Assembly: GCA_014802335.1 (NCBI GenBank)
Contig: JAAVCL010000009.1
Span: 4,620-68,619 of the forward strand
Direction of reading: 5' to 3'
Length of the DNA stretch: 64,000 nt
From: Bacteroides sp.
GTDB taxonomy: Bacteria > Bacteroidota > Bacteroidia > Bacteroidales > Muribaculaceae
The notes under the pieces were generated by a model, which saw only the letters and a list, made by a program, of their open reading frames with translations, did no database searches and was not told the DNA's origin. A program made the translations under genes and the position numbers. Numbering within the stretch: position 1 is the first letter of the stretch; the number at the start of each line of letters is the position of its first letter. Below are positions 1 to 64,000 of this stretch, one piece after another.

Positions 1-1595
1 TTCCACGGGTTTGACTCGGCAACAACATCGGCCGTCCATTCCGGGCGGTCGTAGCCGTTGAAGTATCCGGTTTCTCCATGCTGACGCTGGTAATGGCCCG
101 AAGCATCGATTTTGAAATACCTGCCTGCATCATAGCCTAAGGAGGCACCGAACGAAAATCCGCTCAAATCATATCTTACTTCGGGAGACAGATCATAATT
201 CAGAAGTCGCCCGTCCAATCTTTCGGGCAGTCCCGAGTCAAATATGTTATAACCGCTCAAGGTGGCCATGTACCACCCTCCCGAATATTGTCCGCGACTG
301 ATACGGTAGGCCACACTGAGCCCGGCATGGAAACCGGAGAAGGGTCCGAACGTAACACCGAAAGTGGCGTCTACCGGGCTATATACCGGAATTGTAGACA
401 AGAGCAACGGATCCTGATAGTAGTCATTCTCATATCGCGATGCGAGTGTATTCAGTTTGCTTCCGCCCTGTGCGTACAGATAGAGCGCCACCGGGCCTGC
501 ATTATAATCAAGTTTCACATCGGGGGCAATGTGGAATGTGGAATAACGGTCATTCTTCGGACCCGCATTAAATGAAAGATCAACCCGGGCCCCCAGCTTG
601 ATATCTATCCCCGAACGGTTAAAACGGTAATAGGGTGTAAAATAAAGAATACCGTAGTTGTCGGGATTCTCCACATCATAGAGCGACCCTGCAGAGTCGT
701 TGCGCTTTGCGTATGTAACGAGGTCGCCCTCGAAATCAAGACCGACGGCTGACTTTTCAGATGTAGGGAACACAAATCCTGCCTGAAGAGCAGTATTAGT
801 TTCGCGACTTCCCTGAGCCGACGGATAGCCGGAATTTAAATTGAATCCATCCAATCCATATACCGAACGATAACCGAAATATCTTACAGCCGCCCCGGCA
901 AACCAGGAGAACACATCGCGTCCGGCTCGTGAGTTCCATTGAACACGGGCGGCAATATCGTTAAGTGTCTGAGTGGGAGCTTTCAGATCGAAAGAAGCAC
1001 CCCCCTGCGCACCGGAGGATAAACGCGGCATATCAGCACCGTAATAATTGAAATACCCGAGGTGATAATCCAGGGCAGCATCCAGACGGCCCGCTCCGTT
1101 GAAATCATGAGAGGCATAGAGCCCGATCATTTCGTCGTAACGGCTGCGCTTCACATCGCGCATCGCTTCACTTATTTCAGGCTTCCAGAGAGAAGTGGAA
1201 TTATGCTGGAGTCTGATTCCGAAAACAGTCTGATCGGTGTCGATGATTCTGTATCCGGCCGAAAGTGTGCTTGTCAGCCATGAGCCCAGACCCAAATCAA
1301 GATACCCGCGAGAACGCGAATAAGTGCGATTCGTGTTCCAGCCTGTGGCTTGAAGTGGCACCAGTGACGGCTCAAAATTGGCGTTCACCCCTTTCATATA
1401 GTATGAAAGTTCCGACTTCTGAGTTTCTAATTTCAGTGGTTTCGGGAAAAGTCCAATGCGATCGTGCGCAATATATTCCGGCACGTATTTACCTTCAACG
1501 GTTATATCCTGATCATACTGAGCGGCAATCGGGAAAACACCCGCGGCAACCACGCCGATTCCCAAGAACGATATTTTAAGTTTATTTATGAGCAT
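1..1595 (-). CDS. Outer-membrane beta-barrel protein, partial (3' end outside window)
   Basis: About 531 residues are visible, reading open from the ATG at 1595 to the window edge, so the C-terminus is missing. The N-terminus (MLINKLKISFLGIGVV, then a small-residue stretch ending in AAQ) is a signal peptide. The rest alternates aromatic/aliphatic and polar residues with many Tyr, Gly, Asn and Asp, as in amphipathic strands of a large beta-barrel; motifs such as YYRFNRSGIDIKLGARVDL and YNAGPVALYLYAQGG are typical of TonB-receptor-like or PorP-like barrels of Bacteroidetes. No plug domain or carboxypeptidase-like N-domain is seen, so it is probably a plain barrel. It follows the TPR gene by 61 bp in the same direction and is probably co-transcribed, which suggests the two act together at the outer membrane. 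The exact family is not recognised. Confidence 0.7.
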   Translation of the reverse strand, partial: MLINKLKISFLGIGVVAAGVFPIAAQYDQDITVEGKYVPEYIAHDRIGLFPKPLKLETQKSELSYYMKGVNANFEPSLVPLQATGWNTNRTYSRSRGYLDLGLGSWLTSTLSAGYRIIDTDQTVFGIRLQHNSTSLWKPEISEAMRDVKRSRYDEMIGLYASHDFNGAGRLDAALDYHLGYFNYYGADMPRLSSGAQGGASFDLKAPTQTLNDIAARVQWNSRAGRDVFSWFAGAAVRYFGYRSVYGLDGFNLNSGYPSAQGSRETNTALQAGFVFPTSEKSAVGLDFEGDLVTYAKRNDSAGSLYDVENPDNYGILYFTPYYRFNRSGIDIKLGARVDLSFNAGPKNDRYSTFHIAPDVKLDYNAGPVALYLYAQGGSKLNTLASRYENDYYQDPLLLSTIPVYSPVDATFGVTFGPFSGFHAGLSVAYRISRGQYSGGWYMATLSGYNIFDSGLPERLDGRLLNYDLSPEVRYDLSGFSFGASLGYDAGRYFKIDASGHYQRQHGETGYFNGYDRPEWTADVVAESNPW

Positions 1596-1656
1596 GATGA
1601 AATAAGCGTAAATTAGAGAGGAGAATTAAAGTTTAAACTACTGTGTCGCTGACAGT

Positions 1657-4110
1657 TTACCGCCATTTTTTAAGTCTTGACGAAATTCGGGAGGAAATGT
1701 CGTCATTTTCACCCGGATAATTCTCCTGCAGGCTCTTGAGATATTCCTCGGCAAGTGTTTTTTGGCCAAGGCCGTGATAAGCATCGGCCAAAGCGATAAA
1801 CCCGCGTGCCAGCCAATATTGATGGGGCGTTCCGGTTTCGGTAAAATCTTCCATTCTTACTCTTGCGGCCTCATGGTTGCCATTGGATATTTCTGTCTCA
1901 GCCAGCATCACCGCAGCCTTCGAGCCGGGGACAGAGGTTGGGTTCTGAGCCAGTTCTTCATATATGGCCCGAGCTTCACTCCCGCGGCCGAGATTACGCA
2001 ACGCGTCGGCTTCATAGAGATTGATTTCTGCAACCTCATCGGCTTCAAGACCACCGGCATGCCGGATTCTATCCACCACATCGAGAAGATCACTCCACCG
2101 CGAAGCATCGTTCATCGCAGTCGCCATTCTCAACAATTCGTCAATATCAACATCGTTGGTTACGTTCAGGCGCTTTCTGTAGGCCTCGGCTGCCAAGTCG
2201 CGTTGCCCCGTTTCTTCGTAAGTCAGTGCCTGTTCCAGCAGAGCCTTCGAGAGCCAACGGGAATTGGGGAATTCCTTTTCCACCCGGGCCAGGTCGGCCA
2301 GCTTGGCTGTATTGTTACGTTGCAGGCCGCTGATAACAGCACGTCGATACAAGGCATAATCTGTGTCGGTTGCCCCGTTGTCGATAGCTTTCGAGAAGAG
2401 CGAAGCCGCCTGAGCATAGTTTCCGAGATAGTAAAGGCAATCCGCACGCCGGATAGTCGCATCGTCAACGAGCTGTTCCGACAATGCCGGACGAGCCGAC
2501 AGGGCCGAGCCGAAAGCATTTGCCGCTTCCTGCCAATTTTCAAGTTTATAGCAGGCATATCCCAGATCGTAATAGCCCAATGCCCGGTTTTCGCGGACAC
2601 TTCCGTCTTTCAGGAAATCGGCATAGCTCTGCTTTGCCTCGCGATAACGACCCATCTGAAACAATGCGTCGCCAAGCCATAGCGAAGCTTGGGATGCTAA
2701 TGTTGAATCCATACGTTTAAGGGCGATACACTGCTTAAGATAGTTCTCAGCCTTTTCGGGGCTGCCATTTGTGAGGGCTTCGACTCCCAGTTCATACAGT
2801 ACCTTCTGTTTGAGTTTCATCACATCCGACGACGGCTGACGGATGGCATCGATATAAGAGAGAGCTTTCGTAAAATTACGGTCGTTATAATAGGCCGTTG
2901 CCAGATAAGCCTCGACTTCTGGAGTAAATTCCGAATCGGGGAATGACTTCACGAAGTCTTCCAGCATATCTGACGAAGCCGAGAAAGGCACCTTCCCTCC
3001 TCGTGTCAAGGATGTGACATAGTTATAAATAGCGGTTTCGGTCACAGCCGGGTCGTATGTCATACGGCTTGCTTTCTCGAACGCCAGTGCCGCCGAGGGT
3101 GCGTTGCCTTGTTCGAGATAACATTGCCCTAAATAGAGCCATGCTCCCTGCCCGAGTGCATCCTGACGGTCGGTGATCTCGGAAAATCTGCTTATGGCTG
3201 CATTATATCGGTGTTGATTATAGTCTATCGCCCCCATTGCATAGAGAGCGTCAGCCTCGGGAGAGGCCGGAGTCTTTTCAAGATAACTTTCAAGATACCC
3301 TTCGGCCACTTCGGGTTCGCCGAGCCGGAAATAACTCAAACCGACAATGCGCTGCAATTCGGGGGCAAGCTCCGGGTCGGGTTGTTTGCGAAGCAACGAA
3401 TTGCCATGCTGAATTACATTTTCATATTCCCCGCGTTTATATTCGATCTGTGTCATATAATATCCCGCGCTCAGGCCGGGGACGGATGGCGTGACCTCCA
3501 TAAACTTTTTCCAAGCCCTGTCGTAGTCACCTTCGATATAATAGAGGTAACCGCTGTAGAAATTATAGGCGTCTTCATATCCGGCAACATTCTTCAGAGA
3601 GTTGATCAGGGGGCGCGCCTCATCATAATGGCCGGTTCGGATATTTGCAAGGGCGGCCCTATATGAATATAAATTCCTTTGGTCGTTATTCAACCTGTCG
3701 AAATCAACGGCCTCAAAAGCATCGAGCGCTTCGGCCCAATCATGTCTGAAGAAATAATAGTCTGCCACGGCCAACGCAGCCTCAGGGGCGAGCCAAGAGG
3801 CGGGATATTCCTCCATAAAGTCGAGCAACAGCCTGAGACACTCCTCATCTCCGCGTTCATAATAAGCCTTGGCAAGCAGGAACGTACATTCCTCCGCCTG
3901 CTCGGCTGCCAGACTGACGCGCTGCACATCAAGATGACGAATCTGGTCGATAACTCCGGCGAAGTTCCCTTCTCCACTCATGGCCCGGGCTCGCTCGATA
4001 TATCCCGATGCGAGGGGTGAGAACCGGTCTGAATTTGCCGACACTTGTGCTTGCGCCTGCATGGCGCCTGCAAGCGCGACTATGGTAAGTAGAATTTTTG
4101 CTTTATTCAT
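1657..4110 (-). CDS. Large periplasmic TPR-repeat protein
   Basis: An 817-residue protein with a signal peptide (residues 1-21, cleavage after AQAQ) and TPR-like helical pairs over nearly the whole mature chain; signatures such as ALAYYERGD, GYYDLGYACYKLENWQEA and YYLGNYAQAASLFSKAI recur about every 34-40 residues. TPR solenoids bind partner proteins, and exported ones in Bacteroidetes often serve envelope assembly. No catalytic domain is visible. The C-terminus ends in a basic SSRLKKWR. It lies directly upstream of the barrel gene, so it may scaffold or chaperone that barrel; this is inference from order only. A -7-like box TATTTTTG lies about 60 bp upstream (4171-4178 complement) without a clear -33 element. 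Confidence 0.8.
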   Translation of the reverse strand: MNKAKILLTIVALAGAMQAQAQVSANSDRFSPLASGYIERARAMSGEGNFAGVIDQIRHLDVQRVSLAAEQAEECTFLLAKAYYERGDEECLRLLLDFMEEYPASWLAPEAALAVADYYFFRHDWAEALDAFEAVDFDRLNNDQRNLYSYRAALANIRTGHYDEARPLINSLKNVAGYEDAYNFYSGYLYYIEGDYDRAWKKFMEVTPSVPGLSAGYYMTQIEYKRGEYENVIQHGNSLLRKQPDPELAPELQRIVGLSYFRLGEPEVAEGYLESYLEKTPASPEADALYAMGAIDYNQHRYNAAISRFSEITDRQDALGQGAWLYLGQCYLEQGNAPSAALAFEKASRMTYDPAVTETAIYNYVTSLTRGGKVPFSASSDMLEDFVKSFPDSEFTPEVEAYLATAYYNDRNFTKALSYIDAIRQPSSDVMKLKQKVLYELGVEALTNGSPEKAENYLKQCIALKRMDSTLASQASLWLGDALFQMGRYREAKQSYADFLKDGSVRENRALGYYDLGYACYKLENWQEAANAFGSALSARPALSEQLVDDATIRRADCLYYLGNYAQAASLFSKAIDNGATDTDYALYRRAVISGLQRNNTAKLADLARVEKEFPNSRWLSKALLEQALTYEETGQRDLAAEAYRKRLNVTNDVDIDELLRMATAMNDASRWSDLLDVVDRIRHAGGLEADEVAEINLYEADALRNLGRGSEARAIYEELAQNPTSVPGSKAAVMLAETEISNGNHEAARVRMEDFTETGTPHQYWLARGFIALADAYHGLGQKTLAEEYLKSLQENYPGENDDISSRISSRLKKWR

Positions 4111-4113
4111 TGA

Positions 4114-4138
4114 AGTCGTTTAAACTTTTTACGAAAAC
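4114..4138. repeat. 25-bp dispersed repeat with GTTTAAAC core, copy 1
   Basis: A 25-bp stretch containing AGTCGTTTAAACTTTTTACG is identical to 52713-52737, and its first 12 bp (15 bp with flank) recur at 61011-61025. Here it sits 4 bp upstream of the TPR gene start, inside the presumed 5' leader. Whether it is a binding site, an mRNA element or an inserted repeat cannot be told from sequence. Confidence 0.75.
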
Positions 4139-4227
4139 GATTGAATTTTCCGTTTTCGGAATTCAAAAAGCAAAAATAATCAAAAAAAATGATATTCTGA
4201 GCAGAAATTGAACCAACATTTCAATTC

Positions 4228-5541
4228 TTAACAGATTGTGAATGTCAGCGCATCAATTCGCGCAGGCCACGGAGTTGATATTTCCACTTTGAGCCAGCGG
4301 TAGCGCACTCCGCGCAAAAGGCGTATGTGAGGCCCTCGCGATTTGGCTATCCTGTGCCACGCGCCGGCATCTTCGGCTGCACTGTTTCCCGAGCTTATCG
4401 ACGAACCGAGCAGTGTGTCGGCCGGCTGATGATGCGCGCCATAAAGCACCACACTCACATTATCTGGATGACGGCTGAAGATTCCGCGTGCCGTGACCGC
4501 GCGCACTCTTTTCTCTTTTTCGGGCAAGCCCAAATCGAGGGCGAACGTCTGCACATCCATTCCGACCGGGAGGGGTGTGACCGGCTGTTCCGTATTGCCG
4601 GAATTTCCACCGGAAGGAACATCTTTTATTTCCGGATAGGATTTAAATTCATTTAGATCCAGACGTTCGTCGGGAAGGCGATAATCGTTCAAACCTGTCA
4701 CTGCCCGTGCTATCGGCACTCTCCCTATTATACGAAAAGCAGAATCCGCCAGTGTTTTCTCTTTAACCAAATCGGAACTGAGCCGCGGATAATACCAGCC
4801 GGGGCAGTTTCCCGTCTCGATTGCAAAGGTTCTTACCCCGGTGACCTGCTCGTTCCCGGTGAGGGGTGATGTCTGATCGGTTGTGTAAAAGATCAATTCG
4901 GTGACTTTCGATTTCCATTCATCGGGAATAGTGAACGGTGGTAATGACACTCTTAGTTCGCAGGGGGTATTTCTGATTTCAGTCAGCGTGTTGAGTTGAT
5001 TTCCATTTGGCTCCGGGTTGCGTATTGTCATCACCGGTGCCCGGTCGTTGGGGGTAATTACCACTGTCTCACCCGAAGCAACAATAACGGAATCAGAGGA
5101 TATGAGTGCATACCCGAGTTTGAAGGGCCGTGTGAAAAGGCCTATTCGTGATGCTTCGGTGTAAAAAGTGTTTATGGCTCCCAGCACGACAGTTGTCATT
5201 CGCTTGACCAAAGTGTCACTTGCCTGCGAACTTCCCGACGAATTGCCGAACCATGACGCGACCACTGCCTTGTCATCATCCGGCACGGTGACATTGATAT
5301 TGACCACCGGGTAGGAATAATACGAAGATTTATAAGCAGGAATCGACGAGGGAATCAATGCCGCCGTCAATTTATTAAATTCATCTGAAACTTTTAAGGA
5401 ATCGGAAGATTTGTAAACTGAAGAGTCGAAAGAACCATCTTTATCTGACTGCAGCTGAGTTGCAGACTTGGCTTCCGACAAAGTCGGGAAACGGTAGGTG
5501 ACACGCGAATTTGTGTCGTCAAGAGGAATTCGGATAATCAT
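4228..5541 (-). CDS. Hypothetical protein, unrecognised family
   Basis: A 437-residue protein if started at the ATG at 5541 (MIIRIPLDDTNSRVTYRFPT). The longer frame to 5583 is less likely, because a -7-like box TAATTTTG (5554-5561 complement) lies between the two starts. There is no signal peptide, lipobox or membrane segment, so it is cytoplasmic or exported by an unusual route. Residues about 1-130 are rich in Ser and Asp; the middle contains a Pro-rich region; the C-terminal 100 residues (GLPEKEKRVRAVTARGIFSRHPDN to TFTIC) look like a beta-sandwich. I do not recognise the family and assign no function. It could be an isolated cargo gene, since neither neighbour suggests a pathway. Confidence 0.6.
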   Translation of the reverse strand: MIIRIPLDDTNSRVTYRFPTLSEAKSATQLQSDKDGSFDSSVYKSSDSLKVSDEFNKLTAALIPSSIPAYKSSYYSYPVVNINVTVPDDDKAVVASWFGNSSGSSQASDTLVKRMTTVVLGAINTFYTEASRIGLFTRPFKLGYALISSDSVIVASGETVVITPNDRAPVMTIRNPEPNGNQLNTLTEIRNTPCELRVSLPPFTIPDEWKSKVTELIFYTTDQTSPLTGNEQVTGVRTFAIETGNCPGWYYPRLSSDLVKEKTLADSAFRIIGRVPIARAVTGLNDYRLPDERLDLNEFKSYPEIKDVPSGGNSGNTEQPVTPLPVGMDVQTFALDLGLPEKEKRVRAVTARGIFSRHPDNVSVVLYGAHHQPADTLLGSSISSGNSAAEDAGAWHRIAKSRGPHIRLLRGVRYRWLKVEISTPWPARIDALTFTIC

Positions 5542-5553
5542 AGCTTTTTTTAC

Positions 5554-5561
5554 CAAAATTA
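5554..5561 (-). promoter_or_regulatory. Putative -7 box TAATTTTG
   Basis: On the minus strand TAATTTTG matches the Bacteroidetes -7 consensus TAnnTTTG and lies 12 bp from the ATG at 5541. No good TTTG is found 19-20 bp upstream, so support is partial. It favours the 5541 start. Confidence 0.4.
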
Positions 5562-5670
5562 CGAATCGCCACTTTACTGTCATCCTTATCTGTCAACTCT
5601 ATGCCGTGTCTTCATCCCCCGGAAAATCACAGTTAGCCGGAAGATAGGTATAAATAGAACTCTTATATGT

Positions 5671-5706
5671 GTATAAATAAAGCGGACGACTCCGGGAGCC
5701 GTCCGC
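5671..5706 (-). terminator. Rho-independent terminator of the secreted-protein gene
   Basis: Arms GCGGACG (5682-5688) and CGTCCGC (5700-5706) pair, with a further CTC/GAG pair inside after one mismatch. On the minus strand the hairpin is followed by TTTATTTATAC. It lies 28 bp beyond the stop of the gene that ends at 5734. Confidence 0.75.
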
Positions 5707-5733
5707 CTATTGTTTATTTCTTGTGAGTAATGA

Positions 5734-6672
5734 TTACTTCACGAGAACTTTCTTAGTTTCGTTGCCCTTAACCACGATGTAAAGACCGCTTTCGGGGTTA
5801 GCAACTTCTACACCCTGGAGGTTGTAGTATTTAGCAGTTGCGTTGTTGTTGTCAACAGCTACAGTCTGAACGCCTGAACCGGCGAGAACTTCTGACCAAT
5901 ATTCGGGCATTTCAACTTCCTTGTCGTTAGAGAAGAAAACCTGGTTGAAGTCGTTGCCTTCAGCATCTTTAGTGAAGATAGCCCAGCAAGCGCCATCCCA
6001 TTCTTCAGCGAGTGAGAAGTTATCTGATGAATTGAACCAGCTGTCATATTCGAGGTCAAGCTCGATAGCTTCTGCGCTTGTTGCGCCATAGTTGTATTTA
6101 GCCCAACCTGCATCAGCAATCTTGAAAGATTCACCGGCTTTGATAGCGAGGTCACCTGAGCAAACGAAGTGGAAAACCTTGTTGCCTTCGCTTGGAGTCA
6201 TGAGCCATTCAGCGGGAGAACCCCATCCGTTCATATCGCCGCGGAGGTATACTTCCATAGGAGGCTGGGGAGTGTTGGTAGTAAGTGTGATTGTAGAAAG
6301 GTCGCCTGCTACAACAACATCATAGTCACCAAGCCAGGGAGTAAGGATGTTAGCTTTACCTTCTTCAAGATTAACAGCAACACCGGGAACGTCGCCGTAG
6401 TTACAAGTCAAAGGCATGCCTTCTGCCTGAAGAGCGTCCCAGCTGCCACAAGCCTTGGAGATTGTGAAAGAAGAAAGATTGTTCACATGGATTGAGTACA
6501 CACCGTCAGCAAAAGTGAACTCATCAGGAGTTGTAGCATTCCAGTTGCCATTTACAAAACCGCTGTTGTCGTCAGCACCAGCCTGACCTGTGATGTAGAG
6601 GGGAGCACCATTCTGTGCATTAGCTGCCAAAGCCATGAAAGCTGCAGCTGCAAGAGCGTAGATTTTCTTCAT
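5734..6672 (-). CDS. Secreted SusE/F-like beta-sandwich protein with C-terminal sorting-type tail
   Basis: 312 residues. Residues 1-19 are a signal peptide (cleavage after AANAQ) with no lipobox Cys. Two beta-sandwich modules follow: residues about 22-130 and about 138-255, the latter starting MEVYLRGDMNGWGSP, the hallmark of SusE/SusF-type starch-binding folds. The last 30 residues (YYNLQGVEVANPESGLYIV, then a KKVLVK end) match the C-terminal tail seen on many secreted Bacteroidetes proteins and read as type IX-like sorting domains. It follows the susCDEF operon but has its own promoter and terminator, so it can be expressed separately. Likely role: extracellular glycan-binding protein. Ligand unknown. 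Confidence 0.7.
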   Translation of the reverse strand: MKKIYALAAAAFMALAANAQNGAPLYITGQAGADDNSGFVNGNWNATTPDEFTFADGVYSIHVNNLSSFTISKACGSWDALQAEGMPLTCNYGDVPGVAVNLEEGKANILTPWLGDYDVVVAGDLSTITLTTNTPQPPMEVYLRGDMNGWGSPAEWLMTPSEGNKVFHFVCSGDLAIKAGESFKIADAGWAKYNYGATSAEAIELDLEYDSWFNSSDNFSLAEEWDGACWAIFTKDAEGNDFNQVFFSNDKEVEMPEYWSEVLAGSGVQTVAVDNNNATAKYYNLQGVEVANPESGLYIVVKGNETKKVLVK

Positions 6673-6840
6673 AATGAAGTAGATTTTAAGTTAATGTTTA
6701 TGGTTATGATTGTTAATTTTCAAGTCAAGACACACTTCCAGTTTATTTTGCAAAAAGCTGAATGTGTAGGGGTTATATAGAGCTTAAGAGTTTTTTCATG
6801 GCAACCGAACGTGTCGGACTTCTTACGCCCATATTCGGTG

Positions 6841-6871
6841 CAAAGATACTAACAATTTTTAATTTTACAAA
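6841..6871 (-). promoter_or_regulatory. Bacteroidetes promoter TTTG-N19-TATCTTTG
   Basis: On the minus strand TTTG (6868-6871) is followed after exactly 19 bp by TATCTTTG (6841-6848), a full match to the Bacteroidetes housekeeping promoter. Transcription would start near 6836 and give the gene starting at 6672 a leader of about 160 nt. Confidence 0.85.
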
Positions 6872-7039
6872 ATAATTTGCTAAAAATTGTTTATTTTAAC
6901 ATTACATGTACATTCTTATCTCAATAATTCAGCTGAAAACAGATAATATAATAAATATTAGTTACTTATCCGATTGCATCAGAGTATCTGTACGCGCCGT
7001 GAGACATAAAATAAACATAGGCAATTGATGGGACATTAT

Positions 7040-7099
7040 ACCGGACAAGTGGCACGACGCATTACCGGACGAGTGGCACGACGCATTACCGGACAAGTG
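7040..7099. repeat. 24-bp tandem repeat, 2.5 copies
   Basis: Units at 7040-7063 and 7064-7087, with a partial unit at 7088-7099, start ACCGGACAAGTGGCACGACG and differ by one base (A/G). The CCGGACAAGTG part also occurs between the palindromes just downstream, so this array and the next belong to one repeat family. No coding potential. Confidence 0.85.
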
Positions 7100-7103
7100 T
7101 AGG

Positions 7104-7374
7104 GACGTGGCGTGCCACGTCTGAGGAAACACCGTCGAATTACCCAACTCATTCCTCGCAAAGTTTCCCGTAAGTTATGACCAGACGTGGCACGCCACGT
7201 TCATACACTTGTCCGGTATTGGGACCATGGTTGACCAGACGTGGCACGCCACGTCCCTACATTTGTTCGGTAACGGGTCGATGTTTTTACTCAGACGTGG
7301 CACGCCACGTCCCTACACTCGTCCGGTATTGGGACGATGGTTGACCAGACGTGGCGTGCCCTACAAAGGTTCGA
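7104..7374. repeat. Palindromic repeat array (REP-like family A)
   Basis: Five palindromes of the form GACGTGGCACGCCACGTC lie at 7104-7121, 7184-7201, 7238-7255, 7294-7311 and 7348-7360 (the last lost its right half). Three of them sit in a 54-56-bp tandem unit whose remainder reads GTCCGGTATTGGGACCATGG followed by TTGACCA. Each palindrome can form a 7-bp GC-rich hairpin in RNA or DNA. A degenerate relative is found at 19641-19690. This fills most of the 859-bp gap between the secreted protein and the susF terminator; nothing coding is seen. Confidence 0.85.
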
Positions 7375-7410
7375 TCGCTGACACGAGTCAAAGAATCGTG
7401 CCGTGAACAG

Positions 7411-7446
7411 TAAAAGCCTGTCGTGAGGTTCACGACAGGCTTTTTA
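7411..7446 (-). terminator. Terminator of the susCDEF operon (probably bidirectional)
   Basis: A perfect 15-bp stem, AAAAGCCTGTCGTGA (7412-7426) with TCACGACAGGCTTTT (7430-7444), closed by a 3-nt loop and bounded by T runs in both directions. It lies about 85 bp after the susF-like stop codon. Confidence 0.85.
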
Positions 7447-7461
7447 TCAAGGGGATTCGTC

Positions 7462-7508
7462 GGGTCGGGCTTTACTTTTCCGATCGGGGTCGGGGTTTAC
7501 TTTTCCGA
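7462..7508. repeat. 25-bp tandem duplication after susF
   Basis: Two units (7462-7483 and 7487-7508) share GGGTCGGG(C/G)TTTACTTTTCCGA. They lie between the susF-like stop and the operon terminator, so they are transcribed but not translated. Confidence 0.7.
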
Positions 7509-7531
7509 CTCAGGCGAATTCAGGGTGTTTC

Positions 7532-9046
7532 TTATTTCTTCTTCAGGGTTACAACGTAGGGCTTAGCCGAGAAGTCGAGTGTGATGTCGTAGTGACCTTC
7601 CGGAGCAACGAGGTTATCACCACCGTCCTGCTTGTCTACATTGTAAACGAGTTCATTCATTGTATCCTGAACCTGAGTACCGCTGAAGCCGATGGTCCAT
7701 GCGCCGTTAGCGTTGATCTTGAAGTCGCCGTTAACGTGTACGTTCTCAGCTGTCCAAGTCTTGAAGTCCTTAGAAGGAGTGAGCTCTACTGCAGTTTCAA
7801 GATTCCAGTCGTTAGCTGTGCCGATCACTGAGAGTGTCTTGAGGTAGTGGAGTTCATAGAGGCTCTGAACAACGTTAGCCTTGATCCAGAAGAGACCGTT
7901 GGTGTTGCCCGGAGTGCGGAGTGAAGTGCCGGTTGAAAGAGCAGTGAGGACACCGGTCTGCGACAGCATGTCTTCAGAAACTTCAGCTTCGATGTCGGGA
8001 TCCTGCTTGAAGATTACCGGACCGTTCTTGTCGGGCTGTGCAGCAAGAATCCATACCTTGTTAAGCACGCTCACACCTGTGTACTCGATATAGTTTGTAG
8101 TGTAGAGCATCAACGCATCGCCGGGTTTGTTCTGAGTTGTGCCAGAAAGCGGCCACAGGTTCTCGAACGCATAGCTTACAGTGTAAGAGTCGATTTCTAC
8201 GTTGATAGTAACGAGCAGCGGGCCGAAGATGTGGATTGCACCTGCATCGTAAGCGTCGCCGAGTTTACCGCTCAAGGGGTCGCCTTCCGAAGGATTACAT
8301 CCGAGAACACCAACAGTGTTCTGAGCTGTAACAGCCGACTGGGGAGCAATCTTCCAGGTGTAACCCTGTTCTGTAATGGCTTCTGCCTCCTCAACGTTGA
8401 TCTTCACGGCAAATTCAGGATTGTCATATACATTCACATTGCCCAGAGTGTTGTTCATCTTAAGGGCCTTGCCATATTGAAGATTACCGTTTGCATCAAC
8501 CGGAACGAAATAGTAAGCATCTTCAAGCACCTTGGCAGGGTCAAGAGTGGTCACATGATAAACCGATCCGGCAGCGAAGTAAGCATCGAGACCTCCGAGA
8601 CGTACACGAGTGTTATCGCGGTTTGCATAAGCTATGTAACGTGCATAAATGTCATAGAGACCCGGCTTCTTTGAGATAGCGGTCTGAATAGCTCCGTTAA
8701 GAATGTCGGGATTAACCATTACAGCGTCACCTTCGAGAGTGGTGCTGATAGTAGTTGCGTTGGTGAACAAAGCGTCACCGGCAATTTCCATATCAACCGA
8801 CAGAGTATAGTCAGCGGGGAAATTAACAAGTTCGGTTACGTTAGCTACATTTACATCCTTGTTGTTATTGTTATAGTCCACAAGGTTGAGTGTAGCTTCG
8901 CCCTGAGCGAGTTGGATTCCCGAGTTCTCGAATACTTTCTCGGGCTCAGGATTGGTCTGACCCGGAGGATTGGGAAGGTCAAAATCCTCACAAGATGCCA
9001 TCATCAGAGTCAGAGCTATTGCGGATATGAATTTTAAACTTTTCAT
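7532..9046 (-). CDS. SusF/SusE-type outer-membrane glycan-binding lipoprotein
   Basis: 504 residues with a lipoprotein signal (lipobox MASC, Cys at residue 19) followed by an acidic, Pro-rich tether (EDFDLPNPPGQTNPEPE). Three beta-sandwich regions follow, the last (about 405-504) starting TLSVIGTANDWNLETAVELT, the starch-binding type repeat of SusE/SusF. In this family each module binds glycan on the cell surface and does not cut it. Last gene of susC-susD-susE-susF; separated from susE by 94 bp that holds a hairpin. Bound glycan unknown. Confidence 0.8.
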   Translation of the reverse strand: MKSLKFISAIALTLMMASCEDFDLPNPPGQTNPEPEKVFENSGIQLAQGEATLNLVDYNNNNKDVNVANVTELVNFPADYTLSVDMEIAGDALFTNATTISTTLEGDAVMVNPDILNGAIQTAISKKPGLYDIYARYIAYANRDNTRVRLGGLDAYFAAGSVYHVTTLDPAKVLEDAYYFVPVDANGNLQYGKALKMNNTLGNVNVYDNPEFAVKINVEEAEAITEQGYTWKIAPQSAVTAQNTVGVLGCNPSEGDPLSGKLGDAYDAGAIHIFGPLLVTINVEIDSYTVSYAFENLWPLSGTTQNKPGDALMLYTTNYIEYTGVSVLNKVWILAAQPDKNGPVIFKQDPDIEAEVSEDMLSQTGVLTALSTGTSLRTPGNTNGLFWIKANVVQSLYELHYLKTLSVIGTANDWNLETAVELTPSKDFKTWTAENVHVNGDFKINANGAWTIGFSGTQVQDTMNELVYNVDKQDGGDNLVAPEGHYDITLDFSAKPYVVTLKKK

Positions 9047-9077
9047 TTTTTAATTCTGTTTAGTGTTTGCTTGTAGA

Positions 9078-9127
9078 GACGCAACCCGGCACGTCAGGAT
9101 TATTTCCGGGGCGCACCCGGGTGCGTC
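9078..9127 (-). repeat. Inverted repeat between susE- and susF-like genes
   Basis: Arms GACGCAACCCGG (9078-9089) and CCGGGTGCGTC (9117-9127) pair over 11 bp with one bulged A. There is no T tract after it on the minus strand. It could stabilise the upstream mRNA end or reduce read-through into susF. Confidence 0.55.
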
Positions 9128-9140
9128 AGTACATTAGGCA

Positions 9141-10199
9141 TCAATTGAATTCGGGATTACGGCCTACGAATGAAACTTCGTGGAAACCTTCCTTAATGTA
9201 AATCTTGAGTGAAGGAACGTCAACTACAACTGTCATCGGTGTGTAATCGGATACCCAAACACCCCAGTTACCGAGACCCTGGTTAACTATGTCACCGTCA
9301 AAACCGGCAGCAAACTTGTCGGAGATGGGGAGCACATAGAAGTCAGCCTCCGCAGAACCGAGAGATGCAGTGTTGGTCCAACCGAGCAGTTCGGTGAAGA
9401 AGCGGAACTGAGATGTGTCGTCAACGTTGCCGAGATCGGGAGTAGGCGATTTGGGCGCGATGTTGAACTGACCGACATAGAGTTTCTGACCGATCATGCT
9501 CTCGGGCTCAATCAGACGGAAGTTGTTGTAATACCAGTCGTAGTTAGCCACACTCGGGCCCTTGAAGTCGTCAACCACACCGGTGTCGGGGTTCTGAACG
9601 TTACCGCAGATATAGATCCAGCCGGCAACCTTTTCTGCGTATGCCACCTTAACCGCGTTGTAGCTTACAACGTTTGTAGAGGCGATTGCAGAATTGTCGA
9701 TGCCGTCGATCTGGCAAACAGCACGGAAATATGCTTTAACGGTGCCTTTAGCAAAGTCAGATGCATTGTAATCATCTCTGTCGTTGTAGATACCGCCGAG
9801 ATTCAGCATTGCGATGCCAAGATCGTAAGTCTTGATGGCCATGGCAGCTGAAGTGGGGTTCTGATTTTCGAGAAGAACAGACTTGCCTTCAACAGCCTGG
9901 ATTGTAACAGCACCTGTTTCTTCATCTACCACTCTCTCCACCGGACACTCAGGGTCAAGCGACACCACTGCAGAATAGTTGCAGATAGCTGCATAACCAT
10001 AGTCGGGCTGAGAGCAGAAAAGATTGAAAGTCTCGTTTGAAGTCATCTCGGATTCAGTTTCGAATGCAATGTTCTGCATCGCGGGAGTCGAGATGATGAA
10101 ATCAGTCGGCTGATGATATTTGGGGTTCTCTTCCTGCTTACAAGAAGTGAAACCGAGAGCAACGGCAGCCAGACCTAATATTATCGATATTTTTTTCAT
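9141..10199 (-). CDS. SusE-type outer-membrane lipoprotein
   Basis: 352 residues. Lipoprotein signal with lipobox FTSC (Cys at residue 20). The N-terminal part (YHQPTDFIISTPAMQNIAFE and the next 90 residues) resembles the SusE N-terminal Ig-like domain; the C-terminal half contains a carbohydrate-binding-like beta-sandwich (WIYICGNVQN to the end). It is 42 bp after susD (stop at 10241) in the same direction, matching SusE order. Presumed role: surface glycan capture for the SusCD pair. No catalytic residues are expected in this family. Assignment rests on position and general pattern more than on a strong motif. Confidence 0.7.
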   Translation of the reverse strand: MKKISIILGLAAVALGFTSCKQEENPKYHQPTDFIISTPAMQNIAFETESEMTSNETFNLFCSQPDYGYAAICNYSAVVSLDPECPVERVVDEETGAVTIQAVEGKSVLLENQNPTSAAMAIKTYDLGIAMLNLGGIYNDRDDYNASDFAKGTVKAYFRAVCQIDGIDNSAIASTNVVSYNAVKVAYAEKVAGWIYICGNVQNPDTGVVDDFKGPSVANYDWYYNNFRLIEPESMIGQKLYVGQFNIAPKSPTPDLGNVDDTSQFRFFTELLGWTNTASLGSAEADFYVLPISDKFAAGFDGDIVNQGLGNWGVWVSDYTPMTVVVDVPSLKIYIKEGFHEVSFVGRNPEFN

Positions 10200-10240
10200 T
10201 TGTTCTGAAATATTATGTATTTAATATACCTGAACCGATA

Positions 10241-12169
10241 TTAATAACCTTTCTGCTGCTGCAGATTAGTGGTTGTCATAACACCTGAGGGGAGCGGGAA
10301 GCTCTTAGTGTATTCAGGAAGGTTTGTACCGGAAGCCACGCCACCTTTCCATTCCCAGGTATAACCTGTGCACCACTTGTTCCAGCGGATAAGGTCGGTA
10401 CGGCGGTTGTTCTCTGTGTAAAGCTCGCGGCAACGTTCGTCCTGAAGTTCGCTCATGCTGAGTGATGCCCAGGGAGTGTATTTGTCGCCGTAAGCACGCT
10501 GGCGGAGGTAGTTGACATATTTGAGTGCTTCTGCCTGCGAGCCGCCGCCACCCTGAAGGATAGCTTCTGCTGCCATAAGGTAAACCTCGGCAAGACGGAG
10601 TGCAACGAAGTCACCACCATAGCAAGCAGTCATCGGAACGTTCGCACTTGCATCAAAGTCAATTTCTCCGTTTGCATCGTAAATCCAGTTGGTATATTTC
10701 ATTGCAAGGTAACCGTTCTTACCCCAGTCGTCACCAACGAGCGAGGGATTCTCGGCTGTGAAACCATATTCTGAAGTGCGCCAGTTGGCAACACGAGAGT
10801 CATCACTCTTGCTCATCTCAACGTCGCTCCAGTCAAACTTGCGAACAAAAGATTTGCGGGCAACCATACACTTCCAGGATTCAGTTGCATTGATCCATTC
10901 GCCGGTTGTGTGAGCAGCTTCTTTGGGATCGAATGAATATGCCACACCGTTGAAGAACTTGGCAACTGTAATTTTCCAAGTATCGCCACCTGCAGCTTCA
11001 TCATAACTTGCTTTTGCCTCATTATAAGCATCATCAGCAGATTCGAAATACTTATAAATGTGCTGAACGCCGTCGGCATCAGTGAAGAGAAGTTCTTCGG
11101 GCTTAGCGTTCTTATAAGCTGCATTTGTAGTGGGGCAAGGAACTGTAGCAAAAACACCATTGGCACCATTCCAAGCAGCAATCATAAATGTCGAGCCTGC
11201 CCAAGTGGTGAGGTTTTCGGTGATGTTGCCGTTCACGTTTTCTTTAGAAGCGGGAATAGTCCAGATGATTTCGCTTACAGCATCACCGGCGTTACCGATA
11301 CAATATTTCGAGTTGTTGGCGCCGAAGAGTGCAGCATAAGTCGGAGCGAGACCATTGCCATATTTACCACCCACGCCGAGACGGTCGATAACCGCCTTAG
11401 AGTGTTCGTAGCATTTCGCATAGTCATCACGGCCGGCAAATACCATACCGTTAAGATAAATCTTGGCAAGGATAGATTCGGCAGCGTCAAGACCAACAAA
11501 ACCATAGTAAGTGGTTGTGGGATTAGCCTTGTAGTAAGCCACAACATCCTCGAGGTCGGAAGTCACGTTTGCATAAACCTGAGCGCGACCGGGCTGTTCG
11601 GGATCTGCACCAATGGGAGTAGTCTCGTCTGCGTAGGGAGGATTTTCGTAGAAAGAGAGCACATAGTAGTAGCAAGCGCCACGAAGGATACGCGCCTGGC
11701 GCACATATTCCTCAGCTCTTGCCTGGCCTGCATCGTCGAGATTGAACTTGCCGCCGCGCACGCTTGTAATGAAGTCGTTACAAAGCGCGATGTTGATGAG
11801 CAGACGAGCGTAAATACCCTTGACGATGGGGAGGTCGGGAGTTACATAACCGTAGTTGATACGGCCGAATTTTTCGGGGTCCCAGAGCCAGCAAGCTTCA
11901 TCGGTGGGCATTTCCTCGGCGGTGAACATTGCACGGCCGAAAGTAGCCATACCGCCGTCGTCCAAAGTGTGAACGGGAGAGCTGCCGTTTGCGCCCGAAG
12001 TTGCGAAGTTAAGATAAATGTCGGCGAACACTTCGTCCATATTGTTGCTGACATCGGTGATCTCCGAGGGGTCAACGGGCTGCATATCGAGGTCGCCTAC
12101 GCAAGATGACAGACCGAAAGCAGATGCTGCCACACCCAGAGTCAGAAATATTTTATTGAATGTTTTCAT
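10241..12169 (-). CDS. susD: SusD/RagB family nutrient-binding outer-membrane lipoprotein
   Basis: 642 residues. Lipoprotein signal with lipobox LSSC (Cys at residue 23). The body has SusD features: an N-terminal TPR-like helical part (ILRGACYYYVLSFYENPPY about 150-170, where SusD proteins carry the partner-contact helix), LRLAEVYLMAAEAILQG near 530 and the typical C-terminal ELQDERCRELYTENNRRTD followed by LIRWNKW. SusD caps the SusC barrel and delivers glycan. It is 35 bp downstream of susC in the same operon. The specificity cannot be read from sequence. Confidence 0.93.
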   Translation of the reverse strand: MKTFNKIFLTLGVAASAFGLSSCVGDLDMQPVDPSEITDVSNNMDEVFADIYLNFATSGANGSSPVHTLDDGGMATFGRAMFTAEEMPTDEACWLWDPEKFGRINYGYVTPDLPIVKGIYARLLINIALCNDFITSVRGGKFNLDDAGQARAEEYVRQARILRGACYYYVLSFYENPPYADETTPIGADPEQPGRAQVYANVTSDLEDVVAYYKANPTTTYYGFVGLDAAESILAKIYLNGMVFAGRDDYAKCYEHSKAVIDRLGVGGKYGNGLAPTYAALFGANNSKYCIGNAGDAVSEIIWTIPASKENVNGNITENLTTWAGSTFMIAAWNGANGVFATVPCPTTNAAYKNAKPEELLFTDADGVQHIYKYFESADDAYNEAKASYDEAAGGDTWKITVAKFFNGVAYSFDPKEAAHTTGEWINATESWKCMVARKSFVRKFDWSDVEMSKSDDSRVANWRTSEYGFTAENPSLVGDDWGKNGYLAMKYTNWIYDANGEIDFDASANVPMTACYGGDFVALRLAEVYLMAAEAILQGGGGSQAEALKYVNYLRQRAYGDKYTPWASLSMSELQDERCRELYTENNRRTDLIRWNKWCTGYTWEWKGGVASGTNLPEYTKSFPLPSGVMTTTNLQQQKGY

Positions 12170-12203
12170 ATTGGAATTTCTATTCTTTTGTTAGGTTGAA
12201 AGA

Positions 12204-15200
12204 TTAGAATGTAGCCACGATACCGAGTGTAGTAGTGATAGGACGCGGATAGGGGCTGCTCTGGTAACCGCTGAATTCCTCGGGGTCAAGACCGGTGAAC
12301 TTGGTGATGACAAAAGGATTCTGAACGGCAGCGAAGAGACGGAGAGTAAGATTGCCGTCGATCAGGTCGCGGAATGTGTAACCGAGAGTAATGTTATCGC
12401 AGCGGAGGTAAGAAGCGTTCTCAACCCAATAGCTTGAAAGGGGAAGGAGCGAACCTGAAGCTGAGTTAACAAAGAGAGGACGGTCGGCGAGAAGGTTGCC
12501 GAGCTGATACTGAGCGGCTGCAACGCTGTAGACACGGCTGTTGCCGAATCCGAGGCCGTTGTAAACATAGTTGCCGAGTGAAGCGCGGAGCGAGATGCCG
12601 AGGTCCCAGTTCTTCCACTGGAAGTTGTTGTTCCAGGTCATGGTTACTTTCGGGTCGCGAGAGTGATATTCGATCTTATCGTTTTCGTTGATCACACCGT
12701 CACCGTTCTGGTCAACATACTGGTTTTCGATAGGATTGCCGTTGCTGTCGTAAACCTGTTCGTAAACCATGAATGTATAGGCGGGTTTGCCCACGATGTG
12801 GTAAGCCATGGTGTAAGAACCTGTACCGGTAGTTGAAAGCGCTGCAACTGAAGTGCCACCCTGGAGTTCGGTGATCTTGTTGCGGTTCCAAGCCACGTTG
12901 AATGAAGTGTTCCAAGTGAAGTTGTTGGTAACAACGGGTTTTGCACCGATAGTAGCCTCGATACCGACGTTACGCATAGAACCGATGTTGTTCCACATCA
13001 TGTCCTCGGTGTTCACAGCGCCGGTGGGCACGTATGAAAGGAGGTCGGTAGTGTTGCGGAGATACCAGTCAAGAGCGAGAGTGATGCGGTTGTTGAGCAT
13101 ACCCATGTCGATACCGACGTTCCAGGTGGTTGTAGTTTCCCATTTCAGGTTGGGGTTGTAGGCCTGCGGGAAGAGGGGGTTGATCCATGTGCCGCTGCCT
13201 GTCGGGCTCAGGTAGTGAGAACCGTTCTGGTAAGAGAGTGAGTATTTTGCGATATAGGGGAAGTACTGGTCCATTTCCTGCTGACCTGTCTGACCCCAAC
13301 CGAGACGGAGTTTGAAGTCGTTGAGCCAACCCTGGGTGCGTTCCATGAACTTCATGTTGTTGATCTTCCAACCGAGAGCAAGTGCAGGGAAGATACCCCA
13401 GCGGTTGTCTTTCGAGAAGCGAGAAGAACCGTCACCACGCAGAGTGAAAGTCAAGAGGTAAGCATCGTCGAAGATGTAGTTGATACGACCGAAGAATGAA
13501 ACGAGCTGATTCTGCTGAGCCCAGCGGGAAACGGGAGCGTCGCCATAAGTGCGGCCGATGTGTTCTTCAGTTGCAGGATCAGGAGTCAGAGTGTATGTAC
13601 CACCGTTGTAGATAGAGCTCCAGGTGTTTTCAAAACCGAGAGTATTGATAGTGGTGAGGTCGCGGCCATGATAGTCGAAACGCTGCCAGTCGTAACCCAC
13701 GGTCACATCAAGGTCAGATTTTGCTGCTTCGAAATATTTCTTATAGTTGATATAGAAGTCGAGCAGAGTGTTGCGCTGAAGTTCATACCAGTTGTAGCGA
13801 GTGCCGGCACCGTCATGATAGTTGTTGCGCCATGCCTGGATAGAGTTCTGAGCCACATAACCGTTTGCCCAGTTCTTTGATACCTGGTAACCGAGGTTGA
13901 GGTTGAAGTGGAGTTCAGGACACCAGTAGAGAGCATAGTCGAGCTGGAGGTTACCCACAGAAGAAAGGGTCTTGCCGATTCTTGTGTTGTCCATAAGCTC
14001 CTGCACGGGGTTCTGGCTTGCGTTGATTTCAGGTTCACCAGAAGGACGGATGATGTTGTAGTAACCGTTGAACATTGTCATGCCGGTATCACCCAAAGTA
14101 GGATAGTCGTATTTAACGGGATAGAGGGGGTTCATGCCCACTGCGCCGCCGAGACCACCCTGAGCCTGCTGGCTGCGGATGTATGAACCGCTGGCGTTTG
14201 CCGAAACAGAAAGTGCATCGTTGAAGAACTTCGGAGTCAGCGAGAAACCGGCGGTTGTACGCTGCATGCTTGAAGTTTTTATGATACCCTTGTTGTCTGT
14301 CCAAGAAGCGTTGACACGGTAAGGAAGGTTACCTGCCGAACCACCGACGCTCAGAGAGTAGTCTTGAGAGAAAGTTGTGCGGAGCACTTCTTTCTGCCAG
14401 TCTGTATTATAGTAAGCGAGTTCGCCTGCCTCGTTAGTCCACATAAGGTTGTCGACCTGCTGGTTGGCAGCTTCGTTACCATATTTGCGGTAGATCTCGA
14501 TGATTTGGTCAGCGTTCATCATGTCGAGAGTGTTGCGCGGAGTGTTCACGTGGAAGTTGGCAGCGAAGTTCACCTGCGGGCGAGCACCTTTTTTACCTTT
14601 TTTAGTGGTGATGATGATCACACCGTTAGATGCACGCGAACCGTAGATAGCGGTTGCCGAAGCATCCTTAAGAATAGTCATGCTCTCGATGTTCTGGGGG
14701 TTGAGCATGGTGAGCGCATTGGTACCACCGGCGTTCGACTGGTTAGTCTGAGGCACACCGTCGATAACGATAAGGGGGTTGTTGGATGCAGAAAGTGATG
14801 AACCACCACGGATGCGGATATCAGCGTTACCTGTCGGGTCACCACCGGAAGTTGTAACAACCACACCGGGGCTTGCGCCAACCAGAAGGTCTTGTGCTGA
14901 TGTAGAAATACCGGCATCGATATCGTCGGGAGTCACGATAGCCACCGAACCGGTAGCATCCGACTTCTTGACAGAACCGTAACCGATAACCACCGTTTCA
15001 GAAAGCAGGGTTGCGTTCTGCTTCATAACGATGTCGAGATGAGTCTGACCGTTTACAGCCACGTCCATAGGATCGTAGCCAACGTAGCTGACCTGGAGAG
15101 TGGCGTTGGCCGGAACGCTGATGGTAAAGTTACCGTCAATGTCTGCCGACGTACCATTTGTGGTGCCTTTCTCCATGATGGTCGCACCGATCAGATCGTC

Positions 15201-15326
15201 GCCAAGCTCGTCAGCCACGTGTCCGGTGACAGTGATCTTCTGAGCCAGCGAGGGGAGCGCGAGTGTCAACAGCATGGCCATTGTCACCCATAGCTTCCTG
15301 TTCAGATGAAAACAAAAGTTCTTCAT
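12204..15326 (-). CDS. susC: SusC/RagA family TonB-dependent outer-membrane transporter
   Basis: 1040 residues. Signal peptide 1-29 (cleavage after PSLAQ); carboxypeptidase-regulatory-like domain about 31-102 (TVTGHVADELGDDLIGATI, FTISVPANATLQVSYVGYD); TonB-box-like segment near 109-118; plug domain about 120-235 with the SusC signature ADIRIRGGSSLSASNNPLIV; then a 22-strand-type barrel to the C-terminal Phe. It imports glycan with TonB energy and pairs with the SusD protein that follows. It is the first gene of the operon, with a 431-bp upstream gap. No sigma/anti-sigma or hybrid two-component regulator is adjacent, so its regulator lies elsewhere. Confidence 0.95.
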   Translation of the reverse strand: MKNFCFHLNRKLWVTMAMLLTLALPSLAQKITVTGHVADELGDDLIGATIMEKGTTNGTSADIDGNFTISVPANATLQVSYVGYDPMDVAVNGQTHLDIVMKQNATLLSETVVIGYGSVKKSDATGSVAIVTPDDIDAGISTSAQDLLVGASPGVVVTTSGGDPTGNADIRIRGGSSLSASNNPLIVIDGVPQTNQSNAGGTNALTMLNPQNIESMTILKDASATAIYGSRASNGVIIITTKKGKKGARPQVNFAANFHVNTPRNTLDMMNADQIIEIYRKYGNEAANQQVDNLMWTNEAGELAYYNTDWQKEVLRTTFSQDYSLSVGGSAGNLPYRVNASWTDNKGIIKTSSMQRTTAGFSLTPKFFNDALSVSANASGSYIRSQQAQGGLGGAVGMNPLYPVKYDYPTLGDTGMTMFNGYYNIIRPSGEPEINASQNPVQELMDNTRIGKTLSSVGNLQLDYALYWCPELHFNLNLGYQVSKNWANGYVAQNSIQAWRNNYHDGAGTRYNWYELQRNTLLDFYINYKKYFEAAKSDLDVTVGYDWQRFDYHGRDLTTINTLGFENTWSSIYNGGTYTLTPDPATEEHIGRTYGDAPVSRWAQQNQLVSFFGRINYIFDDAYLLTFTLRGDGSSRFSKDNRWGIFPALALGWKINNMKFMERTQGWLNDFKLRLGWGQTGQQEMDQYFPYIAKYSLSYQNGSHYLSPTGSGTWINPLFPQAYNPNLKWETTTTWNVGIDMGMLNNRITLALDWYLRNTTDLLSYVPTGAVNTEDMMWNNIGSMRNVGIEATIGAKPVVTNNFTWNTSFNVAWNRNKITELQGGTSVAALSTTGTGSYTMAYHIVGKPAYTFMVYEQVYDSNGNPIENQYVDQNGDGVINENDKIEYHSRDPKVTMTWNNNFQWKNWDLGISLRASLGNYVYNGLGFGNSRVYSVAAAQYQLGNLLADRPLFVNSASGSLLPLSSYWVENASYLRCDNITLGYTFRDLIDGNLTLRLFAAVQNPFVITKFTGLDPEEFSGYQSSPYPRPITTTLGIVATF

Positions 15327-15757
15327 GCAAGAATGTGATTAAGTTTTACATTGGGTTATTTATTGTTATTATTTTTACATACCGTCACGGCCCGATTCTG
15401 TCACGAAACGGGCTGATGTTTTTGTTTCTGGTTGCGTCTTTGAGTTGTTCTCGTTAAGGTTAACTCGCCGCGCATAGGCGCTGATATCCATATTATGGTA
15501 TCTGATTTTAGGTAGCAATATAATATACCTCGCTTCTAATCAACACTTTATCTTCTTTCTTCAACATGCCGCGACCTCCGCGCACGCCATTCATCGAATC
15601 CTTAATTTATACAATAAGTGTTAATTATTGCAAAGCAATTACAAAAATAGAGAATATTACCGAGTTAATTATGGTTCCTTTTTCTTTTAACAATGTTAAT
15701 TAACAATTGTTAAAACCGATTTTTTATAGCTTTTGACTCTATTTCTATATATCCGGG
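15327..15757. other. Intergenic leader/promoter region upstream of susC
   Basis: 431 bp without a gene. On the minus strand a -7-like box TATTTTTG lies at 15642-15649; no TTTG is found at the right distance, as is common for activator-dependent promoters. A/T-rich inverted motifs TTAATTAACAATTGTTAA lie near 15695-15712 and could bind a regulator. If 15642-15649 is used, the susC leader is about 310 nt. Confidence 0.45.
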
Positions 15758-16321
15758 TCATTTCAAGCCACTCTCCTCGCATAAGTCCAACAGTTCCGAG
15801 CAACTGTCTTCCAGAAGATCAAGCACGATTTCGAAGCCTTCGGGACCTTCGTAATATGGGTCGGGCACATAATCGTAATCTGGATGGGCGGTGGCGAAAT
15901 CGGTCATGCGCACAATCTTGCGGGCACGTTCCACCGTGCCGGCCAATTGCTGCAGGTCGGAGATGTTATTGTCGTCCATGCCAATCACGATATCGAAGTC
16001 GTCAAAATCAAAACTGCGTATCTTGCGCGCCCTGTGATTGAGTGTATATCCGCGGGCGGCGGCCGCACGGCGCATACGCGGGTCGGGAAGGTCGCCGGCG
16101 TGCCCGCCGTAGAATCCGGCGGAGTCTATCTCTATTTTCATGTTGCGCCGGGCGGCTTCCTGCTCGGCGATGCCATGCGCGGCCGGACTGCGGCATATAT
16201 TGCCCAGGCATACAAAAAGTATTCGCAACGGGCGGTCAGATTCACGGGCGGCTTCAACAGCCTCGGCCACTGCTGCGCGGGCATGCAGCGTGGGGCGATT
16301 TGATTCGGATGTGCTGTTCAT
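15758..16321 (-). CDS. Low-molecular-weight protein-tyrosine phosphatase
   Basis: 187 residues. After a 30-residue leader the P-loop FVCLGNICRSPAAHGIAEQ carries the C-x5-R catalytic motif, and the general-acid Asp motif DPYYEGPEGFE (DP-Y/F) is near residue 155. Such enzymes dephosphorylate tyrosine on proteins, often on polysaccharide-export kinases, but no such kinase is nearby. The N-terminal 30 residues are extra for the family; a later start is possible but no better ATG lies before the P-loop. It lies 34 bp after the permease gene and may be the last gene of that operon. Confidence 0.9.
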   Translation of the reverse strand: MNSTSESNRPTLHARAAVAEAVEAARESDRPLRILFVCLGNICRSPAAHGIAEQEAARRNMKIEIDSAGFYGGHAGDLPDPRMRRAAAARGYTLNHRARKIRSFDFDDFDIVIGMDDNNISDLQQLAGTVERARKIVRMTDFATAHPDYDYVPDPYYEGPEGFEIVLDLLEDSCSELLDLCEESGLK

Positions 16322-16355
16322 GGTTAGTAAATATTGATAGTTTACCGTTTGGCGG

Positions 16356-17555
16356 TCAATGGCGGGAGGTGTAGAACGAGGCCCGCACGCGCCGGCTTAT
16401 GGTAAGGAGATTTATTGCGATGATTATAATTGTCATTATGAGGCCGGTTGCCAATACGGCCCAGATTCCGGCCGGATGGGCGCCCAGTCCGCTGAGGGGA
16501 GTCATATAGAACGAGCGCATGCAGAGGGTGGCAATCAGGGCCAGCGCGAGCGCCACGAGCGGAACCGTAATTGCAATCACGGCGTAGGGACGCCCCACTT
16601 CGCGCAATTCGTAACCGAGCATCAGCAGCGAATGGAGTTTGTCGCGATTCTTTTCCATTATCAGCGAGATGCTGAGCAGCAGGATAAAGAGCGAGAGTAT
16701 TGTTATCACCCCTCCGATGGCGAGCACGATTCCCACAATTACACGCAGCAGGAATGCGGCCGAGCTCGCAGATTTGTCGCCGGCCGTTTCCCAATCGTGG
16801 GCGGAAAGATAGTCGGAGATTGCAACGTCGCCGGGACTGCTCACATCGATTATGAGGCGCGACGGCGGGCGTTTCTCTCCCCCACCCAGTTCGGCATTGG
16901 TTTCTTCCATGAATCTGAGAGGAACAAGGATGGTGTTGAGCCGGTTGGAGAATCCGGCCACTCGCCCGTTGAAAGTGCGCGTGCGCGTGCCGTCCTCGCT
17001 CGTGAGGCGCAGTTTGAGCGGAATACTGCTCATAAGTCCTTCCGACAGTTGAGGCAATCCCGCCGACGAGGCGAACCCGAAGTTATAGAGGGTCAGATAA
17101 TCTTTCGAGAGTATGATAGGCACTTCATCGGAACCGGGGCGGTAATACCATTCCGAGCCGGAAACGTCTACGAAGTCATCGGGGATTGATTCGAAAAACA
17201 TATAGGTCGACATGCCGCGTCCGCCGTTTCGTCCCCCTTCGATAGAGGCCAGCACACGATAGTCGGATGAGGTGAAGAGCCCTACGTTGCGCACCCACGG
17301 CTGCCGTCTGAGATCGGCAATTTCCGAATCGGAGAAGCCGCTGTCATTGCCTCCCAGCAGGTTGCCCGAGGTAACCTTCTTATTTATCACAAGATAGTCG
17401 GAATTCACTATCGAGTCTGAGTCGTTCCATATTGACGCCGCATCCAGATAGAATTGCAACCCTCCGAGCACTATAACCAACCCGATGAAATTCGAGAGAA
17501 CAAATCCCGCCAGGCGAGCTCCCGACGTATTTTTTCTTAGTATCTTTGAAATCAT
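16356..17555 (-). CDS. FtsX/MacB-like ABC transporter permease
   Basis: 399 residues. TM1 at about 15-38 (LAGFVLSNFIGLVIVLGGLQ), a periplasmic domain about 40-260, then three TM segments at about 265-300, 325-352 and 365-390. This 4-TM layout with a large first loop is that of mechanotransmission ABC proteins, which couple ATP use to work in the periplasm and do not necessarily move solute through the membrane. Its ATG overlaps the stop of the ATPase gene by 4 bp (ATGA), so the two are translationally coupled. Substrate unknown. Confidence 0.85.
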   Translation of the reverse strand: MISKILRKNTSGARLAGFVLSNFIGLVIVLGGLQFYLDAASIWNDSDSIVNSDYLVINKKVTSGNLLGGNDSGFSDSEIADLRRQPWVRNVGLFTSSDYRVLASIEGGRNGGRGMSTYMFFESIPDDFVDVSGSEWYYRPGSDEVPIILSKDYLTLYNFGFASSAGLPQLSEGLMSSIPLKLRLTSEDGTRTRTFNGRVAGFSNRLNTILVPLRFMEETNAELGGGEKRPPSRLIIDVSSPGDVAISDYLSAHDWETAGDKSASSAAFLLRVIVGIVLAIGGVITILSLFILLLSISLIMEKNRDKLHSLLMLGYELREVGRPYAVIAITVPLVALALALIATLCMRSFYMTPLSGLGAHPAGIWAVLATGLIMTIIIIAINLLTISRRVRASFYTSRH

Positions 17556-18196
17556 AGTCTGAGCTTAAAGTGATAGTCGAGGTTGAGGTGATTTCCCACT
17601 GATGTTGAAATTATGCCGGCGCCCAGTCGGGAGGCTTCTTCCATTATCAGTTGGGCCGCGATTCGGTTGTTTTCCGGGTCGAGATGACTCACCGGCTCGT
17701 CAAGGAGTATGAAATCGAAAGGTTGGCAGAGACTTCTGATGAGTGCCACACGCTGCTGCTGCCCTATCGAAAGGCGCCCCGCCGGATAATCGGCGCGGAA
17801 GGCTATCCCGAGGCGTTCCAGCATTTCTTCCACGCGCCGGGGCGGGACATGATTGGTGAGGCTGTTCTTAAGTTCTATATTCTCGCGTGCCGAGAGTTCG
17901 GGAAATAGAGAGAGTTCCTGCGGGAGATATGCCAACGCCGACCTGCGCAGCCGCAACCATTGCTTCATGTCAAGGCTCCGCGTGTCGGTGTCGTCAAACA
18001 GGATGCGCCCTTCATAATCGGTGCGCGCTCCATATATATAGGAACACATCGACGATTTGCCCCCGCCGCTGGTTGCCTCCACAAGATAGTAATTCCCGCG
18101 CTCGAAACGAACGCGGGTATTCCATACCTCCGACCCCGGTATCCGTTCATTCACGAACACACGGGGCAACGTATTGTCAAGTGTTATGCTGTTCAC
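17552..18196 (-). CDS. ABC transporter ATP-binding protein
   Basis: 214 residues. Walker A at 41-49 (ATSGGGKSS), Q-loop near Gln93, signature LSIGQQQR (142-149), Walker B ILLDEP (163-168) and D-loop SHLD. The usual switch His after Walker B is not at its place: the segment reads GIISTSVGNHL. Hydrolysis may therefore be weak or use a shifted His (His203). Start is a GTG overlapping the lipoprotein stop (GTGA), and the stop overlaps the permease start, so the three genes form one coupled operon. Works with the permease at the inner membrane. Confidence 0.9.
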   Translation of the reverse strand: MNSITLDNTLPRVFVNERIPGSEVWNTRVRFERGNYYLVEATSGGGKSSMCSYIYGARTDYEGRILFDDTDTRSLDMKQWLRLRRSALAYLPQELSLFPELSARENIELKNSLTNHVPPRRVEEMLERLGIAFRADYPAGRLSIGQQQRVALIRSLCQPFDFILLDEPVSHLDPENNRIAAQLIMEEASRLGAGIISTSVGNHLNLDYHFKLRL

Positions 18197-19521
18197 AGTT
18201 TACGGATAAGGGTCAGCAATATATTGTCGTTTTCATCGGCCACTTTACACTGAAGGTCAATCTGGATTCCGTCGCCGTCGGGAATCAGCTTAAGCACCGA
18301 TTGTGTAAATCCATATTTTTCGTATGGCGTGCCCGAGAAGTCGGAGATCGCAAGCCCGAACATAGCCCCTTTGAAGTCTTTTGAAAGTGTGGCCACATCG
18401 CCCGGGCCACTGGCCTCTCCTTTTGACAGGCGGAGTATATTTCCCTCTTTGTTCACGTTTATACCACTCTGGCCCAGGACGTCGGTTAACATTCCAATGT
18501 TGTTGCCCGAGGTGGTGATCACACCGCGCATCGCGCCGTCAGTTCCCATAGCGCAGGCTGCCGTGCCGTCAACTCCCTGAAGCACTTTCAGATATTCGCC
18601 CAATACCGACGGACTCTTCGACGACACTTCTTTCGTCAGCTTCGAGATCATCTTGGCGGGCATCGAAAGGGCAGCCAGGATTCTTGAGGTACCACCCACT
18701 GATGCCACGGTCTCGACATCCAGTTCTTTGGTGGGAAGTTGGAATTTTGCCACTTTCCCCTTCGAGTTCAATATCTCGGCCTCGAGCGAGGCCACCCCTT
18801 TGTCGAATTCTATCGAGAACGTGAAAGACGAGGCATCTTCGAAGAGTGTCTGGATGGTGACCTGGGCGGTCGCGCGGTCCTGGAAACTCAATCCGGCCGT
18901 ATTGAGCATACCGTTGATATTTCCCCAACCTTCCACATCCTTGGAAAATTCCTTAAGATTGTCGGAATAGTTGTTGTTAAGGAAGCTCTGAGATGTGTCG
19001 AGCGCCGTGAAGTGCTTTATTTCCTTGGAGTCTATCGAACCCTGCTCCATATTGATCCAAAAACGGCTGTTGGATACGGCCACGTTTGCACAGATGTCTA
19101 TACCATCTTCGGTCGAGAAGGAACCGGTGTAATCTTTTTCCACAGCTTCCTTGAACTTTGCCGGGTCTGCAAGAAAACCGGTGATATAATAATAGTAACC
19201 CACTTGGAAAACGGCCATGACAGTCGGGTCGATTCCGGTGCCGTCGGCCAAAAGTTTCTCGATTTTACCCGCACTGTCCGAAGTATTCATTCTTTCGAGC
19301 AATGCCTTCACATCCGCGCCGGGTTCTATCTTATCGTCAGAAACCTTACAATCCGCCTTTTCGAGCAAAGCCCCCGAGTTAACCACCACAACCAGCGAGG
19401 CATCGCTTGGAATCGTAGCCAGCAGATCGCCGGCGTCTGCAGTCTTATTGCCCGAACAGGCCGGCAGCAACATCGCCACTACCACCGCGAGCATCAGCAA
19501 AAAGTATGAGTTTTTCTTCAT
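18193..19521 (-). CDS. DUF4836-like lipoprotein
   Basis: 442 residues. Lipoprotein signal with lipobox LPAC (Cys at 22). The first mature segment, LLATIPSDASLVVVVNSGALL, is the type of start seen in DUF4836 proteins of Bacteroidetes, which are uncharacterised cell-envelope proteins with repeated beta-rich domains. It is the first gene of the coupled ABC operon, so the lipoprotein may be the periplasmic partner of the FtsX-like permease. A 23-bp tandem repeat fills the leader directly before the ATG. Function unknown. Confidence 0.7.
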   Translation of the reverse strand: MKKNSYFLLMLAVVVAMLLPACSGNKTADAGDLLATIPSDASLVVVVNSGALLEKADCKVSDDKIEPGADVKALLERMNTSDSAGKIEKLLADGTGIDPTVMAVFQVGYYYYITGFLADPAKFKEAVEKDYTGSFSTEDGIDICANVAVSNSRFWINMEQGSIDSKEIKHFTALDTSQSFLNNNYSDNLKEFSKDVEGWGNINGMLNTAGLSFQDRATAQVTIQTLFEDASSFTFSIEFDKGVASLEAEILNSKGKVAKFQLPTKELDVETVASVGGTSRILAALSMPAKMISKLTKEVSSKSPSVLGEYLKVLQGVDGTAACAMGTDGAMRGVITTSGNNIGMLTDVLGQSGINVNKEGNILRLSKGEASGPGDVATLSKDFKGAMFGLAISDFSGTPYEKYGFTQSVLKLIPDGDGIQIDLQCKVADENDNILLTLIRKL

Positions 19522-19566
19522 ATCAAGGTTTTTTATATTTTTTTATCAAGGTTTTTTATATTTTTT
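19522..19566. repeat. 23-bp tandem duplication abutting a start codon
   Basis: Two near-identical A/T-rich units (19522-19544 and 19545-19566), core ATCAAGGTTTTTTATATTTT, lie directly before the ATG at 19521 on the minus strand. Both lie in the likely leader, so copy number could change translation. Confidence 0.8.
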
Positions 19567-19640
19567 AACGATTAGACAGCCTCGAATGTTGGAAGACGCC
19601 GCAAAAAATTTTTATGTCACCGGCAAAATGTCGCGTCAAT

Positions 19641-19690
19641 GGTGTGCCACGTCCGAGGAAACACCGCCCCAATACCGGACGAATGCATCA
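19641..19690. repeat. Degenerate copy of repeat family A
   Basis: Matches the array at 7104-7374 over GTGCCACGTC, GAGGAAACACCG (compare 7113-7134) and ATACCGGACGA. The palindrome has lost its left half. It sits between the tRNA-Tyr terminator and the lipoprotein gene. Confidence 0.65.
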
Positions 19691-19693
19691 ACG

Positions 19694-19722
19694 AAAAAAG
19701 AGTGTACTCACGTACACTCTTT
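19694..19722 (-). terminator. Terminator of tRNA-Tyr
   Basis: A perfect 11-bp stem (AAAGAGTGTAC 19697-19707, GTACACTCTTT 19712-19722) with loop TCAC. On the minus strand it ends in a run of six T. It lies 35 bp after the tRNA 3' end. Confidence 0.9.
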
Positions 19723-19757
19723 CTGATGGGAGGGCTGTTATTGTTGAATATAAAACG

Positions 19758-19840
19758 TGGGTGGTGATGGATTCGAACCACCGAAGGCGTAAGCCAGCAG
19801 ATTTACAGTCTGCCCCATTTGGCCACTCTGGTAACCACCC
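19758..19840 (-). tRNA. tRNA-Tyr (anticodon GTA)
   Basis: 83 nt without encoded CCA. The acceptor arms GGGTGGT and ACCACCC pair, the T arm contains GGTTCGAATCC, and the anticodon stem-loop GCAGA-CTGTAAA-TCTGC gives GTA (complement of 19804-19806). A long variable arm (CTGGCTTACGCCTTCGG region) is as expected for a class II tRNA-Tyr. It has its own consensus promoter and terminator. Confidence 0.96.
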
Positions 19841-19851
19841 TTTTGCGATTG

Positions 19852-19882
19852 CAAAGTTAAATAAAATATTTCAAACCGCAAA
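19852..19882 (-). promoter_or_regulatory. tRNA-Tyr promoter TTTG-N19-TAACTTTG
   Basis: On the minus strand TTTG (19879-19882) and TAACTTTG (19852-19859) are exactly 19 bp apart. Transcription would start near 19847, leaving a leader of about 6 nt before the mature tRNA. Confidence 0.88.
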
Positions 19883-19930
19883 ATTCAAGCTTAAAATTTT
19901 TGCAATTTCGCAATCGCCAATATGCCGGGC

Positions 19931-20911
19931 TTAGATCGAAAGCCGGCGAAGTGTCGACATAAGTTCCTGGTTGATAGGCTTGTCGTTCTTGATTGCCTTT
20001 GTGAACGGCACGTACACAATCTCGTCGTTCTTGATACCGATCATCACGTTGCGCTGGTCATCGAGCAGGGCATCGACCGCGGCGGCTCCCATGCGCGAGG
20101 CAAGAATACGGTCGTGAGCCGTGGGGCTGCCGCCTCGTTGCAGGTGACCCAATATCGAAACACGCACGTCATAGCCGGGGTATTCTTCGTTCACACGCTG
20201 TGCGAGCCCCATTGCTCCGCCGGTGATGGGCGATTCGGCCACGAGCACTATCGAAGAGTTCTTAGATTTGCGGAATCCGTTTTTGATAAGCTCGGAAAGT
20301 TGGTCTACCTGTGTTGAAATTTCAGGTATGATCGCGGCCTCGGCTCCGGCTGCTATGGCACCGTTGAGGGCGAGAAAGCCGGCATCACGGCCCATGACCT
20401 CGATAAAGAAGAGGCGTTCGTGTGAGGTGGCTGTGTCGCGGATTTTATCCACACATTCCATGATGGTGTTGAGCGCCGTGTCGTAACCGATAGTGGTGTC
20501 GGTGCCGTAAAGGTCGTTGTCGATTGTGCCGGGCAAGCCTACAATAGGTATCTGGAATTCATTTCCGAAGATTCGCGCACCTGTCAGTGAGCCGTCGCCG
20601 CCGATCACCACCAGCGAGTCTATATCGTGGCGTTTCAGAACATCGTAGGCGCATTGACGCCCCTCGGGGGTCTGAAATTCCTTGCAGCGGGCGGTCTTGA
20701 GGATGGTTCCACCGCGCTGTATGATGTTGGATACGTTCTGAGTGGAAAATTCCTCTATTTCATCATAAATAAGACCACGATAACCGCGATAGATGCCATA
20801 TACCTTGAATCCGGCATAGATACCGGCACGTGTCACCGCACGGATTGCGGCATTCATCCCGGGGGCATCCCCTCCCGAAGTAAGAATACCTATTGATTTG
20901 ACATTGCTCAT
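19931..20911 (-). CDS. pfkA: 6-phosphofructokinase (ATP-dependent)
   Basis: 326 residues, normal PfkA length. It phosphorylates fructose 6-phosphate in glycolysis. Motifs: [20 protein letters not shown] at the N-terminus, [12 protein letters not shown] (about 97-108), and [14 protein letters not shown] (about 122-135). The Gly in GLPGTIDND, where PPi enzymes carry Lys, and GGDGS indicate use of ATP. Cytoplasmic homotetramer in the family. Monocistronic, divergent from the HAD gene with 51 bp between starts; the shared region holds -7 boxes for both directions (20932-20939 minus, 20951-20958 plus). Confidence 0.95.
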
Positions 20912-20927
20912 ACTTTCAAATACATTT

Positions 20928-20958
20928 TTTACAAAATTACTAAAAATTATTAACTTTG
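20928..20958 (+). promoter_or_regulatory. Promoter of the HAD gene, probably leaderless
   Basis: TAACTTTG (20951-20958) is a clear -7 box; the -33 position holds TTTA rather than TTTG. The ATG begins 5 nt after the box, at the place where transcription should start, so the mRNA may have no leader. Confidence 0.55.
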
Positions 20959-20962
20959 CATT

Positions 20963-21595
20963 ATGAACGGGATAAAAAATGTAATTATAGATCTTGGCGG
21001 TGTGATGATCGATCTTGATCGCGACCGTTGCGTGGCCGCGTTCGAGGCTTTAGGCATCAAAGGTGTTAATGAAATGCTGGGGCTTTATCGCCAGGAGGAG
21101 CCTTTCCTCTCGATAGAGACAGGGCGCATCTCGGCGGCCGAGTTTTATGATGAGTTGCGGTCGCGGGCGGGGCGCCCGGTGGCCGACCGTGATTTCGAAG
21201 CGGCTTTCAATGCTTTTTTAGTGTCTCTGCCCGTTGAGCGGCTGGCGGCTCTACGCGCTTTGCGTGCCGCCGGATTGCGCCTCTACATGATTTCGAATAC
21301 AAACGGCATCATGTTCGACGGCTGGATAAAGCGCGCTTTCATGCAGGAGGGTCTGCGCGTGGGCGATTATTTCGACGGCATTGTCACCAGCTTCGCCGAG
21401 GGCGTTTGCAAGCCCGACCCGAGGCTGTTTGAAACCGTATTGAACCGTTACGGGCTTGTTCCGGCCGAGTCTGTTCTGCTGGACGATTCGGAGGCGAATT
21501 GCAACACTGCCCGTTCGCTCGGAATGAACGCCGTGAGAATCACCGAAAACGAGACATTTCTTGACATGGCCCGCAAACTTTGCGACCTTAATTAA
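20963..21595 (+). CDS. HAD-family phosphatase (YihX-like subclass IA)
   Basis: 210 residues. Motif [14 protein letters not shown] at the N-terminus, with the nucleophile Asp, in the D-x-G-G-V form usual for the YihX group; motif II Ser/Thr in MISNTNG (about 112); Lys of motif III in VCKPDPRLF (about 152); motif [11 protein letters not shown] (about 173). The family hydrolyses sugar phosphates and similar compounds; the substrate is not known. First gene of a plus-strand run; ribF starts 8 bp after its stop, so a common operon is likely. Confidence 0.88.
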
Positions 21596-21603
21596 TTATT
21601 CTA

Positions 21604-22491
21604 ATGGAAAGCAGGAAACGAATTGCTACTATAGGCATGTTCGACGGGCTGCACCGCGGGCATCAGGCCGTGTTGGGAATCCTTTGCGACGAAGCCGCGT
21701 CACGCCGGCTCGACCCATTAGTGTTCACGTTCGATCGTCATCCGCTGGAAACCATCGATCCGGCCCGCGCACCGAAAACCCTCATGGACCCCGACCTCCG
21801 CGATGAACTTATACGCAGCCGGGGGATTCGCGTGGAACGCGTGCAGTTTTCCGACAAAATCAGGAATCTTACCGCGGCCCAGTGGCTGCGCCGCATGGCT
21901 TCGGTATATGGCGTTGAAGTCCTTATCTTGGGTTATGACAACACATTCGGCTCTGACGGGCGGAATCTGAATATCGACGATTACCGGCATCTTGCCGCCG
22001 AGGCTGGAATCGAACTGCTCACCACCTCGGCTGTGCCGGGATGCAGCTCGTCGGCTGTGCGTCGCGCTCTGTCTGACGGTGACACTGTGAAAGCCGCCGA
22101 GATTCTCGGCTCTCCTTTCACGGTTAGCGGCCCCGTGGTGCATGGCCGCCAAATGGGACGGACCATCGGCTTCCCCACGGCCAATATCAACATCAATCCC
22201 CGCCGGCAGCTCCCTTTGCGCGGTGTGTATGCAGCCCGCGTTATCAATGCCGATGATAACGTTTATAACGCGGTGGTGAATATCGGCAACGCCCCCACCC
22301 TTTCCGACGGCTCGACTCTTACCGTCGAGGCTTATCTGCTTGATTTTTCCGGCGATCTCTACGGCCGCACACTGCAAATCGAATTCGGACCCAGAATCCG
22401 CGAGGAACGTCATTTCGCCTCGGCCGATGAACTTATAAACCGCATTAATCTCGACATTGCCCGCGCACGCAAACTTCTCAAGAAAAATTAG
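21604..22491 (+). CDS. ribF: Bifunctional riboflavin kinase / FMN adenylyltransferase
   Basis: 295 residues. It makes FMN and then FAD from riboflavin. The N-terminal adenylyltransferase domain shows IGMFDGLHRGHQ (HxGH nucleotide-binding site, about 10-21), LGYDNTFGSDGRN (about 115-127) and VRRALSDGD. The C-terminal kinase domain (about 170-295) shows GRQMGRTIGFPTANI and VVNIGNAPT. Length and order are standard. Close spacing to the HAD gene and upp (34 bp) suggests joint transcription. ribH for riboflavin synthesis lies 4.4 kb downstream on the same strand. Confidence 0.95.
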   Translation: MESRKRIATIGMFDGLHRGHQAVLGILCDEAASRRLDPLVFTFDRHPLETIDPARAPKTLMDPDLRDELIRSRGIRVERVQFSDKIRNLTAAQWLRRMASVYGVEVLILGYDNTFGSDGRNLNIDDYRHLAAEAGIELLTTSAVPGCSSSAVRRALSDGDTVKAAEILGSPFTVSGPVVHGRQMGRTIGFPTANININPRRQLPLRGVYAARVINADDNVYNAVVNIGNAPTLSDGSTLTVEAYLLDFSGDLYGRTLQIEFGPRIREERHFASADELINRINLDIARARKLLKKN

Positions 22492-22525
22492 TGTTATAAC
22501 TATAATAATCTAAATTTATCAAGCC

Positions 22526-23179
22526 ATGGAAGTCATTAATTTCGCTGATTCTCCCAGCATTGTCAACCGATATATGTTGGAACTGCGCGATGTCACTATT
22601 CAGCACGACCCGCTCAGATTCCGCACCAACCTCGACCGTATCGGCCAGATTATGGCCTACGAAATTTCAAAACGCCTTGATTATAAGCAGACTCGCATCA
22701 ACACACCCCTCGGGGAATGTGTGTGCAACGAACCGGCCGACCAGATTGTGCTCGCCACGATTCTGCGCGCCGGCTTGCCCTTCCACCACGGATTCCTCAA
22801 CTATTTCGACCGCGCCGAAAACGCTTTCGTAAGCGCTTACCGCAAATATAAGGAAAAGGGAGATTCGTTTGATGTGCTGGTGGAATATCTTGCATCCCCG
22901 CGTCTTGACGGCAAAACCCTGATTATCGTCGACCCGATGCTCGCCACCGGTTCTTCGATGGAATTGGCCTATCGCGCCCTGCTGCGCAAAGGCACTCCGG
23001 CTAAAATTCACATTGCCAGTGTTATCGCCTCCAATCAAAGTGTGGAGTATGTGAAGAATTGTTTCCCCGACGACACTACTCTGTGGTGTGGCGATATTGA
23101 TGCCGAAGTGAATGCTCACAGTTATATCGTGCCCGGACTCGGTGATGCCGGCGACCTCGCCTACGGCATTAAAGATTAA
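22526..23179 (+). CDS. upp: Uracil phosphoribosyltransferase
   Basis: 217 residues. It salvages uracil with PRPP to UMP. The PRPP loop is LIIVDPMLATGSSMELA (about 130-146), the uracil site segment is VPGLGDAGDLAYG at the C-terminus, and ILRAGLPFHHGFL is near 80. Length matches the family. Only 5 bp separate its stop from the recF start, so the two are probably co-transcribed. Confidence 0.93.
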   Translation: MEVINFADSPSIVNRYMLELRDVTIQHDPLRFRTNLDRIGQIMAYEISKRLDYKQTRINTPLGECVCNEPADQIVLATILRAGLPFHHGFLNYFDRAENAFVSAYRKYKEKGDSFDVLVEYLASPRLDGKTLIIVDPMLATGSSMELAYRALLRKGTPAKIHIASVIASNQSVEYVKNCFPDDTTLWCGDIDAEVNAHSYIVPGLGDAGDLAYGIKD

Positions 23180-23184
23180 CGCTC

Positions 23185-24354
23185 ATGCGTATTGACTCCA
23201 TCGACATCCTCGATTTCAAAAACATCCCCGAGGCGAAACTTGAATTCTCCCCGGGTGTGAATTGTCTGCTCGGACGCAACGGCATGGGCAAAAGCAATCT
23301 GCTGGAAGCCATACATTTCCTGAGCATGGCCCGGCCTATCCGTCCCATGCCGGAAAGCGCTCTGATACGCCACGGGGCCGACCTCCTCATGGTCAAGGGG
23401 CGATACACGATGGATGCCGGCGAGTCTGAAACCGTTACTTGCGGCATTTCGCGCGAGAAAGGTAAGTCCCTGCGCCGAAATGACAAGGAGTATCAGCGCA
23501 TTTCCGACCATATCGGCCGTTTTCCTATCGTGAGTATCGCCCCGGCCGATTCGGAACTGGTGAACGGTAGCGGCGAAGTGCGCCGACGCCTCATGGATGT
23601 CGTTATCTCGCAGGCCGACAGTTCTTATCTTGCCCTGCTTATCCGTTACAACAAGGCTCTCGAAAGCCGCAACAAAATGCTGCGGGCCGGAATCCGCGAC
23701 CGTCTGCTTTATGAATCGGTGGAAAACACTATGGCCGAGGCCGCCGCTGCCATTCACGCCGGCCGCCGCGACTGGGTGAACGAAATCTCTCCCGATTTTG
23801 CCCGTTACTATTCGCACATTTCGGGAGATGCCGAAAAAGCCTCCCTTAAATATAAAAGTATTCTCTCCGACAAGACCCTGCCCGAAATTTTCGACGAGAA
23901 CCGTGCGCGCGACGCTGCCTTGGGTTTCACCTCGGCGGGCGTGCATCGCGATGACATATCCACCCGGCTCGGCGACTATTCCATGCGCAGGCTCGGCTCG
24001 CAAGGCCAGGTAAAGACCTTCACCATCGCACTCAAGCTCGCCGTTTTCGACTTTCTGCGCCGCCGCGGAGGGATAACCCCCATTCTGCTGCTCGACGACA
24101 TCTTCGACAAGCTTGACACCACGCGCGTGGCACGCATCATCGCCGAGGTGAGCGGCAGCGACAACTTCGGGCAGATCTTCATAACCGACACCAACCGCGA
24201 GCACCTTGACGAAACGCTGCAATCCCTCCGCTCCTCCAGCCGCCTCTTTGAAGTGACCGAAGGCCACTTCAAAGAAATTGCAGAGTGCGGTCTGTGCCCC
24301 GAGCGGCGCGAAGGGGAATCCCCCTCCCCCATTAAAAAACCCGAACCCTCATGA
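23185..24354 (+). CDS. recF: RecF recombination-mediator ATPase with repeat-derived C-terminal tail
   Basis: 389 residues. It loads RecA at gaps together with RecO/RecR. Walker A is GRNGMGKSN (30-38), the signature motif is LGSQGQVKTFTIAL (about 270-283) and Walker B is ILLLDDIFDKLD (about 299-310). The normal RecF end is reached at about residue 365 (EVTEGHFKEI); the last 24 residues, beginning AECGLCPERREG, are encoded by a copy of a dispersed repeat (24291-24316). The stop overlaps the DUF721 start (ATGA, 24351-24354). As in other Bacteroidetes, recF is linked with a DUF721 gene and not with dnaA/dnaN. Confidence 0.93.
   Translation: MRIDSIDILDFKNIPEAKLEFSPGVNCLLGRNGMGKSNLLEAIHFLSMARPIRPMPESALIRHGADLLMVKGRYTMDAGESETVTCGISREKGKSLRRNDKEYQRISDHIGRFPIVSIAPADSELVNGSGEVRRRLMDVVISQADSSYLALLIRYNKALESRNKMLRAGIRDRLLYESVENTMAEAAAAIHAGRRDWVNEISPDFARYYSHISGDAEKASLKYKSILSDKTLPEIFDENRARDAALGFTSAGVHRDDISTRLGDYSMRRLGSQGQVKTFTIALKLAVFDFLRRRGGITPILLLDDIFDKLDTTRVARIIAEVSGSDNFGQIFITDTNREHLDETLQSLRSSSRLFEVTEGHFKEIAECGLCPERREGESPSPIKKPEPS
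24291..24316 (+). repeat. REP-like repeat family B, copy inside recF
   Basis: Core CCCCGAGCGGCGCGAAGGGG preceded by TCTGTG. Identical 25-bp cores occur at 27436-27460, 28275-28299 (reverse), 28513-28537, 29860-29884 (reverse) and 30029-30053. This copy is translated in frame as LCPERREG near the RecF C-terminus. Confidence 0.92.
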
Positions 24355-24641
24355 AGAGAACCGACCCCGAAAAAATCGGCGATGTCCTCCGCCAGACTCT
24401 CTCCAACAGCGGCCTCACCGACCGCCTCTACGAAACCCGTGCCATTAACCTCTGGCCCTCGGTAGTCGGCGATGAAATCGCAGCCCTCTCTTCAAGGCCA
24501 ATGATTTTCAAACGAATCATGACCGTTTACGTCCGCAACGCCGCTCTCCGCCAGGAACTTAACATGAGCCGATCGTCTCTCGTGAAAATTATTAACGAAA
24601 CACTCGGACGCGAAGTCATCACCGACATCCGCTTCCGATAA
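24351..24641 (+). CDS. DUF721 domain protein
   Basis: 96 residues, the usual short form of the family. It contains INLWPSVVGDEIAALSSRP and the C-terminal RQELNMSRSSLVKIINETLG, features of DUF721 (related to the RNA-binding-like DciA region). DciA proteins act in replicative helicase loading in many bacteria; whether this short form does is not known. Start codon overlaps the recF stop by 4 bp, implying translational coupling and a link to DNA replication or repair. Confidence 0.85.
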   Translation: MKRTDPEKIGDVLRQTLSNSGLTDRLYETRAINLWPSVVGDEIAALSSRPMIFKRIMTVYVRNAALRQELNMSRSSLVKIINETLGREVITDIRFR

Positions 24642-24672
24642 TTCTAAAAAATCAGTCTTAACTCCATTTTCC

Positions 24673-25104
24673 ATGCATCCCGATAATCTCCCCAATTTTT
24701 CTTCGTTCAAATCTGCTGTCCCGTTGCAGATCCGTTTCAACGACATTGATATTCTGGGCCACCTCAACAACACCGTCTATTTCTCTTTCTACGACACCGG
24801 TAAGGCCTGGTTCTTCAAAAGCATTTTTAACGGCGAAATCAACTGGCGAAAGGTAGAAACCGTCATCGCCAACGTGGATTGCGCTTACGTCGCCCCAATT
24901 TACTTCGGCGATGAAATTGAAGTCCGCACCCGCTGCATGGAAATTCACGAAAAAAGCTTCCGCCTCCAGCAAATCATCATCGACAGGAACGGGCAGCTGA
25001 AATCGTGTGCCGAAACCGTGATGGTCTGCTTCGACCCCGAAACCAAATCATCACAACCCCTTCCCCTCCACTTGCGAACTGCCCTCGAAAATTCATGCAA
25101 ATAA
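24673..25104 (+). CDS. Acyl-CoA thioesterase, 4HBT hotdog fold
   Basis: 143 residues. The hotdog signature VPLQIRFNDIDILGHLNNTVYFS (about 16-38) carries the Asp of the FNDIDxxGHLNN motif that is catalytic in 4-hydroxybenzoyl-CoA-type thioesterases. The rest has the IYFGDEIEVRTR central strand pair. These enzymes split acyl-CoA thioesters; chain length is not predictable here. It follows DUF721 by 31 bp and may share its transcript. Confidence 0.88.
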   Translation: MHPDNLPNFSSFKSAVPLQIRFNDIDILGHLNNTVYFSFYDTGKAWFFKSIFNGEINWRKVETVIANVDCAYVAPIYFGDEIEVRTRCMEIHEKSFRLQQIIIDRNGQLKSCAETVMVCFDPETKSSQPLPLHLRTALENSCK

Positions 25105-25138
25105 CCCAAAACTCTAATTGTCAATTATATATAACAAC

Positions 25139-25753
25139 ATGACCACCTCTCAAACCGAAGACCTGATGCGCGAAATCCTCCGCAAGGAGGCCGAAGCCAT
25201 CCTCAATATACCCGTTTCCGACGCCTACAGCAAAGCCGTCGATCTGATTGTCGAACACGTGAACCGCCGCGGTGGCAAGCTCATCACCTCGGGCATGGGC
25301 AAGGCCGGACAGATTGCCATGAACATCGCCACCACGTTCTGCTCAACCGGAACCCCGGCCGTCTTCCTCCACCCCTCGGAGGCCCAACACGGCGACCTCG
25401 GAATCATCCAGCGCAACGACCTACTGCTCCTGCTCAGCAACAGCGGACGCACCCGCGAGATTGTGGAACTCGTGGATCTTGCACGCAATCTGAACCCCTC
25501 TATCCCTATAATTGTTATAACAGGAAACCCCCAAAGCCTCCTGGCCGGTGCCGGAGACGTTACTCTTCTCACCGGCGGGAGTCCCGAAGTGTGTCCGCTC
25601 GGCCTTACGCCAACAACGTCCACGACTATGATGACTGTCATGGGCGATGTGCTCGTTGTGGCAACCATGAAAGCCATCGGCTTCACTAAAGAGGAATATG
25701 CCAAACGTCACCACGGTGGCTATCTTGGCGAGAAATCTCGTAAAAAAGACTAA
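25139..25753 (+). CDS. SIS-domain sugar-phosphate isomerase (KdsD/KpsF-like, without CBS domains)
   Basis: 204 residues from the ATG at 25139; an upstream TTG at 25118 is possible but lacks support. The SIS fold is clear: GGKLITSGMGKAGQIAMNIA (about 45-64), HPSEAQHGDLG with the conserved His residues (about 81-91) and LLLLSNSGRTREI (about 96-108). Arabinose-5-phosphate isomerases, which start Kdo synthesis for lipopolysaccharide, usually carry two C-terminal CBS domains; these are absent. SIS-only forms are known in Bacteroidales. The end LGEKSRKKD shows it is not truncated in the window. The 195-bp gap after it is filled by a MITE-like element. Confidence 0.82.
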   Translation: MTTSQTEDLMREILRKEAEAILNIPVSDAYSKAVDLIVEHVNRRGGKLITSGMGKAGQIAMNIATTFCSTGTPAVFLHPSEAQHGDLGIIQRNDLLLLLSNSGRTREIVELVDLARNLNPSIPIIVITGNPQSLLAGAGDVTLLTGGSPEVCPLGLTPTTSTTMMTVMGDVLVVATMKAIGFTKEEYAKRHHGGYLGEKSRKKD

Positions 25754-25763
25754 AATATACTTG

Positions 25764-25949
25764 TAAGTAGTTCTTAGAAATTAGCTATGACTTATTTTCG
25801 GGGATTTTTTGAATGGATTTGGAATTGAGAAGAAGGAGTTTAGCGGGCTAAACGACTGATGAACAATTTCAAAGACATCAAAAAAGACCGAAAAGAAGCA
25901 TAGCCACTAAGAATTACTTCAATTAAAACTAATTTCTAAGAACTACTTA
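25764..25949. mobile_element. MITE-like element with 19-bp inverted ends and TA target duplication
   Basis: Perfect inverted ends AGTAGTTCTTAGAAATTAG (25766-25784) and CTAATTTCTAAGAACTACT (25929-25947) enclose 144 bp without coding potential and are flanked by TA on both sides (25764-25765, 25948-25949). An inner perfect hairpin GTTTAGC-GG-GCTAAAC is also present. TA duplication and terminal repeats fit the Tc1/mariner-IS630 type. Removing the element and one TA rebuilds an 11-bp gap between the SIS gene stop and the next ATG, which supports insertion into an operon. No full-length relative is seen in the window. Confidence 0.8.
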
Positions 25950-26872
25950 TGACACTCCAACAACCCCGGTTTAATAAAGGCGATATTACCACCGACCTCG
26001 ATCGCGAGGCCTTTGAAGAAGCTCTCCAACTCCGCAAGGAGGCTCTCGAACTCTTTGCCGAAGAAAAATATGACGAAGCCCTGGCCCGTGTGGTCGACGC
26101 CCTGCGTCGCCTTCGCGATTTCTCCGATTTCTCGCATAAGGAATTCCGCGCCATCCTCGCCGTGCTCCTTTTCGACCTCTCGGAAATCCATTTCACACTC
26201 AAAGATTACAAACAGAGCGAAAAAGAACTTGAAGTGCTTTTCAAAGTACTCGAACAGCTCCTGCACGAGGATGCCGACCGATTCGGCGAAACCCATGTGC
26301 TCGCCATGGAACTCTCCACCCGTATCCTCCGCTCGCGCAAAAAGACCCTCGACTTGCTGGCCAAACAGCAGATCAACACCGGCGTGCTCTACGAGAAAGT
26401 AAATGCCGGAGTCGCCGCCGCCACCGATAAACTCGTCGAATCGCTGCGGAAAGCTGCCGAAATGATGGCTCAGACCGGCGACTACCGCGGTGCCGTGCGC
26501 TTCTATATGGAGGCTATCAAACTGGCTAAGAAACGCACCGGACGCGTCACACGCCGCGAAATAAAAATGACTATCGACATGGCGCGGGCCATGATTCATT
26601 CACGCAACGAAATGGCTCGCGCGAAACGTCTGCTCCAGGCTGTGCTCCCACATGCCGTCTCGCTCGAAATTATCGAACTCGAGCAGGAAATTCTCGCTCT
26701 TCTCGAAAATATTGAAAATCGCGAATCGGCCGAACCCGTATGGAAATCTTTCCTCGAGAAAATGCAACGAACCGCTAAAAGCGGCCTCCGCAAAATCAAA
26801 AAGGAAAACAAAGAGCAAAAAGAAGAACCCGAGCAACCCGAGCAGAACGAAACGCCGGCTCAGGAAGCCTAA
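25949..26872 (+). CDS. Helical TPR-like protein
   Basis: 307 residues, almost entirely helical, with TPR-like pairs (EALELFAEEKYDEALARVVD about 28-47; AEMMAQTGDYRGAVRFYMEA about 165-184) and a charged Lys/Glu-rich tail (KKENKEQKEEPEQPEQ). No signal peptide, so cytoplasmic. The ATG directly abuts the MITE-like element: its A belongs to the TA duplication, so everything upstream of the start comes from the element. No Shine-Dalgarno is seen. It shares direction with ribH 12 bp downstream. Function unknown; probably protein binding. Confidence 0.75.
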   Translation: MTLQQPRFNKGDITTDLDREAFEEALQLRKEALELFAEEKYDEALARVVDALRRLRDFSDFSHKEFRAILAVLLFDLSEIHFTLKDYKQSEKELEVLFKVLEQLLHEDADRFGETHVLAMELSTRILRSRKKTLDLLAKQQINTGVLYEKVNAGVAAATDKLVESLRKAAEMMAQTGDYRGAVRFYMEAIKLAKKRTGRVTRREIKMTIDMARAMIHSRNEMARAKRLLQAVLPHAVSLEIIELEQEILALLENIENRESAEPVWKSFLEKMQRTAKSGLRKIKKENKEQKEEPEQPEQNETPAQEA

Positions 26873-26884
26873 ATCATCAGCCGC

Positions 26885-27409
26885 ATGTCTACTATACTCA
26901 ACACAAACGGTGCAACCCTTGAAATTCCCCGTGTCATGGAGCCCGATAATTTCAAGTGCGCCATTTTCACCGCCGAGTGGAACCCGACCGTCACCGATGC
27001 CTTGCGCGACGGCGCCATAGATGTGCTCCACAAGGCCGGAATCAACGACAACGCAATCTTCTCTCACAGCGTGCCCGGCACCGTCGAACTCGTCAACGCC
27101 GCGGCAATGGCATTGACCCACATGCCCGATGTGAACGCCATAATCATCATCGGCTGCGTGATTCGCGGTGACACTCCCCACTTCGACTATGTCTGCGACA
27201 TCGTGTCGCAAGGCACAGCGCAGCTGAACGCCTTGGGCAAAGCCCCGGTAATCTTCGGAGTGCTCACCGTCGACAACGATCAGCAGGCATTAGACCGTGC
27301 CGGCGGCGTATTAGGCAACAAAGGCGCCGAAGCCGCCGTTGCAGCCATAAAGATGGCCAACCTGCACACCACGGCCGCCTCGCTCCGCTACACCGCCTTC
27401 CGCCAATAA
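26885..27409 (+). CDS. ribH: 6,7-dimethyl-8-ribityllumazine synthase
   Basis: 174 residues. It condenses the pyrimidinedione with dihydroxybutanone phosphate in riboflavin synthesis. Motifs: AIFTAEWNPTVTDAL (about 25-39, substrate aromatic Trp), HSVPGTVELVNAAAMA (about 58-73), IIIIGCVIRGDTPHFDYV with the catalytic His (about 84-101) and FGVLTVDNDQQA (about 122-133). Length is typical. It joins ribF on the same strand as the second flavin gene. Confidence 0.94.
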   Translation: MSTILNTNGATLEIPRVMEPDNFKCAIFTAEWNPTVTDALRDGAIDVLHKAGINDNAIFSHSVPGTVELVNAAAMALTHMPDVNAIIIIGCVIRGDTPHFDYVCDIVSQGTAQLNALGKAPVIFGVLTVDNDQQALDRAGGVLGNKGAEAAVAAIKMANLHTTAASLRYTAFRQ

Positions 27410-27435
27410 CCCCCCGGTCTTTCTGCGGGCTTCCC

Positions 27436-27460
27436 CTGTGCCCCGAGCGGCGCGAAGGGG
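27436..27460 (+). repeat. REP-like repeat family B, intergenic copy
   Basis: Same 25-bp core as in recF, within a longer match to 28506-28537 that begins GCGGGCTTCCC. The downstream GGGGG(A)CGCGAAAAAA is shared with 30049-30065. Lies between ribH and the SlyD-like gene. Confidence 0.92.
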
Positions 27461-27537
27461 GGACGCGAAAAAAAGGAAGGGGGGCGCGAAAAAAGAAGCG
27501 AAGCGCCAATAAATATAAAAAAAGAAAGGAAAAGAAA

Positions 27538-28185
27538 ATGGAAAAAGAACTCAAAGTCGGCCCCGGTATGTTCGTGGCCTATTCATATAAACTTTACAAC
27601 GAGGCCGACGGCGCCCTCCTCTTCGAAACCCCCGAAAACCACCCCGACGTGATGGTTTACGGCGTTTCGCAGGAAGTCGTGCCGGGCCTTATCGCAGCAA
27701 TGCAAGGCCTCAAGGCCGGCGATAAATTCGGCGTCACCCTCCCCCCGATGGCCGCCTTCGGCGAACGCCACGAAGAAGACATCGTGGAACTCGACCGCGA
27801 AATATTCACCCGCGACGGTAAACTCGCCGAGGAAGTGAAAGTGGGCGCCGTTCTCCCCATGATGACAGCCGAAGGCTATCGCGTGATCGGCACCATCCTC
27901 GAAATCGGCGACCAAAAAATCAAAATGGACTTCAACCACCCCTTCGCCGGCCTCACCGTCCGCTACGACGGCACAGTCGACGAAGTCCGCCCGGCCACCG
28001 AGCAGGAACTCAAGCCGGCCCACGGCTGCGGAGGCGGCTGCTGCGGCAACTGCGGCGACGGTTGCGGCGACGGTTGTGGCTCAGAAGCCGAAACCTCTTG
28101 CGGTTGCGGCGACAAAGAAGAAGGCTGCAGCTGCGGTGACAGCTGCGACTGCGGAAACCAAGAAAAGGGCTGCGGCTGCAAATAA
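27538..28185 (+). CDS. slyD: SlyD-like FKBP peptidyl-prolyl isomerase with Cys/Gly-rich tail
   Basis: 215 residues. The FKBP/IF domain arrangement (GPGMFVAYSYKLYNEADGALL, VVPGLIAAMQGLKAGDKFGV, FNHPFAGLTVRYDGTV) covers about 5-155. FKBP proteins speed proline isomerisation and act as chaperones; SlyD also binds nickel. The C-terminal 55 residues hold 14 Cys, mostly as CG, CGC and GCGCK, a long metal-binding tail. This tail is normal in kind for SlyD but rich in Cys and without His clusters, suggesting soft-metal binding. Cytoplasmic. Confidence 0.9.
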   Translation: MEKELKVGPGMFVAYSYKLYNEADGALLFETPENHPDVMVYGVSQEVVPGLIAAMQGLKAGDKFGVTLPPMAAFGERHEEDIVELDREIFTRDGKLAEEVKVGAVLPMMTAEGYRVIGTILEIGDQKIKMDFNHPFAGLTVRYDGTVDEVRPATEQELKPAHGCGGGCCGNCGDGCGDGCGSEAETSCGCGDKEEGCSCGDSCDCGNQEKGCGCK

Positions 28186-28254
28186 TAAGCCGCCTGAACA
28201 AGCACAGTCAAATAAAAGGGGGCCACCTGACCGCCTAAACAAGCACGCGCAAAC

Positions 28255-28338
28255 CGGGAGGCTGCGCGCTCACACCCTTCGCGGCGCTCGGGGCACAGAC
28301 CCCACCCCGCCGCGACGGCCCGAGCGCGCAGCCTCCCG
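28255..28338. repeat. Long composite hairpin carrying a family B repeat (reverse copy 28275-28299)
   Basis: Outer arms, 17 bp and perfect: CGGGAGGCTGCGCGCTC (28255-28271) and GAGCGCGCAGCCTCCCG (28322-28338). Inner perfect arms TCGCGGCG (28279-28286) and CGCCGCGA (28308-28315), then GGGG/CCCC around CACAGA. The repeat forms one side of the inner stem. This is the kind of imperfect long hairpin made by paired REP elements. Confidence 0.85.
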
Positions 28339-28342
28339 CTTT

Positions 28343-28396
28343 CGTCCCTTCCCCCCTTTCCGTCCCTTCCCCCCTTTCCGTCCCTTCCCCCTCTTT
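28343..28396. repeat. 18-bp pyrimidine-rich tandem array
   Basis: Three units of CGTCCCTTCCCCCCTTTC (28343-28360, 28361-28378, 28379-28396 partial). The pyrimidine-only bias goes on to about 28480. The minus strand is all purine with many G runs, so unusual DNA structure is possible. Frames that read through it are low-complexity and not genes. Confidence 0.85.
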
Positions 28397-28512
28397 GCGC
28401 CCCTTCCCCCTCCTTTGGCCTTTTCCCTCGGCCTTTCGCCCTTTTTCCCCCTCCCCTCTTCCCCCTTTGCCCTTTGGGCCCTCTCGGCGTGCGGGCGGCG
28501 GGCGGGCTTCCC

Positions 28513-28537
28513 CTGTGCCCCGAGCGGCGCGAAGGGG
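28513..28537 (+). repeat. REP-like repeat family B, copy next to the RAYT stop
   Basis: 25-bp core identical to the recF copy, 10 bp beyond the 3' end of the transposase gene and opposite in orientation to the copy at 28275-28299. Confidence 0.92.
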
Positions 28538-28546
28538 GGGGGTGCG

Positions 28547-29662
28547 TCAAAGGCGCCGGATGCGCGCCGCGTCGGGGGCCAGAAAATCTGTCTCCGCCAA
28601 AAGCACAGCAAGCTTATTCAGCTCCAAGGCCGTCTCGCGCCTTATTTCCTTCTTTCCCATCGTATAGGGGCGGTCGGTGATAAGCAACAACCGCTTCTCA
28701 CTTATCATGTCGAAGTCCTCTCGCCCCGGCGAAAACTTTTCCGGGAAACCGTTATCACAGATCTTTATCACCAATCCCCCGTTTTCCACCGCATTCTTAC
28801 GCGCTGCATTCTCGTTAGGGTTAATAAACGGCGAGACAAGAACCCCTCCGTCTCTGATACATTCCTCCCAATTTCTACAGTTCGCCAACAGTTGCTCGCG
28901 CGTATATTTCGACGAATACCTAACAACTTCCTTATGCGGATTCTTCAGCAGCATTACGTTGCCGACGGCAATGAAAGTCTTTTCCCCGACGGTTATCTGC
29001 CAGCGATGTCTCAGATATTCAGGAAACATCCGCTTGAACAGCAATCGCCGTGGATTGTCGGTGACATACCGTTTCGCATCTTTCCATCTCTTCTCTGTCA
29101 GTGCGATTGAATCTGTGAAGCCTCGTGAAAAAAACTTCACGGCCTCTATCGGCACAGGCACCGGTCCACTTGCCATAACTTTCCGCCATTCCTGCTCATC
29201 ATATTTTCTGAGGCGCATCATGGATGTCTCCATCAGCTTGTCATACCATTCTCTTCTCGTCACAAGCAATGTGCGGAGGCGCATTGTGGCCTTCCCCATC
29301 AGAACGGACATCATGGTGGAAAAGGCTGTTTTGAGTGGGGCGTTTGTCGAGAAACAGAAGTGAACATGGTCGGGCATAATCACCTGATTGTCGAGGCTGA
29401 TATATGCTTTGTAATAATCTAACCAATCTTTCAATGCCTCTAAAAAACATTCGCCTATAGGCGACAATTTCACCTCCGCTCCCTGACTCACCGAGCCTAA
29501 CACCTGCGAAAGCGGAGGCAACATGGGCGACGCGGAGATCGTGATCATGTATCGGCGGTTGGAACGCTGATAATCGTGATGACGGGAGCGACGCCGGTAT
29601 CGGCGCTCCAGGGCCGAAGCCACGAACGGTGGGTTTTCCCACCAAGGCGAAGAGGAGGGCAT
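28547..29662 (-). CDS. REP-associated tyrosine transposase (RAYT, Y1/IS200 fold) with extra C-terminal domain
   Basis: 371 residues. Residues about 29-215 form a Y1 (HUH) transposase: HHDYQRSNRRYMITI (29-42), the HUH pair in VIMPDHVHFCFS (His99, His101), and FFSRGFTDSIALTEK followed by the helix KRYVTDNPRR with Tyr199 as likely nucleophile. All key residues are present, so it may be active. Residues about 228-355 are extra: GGVLVSPFINPNENAARKN and LVIKICDNGFPEKFSPG recall the DprA/LOG-type Rossmann fold, a tentative call. The N-terminus SPWWENPPFVASALERRYRR is repeated in two decayed fragments nearby. It has no IS200 ends; instead it lies among family B repeats, its likely substrates. Start at 29662 abuts a TTAGG repeat array. 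Confidence 0.82.
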   Translation of the reverse strand: MPSSSPWWENPPFVASALERRYRRRSRHHDYQRSNRRYMITISASPMLPPLSQVLGSVSQGAEVKLSPIGECFLEALKDWLDYYKAYISLDNQVIMPDHVHFCFSTNAPLKTAFSTMMSVLMGKATMRLRTLLVTRREWYDKLMETSMMRLRKYDEQEWRKVMASGPVPVPIEAVKFFSRGFTDSIALTEKRWKDAKRYVTDNPRRLLFKRMFPEYLRHRWQITVGEKTFIAVGNVMLLKNPHKEVVRYSSKYTREQLLANCRNWEECIRDGGVLVSPFINPNENAARKNAVENGGLVIKICDNGFPEKFSPGREDFDMISEKRLLLITDRPYTMGKKEIRRETALELNKLAVLLAETDFLAPDAARIRRL

Positions 29663-29829
29663 TAGGGTTTTAGGGTTTTTGGGTTTTAGGGTTTAGGGTT
29701 TAGGCTTTAGGGGTTAGGGTTTAGGGGTTAGGCGTTAGGCGTTAGGCGTTAGGTTTTAGGGGTTAGGCGTTAGGGTTTAGGGGTTAGGGTTTAGGGGTTA
29801 GGGTTTGGGTTTGGGTTTTAGGGTTTGAG
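29663..29829. repeat. Degenerate TTAGG(G/C) array upstream of the RAYT
   Basis: About 167 bp made almost only of 6-9-bp units such as TTTAGGG, GGTTAGG and GTTAGGC (three GTTAGGC in a row near 29729-29750). It begins at the RAYT start codon and so replaces its leader. Short arrays of the same units lie at 30603-30625 and 46364-46386. Strand bias is strong: G-rich on plus. Confidence 0.9.
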
Positions 29830-29859
29830 GGCGGTTTGGTTGAAGAGGGGAGCCACACA

Positions 29860-29884
29860 CCCTTCGCGGCGCTCGGGGCACAGA
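29860..29884 (-). repeat. REP-like repeat family B, reverse copy
   Basis: 25-bp core, reverse orientation, 31 bp beyond the TTAGG array. Paired with the forward copy at 30029-30053, giving inverted orientation around 144 bp. Confidence 0.92.
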
Positions 29885-30028
29885 CCCAACTCTCACAGCG
29901 TCGGCACGCAAACCCGGCCCGATTTTCCAGCCGCATTCGGATGCCCCTTTTCCGCCGGCATTGCAGCCTTTTGGGGCCGCCCCTTTTCCCCTGCGTTGGG
30001 ATTTGGGGGGCGCCCCGGGAGGTGGGGT

Positions 30029-30053
30029 CTGTGCCCCGAGCGGCGCGAAGGGG
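30029..30053 (+). repeat. REP-like repeat family B, forward copy
   Basis: 25-bp core followed by GGCGCGAAAAAAGGG as at 27474-27488. Lies just after the 3' end of the RAYT fragment at 30074-30166 (which reads on minus). Confidence 0.92.
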
Positions 30054-30073
30054 GGCGCGAAAAAAGGGCGACG

Positions 30074-30166
30074 CTATGGGCGCCGGTAATCATGCCAGGG
30101 CGCACGCCTCAGCATCCGCTTCTCCATCGCCGACAAGGCGAACGGAGGCCTCTCCCACCAATTCAT
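30074..30166 (-). pseudogene. RAYT N-terminal remnant 1
   Basis: A 30-codon minus-strand frame that starts MNWWERPPFALSAMEKRMLR and ends HDYRRP before a stop. It lines up with the RAYT residues 7-31 (WWENPPFVASALERRYRRRS, HHDYQ), including Trp-Trp, NPPF/RPPF and HDY. The rest of the transposase is missing. The remnant shows that another RAYT copy once stood here. Confidence 0.75.
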
Positions 30167-30295
30167 ATCAGTTTCCCTCTTATTTTTGTAAGCATCCCTA
30201 TTAGACATAACGCCATAAAGATACAGAAAAAAGCCGAACCAGCCAAATCCCCTCCCTGCTTCCCTCCTCCCCTGCCTCCCCGCTTCCCCGCCTCC

Positions 30296-30393
30296 CTTGC
30301 TTCTCTGCTTCCCCTTGCTTCTCTGCCTCCCCTTGCTTCTCTGCCTCCCCTTGCTTCTCTGCTTCCCCTTGCTTCTCTGCCTCCCCTTGCTTC
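30296..30393. repeat. 18-bp tandem array, 5.4 copies
   Basis: Contiguous units CTTGCTTCTCTGC(C/T)TCCC at 30296-30313, 30314-30331, 30332-30349, 30350-30367 and 30368-30385, plus a partial unit. Pyrimidine-rich on plus like the array at 28343-28396 and of the same period, but different sequence. No spacers, so not CRISPR. Confidence 0.92.
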
Positions 30394-30549
30394 GCTTCGG
30401 AGAACAGTGGCTAACGCGCTCCCCCGACAGCCAGATCTCCGAGCCATTGGGCTAAAGGCTCAAGCTAAAGAAAGGATGAGAAGAAAGGAGGAGAAGGAGG
30501 GAATGGAGGGGGCAGGGAGCGCGGCCCAACCGTTCCCCGACGCGCAGCG

Positions 30550-30602
30550 AGGGTGTAAGGGCGTTTCCGGGCGGAAGCCACGAACGGGGGGTTTCCCCAC
30601 CG
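30550..30602 (-). pseudogene. RAYT N-terminal remnant 2
   Basis: Minus-strand reading from 30602 gives RWGNPPFVASARKRPYTLAA, matching RAYT residues WENPPFVASALERRY. At DNA level 30573-30601 matches 29615-29643 closely (GAAGCCACGAACGG core). It is preceded on the same strand by a TTAGGC array (30603-30625), the same arrangement as at the intact RAYT. Confidence 0.65.
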
Positions 30603-30625
30603 GGCGTTAGGCGTTAGGCATTAGG
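30603..30625. repeat. Short TTAGGC array next to RAYT remnant 2
   Basis: GCGTTAGGCGTTAGGCATTA plus GGG; the same units as 29663-29829, directly upstream (minus sense) of the second RAYT remnant. Confidence 0.8.
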
Positions 30626-30631
30626 GGGGAC

Positions 30632-30663
30632 AAACAGGGCCGGGTGGTGCCCGGCCCTGTTTT
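30632..30663 (-). terminator. Terminator of the fimbrial operon
   Basis: Perfect 13-bp stem AAACAGGGCCGGG (30632-30644) with CCCGGCCCTGTTT (30650-30662), loop TGGTG. T residues follow in both directions. It lies about 40 bp after the last fimbrial gene. Confidence 0.88.
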
Positions 30664-30704
30664 GTGGGAGTTTGGTTCGATTATGTGGGAGTTTGGTTCG
30701 ATTA
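30663..30704. repeat. 21-bp tandem duplication at the end of the fimbrial operon
   Basis: Two exact units (30663-30683, 30684-30704), core TGGGAGTTTGGTTCGATTA. The second includes the stop codon of the 1179-residue protein, so the duplication adds a second in-line stop region without changing the protein. Confidence 0.9.
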
Positions 30705-33700
30705 TTTTGTGGAGATGGCTACTCGCGTTTGGCCATTGTATTCCCTCCAGAATTCTATCTCGTAGGTCTTGCCTGCGGTTAAGTTCGCTTTAAATGCCTT
30801 AGACTCTGAATTCGCTTTCGCTATCGGACTGTTCGAATTCGGACCGTTCGTCGATATTTCCACATCATCACTGGTACTGTCGGGGCCATATATCGTGCCT
30901 TTGTAAACGAATCGGAAAAATATTTCTCCGGTGGAGGCCGCTGTCACCTTATAAACATATTTGTTATTATCAGTGGTTGTCGTCTTTTCCGCTCCACTCG
31001 TGTTCCAATTGGTAAAACCATTCTCTACACTGCCGAAATCGCCATAAATCTTGCAATCTTCGGTGGTGTTTCCGCCTTGTTCAAGGTTGGTAACGGTTAT
31101 GGTCATCGCGGAGGGGTCGATAACAATATCGTAGGTACCGGCCTTGATGCTGAAGTTGTTAGATTCGGTTTCCATGATCGATATTGTCTTGGTGTTTCCT
31201 GCCGTAACATTAAAGTCCTTCTCGTTGCTGTTGGCAGCGCCGATACATGCCACGCGATTGTTGTCGTTTGTTTCATTGTTGTTTACAGTCGTGCTCTTCT
31301 TGAACTTGCCGACAATGAAGTTTCCTTCCTTGATAGTAACGCTGCGGTATGTCCATTTGCCCGATTCCTCTTTGAGGTAGTAAGTATTATACCTCCAGGC
31401 GTCATCTTGCCAGATAGTACCCTTGATGATGTATTTGTACTCGTCAACAGGATCAGGACCGGGGGTATCGCCATCCACCCAGTTACCGGCCTTTACGTCG
31501 GCCAGTTTCGGTGTAGCGTCCTTATTATACCAACCGCCATTCACGAACTTGGTTCCCTGACGATTCTTCACATCCTCTTCGCTCATGTTCGAATCGGTTC
31601 TTACACCCGAGGTATTGACCGTGTTGAAAATCACGTAGAGACGGTCGGTGTTGTAGCTCATGGTGGGCTCTATCTCAAAGGGATGATAGCGGTTGATATC
31701 GGTATAAACAGCCACTTGTTCACCGGGCCACGTAGTGAGATAGGTCTTCGAGCCGTCACTGTTCAGATAGTAAAGGAACACGTGAGTGTAACCCTTCACG
31801 CTGCAGGTGTATGTTTCCGATTCGGTCTGTGGGTCGTAAGAACCTGCGCAGCAGCGCACCGACGCCTGCGAATTCGAGTAATCGATATTCTGCGAAGTAA
31901 CGTTCATACCCACGAATTGCATGGTCTGATACCATCCGGACGTACCGGCACCGGTTTTGGTGAGGTAATAACCGGAAGAGGCATCCTTACTGAATCCACC
32001 ATCCACAAGTATACGATTCTGGGGGAAATAGCTGTTGATACGCTTCACCTGTCCATCCTCGAGAGCCTGGAAAGAATATGTAGGCGCAATGTAGGTTACG
32101 TGAGCCGGCTCGGTGGCGAGACGATTCTGTGAGAATCCCGACGAAACGGTCATCGAACGCATCTGAGCGTAAGAGGGCACACCCCAGCCGTCGGGGCAAG
32201 CGGCGCGGGCCTCCGAAAGATTATACATCTCGCCCATCGCATTCTCGCCCACAATGGGCCAAGCGGTTGAAGTGAGCACGCCCGTAGAAGTGCGCACACC
32301 CATACCGGCACTCATCGCGCCAAGGTTGCGGTCCAACCAATAAAGGTCGCGTTCGCCCTGCTGCATTACTTCATAATAAAACCACTCGCCATGCAGATTG
32401 TGGAAGAAGCCGGTGTGATAGAGGTCGAGAGTATAAACCACTTCACCCTTCTTGATCTCGATATAATCAGATTTAGTGGCGTAAGAATACTTACTTGTTC
32501 CACCCACACCCGAGGGCACGTCAGTATCATTGAAAGTATAGGTAGTTTCCGAAATGGTGGCGCCGTTCTTTGCCGTGAGGGTATAGACGTAAGTCACGCC
32601 GCCGTTAGGCATCGGCATGTGGAGACCGAGATTACGCACGCGGCCGCCATTCTCGTCGGGTTGCAAACCATAACACTTCTCGGTTGTGGAAGCATCCGGC
32701 TTAATGAATTTCAGATAATCGTTGATGGTATGCAGAACTGTAGAACCCTTTTTGATCTGGAGCCTTATGCTCACCACCGACGAATAGTCAAGATTATCGT
32801 TAGCCTTCTGATAGACCACGAAGTCGCGTTCAAGCTTTGTTCCGTTCAGCTTCACAGTGTAAACCAGAGCACGGTCAGAACCCTCGTTAACATTAGCCTT
32901 AAGCGTGCCTGTCACTTTCGAAGTGAAGAGGCCGTTGTCTGATTCGACGGTTCCGGTGATGTTCTGTGCGGGCCAGGATGCATAATTTTCCATACCCGTG
33001 AACCACGTAGCCGCTGCACGATCCTTTGGCTCGATCGTAAAGGCTGGAGCTGAACTTCCGGCCTTTCTTGCCTTGATGATCAGATTCTGGGTGAGGCCGG
33101 CACCGGAAGCATCAAACTTCACGGTGTCTACCACGGCAAGCACATTCTCGCCGTCAGAGATAATATTATGAATACCGGGTTCGGCATCTTCAAATTCCAC
33201 CGAGAGTCCGCCGGGGTTAGCCTCGGCCTCGGCAGGAGTTTCACGACCTTCCGTTTCGCAACCATTGATTTTAATATTCCACCAGCGGTTGGCCTCGCAG
33301 TCGGGCAGCGGAATGGCATAGTAACACGGCGATTCATATTTCGGCTCATCCTTTGTGCCTTGATTGAAATAACCGCGCACCATCATCATAATCTTACCGT
33401 TATTTGCGGCGGTTTTGCTCACCTGATAAGGATAAGTGGCGGTCATGATCTTCTCCCCTTTCTTGGCATACTTGAAAGAGGGCGAAGTCCATGTGAGTCC
33501 GTCGGCCGGAGCAATCCAGCCCTCGGTGGCGCTGACAGCAGCGGTGCCAACCGTGCTCGATTTCTCAGCAGCAAGGCTTCCCGATTCCACCGTGCGGCTC
33601 AGACGCGCACCGGTCATCACAAACATAAGGTCACCGCTGATCTCAACCGAAATGCGAGAATAAATTCTCTTAAGTTCGAATACCTCGGCAGCTGTCTGGT

Positions 33701-34241
33701 TTTCTACCACATCTGTTATGTTGCGGATTGCAGTCATAACATGCGCACTTTCGCCATTCAGCTGATCGGGGCCATACACGGCGCCGTCGTTCGAAGACTT
33801 GCCATATTTTATACCGCTAAGGAAATCAGCCTTGCTGACGTCACCGGTATGATTTCTTACAAAAGAAGAAATCTCAGTTTTAGCATTTGCAACGAGCAAC
33901 CAGTCGCCTTCGGTCACCTCTCTTTTCTTCATTCTGATAGAGCCGGGGGTATCGCCCGAGGGGGCGGTGCAATTATCGTCACCGGGAGTGAAATAGAGGG
34001 GTGATTCCCACAGATTACCATCCTTGAAAATCACGAGAGTCAGGTTACTCACCTTGTCGCGCGTGGCATCGTCAGCCCGAGTTGCATTGAGCACTTCCAT
34101 CTGCATGCCCGAGTTGGTGAAGGCGATTAGATATTCATCCTCCTCAACCTTCACGCCATCCCAGTGAAAATCGTCGGAGCAACCGCCGAGGGCGAGCAGC
34201 AACAGAAGAGAAAACAGTATTTTGATATGCTTTTTCATCAT
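30702..34241 (-). CDS. Giant fimbrial tip-type lipoprotein with FISUMP and glycan-binding-like modules
   Basis: 1179 residues. Lipobox LGGC (Cys21). The N-terminal 350 residues are fimbrillin-like, with TRAD at 54-57 as likely protease site. About 630-790 is a FISUMP-type domain (YWLDRNLGAMSAGMG; CPDGWGVPSYAQM). About 805-910 resembles starch-binding module 26 (HVFLYYLNSDGSKTY, TTWPGEQV, YVIFNTV). About 935-1045 and 1060-1179 are SusE/F-like beta-sandwiches (GTIWQDDAWRYNTYYLKE; IYGDFGSVENGFTNW). Last gene of the Mfa-type operon, where tip adhesins are usually encoded. Expected on the cell surface at the fimbrial tip; probable ligand a glycan, by inference from the modules. Confidence 0.75.
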   Translation of the reverse strand: MMKKHIKILFSLLLLLALGGCSDDFHWDGVKVEEDEYLIAFTNSGMQMEVLNATRADDATRDKVSNLTLVIFKDGNLWESPLYFTPGDDNCTAPSGDTPGSIRMKKREVTEGDWLLVANAKTEISSFVRNHTGDVSKADFLSGIKYGKSSNDGAVYGPDQLNGESAHVMTAIRNITDVVENQTAAEVFELKRIYSRISVEISGDLMFVMTGARLSRTVESGSLAAEKSSTVGTAAVSATEGWIAPADGLTWTSPSFKYAKKGEKIMTATYPYQVSKTAANNGKIMMMVRGYFNQGTKDEPKYESPCYYAIPLPDCEANRWWNIKINGCETEGRETPAEAEANPGGLSVEFEDAEPGIHNIISDGENVLAVVDTVKFDASGAGLTQNLIIKARKAGSSAPAFTIEPKDRAAATWFTGMENYASWPAQNITGTVESDNGLFTSKVTGTLKANVNEGSDRALVYTVKLNGTKLERDFVVYQKANDNLDYSSVVSIRLQIKKGSTVLHTINDYLKFIKPDASTTEKCYGLQPDENGGRVRNLGLHMPMPNGGVTYVYTLTAKNGATISETTYTFNDTDVPSGVGGTSKYSYATKSDYIEIKKGEVVYTLDLYHTGFFHNLHGEWFYYEVMQQGERDLYWLDRNLGAMSAGMGVRTSTGVLTSTAWPIVGENAMGEMYNLSEARAACPDGWGVPSYAQMRSMTVSSGFSQNRLATEPAHVTYIAPTYSFQALEDGQVKRINSYFPQNRILVDGGFSKDASSGYYLTKTGAGTSGWYQTMQFVGMNVTSQNIDYSNSQASVRCCAGSYDPQTESETYTCSVKGYTHVFLYYLNSDGSKTYLTTWPGEQVAVYTDINRYHPFEIEPTMSYNTDRLYVIFNTVNTSGVRTDSNMSEEDVKNRQGTKFVNGGWYNKDATPKLADVKAGNWVDGDTPGPDPVDEYKYIIKGTIWQDDAWRYNTYYLKEESGKWTYRSVTIKEGNFIVGKFKKSTTVNNNETNDNNRVACIGAANSNEKDFNVTAGNTKTISIMETESNNFSIKAGTYDIVIDPSAMTITVTNLEQGGNTTEDCKIYGDFGSVENGFTNWNTSGAEKTTTTDNNKYVYKVTAASTGEIFFRFVYKGTIYGPDSTSDDVEISTNGPNSNSPIAKANSESKAFKANLTAGKTYEIEFWREYNGQTRVAISTK

Positions 34242-34257
34242 TATAACTAATTCTTAA

Positions 34258-37200
34258 TTAGTACCAAATCTGATAATATTCCAGATTTCCATAGGAACTG
34301 AATTGCGCAGGTTTAGATTGGTCCTTACGATATTTGTTGTCTTTCCACAACATCTCATGCGTACCACCATCTCCTTTCCATTGAATTCCTCCTTGATTGG
34401 CAGAAACCATCTGATTAAAATTGGCTATATCAGCGGAAGTTTCAAGAACCACTATATACCATTCATTATTAACCTTAGTGCCGGTTTTAACCGACCAATC
34501 ACTATTAGGATAGAAATTAGTCCAATTACCATTATTTTCTATCTGATAGAATAGAATACCACTGCTATCAGTTGTTCCGGTGTGCCAGTAAAGCGCAACC
34601 CCTTTAGATTCGGGTGCTTCAAGGCCACTGGCATCGACGGTGTAGATATTGTTTGAACCGTATCTTTCCTGAATGCCCAGGGTAGTTTCCTTCTTGAATC
34701 GGGTCTTATCCTGAATGTCAATCTGACTGCTGTCATCGTAGAAGATTACACCGTCTAAGCTTGACACGGTACCTGTAATCGGATATTGCCAGTAGTAATA
34801 GTCGCCGTCTTCCTGACGGGTAGCTTTATGTTCGCTATATTCACCAAACCACTTTCTGCCACCCGTCCAAGTGTAACAGTAAGTCTTCGCAGCATTGATC
34901 TCAGACTTCTTGACACGAATCACGAGTGAATTTACCGGTTGTTCCTCAACTTCATATTCTTCGCGACGGTCGTCAGAGAACGAACAGTTATCACCACCTA
35001 TCTTCTGGTCTAACAAGAACCATGCTTCCTTGTCGGTATAGTTAGGAATAAGGATACCGGGCTGTGCATATTCGGGGTAGCGGGCATTCGGATTCGTGGT
35101 GTGTCCGTTTGTGAACATTACAAGAGCTTGGCCGGGTTTTACAATCAGAGGTAGTTCTATCTTCCACCAGCCGTTCTCCTCCTCGGTCATACCGATTCCG
35201 GGCCAAAGATACCCATTTTTACCGGGGTGACTTCCGGATTTACAACTACCGCAAGTTGATTGGGTGTAGTCCACAAGCTGTACTTTCATATACTTTTCAT
35301 CCGGGAGGTCCTCTCCGGGATTACCCCAGTCCGTTCCTACACTGTATCCGGTAACGTCTTCACCACCGAATGTAATCGATGTTGTATTTCCGGTTATATT
35401 ATCTATTGAACCTCCATCCTTTTTCCAGCCTTTGAAAGCCCGGTTTCCGGTGAAGTCGTATTCAAGCCAGTTAATGTTGTTACTTCCCGAGGATCCGAAC
35501 ACCGGCAGACCCTTGTAATAAAGGGGCTGATATACATAGATGTGGGGAGAATTCCAGGGAGTGCCATTTATAGCCTTGAAGTGGATTGTATAGACCGACG
35601 GGTTGGGCACAATCTCCAGCTCGGCTTTCTTTGATTCGACTCCTGATGCCGAGGCCGAGAATGTCGCATCTATTTCTTTTGAGAAACAAGACACGTCGGT
35701 CGGATCGACCAAAGTGACCTTTATGAAACCTGAATTGGGGAACGATCTGTTACCTTCTTTCAGATAAGATGTGTTAAAAAGGTTGTTAGGCACCGAAGTG
35801 TTTAAGGCTTTGATGTCAATTCTGTTGGTGATCGCAGTCGAGTCGGATGCGCAGATCTCGATATAGATACCCTTTGAATTGGTTTGATCGTAACCTTTTT
35901 GGGTATTCTCGTTGTTATAGGCCGACATCATAAGTTTCAGATTATCGGCGTTGGTCGAATAGTCGAACCAGAGAGAATAATCGGGCTCGTTCACGATGTT
36001 GGCAATCGAAAGCGAACGATATGAAGGGAGCAGACGGAGATAAGGGGTAAGGTCAACCTCTTTCACGGCCACCCACTTGCGGATATTACCTGCAATCACC
36101 CAGAAACCCATGTCATCGCCGGTGAGATGATCCTGACGCAGCGGGAGGTCGGGATTCACATTAACAATGAGTACACCGTTTGCTCTGTCTTCAGTAACCT
36201 TGAAGAGGGGAAGTTCGGAAGTCATCGAACCATACTTCACCTTCGAAGACTCGAAAGTGAGGCTCGGAGCATCCGTTGCGTATTCCACTTCCACAGGCTC
36301 GTCACCATCCACCAGGTTAATTTCAGTTTTAGCCACGTAAAGATTACTGATACCGGCCAGCTGCACAGCAAGGTCTTTCGCGTTCCACGAAACGACTCTC
36401 CAGCTGTATTCCACCTCGCCGTTATCGGCCACCATGGCCACCACGTCATAGAAATGGCCACGCTGAATATCGCCGCTCACGTTCTCGTCGTGGTTGCTCG
36501 CCGGGTCGCCACAGCCGAATTTCACAACCTTCGGGTCTCCTTTGGGAGTATGAAGCTGCAGTTTAGTTGTATTATCCTCATTTTTTTTCACACACTCGGG
36601 CACATACATAGTGGCCTGCCAGGCAAAGCTTGTCCAGCCGCCTGAACCTGACTTTACGGTCGTGAACCCGTTGAGAGGGTCATTGGTCAGATCCTCGCGT
36701 ATTGCGGTCCAATAAGACAATGGCTCTGCGGCCTGCGCGGCCGAAAGCTCATAATGTGTTCCTGTAAAGCCTGTATAATCCTTAGCACTCCCCTTCATTG
36801 AGCCGGCATTGAACACTTCTGAAGGAGTGTAAGCCTTCAACACGTCAACATTGTTGATCTTAAAGGGGGTTTTATCGCCGAAGGCATTGTTGTAAATCAC
36901 GGTGAGGCGCACCTTGGCGCAAACAAACTCCAGATTTGCCACCACCTGTTTCTCCTGACCATCCTTCACCTCGGCGCTGATGCTCTTGGCCATAGGGAGG
37001 CCATTGGCAGCCACCGGGAGATTCTGGCCATATTCATACAGCAGAGCCTTGACATCATCTTCGAGTCCGGCAACTGTTTCACTCTTTTCGAGATTCGTCT
37101 TCAAATCACCTTCAACCGGGATGTTGGCAAGCACATAAAGAGTATAATCGGCAGGAACAACCTGCAATTTGTAACTGCGGTAAACGTCTTCCACCTCGGT

Positions 37201-37485
37201 CGACATATCCTCGGTGAGTTCGGCAAAGAAATGCTTCTTAGTTCCCCCCTCGGTATAGAAACCGGCCACGGCAAGTTGCTTGATCGCACCCTCTTCGGCC
37301 GCCACCTCGCCATGTTGGTCTGAGCTTTCGGCACGTGTGTTCTCACGCGCCATCTCGGTGGAAGGGATAAGCAGATTGATTGTGGTGCGACCGTCGGCCC
37401 CGGGCAGGGAGAACGGCTCATCGCTACAAGCGGTGAGCAGCAGCGAGCACACAGTTATGAAAAAAAACAGAAATTTACGTATCAT
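34258..37485 (-). CDS. Giant fimbrillin-type lipoprotein with four starch-binding-like modules
   Basis: 1075 residues. Lipobox LTAC (Cys20), TRAE at 50-53 as likely processing site, and a fimbrillin-like N-terminal half (VVPADYTLYVLANIP; CAKVRLTVIYNNAFG; about 30-400). The C-terminal 440 residues hold four aromatic-rich modules at about 630-700, 730-830, 850-955 and 965-1075, each with patterns of CBM25/26 type: IYVYQPLYYKGLPVF, YLWPGIGMTEEENGWWKIEL, YCYTWTGGRKWFGEY, ILFYQIENNGNWTNFY. CGSC and other Cys in module 2 may form a disulphide. 16 bp upstream of the 1179-residue gene. Proposed role: accessory tip subunit that binds alpha-glucan or similar glycan. Confidence 0.75.
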   Translation of the reverse strand: MIRKFLFFFITVCSLLLTACSDEPFSLPGADGRTTINLLIPSTEMARENTRAESSDQHGEVAAEEGAIKQLAVAGFYTEGGTKKHFFAELTEDMSTEVEDVYRSYKLQVVPADYTLYVLANIPVEGDLKTNLEKSETVAGLEDDVKALLYEYGQNLPVAANGLPMAKSISAEVKDGQEKQVVANLEFVCAKVRLTVIYNNAFGDKTPFKINNVDVLKAYTPSEVFNAGSMKGSAKDYTGFTGTHYELSAAQAAEPLSYWTAIREDLTNDPLNGFTTVKSGSGGWTSFAWQATMYVPECVKKNEDNTTKLQLHTPKGDPKVVKFGCGDPASNHDENVSGDIQRGHFYDVVAMVADNGEVEYSWRVVSWNAKDLAVQLAGISNLYVAKTEINLVDGDEPVEVEYATDAPSLTFESSKVKYGSMTSELPLFKVTEDRANGVLIVNVNPDLPLRQDHLTGDDMGFWVIAGNIRKWVAVKEVDLTPYLRLLPSYRSLSIANIVNEPDYSLWFDYSTNADNLKLMMSAYNNENTQKGYDQTNSKGIYIEICASDSTAITNRIDIKALNTSVPNNLFNTSYLKEGNRSFPNSGFIKVTLVDPTDVSCFSKEIDATFSASASGVESKKAELEIVPNPSVYTIHFKAINGTPWNSPHIYVYQPLYYKGLPVFGSSGSNNINWLEYDFTGNRAFKGWKKDGGSIDNITGNTTSITFGGEDVTGYSVGTDWGNPGEDLPDEKYMKVQLVDYTQSTCGSCKSGSHPGKNGYLWPGIGMTEEENGWWKIELPLIVKPGQALVMFTNGHTTNPNARYPEYAQPGILIPNYTDKEAWFLLDQKIGGDNCSFSDDRREEYEVEEQPVNSLVIRVKKSEINAAKTYCYTWTGGRKWFGEYSEHKATRQEDGDYYYWQYPITGTVSSLDGVIFYDDSSQIDIQDKTRFKKETTLGIQERYGSNNIYTVDASGLEAPESKGVALYWHTGTTDSSGILFYQIENNGNWTNFYPNSDWSVKTGTKVNNEWYIVVLETSADIANFNQMVSANQGGIQWKGDGGTHEMLWKDNKYRKDQSKPAQFSSYGNLEYYQIWY

Positions 37486-37502
37486 GACAAGGTATAGAGA
37501 AC

Positions 37503-38951
37503 TTATTCAAAAGATATTTCGAAACCACCGCGATGATAAGTCCACTTAGCGGGGGGATTGATTCGGATGCTGATGTCTTGCTTACCCGACTCGGGGGTGT
37601 CGTTGGGATCGTCTCGGCGCGGGAGCGAGGTGACGGACGTGACGGAGGTCTGGTAAATGTGGTTACGGACCACGGCGTATTCCATCGGTGAGATATCGCC
37701 ATCTGTGGGGTCGGTGTCGGTCGATTGGTCGCCTTTCGTGCCACCATGGCGGATGGTGTGGCGGTATGTCACCGCGTAGCCGCCGAGTTTGTCATCCCAT
37801 TTCACTGCAAACCAATCGGCACCGGGGTTGGCGTCGCGGTAGCGGAGGGGCGACTGGAACACTCCGTCGTCGTAGTAGTAGAGGGTAGGGTGCTTGCCGT
37901 CGGCTGTCAGTTTGGTGCCGTTGAGGTAGGCGGCGAGATCAGCGTCGCATTTCGCACCGGGGCGCAACACGGCGGTGAGCTGGAAACCGGTAGAGTTGGA
38001 GATGGTCAGCGTCGAATGGTCATGCACGTTCTCCGGCATGTAAAATACCTTCTGGAAATCCGAAGCCGTGGTGGGAAGGTCAACGGCTGAGGCGTGGAAC
38101 TGCGTTCCGCCCGTCGGGATAGTCACGAGGCCTTCGGCTTCAGTCGTTTTATAGGTAAGACGCATGAAGGCGGAAGGCTCAAGGTTGATGGGAGTGATCT
38201 GCTTGAACTCAGCGATAAGAGAGCCGTCGCTGTTCTGAATATCATATTGATGATTTCCTGATTCAGACTCATCCTTGAAATCGAGGCGCGAGATTGCGCG
38301 CACGAGGTCGAATTTCTGACGGTCGGTACCCGAGTTGCCAACCAGCACGGGATTTTCACGCGAATATTCCGTATCCTTCTCGAGGCGGAAAGAGATCGGT
38401 TTCGCACAACTCATAGGCATATCCTTCGAGGCCTCCACATCGGCACAGCCAAGTTTGGTCCATGACGCTGAGGAAGTCGTGATGCGGAGGGAGTTGAGTT
38501 CGTTGGGGCTGCTTGTAGAGCGGGCGGTGAGGATTTTGTTGAGGTCGTCGCCGGTGATATTGGCGGCCACATAGAGATCATAGTCCTTTTCAGCGGTCAG
38601 GGCATCGGAGACACCCATCATCACCTCATATTCACCGTTGCCTTGGTATTCGATATCTACGTTGTCTATAGTCTCGTTCCACGACTCAGGATATAACAGC
38701 GTCTGGGCCACGGCGACGATATCTCCCTTACCCTTCTCCGTAATATAACCGACCATAGTCTTAATCTTCGCGTCCCAGTCGTCGGGGACTCCGGCACGTG
38801 TGGGAGCATCGGTCTTCACCTTGAAAGAAATGCACACTTCGGCAGGGACATCCACCGGAGGCTGAAGACCTGCGGAATCCGCGGAACAGGCCGTAAGGAT
38901 TGCCGGAATCGTGAGGGTGAAAAGGGCCGGGATAATCAAAGAGCGTTTCAT
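37503..38951 (-). CDS. Fimbrillin family minor subunit lipoprotein
   Basis: 482 residues. Lipobox LTAC (Cys22), then VCISFKVKTDAPTRAGVPDD with the TRAG processing-like site at 51-54. The body has the fimbrillin pattern: KDYDLYVAANITGDDLN (about 120-136), RAISRLDF (about 210) and a C-terminal conserved segment (RIRINPPAKWTYHRGG-like end, here ISIRINPPAKWTYHRGGFEI). Similar to accessory subunits Mfa3/Mfa4 in position after the anchor subunit. Presumed to be between shaft and tip. 12 bp downstream of the anchor gene, same operon. Confidence 0.78.
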   Translation of the reverse strand: MKRSLIIPALFTLTIPAILTACSADSAGLQPPVDVPAEVCISFKVKTDAPTRAGVPDDWDAKIKTMVGYITEKGKGDIVAVAQTLLYPESWNETIDNVDIEYQGNGEYEVMMGVSDALTAEKDYDLYVAANITGDDLNKILTARSTSSPNELNSLRITTSSASWTKLGCADVEASKDMPMSCAKPISFRLEKDTEYSRENPVLVGNSGTDRQKFDLVRAISRLDFKDESESGNHQYDIQNSDGSLIAEFKQITPINLEPSAFMRLTYKTTEAEGLVTIPTGGTQFHASAVDLPTTASDFQKVFYMPENVHDHSTLTISNSTGFQLTAVLRPGAKCDADLAAYLNGTKLTADGKHPTLYYYDDGVFQSPLRYRDANPGADWFAVKWDDKLGGYAVTYRHTIRHGGTKGDQSTDTDPTDGDISPMEYAVVRNHIYQTSVTSVTSLPRRDDPNDTPESGKQDISIRINPPAKWTYHRGGFEISFE

Positions 38952-38963
38952 TACCTGAGAGAA

Positions 38964-39935
38964 TTAGAGGTCGACGTTAGTGTTGGAGAGATTTATAATC
39001 CAGCCGTTGATGGTGATCACGAGGCCGGCGATCTTGTCGCCCGAGGGTTCGAGCGAGAACTTGACAGTCCAGTTGTTCTGACGGTCGAGATATTCCTGCA
39101 GATTCGTGCCGGGGAGTTCGGCGGGATGAATCTTGGCGATGTATTCCACGAGATTCACGTCAAAGAGCGTCTTGCCGTCGGAGGCTGAAGTAATTTTGAG
39201 CCGTGCGTTAGAGTCGGAAGTGAGACGGCCCGTGGAGATCTCGGCCCATGCGTACTGGCGGGCATCGCCTGCGGCGGGGGTTGTGCCCTGCGCGCATGGA
39301 GTGTAGACACAATCGGCGCCCTGCGGAATCACGTTGTTGGCATGGTCGGTCACGTAATTATCGGCCGTGATAGAGAAATTGAAATCAGCGGGATTGATTG
39401 AGGTACCGTCCTCATAATCGAGTCCCACGCGAATATTGTTTGTATTGCGGATATAATCCAACGTCATCGAGCGGTGAGTCATATCGTCGGCATCAACCGA
39501 GAAATCGCTTGCCACGTGAAACTGATCGTGGAGACGCGCGTTCGACTCCGGGGCGCGTGTGCCGCGGATATATGCGAGGAGGTCAGCGTAATTGTGGAAA
39601 TCTTCCGGATGATGAGAGAAATCGAAAGAGGCGTCATCGCAGCGCATGCCACCGAATGCGATAGCGCGGTAGTTGCCGGCGGGGAGCTCGAGGTCGATAC
39701 GGTTGGAGTTGTCGAGATCGTAATGGCCGTAAAGGTCGCCGTTGCCATCGTAGATAAAGATATTAGAGCAATGCACATCAGAAGCGACACGATCAACGCC
39801 TTCCATATTGTTGGTGAAGGCCAGCGAGATCTCCACACCCTGCGGGCATGGGGCGAGGTCTTCATAAATCGCGTTGCAGGAAGATAAGGCGAGCGCGAGG
39901 GCAAAAGATGGAAGTATAAAGGACTTGGGTTTCAT
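38964..39935 (-). CDS. FimB/Mfa2 family fimbrial anchor lipoprotein
   Basis: 323 residues. Lipobox LSSC (Cys20) directly followed by NAIYEDLAPCPQGVEISLAF, the CxxIYxDLxxCPxGV signature of FimB/Mfa2. The C-terminus has YLDRQNNWTVKFSLEP and ITINGWIINLSNTNVDL, also typical. In Porphyromonas the homologue anchors the shaft and regulates its length. Unlike the other subunits here it lacks a TRA motif after the first strand, in line with an anchor that is not processed. It lies between the major subunit and the minor subunits. Confidence 0.9.
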   Translation of the reverse strand: MKPKSFILPSFALALALSSCNAIYEDLAPCPQGVEISLAFTNNMEGVDRVASDVHCSNIFIYDGNGDLYGHYDLDNSNRIDLELPAGNYRAIAFGGMRCDDASFDFSHHPEDFHNYADLLAYIRGTRAPESNARLHDQFHVASDFSVDADDMTHRSMTLDYIRNTNNIRVGLDYEDGTSINPADFNFSITADNYVTDHANNVIPQGADCVYTPCAQGTTPAAGDARQYAWAEISTGRLTSDSNARLKITSASDGKTLFDVNLVEYIAKIHPAELPGTNLQEYLDRQNNWTVKFSLEPSGDKIAGLVITINGWIINLSNTNVDL

Positions 39936-40058
39936 CTAAAAGAGACTTCATCTAAACAATAAAGGGTAACAATACTGAATAGATAGAGATTAGAAATTGA
40001 TGTCAGGTTAAAGAAATGAGAAAAAGGAAAAGAGAGAATGGTGAGGGAGAGAATTGGT

Positions 40059-40088
40059 TCTGTAAGGAGGTTTCACCCTCCTTACAGA
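40059..40088 (-). promoter_or_regulatory. Perfect 12-bp hairpin between major subunit and anchor genes
   Basis: TCTGTAAGGAGG (40059-40070) and CCTCCTTACAGA (40077-40088) with loop TTTCAC. On the minus strand no T run follows (AACCAATTCTC), so it is not a standard terminator. It could protect the 3' end of the major-subunit mRNA or cut down expression of the later genes. Confidence 0.7.
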
Positions 40089-40120
40089 TATATCAGAGCG
40101 TTTCAGCTCAGGGAGTTCGA

Positions 40121-41575
40121 TTAGAGCTCAACGCCGGTATTTGCAGTATTCTTGACCCAGGGAAGAACGCTAACCTGCATGTCGATGTAGAGCATCTGGT
40201 CTTCAACCTCATCGTGCGGAACATCTGTCTCGTCGTAACCAAGCTTGGCGATAGAGTTAACGCTGATCTTGTAGCAAGTGTTACGGATGATTGCAGTGTT
40301 GGTACGGTTACGATCCTCCTTCTTTACCTTAGAAACGTTGGTAAGGATCATGTTGTAGTAGCAGTAGAACTTGTCACCCTCCTTCTCATATACAGTTGCT
40401 GCCTGCTTAAGAGTTTCTACTGAAAGAGAAGTAGAATTCTGAGTAGCAGCAATCCAGGCCTTCTCTGTATCGGGATATTCAGAGTAGTCGAGTTCTTTAT
40501 TCTTAAACTGCTCGAACGTACCGAGAAGGTAGCCGTTGTGAGCATACACTTCAGTAGCATCAGCGGGGATCTTATCATAGGTGAATGAACACTTCACAGC
40601 AGCGAAAGAGAGGTACTGATAACCGAATACAGGAATGTCAGCTGTAACAGTATGAGGATGGGCATAAACAGTAGAAGACAAACCTTCTCCAGTCACTCCG
40701 GGGAGAACGAGATTATAGTTAAATGTCTTGAATTGCTTCTTGCCATCATTGTAATTACAACCGCCACCGGTTCCAGTTACATCGGGGTTTACTGTATAAC
40801 GAACACCTTCGGTAGGAGTCTGAGCCCACCAGAAGGTTGAAGCTTCGTGAGTGTGAATAGCCACACCTTCGATAGTAATCTTAAGATTGCTGAGACCCTT
40901 TTCAGTTGCTGTATATTCACCATCATTTATACCTGCGACATTCTCCATATCAAAGCGAGTAGCAAGACGAGTCAGGTTAACATTAACAGACTCACCTGTA
41001 CCACCGGCATTGATCAACCAAGCATTAGCCTTAGAGGAACCATCCTTGCCTTCGCCCGGAGCACTAAGATAAGCGAGATTATTTTCACCAGTCATAAGGA
41101 ATTGATTGGCGGTCCAAGTATTACCTGTGTAGTATTCTCTGTTATTATACGAAGCAATAGTCGCGCCGTTAGCCTGAGCATTAGCATAAACCTTAAGCTG
41201 AACCTGAGCAGCGCCAGAACCACCCTGTACAGTTGCCTTAAGATCATCGAACATGAATGAGGTAATTGCAAAATACGCATAACTATCACCATTAATTTCG
41301 GCGATATCATTGGTAGTGAAACGACGCAACTGCCTTCCATCCTTATCAAGAATAAAGAGAGTCACACTCTTAATGTTTTCCTCAGATTCACTTGAAGCAA
41401 CTGTCTCAGAGGGAGCCTGCTCATCGGCACGAGTAAGACCATTTTGAGAAATACGTACTGCAACGTAAGCGTCGCCTTCAGAGTTGGAAGTTCCGGGCTG
41501 TTCGGGAGCGTCGCTGGCGCAGCTTCCAAGTGCAAGGAGGCTTGTTGCGAGCGCAAACGAATAAATTTTTTTCAT
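40121..41575 (-). CDS. Mfa1-type major fimbrial subunit (fimbrillin) lipoprotein precursor
   Basis: 484 residues. Lipobox LGSC (Cys19), then YVAVRISQNGLTRADEQAP; Arg49 is the likely cleavage site for an Arg-specific protease, which frees the donor-strand groove. Middle: LTRLATRFDMENV and LPGVTGEGLSSTVYAHPHT. C-terminus: Mfa1_C type pattern IRNTCYKISVNSIAKLGY, then MQVSVLPWVKNTANTGVEL, a likely donor strand. It forms the shaft. It has its own consensus promoter (41917-41947) and a leader of about 335 nt, and is followed by a hairpin before the anchor gene, as expected for the most abundant subunit. Confidence 0.9.
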   Translation of the reverse strand: MKKIYSFALATSLLALGSCASDAPEQPGTSNSEGDAYVAVRISQNGLTRADEQAPSETVASSESEENIKSVTLFILDKDGRQLRRFTTNDIAEINGDSYAYFAITSFMFDDLKATVQGGSGAAQVQLKVYANAQANGATIASYNNREYYTGNTWTANQFLMTGENNLAYLSAPGEGKDGSSKANAWLINAGGTGESVNVNLTRLATRFDMENVAGINDGEYTATEKGLSNLKITIEGVAIHTHEASTFWWAQTPTEGVRYTVNPDVTGTGGGCNYNDGKKQFKTFNYNLVLPGVTGEGLSSTVYAHPHTVTADIPVFGYQYLSFAAVKCSFTYDKIPADATEVYAHNGYLLGTFEQFKNKELDYSEYPDTEKAWIAATQNSTSLSVETLKQAATVYEKEGDKFYCYYNMILTNVSKVKKEDRNRTNTAIIRNTCYKISVNSIAKLGYDETDVPHDEVEDQMLYIDMQVSVLPWVKNTANTGVEL

Positions 41576-41912
41576 GTCTGAAAAATTTAGATTAGTTAAT
41601 TATTATTTATGTTTTATTTGTGTTAATTCGTTAGGTTAACGACTGGTGTAGGTTAACGGTTGCGCCCTTTGGGCGGCTGGGCCATCGGTTGGCGGTGGGG
41701 TGATTATGTTGACTTGCGCGCATCGGGTAAGCACGCGCGGAGCGCGGTGCGATGTAAGCGAGTGGTGGATAATGGGTTAGTATCTACCGGTTAACGCGAG
41801 GGCCCTTGCAAGGCGGGGCCGGGTCTGGATAATCATTCCGGCCGGTAAGCGGCGGCTGGAGTTGAGTTTTTATGGTATTTTCGAGCGAGGAATTAGGCCT
41901 CGTCGGAAACAC
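41576..41912 (-). other. Long GC-rich 5' leader of the major fimbrial subunit
   Basis: About 335 nt between the predicted start of transcription (near 41912) and the ATG at 41575. It is much richer in G/C than the promoter and holds several possible hairpins, for example GGCCCTTGCAAGGCGGGGCC (41811-41820 region) and CCGGCCGG near 41840, plus two GGTTAACG(A/G) motifs. No open frame is convincing. The remaining part of the 578-bp gap (41948-42153) has no recognisable feature. Confidence 0.5.
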
Positions 41913-41916
41913 GGTA

Positions 41917-41947
41917 CAAATATAGGAAAAGTATTTTAAATGGCAAA
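41917..41947 (-). promoter_or_regulatory. Major fimbrillin promoter TTTG-N19-TATATTTG
   Basis: On the minus strand TTTG (41944-41947) and TATATTTG (41917-41924) are separated by exactly 19 bp, a full consensus match. Inverted repeats that would mark an invertible promoter were looked for on both sides and not found. Confidence 0.87.
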
Positions 41948-42153
41948 ATAATATTTTTATTAACCATAAGGCCTACTGCAAACTGATCTTTTTTTCATGT
42001 TTGATTTTTAGGGTTAGTGGGCAGGGTTGCCCCTTGCCCGGGTTAATAATTATGGTTTTATTTTATTTGTTTTTTGTTTGTTGTCTTTTTTCTTTCCTTG
42101 AATGCCCGTGGGTGGCGTTTACCGTGGGAGCGTTCAAGGGGTGGGCGCGGTGG

Positions 42154-43566
42154 TTATTCCTCGCAGCAGGTCAGCGCCTCGGCGGCTCCCTGAATGTTGG
42201 CTTTGGCTGCACGCTCCAACAGGGGGCGGGCGCCGGCGTAGTCTTTATTGTAGAGCGCCAGGACTCCGCGACCGTAGTCGGCTAATGGCGAGTCGCCACT
42301 GCGTGCCAACATCTTGCGTGCGGCTTCGAGGTCGTTGCGCTTCAGGGCAACGAACGAGCCGTTGAGCTGTGCGCGCCAGTCGTCGGGGAAGAGACGGGCC
42401 GCGGTGAGCAACAGGTCGTCGCGCTCGGCGCTGCCGGTCTTGTAAGTGCGCGCCAAAAGCATCACCTCCTCAAACGAGAGCTTGTCGGGGTTTGTCTTCA
42501 GCACCTGCGCGATTGTTTCGGGCTTGGTGTAGTTGCGCACGGTGTAGTTGATGCTATAATCCGAACGACGCAGTGTGGGATATACTTCGTAAAGAAGAAT
42601 CTTATAAGCGTTGGGGAATCCGTTTTTCAGCTTCTCATCCTTGGCATCGGGGCTGAGCGACGAGTCAATCACGCTGAGGATAGCATCCTTGTCATGGAGT
42701 GATGAAGCAGCCACCCAGTTGCGGAGTCCGGCCCAGTCTTCGGGAGTTGAAGTGGTGGTGAGAGTCTTGCCGAAGTTGAAGTGAGAGTCAACATATTTGC
42801 GGAGTGCCTCGGTACGTCCGGCAGCCAACTTGGTGTTGAGCTTGTAGGAACCTTCGGGCGAAGCGTAGCCATGAATCTGCACACGGTCAACAGTAAGATC
42901 CTTGTCAGCGCGCACGGAGTCGATTGTGGCAAGGATTGCCCCCAACTCGGCGGGGTTTGATTCAAAATCGGGCAGAAGCACCATGCTTCCCACCTTATAG
43001 TTTACGTGGGCGCTTTTCTCGACAGTGCGGGTTTTCACCACGTCTTTAATGTTCTTTTCGAGGGCGGCAAGCTGAGCTTCGGGAATGATAAGGTCGAAAT
43101 GCTTGGGTTCGAAGTTTACGGCCAGGAACTGCGGTAGACGGCCGACACCGTCGCTTTTGCAGCGGCAGCCAACAGTTTCGGTGCGGAAAGTAAGCTCCGA
43201 CTTCATCATTGCCTTTTGCCAGGGCACCGAAGTTTCATATTGGATGGGTTCACCCTTCGAGCGCACAAGGTTCATACCCTGCGGCATGTCGTGATTGCGT
43301 TTACGGGCAAGGAAAGCGTTGCGACCGGCCACAATGGTGGGAGTCAATTCGATAGAGTCGTTGCCGAAGTGAAGCACCGGAGTCACCACAACCTCTGAAT
43401 TTGAAGGGATGGAAGCCGGGCGGTCGATAGTATATGAGATGACGAGTTTGCCGGGTTCACCCTTAACGCGTTTCAAGTCGAGGCCCGACACCGGAACCTC
43501 GGCAGCAGCAGCCGACAACATGGCGGCGGCACCGAGTGCTACAAAAGAAAATTTAAGAATATTCAT
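42154..43566 (-). CDS. DUF3868/OmpA-like fimbrial-locus protein
   Basis: 470 residues. Signal peptide 1-22 (cleavage after SAAAA). An N-terminal beta-rich part (about 25-150) matches DUF3868 proteins of fimbrial loci; an OmpA-like peptidoglycan-binding stretch follows (VDRVQIHGYASPEGSYKLNT and LAAGRTEALRKYV about 248-280); the C-terminus (about 375-470) is TPR-like (LNGSFVALKRNDLEAARKM; LALYNKDYAGARPLLERA). A two-Cys end TCCEE is odd. It probably links the fimbrial apparatus to the cell wall. Follows the DUF3575 gene by 14 bp; precedes the major subunit. Confidence 0.82.
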   Translation of the reverse strand: MNILKFSFVALGAAAMLSAAAAEVPVSGLDLKRVKGEPGKLVISYTIDRPASIPSNSEVVVTPVLHFGNDSIELTPTIVAGRNAFLARKRNHDMPQGMNLVRSKGEPIQYETSVPWQKAMMKSELTFRTETVGCRCKSDGVGRLPQFLAVNFEPKHFDLIIPEAQLAALEKNIKDVVKTRTVEKSAHVNYKVGSMVLLPDFESNPAELGAILATIDSVRADKDLTVDRVQIHGYASPEGSYKLNTKLAAGRTEALRKYVDSHFNFGKTLTTTSTPEDWAGLRNWVAASSLHDKDAILSVIDSSLSPDAKDEKLKNGFPNAYKILLYEVYPTLRRSDYSINYTVRNYTKPETIAQVLKTNPDKLSFEEVMLLARTYKTGSAERDDLLLTAARLFPDDWRAQLNGSFVALKRNDLEAARKMLARSGDSPLADYGRGVLALYNKDYAGARPLLERAAKANIQGAAEALTCCEE

Positions 43567-43580
43567 GACGGTGAGGGGAT

Positions 43581-44168
43581 TCAGAAGTTATAGACCAGGT
43601 TTATCGCCGCTTTTGTGGGGCCCACATAGTTGTGAACGGCATTATCTTTTATTTTTCTGCCACATTCGCGGCAGGGATAAGCATCATATCGGGAGTAAGC
43701 CCAACCGATACCGATTTCAGCCTCCATTCCCCAGTGCTCGGAGAAAGCCCATGAGTAGCCGTAAGCGATACCGGCGCCGGCAAACCAGCCCTGATAGCGG
43801 CGTTCCTTCAGATTGCCGAAATCAGTGCCGAGAAAAGTGAAGGCATCCGTGCCCCAGTTACCAAAATTATACTGACCGCCATGCACGTGAACGCCAAGGA
43901 AGTGGCCCACCGAACGGTGACACAACCAATAGCGCAACTCGGGCTGCGCAAACCAGTGGCGCCAACGCTTGCCATCTATGTTCCAGAAGTTTACATCGCC
44001 TGAAATATCCACCGACCATTGACGTGCAACCCCGAATTCAAACCCGAGATTCACCGAAGCCGTGGCGTCGTAAAGAAGGTTGGTCTTGACAGCAAAGTCT
44101 TCTGCGGCGGCCGGCAACGCGGCGGCAGAAAGAGTCAACATGGTCAGTACCTTTGATAAACTTTTCAT
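43581..44168 (-). CDS. DUF3575 outer-membrane protein of the fimbrial locus
   Basis: 195 residues from the ATG at 44168 (a GTG two codons earlier is possible). Signal peptide ending in PAAAE. The pattern FAVKTNLLYDATASVNLGFE, RQWSVDISGDVNFWNI, HFLGVHVHGGQYNFG is that of DUF3575, small beta-barrel proteins encoded at the head of Mfa-type fimbrial operons. It ends in Phe (INLVYNF), the usual C-terminal barrel signal. First gene of the operon; a -7-like box lies about 115 bp upstream. Confidence 0.85.
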   Translation of the reverse strand: MKSLSKVLTMLTLSAAALPAAAEDFAVKTNLLYDATASVNLGFEFGVARQWSVDISGDVNFWNIDGKRWRHWFAQPELRYWLCHRSVGHFLGVHVHGGQYNFGNWGTDAFTFLGTDFGNLKERRYQGWFAGAGIAYGYSWAFSEHWGMEAEIGIGWAYSRYDAYPCRECGRKIKDNAVHNYVGPTKAAINLVYNF

Positions 44169-44283
44169 GCTCACAATGAGAGGTTAAAAATATCTGAGCG
44201 GGACAGCTCAACAAAATATGCAAGCCAACGGTAAAAACAGATTTCCGCAGCAAGCTTGTTAATACATTTAAGGTTAACAGGCG

Positions 44284-44291
44284 CAAATTTA
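44284..44291 (-). promoter_or_regulatory. Putative -7 box TAAATTTG for the fimbrial operon
   Basis: TAAATTTG on the minus strand matches TAnnTTTG. No TTTG stands 19 bp upstream. It would give the DUF3575 gene a leader of about 110 nt. Confidence 0.4.
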
Positions 44292-44394
44292 GCGTAATTT
44301 GCAGAAAGTTTAATGAAAGTTTGTGTTAAATAATGTTAAAAAAATGGGGGGGGGTAAGTTGTGTTAACAATTTTAACAGAGCCGAATCGGGGCG

Positions 44395-46353
44395 TTATTT
44401 CATGCGTTTAAGGAGGTTATAGGCCGCGAGGACTCCATATTCTCCGGCTTTGGAGAGGTCGGTAAATGCCTGACGGCGGTTGCCGAGACGCAGGTAGGTG
44501 AGTCCGCGGTTATAGAGCGCGGGGCCGAAAGAGGGGTCAATGGCAAGGGCCTCGTTGTAGGCTGTGAGCGCAGAGGTATAATCGTGGGTAGAATAGTATA
44601 TGTTCCCTTTGTTATGCCAAGCAAACAAAAGCCTCGGATTTCGCGCCAGCGCGGCATCATAGTCGGCAATGGCACCGTTGAGTCGCAGCGGGTCGCCGCT
44701 GAGCTGGGCCACGTATGCACGCTCCATGAGTGCGATTGTGAAATCGGGCATCAGTTCGAGTGCGCGCGACAAAGCGCGCGTGGCGGCCTCATGGTCTTTG
44801 AGCATGGCGCGCACCACCCCCAACACCAGCCAGTCGGCGGCACGCGAACTGTGTTCGGCGGTCTCCGACAAGGCTTCGGCAAGAGAGAAAAGGGTGTCGA
44901 AGCTATCGGGACTGACTTCGGAGGCGGGAGTAAGGTAAAGCCGCTGACCGATGTAGGCGGCGGCATTGAAATCGTCGATTTCGCGGAAATAGTTTGAAGC
45001 CGCCTGCAAAGAGGCGGGTCCGGCCACTACGGAAACCATATATGAGGGTTCGAGGTCGATAGCCACATCGCGGTCTTGCACGCGGCCCTTGATGCGATCG
45101 TTGTAAGCGAGCTGAGTGTCGGCGGCGTGTCCGGCGGTGACAAGCTGATTGAAACGGTGCATCACCTCCTCTTCCGATTCGGGGGAGTCGGCGGGTCGGC
45201 CGTCGTTGGCCTCGCCGGCGCGGATGGCGGGACGGTCAAGGGGATTTTTGTCGGGGTCTTTCACGTAGGCGCGAATCAGGTCTTCGGCATGCATGAAGCT
45301 CCGGCCGGCCAGAGTCTTGTTGCCGAGTTTGTCGTAGGCCTCGGCCATTGCATAAAATGCGGGGTGGAAACGGGGGTAACGGCGTGCAATGGCCTGAAAG
45401 TCGTTGATGGCCTGATTGTAACTGCCCGATTCGAGGGCGATGAGTCCGCGATTGAAGAGGGCGTGGAAATTTTCGGGTTCGATGCGCAGCACTTCCTCGA
45501 GGTCGGCCGAGGCGCGCCGGAAGTCGCGCACTTCATATCGCAGCAGGGCGCGGTTGAAGAGGGCGCCGGTGTTGTAGGGTTCGAGTTCGAGTGTATAGTT
45601 ATAGTCGGCCAGTGCGCCCTGGAAGTCGTCGAGGTTGTAGCGGATAAAGGCGCGGTTCAGGTAATAGTCGGCTTCGTGGGGACGGAGTTTGATCGCCTCG
45701 TTGATATCATCGAGGGCATCGCCCCATTGGTGGCGCTTCACGAGGATATCGGCACGAATCAGGTGGGGCTGGATTGAAGTGGGGGCTATTTCGACGGCGC
45801 GCGACACGTCGGCAAGGGCGGCAATCGTATCACCGCGGAGCACGTTCATGCGGCCACGGGCGGCATAACCGTCGTCGAAACGGGGATAAAGGCTGAGAAG
45901 GGTTGCAAAAGTGGAGTCGGCATCGGCATATTGCTTGAGTTCGCCTTGGGCCACCCCCTTGTAGAAGAGGAAATATTTATCCTGCGGGTTATAGCGCAAG
46001 CCTTCGTTATAGTCGAGGAGGGCGAGCGAGTCTTTGCCGATCTGCTGGCGCACGAATCCGCGGAGGCGGTAGGTTTCGACAAGGAATTTATTGCGTTCCA
46101 ACGAGAGTGAGCAATCGGCTTCGGCACCGTCGAAGTCTTCGAGCTGCATTTTGGCGTAGGCACGCAGGAAGTAGGGTTCGGCCAGATAGGGTTTGGCTTT
46201 TATTGCCTGGTTGAAGTATTGGATGGCGAGCATGTAATCGTCCATCGACATGACGTTGCGGCCGATGTTTATGACCTGGGAGGCATCGGTTTGGGCCATG
46301 GCAGCGAGGATGGGCGCGAGTAAAAGCAGAACAGAGAGGCAGAATCGTTTCAT
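44395..46353 (-). CDS. Exported TPR-repeat protein
   Basis: 652 residues. Signal peptide 1-22 (PILAAMAQ). At least ten TPR motifs over residues 25-370 and 560-645 with the classic pattern (YFLRAYAKMQLEDFDGAEADC; YLNRAFIRYNLDDFQGALAD; FAWHNKGNIYYSTHDYTSAL). The middle part (about 370-540) is less regular. The TPR block in the first half is very regular at 34 residues. Such exported TPR proteins work as scaffolds. It follows the DUF115-like gene by 14 bp and so may belong to the SDR-DUF115 operon rather than the fimbrial one. Function unknown. Confidence 0.82.
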   Translation of the reverse strand: MKRFCLSVLLLLAPILAAMAQTDASQVINIGRNVMSMDDYMLAIQYFNQAIKAKPYLAEPYFLRAYAKMQLEDFDGAEADCSLSLERNKFLVETYRLRGFVRQQIGKDSLALLDYNEGLRYNPQDKYFLFYKGVAQGELKQYADADSTFATLLSLYPRFDDGYAARGRMNVLRGDTIAALADVSRAVEIAPTSIQPHLIRADILVKRHQWGDALDDINEAIKLRPHEADYYLNRAFIRYNLDDFQGALADYNYTLELEPYNTGALFNRALLRYEVRDFRRASADLEEVLRIEPENFHALFNRGLIALESGSYNQAINDFQAIARRYPRFHPAFYAMAEAYDKLGNKTLAGRSFMHAEDLIRAYVKDPDKNPLDRPAIRAGEANDGRPADSPESEEEVMHRFNQLVTAGHAADTQLAYNDRIKGRVQDRDVAIDLEPSYMVSVVAGPASLQAASNYFREIDDFNAAAYIGQRLYLTPASEVSPDSFDTLFSLAEALSETAEHSSRAADWLVLGVVRAMLKDHEAATRALSRALELMPDFTIALMERAYVAQLSGDPLRLNGAIADYDAALARNPRLLFAWHNKGNIYYSTHDYTSALTAYNEALAIDPSFGPALYNRGLTYLRLGNRRQAFTDLSKAGEYGVLAAYNLLKRMK

Positions 46354-46363
46354 AGGCTGTTTA

Positions 46364-46386
46364 GGCGTTAGGCTTTAGGCGTTAGC
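46364..46386. repeat. TTAGGC array between two genes
   Basis: TTAGGCGTTAGGCTTTAGGC and GTTAG; the same units as at 29663-29829 and 30603-30625. It supplies the last codons and the stop of the DUF115-like gene (SLTPKA on minus). Confidence 0.85.
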
Positions 46387-47222
46387 GAACCGCGGGGGAA
46401 GGCGTCGATGAAGCTGCCGGGGGTGGCGTTGATGATCTCGACGCCGCGGCGGTCGGCGTAGGCTTTGACGTTGAAGTAGGAGCGGAAGGCGATGGCGTAG
46501 TTTTCGTAGACTTCGTGGATGTGCACGTTGGCGAAGATTTCTTCGGCGCGACGCAGTTCTTCGTCGTCGTCCTTATAGAAATGGGGCTGAACGGACACGA
46601 CGCGGTTGCGCTCGGTGACCCAGAGTGTTTTGCTCCAGTTGTGGTCGGCCCCGATGAGGATGATGCGGCGGAAGCCTTCGCGCATGGCACACATTATGGA
46701 GGGAATGAGGACGTTGCGCGGTCGGGGCATGGCGAGTCCGGAGTCGTAGATCGGATTCATGAGCCAGCGCCACCCTTCGGCCGGGGTTAGGTTATAGTAT
46801 TTCAGAGTGACGCAACCGGGGAGCCGGCTCACTTCGGGCATTTTGCGCGCGGTGGCGGGCAGGAACAACGTCATGGGCCATGACACGGCGGCGAGGGCGT
46901 CCCAGAGGGCCGGGACTTTTCCGGTTTTTTCTTTAAGGAAGAAGGCGATGTCGGCCAGAATGTAATATTGCGGCCGAAGTGAGGAGAATTCAGGGGCGAG
47001 GGCCGACAGGTTAACGGCCATACGGGGATGCGCCATGAGTGCCGGAAGGTTTTCCTCGAGGGCAGTGCGCAGCGACGGACCGTTCCCCATTATTATAATG
47101 GTGTCTTTAGCCTCGTACGAGCGGGGCGAGGGGCGTCGCGACATCAGCGGAATTTTGATTAGAGTTGCGACTGAATCGGAGAGGGATTTGCAGAAGGTCT
47201 GTATTTTATCGGTAAGCTTCAT
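46368..47222 (-). CDS. DUF115/6-hydroxymethylpterin-kinase-like protein
   Basis: 284 residues from the ATG at 47222, which overlaps the SDR stop by 4 bp (ATGA); the longer frame would run into the SDR gene. Key stretch TIIIMGNGPSLRTALEENLP (G-x-GPSL) is the hallmark of DUF115/MAF-type proteins, which include motility-associated glycosyltransferase-like proteins. Other conserved parts: ILADIAFFLKEK, MNPIYDSGLAMPRPRNVLIP, GADHNWSKTLWV. Probably acts on cell-surface sugar transfer. The C-terminal six residues come from a TTAGGC array. Confidence 0.78.
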   Translation of the reverse strand: MKLTDKIQTFCKSLSDSVATLIKIPLMSRRPSPRSYEAKDTIIIMGNGPSLRTALEENLPALMAHPRMAVNLSALAPEFSSLRPQYYILADIAFFLKEKTGKVPALWDALAAVSWPMTLFLPATARKMPEVSRLPGCVTLKYYNLTPAEGWRWLMNPIYDSGLAMPRPRNVLIPSIMCAMREGFRRIILIGADHNWSKTLWVTERNRVVSVQPHFYKDDDEELRRAEEIFANVHIHEVYENYAIAFRSYFNVKAYADRRGVEIINATPGSFIDAFPRGSLTPKA

Positions 47223-48028
47223 TTTGCGGTGGATGAGTAGGGGTAAGTTGCATCGCGACGGGCAATGACTTCGAGCGTGGGGTGAAAATCGTAATTCAGG
47301 GCGTTGCGGAGACGCTCGGTGGAGAGGGTGAGAGTCTGCGACACCGGCTTTTGGGCGGCTTCGCTCATGGTTTCGGCCACAATGGGGAGGAAGCCGAAGA
47401 TTCTGTTTATCCATTTCACCCATTTTACAGGGAGAGTGACGGGGCGTTTTTCGGCTCCGATGTTGGCGGTCATTGCCGTGACGAGCTGTGGCCATGTGTA
47501 TTCCCGGCCATCTGAGAGGTTGAAGATGCCGTTTCGCCCGGCCATGAGCTGCATAACGGCGGCGGCATCGAGGGCTGTTACAGCCGAGAGCATGGCGTCA
47601 TTACCGCGAACGTGCACGTAGTGACCGCGGATGGCGCGGTTGAAAAGGCTGAGCATGGGGCCGGAGATACCGTTGCCGAACAAATTGGCAGCGCGGAGAA
47701 TCGCGAGAGGTTTTCCAAGCTTGCGGGCATGGTCGGCGATAATTTTTTCGGCGCGGGCGTATGCACGGCCTTCGGCATCGGCGGCGAAGAGGGGTGCCGA
47801 TTCCTCGACATTGCGGCCTGCGTCGAGGCCATAAACCCGCCATGAGCTGAGGAACACGAAGGCGTCGACATCGACGGGGAGATCGGCCTGATCGGCCGGG
47901 GGGAGGCAAAAATAAGCGATCCGGGGCGTGGCGCCCGCGGGGGCCGACGCCAAAGCCGGGACAAGATAGGCCCCGACCATGGAATCGGCGCCGACGACAA
48001 TGCTATCTGCAATATTTTGTTCAACCAT
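47219..48028 (-). CDS. NAD-dependent epimerase/dehydratase family (SDR) protein
   Basis: 269 residues. Shortened Rossmann start IVVGADSMVGAYLVPAL (about 10-26), strand VDAFVFLSSWRVYG (Ser-Ser-x-x-V-Y-G, about 54-67), the helix GRAYARAEKIIADHA, then ILRAANLFG (about 108-116). The usual Y-x3-K reads Tyr-Ala-Arg-Ala-Glu-Lys, so the Lys is one place late. Other extended-SDR elements such as GIFNLSDGREYTWPQL are present. Likely acts on a nucleotide sugar or may only bind it. First gene of a coupled pair with the DUF115-like gene; the promoter suggests a leaderless mRNA. Confidence 0.85.
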   Translation of the reverse strand: MVEQNIADSIVVGADSMVGAYLVPALASAPAGATPRIAYFCLPPADQADLPVDVDAFVFLSSWRVYGLDAGRNVEESAPLFAADAEGRAYARAEKIIADHARKLGKPLAILRAANLFGNGISGPMLSLFNRAIRGHYVHVRGNDAMLSAVTALDAAAVMQLMAGRNGIFNLSDGREYTWPQLVTAMTANIGAEKRPVTLPVKWVKWINRIFGFLPIVAETMSEAAQKPVSQTLTLSTERLRNALNYDFHPTLEVIARRDATYPYSSTAK

Positions 48029-48032
48029 TCTG

Positions 48033-48063
48033 CAAAAATAATCTTTATATTCGAGATTGCAAA
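48033..48063 (-). promoter_or_regulatory. SDR-operon promoter TTTG-N19-TATTTTTG
   Basis: Minus-strand TTTG (48060-48063) and TATTTTTG (48033-48040) are exactly 19 bp apart. The ATG at 48028 begins 5 nt after the box, where transcription is expected to begin. Confidence 0.82.
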
Positions 48064-48087
48064 ATCGGGATTTTTTTTGTAACTTTG
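48056..48087 (+). promoter_or_regulatory. Promoter of rplY
   Basis: TAACTTTG (48080-48087) with ATTG 20 bp upstream (48056-48059). It overlaps the divergent SDR promoter by 8 bp, so the two probably compete. The leader would be about 83 nt. Confidence 0.6.
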
Positions 48088-48174
48088 CGTCCGCTTTATG
48101 GCATAATCTCGTGTGATGGGAAATTTGTTCGCATGAAGCAAACTAATTTTGAGTAACACAATTAATTAAGAAAA

Positions 48175-48825
48175 ATGAAGAAATTCAGTCTGAACGCTCA
48201 GCCTCGTGTTGAGCTTGGCAAAAAGTCGGTAAAGGCTTTGCGTAAAGAGGGTCTTATCCCTGCAGTTATCAACGGTGGCGCACTGGTGGAACTCCCCTAC
48301 ACCGGCACTCTCAAGGAGGGTCAGAAAGTAGTGGACATCGACGGCAAGCGCGGTTTGATCACCACCGATATCGTTGTGAAGGCAGAAGACGTTCGCAAGC
48401 TTGTTTACACTCCCGACATCTTTGAAGTAGACATCAACCTGAACGGTGAGGAAATCAAGGCCGTTATGAAAGACCTTCAGTTCCAGCCCGTTAAGGACAC
48501 TCTTCTCCACATCGATTTCCTTCAGGTATATCCTGACAAGCCAATCGTAATGGAAGTTCCCGTTAAGATCGAAGGCCACGCAGAGGGTGTTAAAGCCGGT
48601 GGTAAGCTCACTCTTTCAATGCGTAAGCTTAAGGTTAAAGCTGTTTACAGCGAAATCCCCGAACGTCTCGTTGTAAACGTAGACAACCTCGGCTTGGGCA
48701 AATCGCTTGCAGTAGGCGAACTTCACTATGAAGGTCTTGAACTGATGAACGCTAAGAACGCAGTGGTATGTGCAGTTCAATTGACACGTGCAGCCCGCGG
48801 TGCAATGGCAAAAGCAGGAGAATAA
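48175..48825 (+). CDS. rplY: 50S ribosomal protein L25 / general stress protein Ctc
   Basis: 216 residues, the long Ctc form with L25 domain (about 3-92: FSLNAQPRVELGKKSVKALR, EGLIPAVINGG) and the C-terminal beta domain (about 100-190: DFLQVYPDKPIVMEVPVKIE). It binds 5S rRNA. Base use follows highly expressed genes. Own promoter and a hairpin terminator directly after the stop; pth begins shortly after that. Confidence 0.95.
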   Translation: MKKFSLNAQPRVELGKKSVKALRKEGLIPAVINGGALVELPYTGTLKEGQKVVDIDGKRGLITTDIVVKAEDVRKLVYTPDIFEVDINLNGEEIKAVMKDLQFQPVKDTLLHIDFLQVYPDKPIVMEVPVKIEGHAEGVKAGGKLTLSMRKLKVKAVYSEIPERLVVNVDNLGLGKSLAVGELHYEGLELMNAKNAVVCAVQLTRAARGAMAKAGE

Positions 48826-48840
48826 TATTGAATGAGTTAA

Positions 48841-48869
48841 AAAAAAGCTCGCCGACGGCGGGCTTTTTT
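48841..48869 (+). terminator. Terminator/attenuator between rplY and pth
   Basis: GCTCGCC (48847-48853), loop GAC, GGCGGGC (48857-48863) with one G-T pair, six A before and six T after. It ends only 17 bp before the pth start, so pth must use read-through or a promoter inside rplY. Confidence 0.85.
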
Positions 48870-48885
48870 ATTTTCAACAACGAAT

Positions 48886-49449
48886 ATGAAAAGATATTTG
48901 ATAGCATGCCTGGGGAACATGGCCCCGGAATATATCGACACGCGTCACAACGCCGGTTTTATGGTGGCCGACCGTCTGGCCGCGGATGCCGAGGTGGCGT
49001 TCAGCTCGAAACGTTATGGCGACATGGCCGTAATCAAAGTTAAAAATTGCGAACTTCTGGTGCTGAAACCCTCCACGTTCATGAATCTGAGTGGAGTGGC
49101 GGTGCGCTACTGGATGAATCATGAGAAGCTTCCGCTTGAGAACCTATTAGTGGTGGTAGACGACATGGCGTTGCCGTTCGGCACGATAAGGATGCGGAAA
49201 AAGGGTTCCGACGCTGGCCACAACGGACTTCGGAACATCGCCGACCAGCTTGGCACGCAGAATTATGCGCGTCTCCGGTTTGGCATCGGCAATGACTTTG
49301 CGCGCGGAGGCCAGATAGATTTTGTGCTGGGAGCCTTTCCCCCCGAGGAACGTGCCCAACTTCCCGAGCTGACCGAACGGGCAGCCGAGGCCGTGCGCGA
49401 GTTCTGCCTTGCCGGCATTGACAGGGCCATGAACAAATTTAACGGCTAA
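48886..49449 (+). CDS. pth: Peptidyl-tRNA hydrolase
   Basis: 187 residues. It releases tRNA from peptidyl-tRNA that dropped off the ribosome. [20 protein letters not shown] (3-22) carries the catalytic His20 and Asn; [13 protein letters not shown] (about 65-77) and the [10 protein letters not shown] strand with catalytic Asp (about 90-99) and [13 protein letters not shown] (about 106-118) follow. The order rplY-pth is common in bacteria. No defect seen. Confidence 0.96.
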
Positions 49450-49491
49450 GCCGCCTTGCCGCTGCCCGACGCCGGCTCCCTGTGGCGACGG

Positions 49492-52400
49492 TCACTTCGT
49501 GCAGCCGCCGGGCGACGTGCAAAGATCGCGGAAGGCGCAAAAGGTGCAGGCCGTTTCGTCTTGGGTTGGCTCAAAAGGCTTTTCCGGGTCGAAAATATCG
49601 GTAAGGATTTTCTCGATGCCGGGCAGAAACACCTCGTCAAGCTGAGAATGATCCGTAATGGTCTGCTTTTCGACCACGGGACGCACGGAGCCTTCGTCGC
49701 GAATGGTGTTGACATCATAGATATGCAGCCCCACTTTGGGATAGGTAACGCCCTCTTCCTTAAAGAGTTTCTTCACGAGCAGGCGCGCGTAGAGCAACAG
49801 CTGCAGCAGGTATTTCGCTTTATAGTCGCCGTTGAAGATTGAGTCGGCCTCGGCCGCTTCGACATTAGACTTTCCGGTTTTGTAATCGACGATACGGATA
49901 CCTTCTGCTGTGATATCCACACGGTCGAATGCAAAAGCCACATTCACCTCGGGACTTTGGCCGACACTGAAACGGTCGTTGCCGCGCATTTCGCCACCCA
50001 CCAGAGTTATCGGGGCGATAGTGCTGTCGTATTCAATCACGGCCTTCACCTGCTCGACGAGCCTGTCGGCCACGATAAGATCGGCACCGTAGAGGGGGGC
50101 GTCGAGTTGGGAATCATCGTCGCCCCGCTGGGTATGGACGGCCTGATAGACTTCGCGCCGGATCCGGGCATCGTCGGCAAGAAGGCCCTGCAGGTCGGAA
50201 GCCGAAAGGGTGATGCGGCAATCGCGCGGAATAAGCCGCTCGCGCATTTTCGGGGGGAAATAGAGGTTAAGGAGAGCCTGATGCACGATATTACCTTGAA
50301 GAATGGGACTGATACCCTCGGAATCGGGGCGGTCGTCACTAAGCCCCACCACATTCTTATAATAGAACTTTACAGGACAGGTGCAATAATTCATAAGGGC
50401 CGAGGCCGAGAGGTTGCGACCCTCTTTTTCGGCGGTAAAATCGGCCAGGCGTTTCATGACAGAGGGAGTCTTGCGGACGGGTTGCGGCACGGCCTCCGAC
50501 GTTTCGAGGCCAAAGACATAACTGTCGGTATGCACGGCTTCGCGCGCATAAAGCATCTCGAGCTGCATGATGAATCTTGACTTTCCTCCGCTGCGCATTC
50601 CCTCGCCGTCGCGGGCATCGTAGATAAGCGCGACTTCGCGCGCACGCGAAATGAGGCGATAGAAATAATAGGAATATAGTTCCTCGCCCTGCGAACTGAG
50701 CGGGAGCCCATATCCGCGGCGCAAAGTGTCGGGCACGAAAGTGCGTCGTCTTCCGCGCCGGGGCATCACCTTGTCGTTCATCGAGAGGATGATGAGGCGG
50801 TCGAAATCAATGGCGCGGGTTTCAAGAAGGCCCATCACCTGAAGCCCCTTGAGTGGTTTCCCCTCGAACTGCACGGGCTCGGCGGCAAGCAGGCGGTCGA
50901 CCAAATGAAAAACGGTGAACCACGTCATTTCAATATCGTGGCGTCTGACACTTGCCAACAGGCGCGACATCGCCAACCGATAAGTGGCGATCTGCGAGCG
51001 CTCCATTTTGGAATTTACAGATGAAAACTCGCCGATATCCCCCTTCAGAGCATCGTCGACTTCTTCAAGCACGCTGTCGATATATCCGATAACCGATTCG
51101 GCATCGGCTCCGGCCTCAATTGGCTGCAGAATCCGGGCAAGCGTTACGGAATAACGGGCTATCCACTCAATGGTGACAACGCGCAAATGGAAACGGGCAA
51201 TATCGCCGTTAATCTGATTGGCCATATCGGTTCCGACAAGAACGTGAACCAACGGATGAGCCAGAAATATCCTCACATCGTCGCGCAAATATCCGGTCAA
51301 TCCGCCCGAACGCCGCCGGCGGCTCTGGAGACGGCGCAGATGACCCACAAACGAGGCCGTGGCGGTGAAGCGCAGCGAATGGCCCATCGTGAGATTCACA
51401 TCCTGCAGATCGGGAGGGAGAGAGTGCAGCAGGGGCATAAGCAGATTTTCATCGGGCACCACAATGGCCGTTCGCGGGGAGGAGATTCGCTCTTTGGAAT
51501 ATTTATGCATCCAGTCGGAAATGATACCGGAAGCCACTTTAGTCTGCGCCACATTGGAAGGAGCTGCCGCCACGGTGAGAGCAGGCATATCCTCACGCAT
51601 CGAGAGCGCCAGGAAAGGCATGGCCCATTCCGGGGCCGGAAAAAGGCGGATGTTGCGATGAATGGCGCGAGTGGCCGGACCGCTCGAACGGCGTTCCACC
51701 CCCAGGACAGGCCCGGTGGCATCCCAGAAGAAATCGGCAAAAGGCTCGTCATCGTCATCGCGGAGCCGGCGCATCGAGCTGAACAGAGAGGCCTCGGAAG
51801 TGGAAATCATGTTGAAGCCCACCACCATCACTTTCGACCAAGGCAGGACTCCCCTCCCCTCCCGGGCCACACGGGCGGCGGCAAGGCGGAACAGAGTGCC
51901 CGGCATGCCAAGTGAATCGGCATCAAGATTCGAGCGCAAACCGTCGTATAACTCCGGCAGAAGTTTCCACAATTCGATGAATTTCTCTTTAATGGCCGAA
52001 CGGTCGTCGACATCGCCCAGCGACTTCCAGAAACTCTCGACATCTCCGGCCGAAGGGCGGTAACCGAAATAGCGTTCAATGACATCCAACTGCTCCTCGG
52101 TGAGGAAGTTGGAGGCTATGGAGCGGTAATCGCGCACATTGCGGAACAGGGCCGGGGCATCCACCTCATATTTATCCACCTCGCTGAAATCGCCCAGCAG
52201 AGTGTCGCCCCAGGGGGCGAAATGATCGAACGAAAGCACGTCCTCCTCGGTGTCTATCGAATCGGAGCGCCCCATCAGGCCGCAATAAACCTTGTAGAGC
52301 CGGAAAAGCATATCGAGACGGGAGGCGGCGGTAAGACCCGACACCCGCGAGACAAACGACTCGATATCCAGCACTTCGGGCGCAAGCATAGTGGCCTTTC

Positions 52401-52563
52401 CCAATGACTCCGAGAGAATCTTGAGGAAGAACGTGGAACTTCGCTTGTTGGGGAAGATGAAGCAAATGTCTGACAAATCATCATAACGCGACACGCAGGC
52501 CTGAGCCACCGAGCCGAGAAAAGAGACATTCGAATCGGAAAGATATGAGGGATCGGTATTCAT
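49492..52563 (-). CDS. AddB/RexB-like PD-(D/E)XK nuclease with Fe-S motif
   Basis: 1023 residues. AddB-type proteins make double-strand-break-processing helicase-nucleases with AddA; addA is not in the window. N-terminus: DICFIFPNKRSSTFFLKIL (about 32-50), the usual Bacteroidetes form of the degenerate helicase start. C-terminal nuclease: FDRVDITAEGIRIVDYKTGK (about 892-911), D-x-K type core. The Fe-S ligands are one Cys of NYCTCPVKFYY near 730 and Cys1006, Cys1009, Cys1015 (C-x2-C-x5-C), as in AddB. Start ATG at 52563 is divergent from the holB-like gene. Convergent with pth at its 3' end (42 bp). Confidence 0.88.
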   Translation of the reverse strand: MNTDPSYLSDSNVSFLGSVAQACVSRYDDLSDICFIFPNKRSSTFFLKILSESLGKATMLAPEVLDIESFVSRVSGLTAASRLDMLFRLYKVYCGLMGRSDSIDTEEDVLSFDHFAPWGDTLLGDFSEVDKYEVDAPALFRNVRDYRSIASNFLTEEQLDVIERYFGYRPSAGDVESFWKSLGDVDDRSAIKEKFIELWKLLPELYDGLRSNLDADSLGMPGTLFRLAAARVAREGRGVLPWSKVMVVGFNMISTSEASLFSSMRRLRDDDDEPFADFFWDATGPVLGVERRSSGPATRAIHRNIRLFPAPEWAMPFLALSMREDMPALTVAAAPSNVAQTKVASGIISDWMHKYSKERISSPRTAIVVPDENLLMPLLHSLPPDLQDVNLTMGHSLRFTATASFVGHLRRLQSRRRRSGGLTGYLRDDVRIFLAHPLVHVLVGTDMANQINGDIARFHLRVVTIEWIARYSVTLARILQPIEAGADAESVIGYIDSVLEEVDDALKGDIGEFSSVNSKMERSQIATYRLAMSRLLASVRRHDIEMTWFTVFHLVDRLLAAEPVQFEGKPLKGLQVMGLLETRAIDFDRLIILSMNDKVMPRRGRRRTFVPDTLRRGYGLPLSSQGEELYSYYFYRLISRAREVALIYDARDGEGMRSGGKSRFIMQLEMLYAREAVHTDSYVFGLETSEAVPQPVRKTPSVMKRLADFTAEKEGRNLSASALMNYCTCPVKFYYKNVVGLSDDRPDSEGISPILQGNIVHQALLNLYFPPKMRERLIPRDCRITLSASDLQGLLADDARIRREVYQAVHTQRGDDDSQLDAPLYGADLIVADRLVEQVKAVIEYDSTIAPITLVGGEMRGNDRFSVGQSPEVNVAFAFDRVDITAEGIRIVDYKTGKSNVEAAEADSIFNGDYKAKYLLQLLLYARLLVKKLFKEEGVTYPKVGLHIYDVNTIRDEGSVRPVVEKQTITDHSQLDEVFLPGIEKILTDIFDPEKPFEPTQDETACTFCAFRDLCTSPGGCTK

Positions 52564-52635
52564 AACGGGAGGTGAAAAAATCGGTTTGGGAGCCGGAGGG
52601 CATAACTAAATGAAGCGGATTAAACAACTTCAATA

Positions 52636-52643
52636 CAAATATA
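52636..52643 (-). promoter_or_regulatory. Putative -7 box TATATTTG for the addB-like gene
   Basis: Minus-strand TATATTTG is a good -7 box, 73 bp before the ATG at 52563. The -33 element is not clear. Confidence 0.4.
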
Positions 52644-52664
52644 GCAAATTTCGTGCTGATTGTG

Positions 52665-52695
52665 ATTGAAAAGTCGCTGAAATTTGTTAATTTTG
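52665..52695 (+). promoter_or_regulatory. Promoter of the holB-like gene
   Basis: TAATTTTG (52688-52695) with ATTG at 52665-52668, 19 bp upstream. One mismatch in the -33 box. Confidence 0.5.
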
Positions 52696-52712
52696 GGAAT
52701 TACTCAGTAAGG

Positions 52713-52737
52713 AGTCGTTTAAACTTTTTACGAAAAC
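52713..52737. repeat. 25-bp dispersed repeat with GTTTAAAC core, copy 2
   Basis: Identical over 25 bp to 4114-4138. Lies in the leader of the holB-like gene, in the opposite orientation relative to the gene than copy 1. Confidence 0.75.
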
Positions 52738-52766
52738 CCTAAAATAAAAAAGGAGCAATTACGAAA

Positions 52767-53903
52767 ATAGGATTTAACGACATACCGGGCCAGGAGTCGA
52801 TAAAAGAACGACTGCACAGCATGGCCGACAGCGGCCACCTGCCACACGCCCTGCTGATCACGGGCCCGGCGGGTTCGGGCAAGATGCTTCTTGCCCGGGC
52901 ATTCGCACGCTATCTTCACTGCGAGAATCCGAGCAACGGCGAGGCATGCGGAGTTTGCCGCAGCTGCCGCCTCCATGCCGAGAATTCGCATCCCGACCTG
53001 CACTACGTCTACCCTATCGTCAAAAGCGAGAAACTGAAGCGTTATGTCTCGGCCGATATGGCTAATGCCTGGCACGAGATGCTGGAACGATACCCGGCAA
53101 TGCCCGAAGAAAAATGGCTCGAACTTTTGGAGGCCGGCAATTCGCAGCCTTGCATTTATGTGAATGAGGCTGAAAAAATAGTGGAATCTGATTCGCTGCC
53201 TCCATTCAGCACCGACCATAAGATATTCATCGTGTGGCAACCGGAACGACTGCGCCCCGAGGCCGCCAACAAGCTGCTGAAAGTTATCGAGGAGCCGTCG
53301 CCCACAACCATGTTTATATTTGTGAGCAACAACGAATTGCAGTTGTTACCCACCATCACGTCGCGACTGCAGAGGCTTCATGCAGGCCGTTTCAGCGACC
53401 GGGAGATAATGGATTATCTCATGGAGCGATATGGCATGCGCGATTACGACGCGCTGGGACTTGCGCCTCTTTGCAATGGAAGCATCATACGCGCCGACGA
53501 GCTGGGAGGACACACGGGCGAGAGCGAGGAATTCCTGGCCATGTATCAGGACGTGATGCGCGCCGCCTACAGCAAACGGGTGGCCATGCTGAAGATTCTT
53601 GCGGAACGCACGGCAGCCTGGGGACGTGAAAAACTGTGCCGCTATCTGGATTATACGGCGCGGATGATTCGCGAGAATTTCATCTACAACATGAACATGC
53701 CTCAACTGTCGGCCATGACCCGCGAGGAAGAAAATTTCGCCACGCGCTTCTCGCCGTTTGTGAACCACCTGAATGTAGAGGATTTCGCCCGCGAGACCGA
53801 CATGGCCAAACGGGATGTGGCACGTAACGGCAATGCGCGACTCGTGATGTTCGACTATTTCATTCAGTGCATCATCCTGTTGCACCGCAAAGCCGCAAAA
53901 TAA
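52767..53903 (+). CDS. holB: DNA polymerase III delta' subunit (clamp loader), non-ATG start
   Basis: About 378 residues. Clamp-loader ATPase subunit of the replicase. Walker-A-type GPAGSGKMLLARAFARYLHC, a zinc-type Cys cluster CENPSNGEACGVCRSCRL, and ANKLLKVIEEPSPTTMFIFV with the sensor segment SRLQRL. The first ATG (52821) would cut away the conserved start GFNDIPGQESIKERL. Family N-termini of type MxFxDIxGQ align best with ATA at 52767 as start; an in-frame stop at 52740-52742 and AGGAG at 52751-52755 bracket it. So either ATA/ACG/ATT is the start or ATG was lost by mutation or base-call error. Divergent from addB-like; the nucleotidyltransferase follows after 38 bp. Confidence 0.85.
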   Translation: MGFNDIPGQESIKERLHSMADSGHLPHALLITGPAGSGKMLLARAFARYLHCENPSNGEACGVCRSCRLHAENSHPDLHYVYPIVKSEKLKRYVSADMANAWHEMLERYPAMPEEKWLELLEAGNSQPCIYVNEAEKIVESDSLPPFSTDHKIFIVWQPERLRPEAANKLLKVIEEPSPTTMFIFVSNNELQLLPTITSRLQRLHAGRFSDREIMDYLMERYGMRDYDALGLAPLCNGSIIRADELGGHTGESEEFLAMYQDVMRAAYSKRVAMLKILAERTAAWGREKLCRYLDYTARMIRENFIYNMNMPQLSAMTREEENFATRFSPFVNHLNVEDFARETDMAKRDVARNGNARLVMFDYFIQCIILLHRKAAK

Positions 53904-53941
53904 CTCAATACGATAAAAAAATTCTAACACATACTAAAAAT

Positions 53942-54850
53942 ATGAAACCTACACTTTATATCCTTGCCGCCGGAATGGGCAGCCGCTATGGAGGTCTGAA
54001 ACAGCTTGACGGCCTCGGCCCTTCGGGCGAAACCATCATGGATTACTCGATATATGACGCCTTGCGCGCCGGATTCGGAAAAATCGTATTCGTTATCCGT
54101 CACGACTTTGAACAGGAATTTCGCGAAAAAATCATATCAAGATACGAGGGCCACGTTCCGGTGGAAGTTGTTTTTCAGGATCTTACGGCTCTTCCGGAAG
54201 GTTTCAAGCCGGCCGAAGGGCGAAGCAAACCGTGGGGCACGGGCCATGCCGTGCTGATGGGCAAGACAGTAATCAACGAACCGTTCGGCGTGATCAATGC
54301 CGATGATTATTATGGTGTTGATTCGTTCAAGGTTCTGGCCGACTTCCTGCGTTCGATGGAAGGGAAGCGCGACGCATACTGCATGGTTGGCTTCCGCATC
54401 GGCAACACTCTGAGCGAGAACGGCGGGGTATCGCGCGGCGTGTGCAGCGTGAACAGCGAAGGCTATCTGACCGGCGTCACCGAATGTCACGGCATCGAGC
54501 GTCGCGAAGACGGCACTATCATCCGCGTTACCGAGGAGGGCGAAACCGCCACTCTTCCCGAGGATGCAAGCGTATCGATGAATATGTGGGGCTTCACTCC
54601 CGACTATTTCGATTACAGCGAAAAGCAGTTCATCGACTTCCTGAACGAGCATGGAGATGAACTGAAATCGGAGTTCTATATACCGACCGTGGTCAACAAC
54701 CTTATCACTTCGGGACGCGTGACCCTGAAAGTTGAACCGACCGATTCGAAATGGTTTGGCGTGACATACGCCGCCGACCGCGACACCACCGTGGCTCAGT
54801 TCAAGAAGCTTGTTGACGAGGGCCTTTATCCAACTCCACTTTTCAATTGA
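53942..54850 (+). CDS. Sugar-phosphate nucleotidyltransferase
   Basis: 302 residues from the ATG at 53942, where the fold begins (MKPTLYILAAGMGSRYGG); upstream in-frame codons overlap the holB-like gene. The NTP-transferase signature LAAGMGSRYGGLKQLDGLGP (8-27) and INADDYYGVDSF (about 119-130, metal-binding Asp) are clear. Such enzymes make NDP-sugars from sugar 1-phosphate and NTP. galE begins 8 bp downstream, so the pair probably feeds NDP-glucose/galactose into surface polysaccharide. The exact sugar is not predictable. Confidence 0.85.
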   Translation: MKPTLYILAAGMGSRYGGLKQLDGLGPSGETIMDYSIYDALRAGFGKIVFVIRHDFEQEFREKIISRYEGHVPVEVVFQDLTALPEGFKPAEGRSKPWGTGHAVLMGKTVINEPFGVINADDYYGVDSFKVLADFLRSMEGKRDAYCMVGFRIGNTLSENGGVSRGVCSVNSEGYLTGVTECHGIERREDGTIIRVTEEGETATLPEDASVSMNMWGFTPDYFDYSEKQFIDFLNEHGDELKSEFYIPTVVNNLITSGRVTLKVEPTDSKWFGVTYAADRDTTVAQFKKLVDEGLYPTPLFN

Positions 54851-54858
54851 TTATCAAT

Positions 54859-55881
54859 ATGAAAGACAAAATCTTAGTAACCGGCGGAACCGGTTATATA
54901 GGGTCGCACACCACAGTCGAGCTGCAACAGGCGGGATACGACGTGGTGATTATAGACAATCTGAGCAATTCCAACAGGGAGGTTCTTGACGGCATCGAGG
55001 CCATAACGGGACGGCGCCCTGCGTTTGTGGAGGGAGATTGCACCGACATCGAAACACTGCGCCGACTTTTCAAGGAGCATCCCGGAATCAAGGGTATAAT
55101 CAATTTCGCGGCTTCGAAGGCCGTGGGTGAATCGGTGCACAAGCCTTTGCTATATTACCGCAACAACCTCGACACGCTGATAAATCTGCTTGAGCTTATG
55201 CCCGAAGCCGGAGTGAAGGGTATTGTCTTTTCATCGAGCTGCACGGTTTATGGCGAACCGGATGTAAACCCTATCGACGAGACTGCACCGATAAAGAAGG
55301 CTACATCGCCCTACGGCAACACGAAGCAGATTTCGGAAGAGATTATAATGGATTATGTAGCCTCGGGGGCTCCGATAAAGAGTATAATCCTGCGCTATTT
55401 CAACCCGATCGGGGCGCACCCCTCGGCATTGATCGGCGAATTGCCCGTGGGTGTTCCTCAGAATCTTGTGCCTTATCTCACCCAGACGGCGGCCGGAATA
55501 CGCGAGCAGCTCACAGTGTTCGGCAACGATTACAACACGCCCGACGGTTCCTGTATCCGCGACTATATAGATGTGAACGACCTTGCGCGCGCGCACGTGA
55601 CGGCCATGAGCCGGATGCTCGACAATGCCGACACCGATCCGGTTGAAATCTTCAATCTCGGCACGGGCCGCGGAGTCTCGGTGCTTGAACTTATCGAGGC
55701 GTTTGAGAGCGCAACGGGTGTGAAAGTGCCCTATAAGATCGGAGCGCGCCGCGAAGGTGATATTGAAAAGATATGGGCACAGCCCACCAAGGCCAACGAA
55801 GTGTTGGGCTGGACGGCCGAAGTGCCGCTGACCGAAACCATGCGCAACGCGTGGAACTGGCAGCAGAAGTTAGGGAAATAA
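54859..55881 (+). CDS. galE: UDP-glucose 4-epimerase
   Basis: 340 residues from the ATG at 54859. Rossmann motif LVTGGTGYIGSHTTVELQ (6-23), catalytic Ser in FSSSCTVYG (about 122-130) and Y-x3-K in SPYGNTKQISEEI (about 147-159), then ILRYFNPIGAHPS and DGSCIRDYIDVNDLARAH (about 234-251), all diagnostic for GalE. It interconverts UDP-glucose and UDP-galactose. It is the second gene of a pair with the nucleotidyltransferase and ends at a clear terminator. Confidence 0.94.
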   Translation: MKDKILVTGGTGYIGSHTTVELQQAGYDVVIIDNLSNSNREVLDGIEAITGRRPAFVEGDCTDIETLRRLFKEHPGIKGIINFAASKAVGESVHKPLLYYRNNLDTLINLLELMPEAGVKGIVFSSSCTVYGEPDVNPIDETAPIKKATSPYGNTKQISEEIIMDYVASGAPIKSIILRYFNPIGAHPSALIGELPVGVPQNLVPYLTQTAAGIREQLTVFGNDYNTPDGSCIRDYIDVNDLARAHVTAMSRMLDNADTDPVEIFNLGTGRGVSVLELIEAFESATGVKVPYKIGARREGDIEKIWAQPTKANEVLGWTAEVPLTETMRNAWNWQQKLGK

Positions 55882-55904
55882 GATAGCTAAGCCCCGCATA
55901 ACAG

Positions 55905-55932
55905 AAAAACGTCGGCATTGCCGGCGTTTTTT
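55905..55932 (+). terminator. Terminator after galE (probably bidirectional)
   Basis: AAAAACGTCGGC (55905-55916), loop ATT, GCCGGCGTTTTTT. One G-T pair. It lies between the convergent galE and capA-like genes and can serve both. Confidence 0.85.
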
Positions 55933-55955
55933 CGTTATTGGGGGTCCGGTGTGGG

Positions 55956-57047
55956 TTATGGTTTTGTACTGCGGGGCACGCCGACGTTGTGAGTGTCGAA
56001 AACCCGATTGGCGCCGCGGCTGAATATCTGCCATGCACCTTGCTGGGCGGCCGGAATCTTATTGGACATCGACGAGGGGTAGACAGTGAAATTGGTGCGC
56101 CCTCCGGCCGGCTTGGCACTGAATAATGTGTCGTAGGTGGCATGCTTGAATCGTGCGCGGCCTGTTTCATCGCGCTCCACACGCACGCTGACCAATGCTC
56201 CCCCGGTGGTGTCGGCGGTTTTCATATTGCTTATGAAATTGCCTAATGAGTAAACCACCAGCACATCTTTGTCTTCCTTGTCATTACGGACCACCTTCAT
56301 GGGCTGCACGACGTGGGGATGCCCCCCGATTATGAGGTCGACACCGTTGTCTATAAGGAAATCGGCCAGCTCCTCCTGATTACGGTTCTGGAGCAGCACA
56401 TATTCTATGCCCCAGTGCATGGCGACAACTATTATTTCGGCTCCGGCCTCGCGTGTCTGTTTTATTTCGCGTGCCATACGCTCTTTGTCGATAAGCGCGA
56501 CTTCCACGCCCTCGCGCGGAGGGATGCCGTTTGTGCCGTAGGTGTAGTTGAGGAAACCGAACCGGATGCCGTTGATTGTCTTTATGAAGGGAACTTTCTT
56601 TTCGCGGTCGGAAAGGTCATGATATGTTCCGATATGGTCAACGCCGAGATTGTCGAGAGCCGTCAATGTGCGTCGGGCCGCCTTGTCGCGCCTGTCAAGG
56701 CAATGGTTGTTGGCGGTGAGGAACATATCGAAGCCGGCATCCTTCAGGGCGCGGGCGTAAGAATCGGGAGCCGAGAAGCAGGGATAGCCGGTGTAGTCGG
56801 GGCCACCACCTAAGGGAACTTCAAGATTGCACACGGCATAGTCGGCCTCGGTAATGACCGGGGCGATATGGGTGAAACACCCGGAATAATCATACTCTTT
56901 GCCACCGCCGAGTTCCAAAGCACGATCCAACTGAGCCTGATGCTGCATTGCATCGCCCACGAAGACGAGGTCGGCACCCTGCGGGGCGCCGGGAGCGGCG
57001 GCACCGGTCAGAAAGGAGAGAAGGCTGAAAAGAATGAGTTTGATCAC
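55956..57047 (-). CDS. CapA/PgsA-like metallophosphatase-fold protein
   Basis: 363 residues from a GTG at 57047 that overlaps the DUF4270 stop (GTGA). Signal peptide VIKLILFSLLSFLTGAAAPG. The PGA_cap fold is shown by ADLVFVGDAMQHQAQLD (metal-binding Asp), CNLEVPLGGG, FLTANNHCLDRRD, VVAMHWGIEY and IIGGHPHVVQP, with the Asp/His/Asn set of calcineurin-like enzymes. CapA proteins are linked to poly-gamma-glutamate capsule export, but similar proteins occur without a capsule; no capB/capC is present. It is the last gene of the starch-synthase-domain, DUF4270, CapA operon. Confidence 0.85.
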   Translation of the reverse strand: MIKLILFSLLSFLTGAAAPGAPQGADLVFVGDAMQHQAQLDRALELGGGKEYDYSGCFTHIAPVITEADYAVCNLEVPLGGGPDYTGYPCFSAPDSYARALKDAGFDMFLTANNHCLDRRDKAARRTLTALDNLGVDHIGTYHDLSDREKKVPFIKTINGIRFGFLNYTYGTNGIPPREGVEVALIDKERMAREIKQTREAGAEIIVVAMHWGIEYVLLQNRNQEELADFLIDNGVDLIIGGHPHVVQPMKVVRNDKEDKDVLVVYSLGNFISNMKTADTTGGALVSVRVERDETGRARFKHATYDTLFSAKPAGGRTNFTVYPSSMSNKIPAAQQGAWQIFSRGANRVFDTHNVGVPRSTKP

Positions 57048-58468
57048 CGGAGTTGCTGAGTGGAATAAGTGAAGCAGATGATGGAACGGTCGGTGTGAAG
57101 TTCGGTCATGGTCGGAGCCGCCAGATAGGGCTGACAACGGGTCACGTAGGTTGTGACATTGCCACTGTAATCGGTGACACTTTCGGTGACCGTATTGACC
57201 GGAACGAGAATAAATTCATAGTCGTCCTCGTCGATTGTCTCACCGGCCTGTTCGGCCTCGAGCAGATTCACAAACCATGAGCGCATGGCGGCAAAACGGT
57301 ATCGGCCGTTATCGGAATCGTATGAGGCGACAAAAGAAGTCTTGTTGTCGGGCGCTTTGTTTTCAGCGAAGAAGGACTCATATTCCGATTTCTTGATCAT
57401 CAGCAAGTTGGGGGCGGCGCCGAGACCATAGTCATTGCTGATGGGGAGAGCCGGGATTTCGAAGCGAAGACTTGACACAATGGCGAGAGCCTTGCCGTTG
57501 CGATGAAACTCTTCGAGCAGCGAAAGGACGGGGAATTTGATTGAGAGCATATAACCGCCCGGGGTTGTGATGATGCTTTTGCCGGCGGCCACCATGTCGC
57601 GGATTTTCTGCGACACCTGATAATCGATAACGTTGCTTGAAAGCACCTCGGGCTGCGACGACATGAGACACATGGAGTCGCGATAGACGCGCGTCACCAT
57701 CTGGTAAGTCGAGTCGGCCTGCATCTCGCTGACACGCCGGGTATAATGCCAATAAGTGTACATTTCGGCATTCGAGATGTTTGCTATACATCCGTTTCCG
57801 AAATTCTGCTGCACGTAAATGCCGGGGAAATATTGGTTAAAAGTTGCGGGCCACGCGAAGATAGAGTTGTCGGTGCGATATTGCGTGAACAGATCGCGTG
57901 CCATCTTCAGGGGCATGTGCACCGGAATCTTGATATAAGCATCCTTTTTGAGGGCGGAGTCGCCCTTGGCGATGTTCGAGAGGGTGTAACTTCGCGAGCC
58001 GAGAGGCACGGGATCGTAGTGGCCTTCGGGAGAGTAAGTGGCCTTTATATCCGAGGGGAGCTGATCGGTGAGGCGATAGACGCGGAGTTGCTGGGGGGCC
58101 AGCGAGTCGCCGGTGAGGGCACCGCGGGGCACGCTGAGCACAAGTCTCATCGAGTCTATATCCTCCACTTGAATCGAGTCGGGCACGGGCATACGGGTTG
58201 CGGCCATCATCTGCGACACAAACGAACAGGAGAGATTTCCGTATTCGGGCACACTGATTCGGCCAAGCAATTTGGTTACGTTGCGGCCGTCGAGATTATT
58301 ATATGCGATACATTCGGTTTCGACAGCGGTGGTGAGCGAGTCGACCTGGATCGAGACTTCCCCGTTTGTAACGGAGCTTCCTATCTGACTCACATCATCG
58401 TCGCATGCGGCCAGCCCCAGAAGGCCGAACAGGGCCGAGGCAAAGAGGAGGATTTTTTTAGCTTTCAT
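57044..58468 (-). CDS. DUF4270 outer-membrane lipoprotein
   Basis: 474 residues from the ATG at 58468 (TTG two codons before is less likely). Lipobox LAAC (Cys near 22) and then DDDVSQIGSSVTNGEVSIQV, the DUF4270 start. The rest is beta-rich with YSPEGHYDPVPLGSRSY and YTLSNIAKG. The family is linked to surface proteins and polysaccharide handling in Bacteroidetes but has no known function. 18 bp after the starch-synthase-like gene; its stop overlaps the CapA start. Confidence 0.88.
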   Translation of the reverse strand: MKAKKILLFASALFGLLGLAACDDDVSQIGSSVTNGEVSIQVDSLTTAVETECIAYNNLDGRNVTKLLGRISVPEYGNLSCSFVSQMMAATRMPVPDSIQVEDIDSMRLVLSVPRGALTGDSLAPQQLRVYRLTDQLPSDIKATYSPEGHYDPVPLGSRSYTLSNIAKGDSALKKDAYIKIPVHMPLKMARDLFTQYRTDNSIFAWPATFNQYFPGIYVQQNFGNGCIANISNAEMYTYWHYTRRVSEMQADSTYQMVTRVYRDSMCLMSSQPEVLSSNVIDYQVSQKIRDMVAAGKSIITTPGGYMLSIKFPVLSLLEEFHRNGKALAIVSSLRFEIPALPISNDYGLGAAPNLLMIKKSEYESFFAENKAPDNKTSFVASYDSDNGRYRFAAMRSWFVNLLEAEQAGETIDEDDYEFILVPVNTVTESVTDYSGNVTTYVTRCQPYLAAPTMTELHTDRSIICFTYSTQQLR

Positions 58469-58486
58469 CAGCAATAAATAAGTTTC

Positions 58487-59341
58487 TTAAGCCATCAATG
58501 ATTTGTAAAGAGCGTCATACTCATCGGCATGGTCGCCCTCGCCGGTGAAATGCTTCCACTTCTTTCCTTGCGCTTCGCAATATTCCACAAGCTCGGCATC
58601 GGGTTCGGGAGTCTGGAACACGACGGCATCAGCAAATTTTATGGCCATCTTATGAAGCATCCTGACATCGGGAGTCATCTCGCGGAAAGGAGTGAGGTCG
58701 CGCTTGGCGATGCCTTCCTCAACAAGTTTGTCGAAAAAGGATTGGTCGATTTTAAGCTCGGGGGCTGCCGGGGCCTCGTTCTCCCCTTCCTTGACCGCGG
58801 GCACAAAATCGGGCAGGACGGTATAAACAGTTTTAGTGGAGGCGAAAGAGGGGTCGCCCTTAAACAGACGTTTCACATAGAGTGGAATCAGCGCGGAGAA
58901 CCAGCCGGACACCTGAATGATTTCAGGCTCCCAGCGGAGTTTACGGGCCGTTTCCATTGTGCCCCGCGAATAAAATATGATACGCTCATCGTTGTCGGGG
59001 CGGTCGGTTCCAAAAGAATCGACGTCCGATTTCAGCTTCTGGAAATAATCATCGTTATCCATGAAATATACCTGAATACGCGACGGCTGCATTGAAGCGA
59101 CCTTCACGACAAGGGGGTGATCGGCATCGGCAATCGGAATATTCACACCGCTGAGTCTGATAACTTCATGGAGCTGATTGCGCCTTTCGTTTATGTCGCC
59201 GAAATCGGGCATAAATGTGCGGACTTCATACTTGCGCTGTTGAATAGACTGCGGGAGCGAGCGGCCCCAAGCGGCATTCGCCGATACGGAAAGGTAGGGA
59301 GAGATTTCCTGAGATACGAAAATGATTTTATGTGCTGCCAT
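58487..59341 (-). CDS. Glycogen/starch synthase N-terminal (GT5) domain protein
   Basis: 284 residues from the ATG at 59341 (MAAHKIIFVSQEISPY). The start carries the GT5 fold: IIFVSQEISPYLSVSANAAW, matching the K-x-G-G-L region in place but with Ser-Ala instead of Gly-Gly, so ADP-glucose binding is doubtful. The second GT-B half, with the C-terminal donor site, is absent, although full GlgA has about 480 residues. Short GT5-like proteins next to panC and DUF4270 are usual in Bacteroidales, so this is the normal form and not a fresh truncation. Possibly regulatory or glycan binding. Confidence 0.8.
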   Translation of the reverse strand: MAAHKIIFVSQEISPYLSVSANAAWGRSLPQSIQQRKYEVRTFMPDFGDINERRNQLHEVIRLSGVNIPIADADHPLVVKVASMQPSRIQVYFMDNDDYFQKLKSDVDSFGTDRPDNDERIIFYSRGTMETARKLRWEPEIIQVSGWFSALIPLYVKRLFKGDPSFASTKTVYTVLPDFVPAVKEGENEAPAAPELKIDQSFFDKLVEEGIAKRDLTPFREMTPDVRMLHKMAIKFADAVVFQTPEPDAELVEYCEAQGKKWKHFTGEGDHADEYDALYKSLMA

Positions 59342-59713
59342 TGAACTTAAATGAGCTATTTGGAAAGGGAAGCGAACAACGGTGCCCGAAAGGCATGAAC
59401 GCAGGTTCACTTCAATAAAGCTGCCAAGCGGAGTTTTTCAGGCCCCGGCAAGCTGTATAAAAGAAACCATTTAAACTTCATGAGGGGACCTCACAGTCTA
59501 AGTGATTCCGATTAAAAATTAGACAACTTCAATATGCAAAATTAATAAAAATTTTTCAAATAGAGAGTGATAGGAGTCTAAGAGGCAGGAGTTTTATTAA
59601 ATTTTAACTCCCCGGGGCGAATGTTTATACTCTTTTATGGCCGAAAATTATAATGTTTGCCGATTTTATTGTAATTTTGCCGAGATAATCAAGTTCTATA
59701 AAGGAAATAACAG
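59342..59713. other. Divergent promoter region between the synthase-domain operon and panC
   Basis: 372 bp without a gene. It holds TAATTTTG boxes for both sides: 59537-59544 on minus, 59672-59679 on plus. Each has a TTTG only 12 bp away (59557-59560 complement; 59656-59659), shorter than the usual 19. No terminator, repeat or frame was found. Confidence 0.45.
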
Positions 59714-60580
59714 ATGATAATTATAAGAACGGCTGCAGAACTTGAGGCCTATACGGGCCGCGAGCTGCAGAACGGACATTCGATAGGATTTGTGCCGACG
59801 ATGGGAGCGCTTCATGCAGGTCACCTTTCGCTGGTGGAAAAGGCTGTGCAGGGGAATGACGTGACAGTCGTGAGTGTTTTTGTCAATCCCACCCAATTTA
59901 ACAATCCGACCGATCTTGCCACTTATCCCCGGGATGAGGAGGCGGACATCCGCCTTTTGGCCCAAGCCGGTGTGGATGTGATTTTCATGCCGACAGTAGA
60001 AGAGATTTATCCCGGAGGGCTTGAGGGGCGCGAGCGCCATGAATACGCGCTTGGAACGGCCGCCGAGGTGATGGAAGGGAAATTCCGTCCCGGGCATTTT
60101 CAGGGCGTGGCCGAGGTTGTGGCCCGCCTGTTCGCATTGGTTCGCCCCACTCGCGCTTATTTCGGAGAGAAAGATTTCCAGCAGATTGCCGTTATCCGCA
60201 ATATGGTGGAATCGGAGGGAATCAAAGTTGATATAATAGCCTGCCCCATCAAACGGGCCGACGACGGGCTGGCACTTTCGAGCCGCAATGCGCTTCTGAG
60301 CCCCGAGCAACGCGCCGTTGCCCCGGAAATAAGGAAAGCCTTGGTTGACTCGCTGGAATATGCGCGCAACCATTCGGTGCAGGCCACCCACGACACGGTA
60401 GTGGAACGGATTGATGCCGTGCCGGGGCTCGAAACGGAATATTTCGAAATTGTGGATGCACGCACACTGCTGCCCATAACCGAGTGGGACGAGGCGCCCG
60501 AGGTGGTGGGATGCATCACCGTGTATTGCGGGAAAGTGCGCCTGATCGACAATATCCTCTACAAAACAATCAATAAGTAA
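59714..60580 (+). CDS. panC: Pantothenate synthetase
   Basis: 288 residues. It joins pantoate and beta-alanine using ATP. VPTMGALHAGHLSLVEKA (about 29-46) has the H-x-G-H type site, and FVNPTQFNNPTDLATYPR (about 57-74), FGEKDFQQIAVIRNMV (about 148-163) and GLALSSRNALLSPEQR (about 182-197) follow. Normal length. panD is 61 bp downstream; together they give pantothenate for CoA. Confidence 0.96.
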   Translation: MIIIRTAAELEAYTGRELQNGHSIGFVPTMGALHAGHLSLVEKAVQGNDVTVVSVFVNPTQFNNPTDLATYPRDEEADIRLLAQAGVDVIFMPTVEEIYPGGLEGRERHEYALGTAAEVMEGKFRPGHFQGVAEVVARLFALVRPTRAYFGEKDFQQIAVIRNMVESEGIKVDIIACPIKRADDGLALSSRNALLSPEQRAVAPEIRKALVDSLEYARNHSVQATHDTVVERIDAVPGLETEYFEIVDARTLLPITEWDEAPEVVGCITVYCGKVRLIDNILYKTINK

Positions 60581-60641
60581 CTGACAAAACTTACACTTCG
60601 GGTGGCCACAAGACCAACCCGGTAATAAATAACCAAGCATC

Positions 60642-60995
60642 ATGTTTATAGAAATGATGAAATCGAAGATTCACCGTGTCACCGTGACCGAGGCGAATCT
60701 GAATTATGTGGGAAGCATCACGATTGATGCCGACTTGCTGCGGGCAGCCGACATACTGCCGGGCCAGCGCGTATGGATTGTCAATAACAACAACGGTGAG
60801 CGCTTCGACACGTATGTGATAGAAGGGGAAGCCGGCTCGGGAGTGATATGCCTGAACGGCGCGGCTGCCCGCAAAGCGCAACCCGGCGACATAGTGATCA
60901 TCATGACCTATGCGCTTGTGACGCCCGAAGAGGCACGCACCCTGGAACCGAAAGTTATTTTCCCCGACACACGCACCAACCGCCTGGTGAAGTGA
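60642..60995 (+). CDS. panD: Aspartate 1-decarboxylase proenzyme
   Basis: 117 residues. It makes beta-alanine for PanC. The self-cleavage site is Gly24-Ser25 in [11 protein letters not shown], where Ser becomes the pyruvoyl group. [29 protein letters not shown] and [19 protein letters not shown] are conserved. The start at 60642 (MFIEMMKSK) matches the family; the later Met47 codon region is not needed. Ends 59 bp before ffh. Confidence 0.95.
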
Positions 60996-61010
60996 CCTTG
61001 AAGTTACATT

Positions 61011-61025
61011 TGAAGTCGTTTAAAC
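61011..61025. repeat. Partial copy of the GTTTAAAC repeat
   Basis: TGAAGTCGTTTAAAC, identical to 4111-4125. Lies in the leader of ffh, 29 bp before its start. Confidence 0.6.
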
Positions 61026-61054
61026 GAATTCTTTAGAAAAATCTCATACACAAT

Positions 61055-62407
61055 ATGTTTGACCGATTATCCGAGCGTCTGGAACGCTCTTTTAAGATTC
61101 TGAAAGGTGAAGGACGCATCACCGAAATCAATATCGCCGAGACGATGAAGGATGTGCGTCGCGCCCTTACGGATGCCGACGTGGAATACAAGGTAGCCAA
61201 GACGTTTACCGACACGGTGAAGCAGAAAGCACTTGGACAGAACGTAATCAACGCGCTGAAGCCCAAGGAACTGATGGTGAAGATAGTTCACGAGGAGCTT
61301 GCCGCCCTGATGGGAGGCGACGCTGCGCCGCTCAACACCGAGGGGAAACCGGCAGTGATACTTATGGCCGGCCTTCAGGGCGCGGGAAAGACGACTTTCG
61401 CCGGCAAGCTGGCCCGCAAATTAAAAAGCGCGAAGGGGAAACGCCCGCTGCTTGTGGGAGCCGACGTGTATCGCCCGGCGGCTCGCGAACAGCTGCGCGT
61501 GCTGGCTTCGGAAATTGACGTGCCTGTCTTCACCGAAGAGGAAAACCGCAATCCGGTGGAAATAGCGCAAAACGCCATTAAACATGCACGCGAGAATAAT
61601 TACGATCTCGTAATTGTGGATACAGCCGGACGTCTGGCCATCGACGAGCAGATGATGGATGAGATAGAAAGCATCAAGAAGGCCATAAACCCGCAGGAAA
61701 CTTTGTTTGTGGTCGACTCGATGACCGGCCAGGATGCGGTGAAGACCGCCAAGGCTTTCAATGACCGCATTGACTATGACGGCGTGGTGCTGACCAAACT
61801 TGACGGTGACGCCCGCGGCGGTGCGGCCCTCTCGATTCGCGCGGTGGTGAAGAAGCCTATCAAGTATGTGGGAACGGGCGAGAAACTTACCGACCTCCAG
61901 GAGTTCAACCCCGAAGGTATGGCCAACCGTATCCTCGGAATGGGTGACATTGTGGAACTCGCCACCCGAGCACAGGAAATTTACGACCAGAAGGAAGCCG
62001 AACGCCTGCAGGAGAAAATCAAGAAGAATAAATTTGATTTCGAGGACTTCCTGCACCAGATCAACCAGATAAAGAAAATGGGTAACCTCAAGGATCTGGC
62101 TTCGATGATTCCGGGAGTTGGCAAGGCTATCAAGGATATCGATATTGACGACAATGCCTTCAAGAGCATTGAAGCCATTATCAATTCGATGACCCCCTAC
62201 GAGCGCCACAATCCGGAGGTTATAGTGGGTTCGCGCCGTCAGCGCATAGCCAAAGGTTCGGGAACTTCGCTTCAGGAGGTGAACCGTCTGCTGAAACAGT
62301 TTGAAGACACACGCAAGATGATGCACATGGCCACCAATATGGGCAACCCGATGCAGATGATGAAGAAAATGAAGCAAATGCGCCAGATGCCTAAATTCAG
62401 GCGCTAA
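61055..62407 (+). CDS. ffh: Signal recognition particle GTPase Ffh (SRP54)
   Basis: 450 residues. It brings ribosomes with nascent membrane proteins to FtsY. N-domain with ALTDADVEYKVAKTF (about 30-44); G1 GLQGAGKTTFAGKLA (about 105-119); VDTAGRLAIDEQ (about 188-199); TKLDGDARGGAALS (about 246-259); M-domain from about 300 with a Met-rich end (MMHMATNMGNPMQMMKKMKQ). Complete. No SRP RNA gene was found nearby. Confidence 0.97.
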   Translation: MFDRLSERLERSFKILKGEGRITEINIAETMKDVRRALTDADVEYKVAKTFTDTVKQKALGQNVINALKPKELMVKIVHEELAALMGGDAAPLNTEGKPAVILMAGLQGAGKTTFAGKLARKLKSAKGKRPLLVGADVYRPAAREQLRVLASEIDVPVFTEEENRNPVEIAQNAIKHARENNYDLVIVDTAGRLAIDEQMMDEIESIKKAINPQETLFVVDSMTGQDAVKTAKAFNDRIDYDGVVLTKLDGDARGGAALSIRAVVKKPIKYVGTGEKLTDLQEFNPEGMANRILGMGDIVELATRAQEIYDQKEAERLQEKIKKNKFDFEDFLHQINQIKKMGNLKDLASMIPGVGKAIKDIDIDDNAFKSIEAIINSMTPYERHNPEVIVGSRRQRIAKGSGTSLQEVNRLLKQFEDTRKMMHMATNMGNPMQMMKKMKQMRQMPKFRR

Positions 62408-62417
62408 ATCTTAATAA

Positions 62418-64000
<1,583 letters not shown>

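Follow-up and report, generated by a model that had tools for sequence, protein, structure and literature searches.

The closest described counterparts of the locus reported here are the REPs and their RAYT (TnpA-REP) transposases, and the spread of REPs is described as poorly understood in a published account (PMC8266576). In its subclass descriptions, a 2018 survey of the enzyme family keeps the REP-bearing subclasses distinct from those with a large C-terminal domain, and notes that GT[AG]G is missing from the repeats in subclass 2.6 and in class 3 (PMC6006769). For DprA, the Rossmann domain of the H. pylori protein alone is reported to suffice for ssDNA binding (PMC4489622), and RecA nucleation is reported to be aided by DprA (PMC12386762). 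The 64,000-nucleotide stretch analysed here (the window) belongs to a 2.09-Mb MAG of 30 contigs (G000; 83.6% complete) and contains a genuine RAYT accompanied by an atypical REP family of its own (Table 1). The enzyme is a member of a clade found in gut Bacteroidales and in some Kiritimatiellae and Lentisphaerae, whose RAYTs join the Y1 domain to a Rossmann domain predicted to be of DprA type.

Table 1. Features of the RAYT locus and its surroundings, in window coordinates.
Feature	Coordinates	Strand	Remarks
RAYT-DprA fusion gene	28547..29662	minus	intact frame, 371 aa
HUH-Y1 (TnpA-REP-like) domain, N-terminal	29027..29662	minus	residues 1-212; HUH H99/H101, tyrosine Y199
DprA-like Rossmann domain, C-terminal	28592..29008	minus	residues 219-357, predicted fold
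REP-like repeat core in 3' end of recF-like gene	24292..24314	plus	codons from residue 370 of 389
REP-like repeat core between ribE-like and SlyD-like genes	27436..27458	plus	
REP-like repeat core, 3' side of RAYT	28276..28298	minus	inside composite hairpin
REP-like repeat core, 3' side of RAYT	28513..28535	plus	inverted partner of 28276
REP-like repeat core, 5' side of RAYT	29861..29883	minus	
REP-like repeat core, 5' side of RAYT	30029..30051	plus	just past broken end of relic 1
Composite hairpin, 84 bp	28255..28338		contains the 28276 copy; visually perhaps a doublet, the second copy degenerate
18-mer C/T-rich tandem array	28335..28410		
Heptamer array, TTAGGGT type	29662..29831		directly upstream of RAYT start codon
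18-mer tandem array CTGCCTCCCCTTGCTTCT	30272..30393		
Relic 1, RAYT N-terminus	30074..30166	minus	30 codons + stop
Relic 2, RAYT N-terminus	30550..30602	minus	DNA similarity 30539-30626, incl. start codon and array junction

The RAYT gene that an earlier sequence-only reading had called intact was found again as a frame with no internal stops. Its product has a Y1 fold with an HUH motif and a single catalytic tyrosine, as in RAYT / TnpA-REP enzymes, and the motifs MPDHxH and Y199xxxNP are present in all 65 aligned RAYT rows, which supports the earlier suggestion that the enzyme probably works; on these sequence grounds the protein is likely a working enzyme with a REP-like repeat family of its own. 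Family models score it low (NCBIfam REP_Tyr_transpos 22.9 bits, below the cut-off of 80; Pfam Y1_Tnp 16.1, below the gathering score of 23), and PADLOC and PHROGs searches at E≤0.1 gave no matches. In a tblastn search of its own genome the single 100% match is the RAYT itself, with no second full-length copy in this 83.6% complete MAG; the other matches are paralogues, 26–45% identical over the matched pieces, or a relic. Homologues at E≤0.001 occur in 49 of 60 congeners, with ~27–45% identity where the segments match. Closest to the window RAYT are four proteins (49–54% identical) on metagenome contigs shorter than 3 kb, and cluster P0001, 99% identical, comprises 13 members. The best-matching named RAYT locus is in a Muribaculaceae MAG, and most of the named relatives of this genome's DprA carry the label 'Muribaculaceae bacterium', so the MAG is likely to be from Muribaculaceae.

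The C-terminal domain was absent from the sequence-only reading. Residues 219–357 are predicted with high confidence to take a DprA-type Rossmann fold, and the predicted model agrees with the DprA Rossmann fold. An hmmsearch of PDB sequences with profile A2 returned SpDprA (E 0.0049) and HpDprA (0.098–0.11), with the unrelated PdxJ (0.021) between them; Pfam DNA_processg_A matches 2 of the 65 RAYT rows (best 0.011), and Pfam PdxJ likewise matches two. An hhalign comparison with Muribaculaceae DprA gave no proof of kinship from sequence (probability 1–3%, wrong register, not significant); the score of 22.95 exceeded the maximum of 60 column shuffles (20.5) and the reversed profile (19.5), with a narrow DprA profile of 25 Muribaculaceae-like proteins. 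The S-R pair on the first strand of the domain (R in 45/65 rows) is S-S in the window enzyme, and a separate DprA is also encoded in this genome. A literature search for a RAYT or HUH transposase paired with DprA, the coverage of which excluded most subscription journals, found no paper.

All four repeat copies that had been reported around the RAYT, two in each orientation, were recovered, and they form two inverted pairs that bracket the gene. Two further copies (24292 and 27436) bring the window to six, where 100 shuffles gave no match, and 12 more lie elsewhere in the genome. The whole genome contains 18 copies at up to three mismatches on eight contigs (C9 six, C12 four, C10 and C14 two each, and C17, C20, C21 and C26 one each), with 12 on contigs other than that of the RAYT and 14 away from the RAYT gene. 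Aligned, they give a ~30-bp unit, roughly GGnGTCTGTGCCCCGAGCGnCGCGAAGGGG, set in differing surrounding sequence, and the 18-copy consensus has no GTAG or GT[AG]G foot. Like other RAYT / TnpA-REP genes, the window gene is flanked by a genome-dispersed repeat (four flanking copies of 18 in total).

The repeat is specific to this genome. At up to two mismatches it was found in one of 101 genomes (the own genome with 60 congeners, plus 40 genomes from elsewhere in the order), its own alone, and in 0 of the 100 others; a longer pattern at up to three mismatches, searched in 111 genus genomes (the own genome, the same 60 congeners and 50 more), recovered the 18 copies of this genome and, in G105, a single match with three mismatches. 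A check proposed earlier was whether repeat number follows presence of the RAYT. The repeat is absent from 100 other genomes, 49 of the 60 congeners among them carrying other RAYT homologues, so the refuting outcome named earlier, a repeat equally common where the RAYT is missing, was not seen. The evidence that copy number tracks the RAYT comes from a single genome and the sister case of G006, because none of the other genomes tested has a close orthologue of the window RAYT.

Repeated words beside other RAYTs were read off their loci, and genome-wide counts cover four RAYTs (window, G006, G010 and G046). The G006 RAYT is flanked by the repeat CTGYGCCCCGAMGCGCCGCGAGGGG, plainly similar to that of the window. 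Of 61 genomes searched for it, G006 has 10 copies, G026 has one match with three mismatches, and the remaining 59 have none. A maximum-likelihood tree of 53 rows places the G006 RAYT as sister to the clade of the window RAYT (99/93), and G006 is the nearest searched genome by recF too (77%), so the simple explanation is that the enzyme and its repeat descended together; as judged by sequence comparison, repeat and enzyme co-diverge in this pair. The G046 RAYT has a distinct repeat (20 copies in its own genome, 0 in four other genomes) and the G010 RAYT a third, whose three copies all lie beside that gene, with 0 copies in the 60 further genomes searched. A non-simple 12-mer common to both 400-bp flanks was found at 16/37 RAYT loci, partly from near-identical species (e.g. 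G052/G102, G056/G134) and so not all independent, versus 0/29 recF loci; the remaining 21 RAYT loci are without one, so the association is common and not universal. Forty-two RAYT loci had been loaded and five were left out for flanks shorter than 150 bp. With 11-mers and 600 bp the control rises too (21/37 RAYT versus 8/29 recF loci).

Folding of the 84-bp composite as DNA gives −39.7 kcal/mol (z −8.5; 0/200 shuffles as good), in agreement with the hairpin with a perfect 17-bp outer stem noticed in the sequence-only reading. The strong fold is limited to this composite. A single repeat is predicted to fold as CCCC/GGGG with a short inner stem at −3.3 kcal/mol (z +1.1), no better than its shuffles, and the energy gives no support to the single-repeat hairpin as the recognised structure. 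The single repeats of the other families have z values of −2.3 (G010), −1.0 (G006) and −0.7 (G046), and among the four families folded only that of G010 clearly beats its shuffles. With a weak hairpin and no GTAG, recognition of the repeat must differ from that of published RAYTs.

The locus is probably REPtron-like, with a Y1 RAYT of the DprA-fused clade flanked by inverted pairs of a cognate repeat that has spread genome-wide in trans. The points against this are the weak single hairpin, the missing GTAG, the low family scores, the hhalign result with Muribaculaceae DprA, the PdxJ matches among those to DprA, S-S in place of S-R, the exclusively local copies of G010, and the 21/37 RAYT loci whose flanks have no 12-mer in common. 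By analogy with published RAYT biochemistry (PMC8266576), as far as that account goes, the RAYT would bind the repeat as a folded single strand; Y199 would cut the single-stranded repeat beside the conserved GTCTGTG foot, probably while replication leaves the lagging-strand template single-stranded. Once freed, the strand would be held by the DprA-like domain, which may deliver it to RecA to be joined elsewhere. Since a DprA Rossmann domain is reported to bind ssDNA (PMC4489622) and DprA to aid RecA (PMC12386762), such holding or transfer of the cut strand by the fused domain is conceivable, though the arginine that 45/65 relatives have on the first strand of this domain is missing from the window enzyme. 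A stronger version, in which the RAYT has a built-in recombination mediator, is doubtful: Y1 would excise the ssDNA repeat and the DprA-like domain would protect it and load RecA, with RecA-dependent joining and no second transposase step. If true, it would answer how REPs re-insert.

It is unlikely that the fusion is a domesticated protein handling host ssDNA in repair, competence or defence, with the repeats as by-products or old relics. The family is diverged, with a homologue in 49/60 congeners, and the predicted DprA fold would suit such a role, as would the reported sufficiency of the H. pylori DprA Rossmann domain for ssDNA binding (PMC4489622); however, the repeat family is enzyme-specific and co-divergent, the genome has its separate DprA, and no PADLOC model matched at E≤0.1. 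That the repeat is a host element (a terminator, a protein-binding signal or a DNA-uptake-type signal) not moved by the RAYT, which merely lies among the copies, is improbable. Four of the 18 copies bracket the RAYT as two inverted pairs, a related repeat flanks the sister RAYT, different ones flank several other RAYTs of the genus, and the repeat has no match in 100 other genomes and a single 3-mismatch match in 110 congeners, although its weak hairpin and the 12/18 copies on contigs other than that of the RAYT would suit a host signal. An IS200/IS605-like insertion sequence, with the repeats as ends and the unit moving with its gene, is very improbable despite the Y1 enzyme and the inverted repeats on either side, as near-identical gene copies moving with their ends were not seen, the gene is single in the MAG (one full-length copy; other matches are paralogues of 26–45% identity or a relic), and 14/18 repeats are not beside it.

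In the sequence-only reading the island looked like a site of repeated local duplication. As the main story this did not hold up, with the repeat spread over eight contigs and heptamer arrays in nine congeners without the repeat. The two N-terminal remnants do align with the RAYT N-terminus beyond chance: relic 1 (translation MNWWERPPFALSAMEKRMLRRAPWHDYRRP-stop) scores 99 against a best of 48 in 2000 shuffles, and relic 2 scores 62 against 46. The DNA alignment of relic 2 continues past the start codon and reaches the array upstream of it (36; maximum of 300 shuffles 15), and that of relic 1 is weaker (21 versus a shuffle score of 16). In the own-genome tblastn search relic 1 appears at E 1.4e-6, and relic 2 is not listed at E≤1. 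The break of relic 1 is ~22 bp from a repeat copy. A paralogue on contig C2 (L022 1339–2055) ends with NPRRLMIKRMLPQLGFKF, just where the DprA-like domain would begin, and we infer that it and the relics are decayed duplicates. Persistence of the 5' end of the gene, as had been proposed, is seen in both relics and the C2 copy, which is a sample of three. Contig C3 has a full-length paralogue of 304 aa.

The 3' end of the C2 RAYT frame enters a heptamer-like stretch. The C2 paralogue is flanked by palindromic sequence with relatives at window positions 7039–7355 (best 61 bp, 92%), where tandem palindromic repeats form another REP-like family of this genome. The three kinds of tandem array noted earlier were all found again. 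Heptamer arrays were considered as part of the repeat system and rejected: they occur in 10/61 genus genomes including the own one, and the other nine are without the repeat (one of these, G024, matches the reversed control pattern as well). Three of the eight array places in this genome are within ~60 bp of a repeat copy and two are 340–390 bp from the C2 RAYT. Telomere-like TTAGGnn arrays give 31 pattern matches at these eight places (29662–29831; contigs C2, C6, C9, C10, C12 and C27), and there are 72 pattern matches in G027, 81 in G051, 119 in G017 and 152 in G021.

The surrounding genes show possible traces of movement. From the look of their proteins we take several of them to be recF, ribE, a thioesterase gene and kdsD; the name SlyD-like reflects Pfam FKBP_C and NCBIfam matches below cut-off. 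The recF-like gene carries a repeat copy from residue 370 of 389. All 29 congener RecF proteins examined (from the 29 loci returned, out of 54 further genomes that matched) end at aligned residues 362–372 plus 0–11 aa, so the repeat stands at the old gene end and the protein is ~20 aa longer; the extra ~20 residues (24292–24354), LCPERREGESPSPIKKPEPS, are absent from the 29 congener proteins. A SlyD-like gene is near ribE in 4/12 congener stretches and is oriented against recF in all four. In the window it is co-oriented with recF and lies between the inverted copies 27436(+) and 28276(−), and one possible reading of this sequence arrangement is an inversion between the repeats (27436–28298). 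The 12 congener stretches, several of them short, have no RAYT at the corresponding place. Two large proteins encoded on the minus strand (30702–37485) adjoin the island; the first matches Fib_succ_major below cut-off, and the second matches FimA above and CBM26 below cut-off.

Among known systems, the locus resembles the REPtron of E. coli TnpA-REP (PDB 4er8) in its HUH-Y1 fold, its YxxxNP motif, one full-length gene per repeat family, the inverted repeat pairs that flank the gene, and the dispersed copies, one of them inside a gene end. It differs in the extra ~150-aa DprA-like domain, the lack of a GTAG foot, the weak single hairpin, and a family of 18 copies where REPs are reported usually to exceed 100 (PMC2817692). 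TnpA-Y1 subclass 2.6, as described by Quentin et al. (2018, PMC6006769), is similar in its Bacteroidetes hosts and in its atypical, weakly structured repeats, which lack GT[AG]G and recur elsewhere in the genome, but its enzymes have a median of 179 aa with NH[LIV]H and YIH[QN]NP, whereas the window enzyme has 371 aa, DHVH and YVTDNP. Subclass 2.3 shares a long enzyme (median 325 aa) and two C-terminal tail domains, and differs in NHYH, YVDLNP, a distal tail of 61 aa, no REPs, and hosts among Chromatiales and Alteromonadales (PMC6006769). Compared by eye with the descriptions in the 11 rows of Table 1 of that survey, the combination of DHVH, YxxDNP and a ~150-aa tail is in no row (PMC6006769).

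The predicted fold of residues 219–357 resembles the DprA Rossmann domain (PDB 4ljk, 3uqz) and ShosA (8zva), with the same order of elements, and differs in being fused to Y1, in having no SAM or DML1 domain, and in an identity of 11–18% over aligned residues. The presence of a DprA-like domain within the RAYT chain points to RecA loading as a partner pathway, and the question of REP spread thereby becomes testable. This gut lineage gains enzyme–repeat pairs, at least one of them co-diverging, which is useful for the evolution of recognition, and its RAYT-DprA clade combines REPs with a large C-terminal domain.
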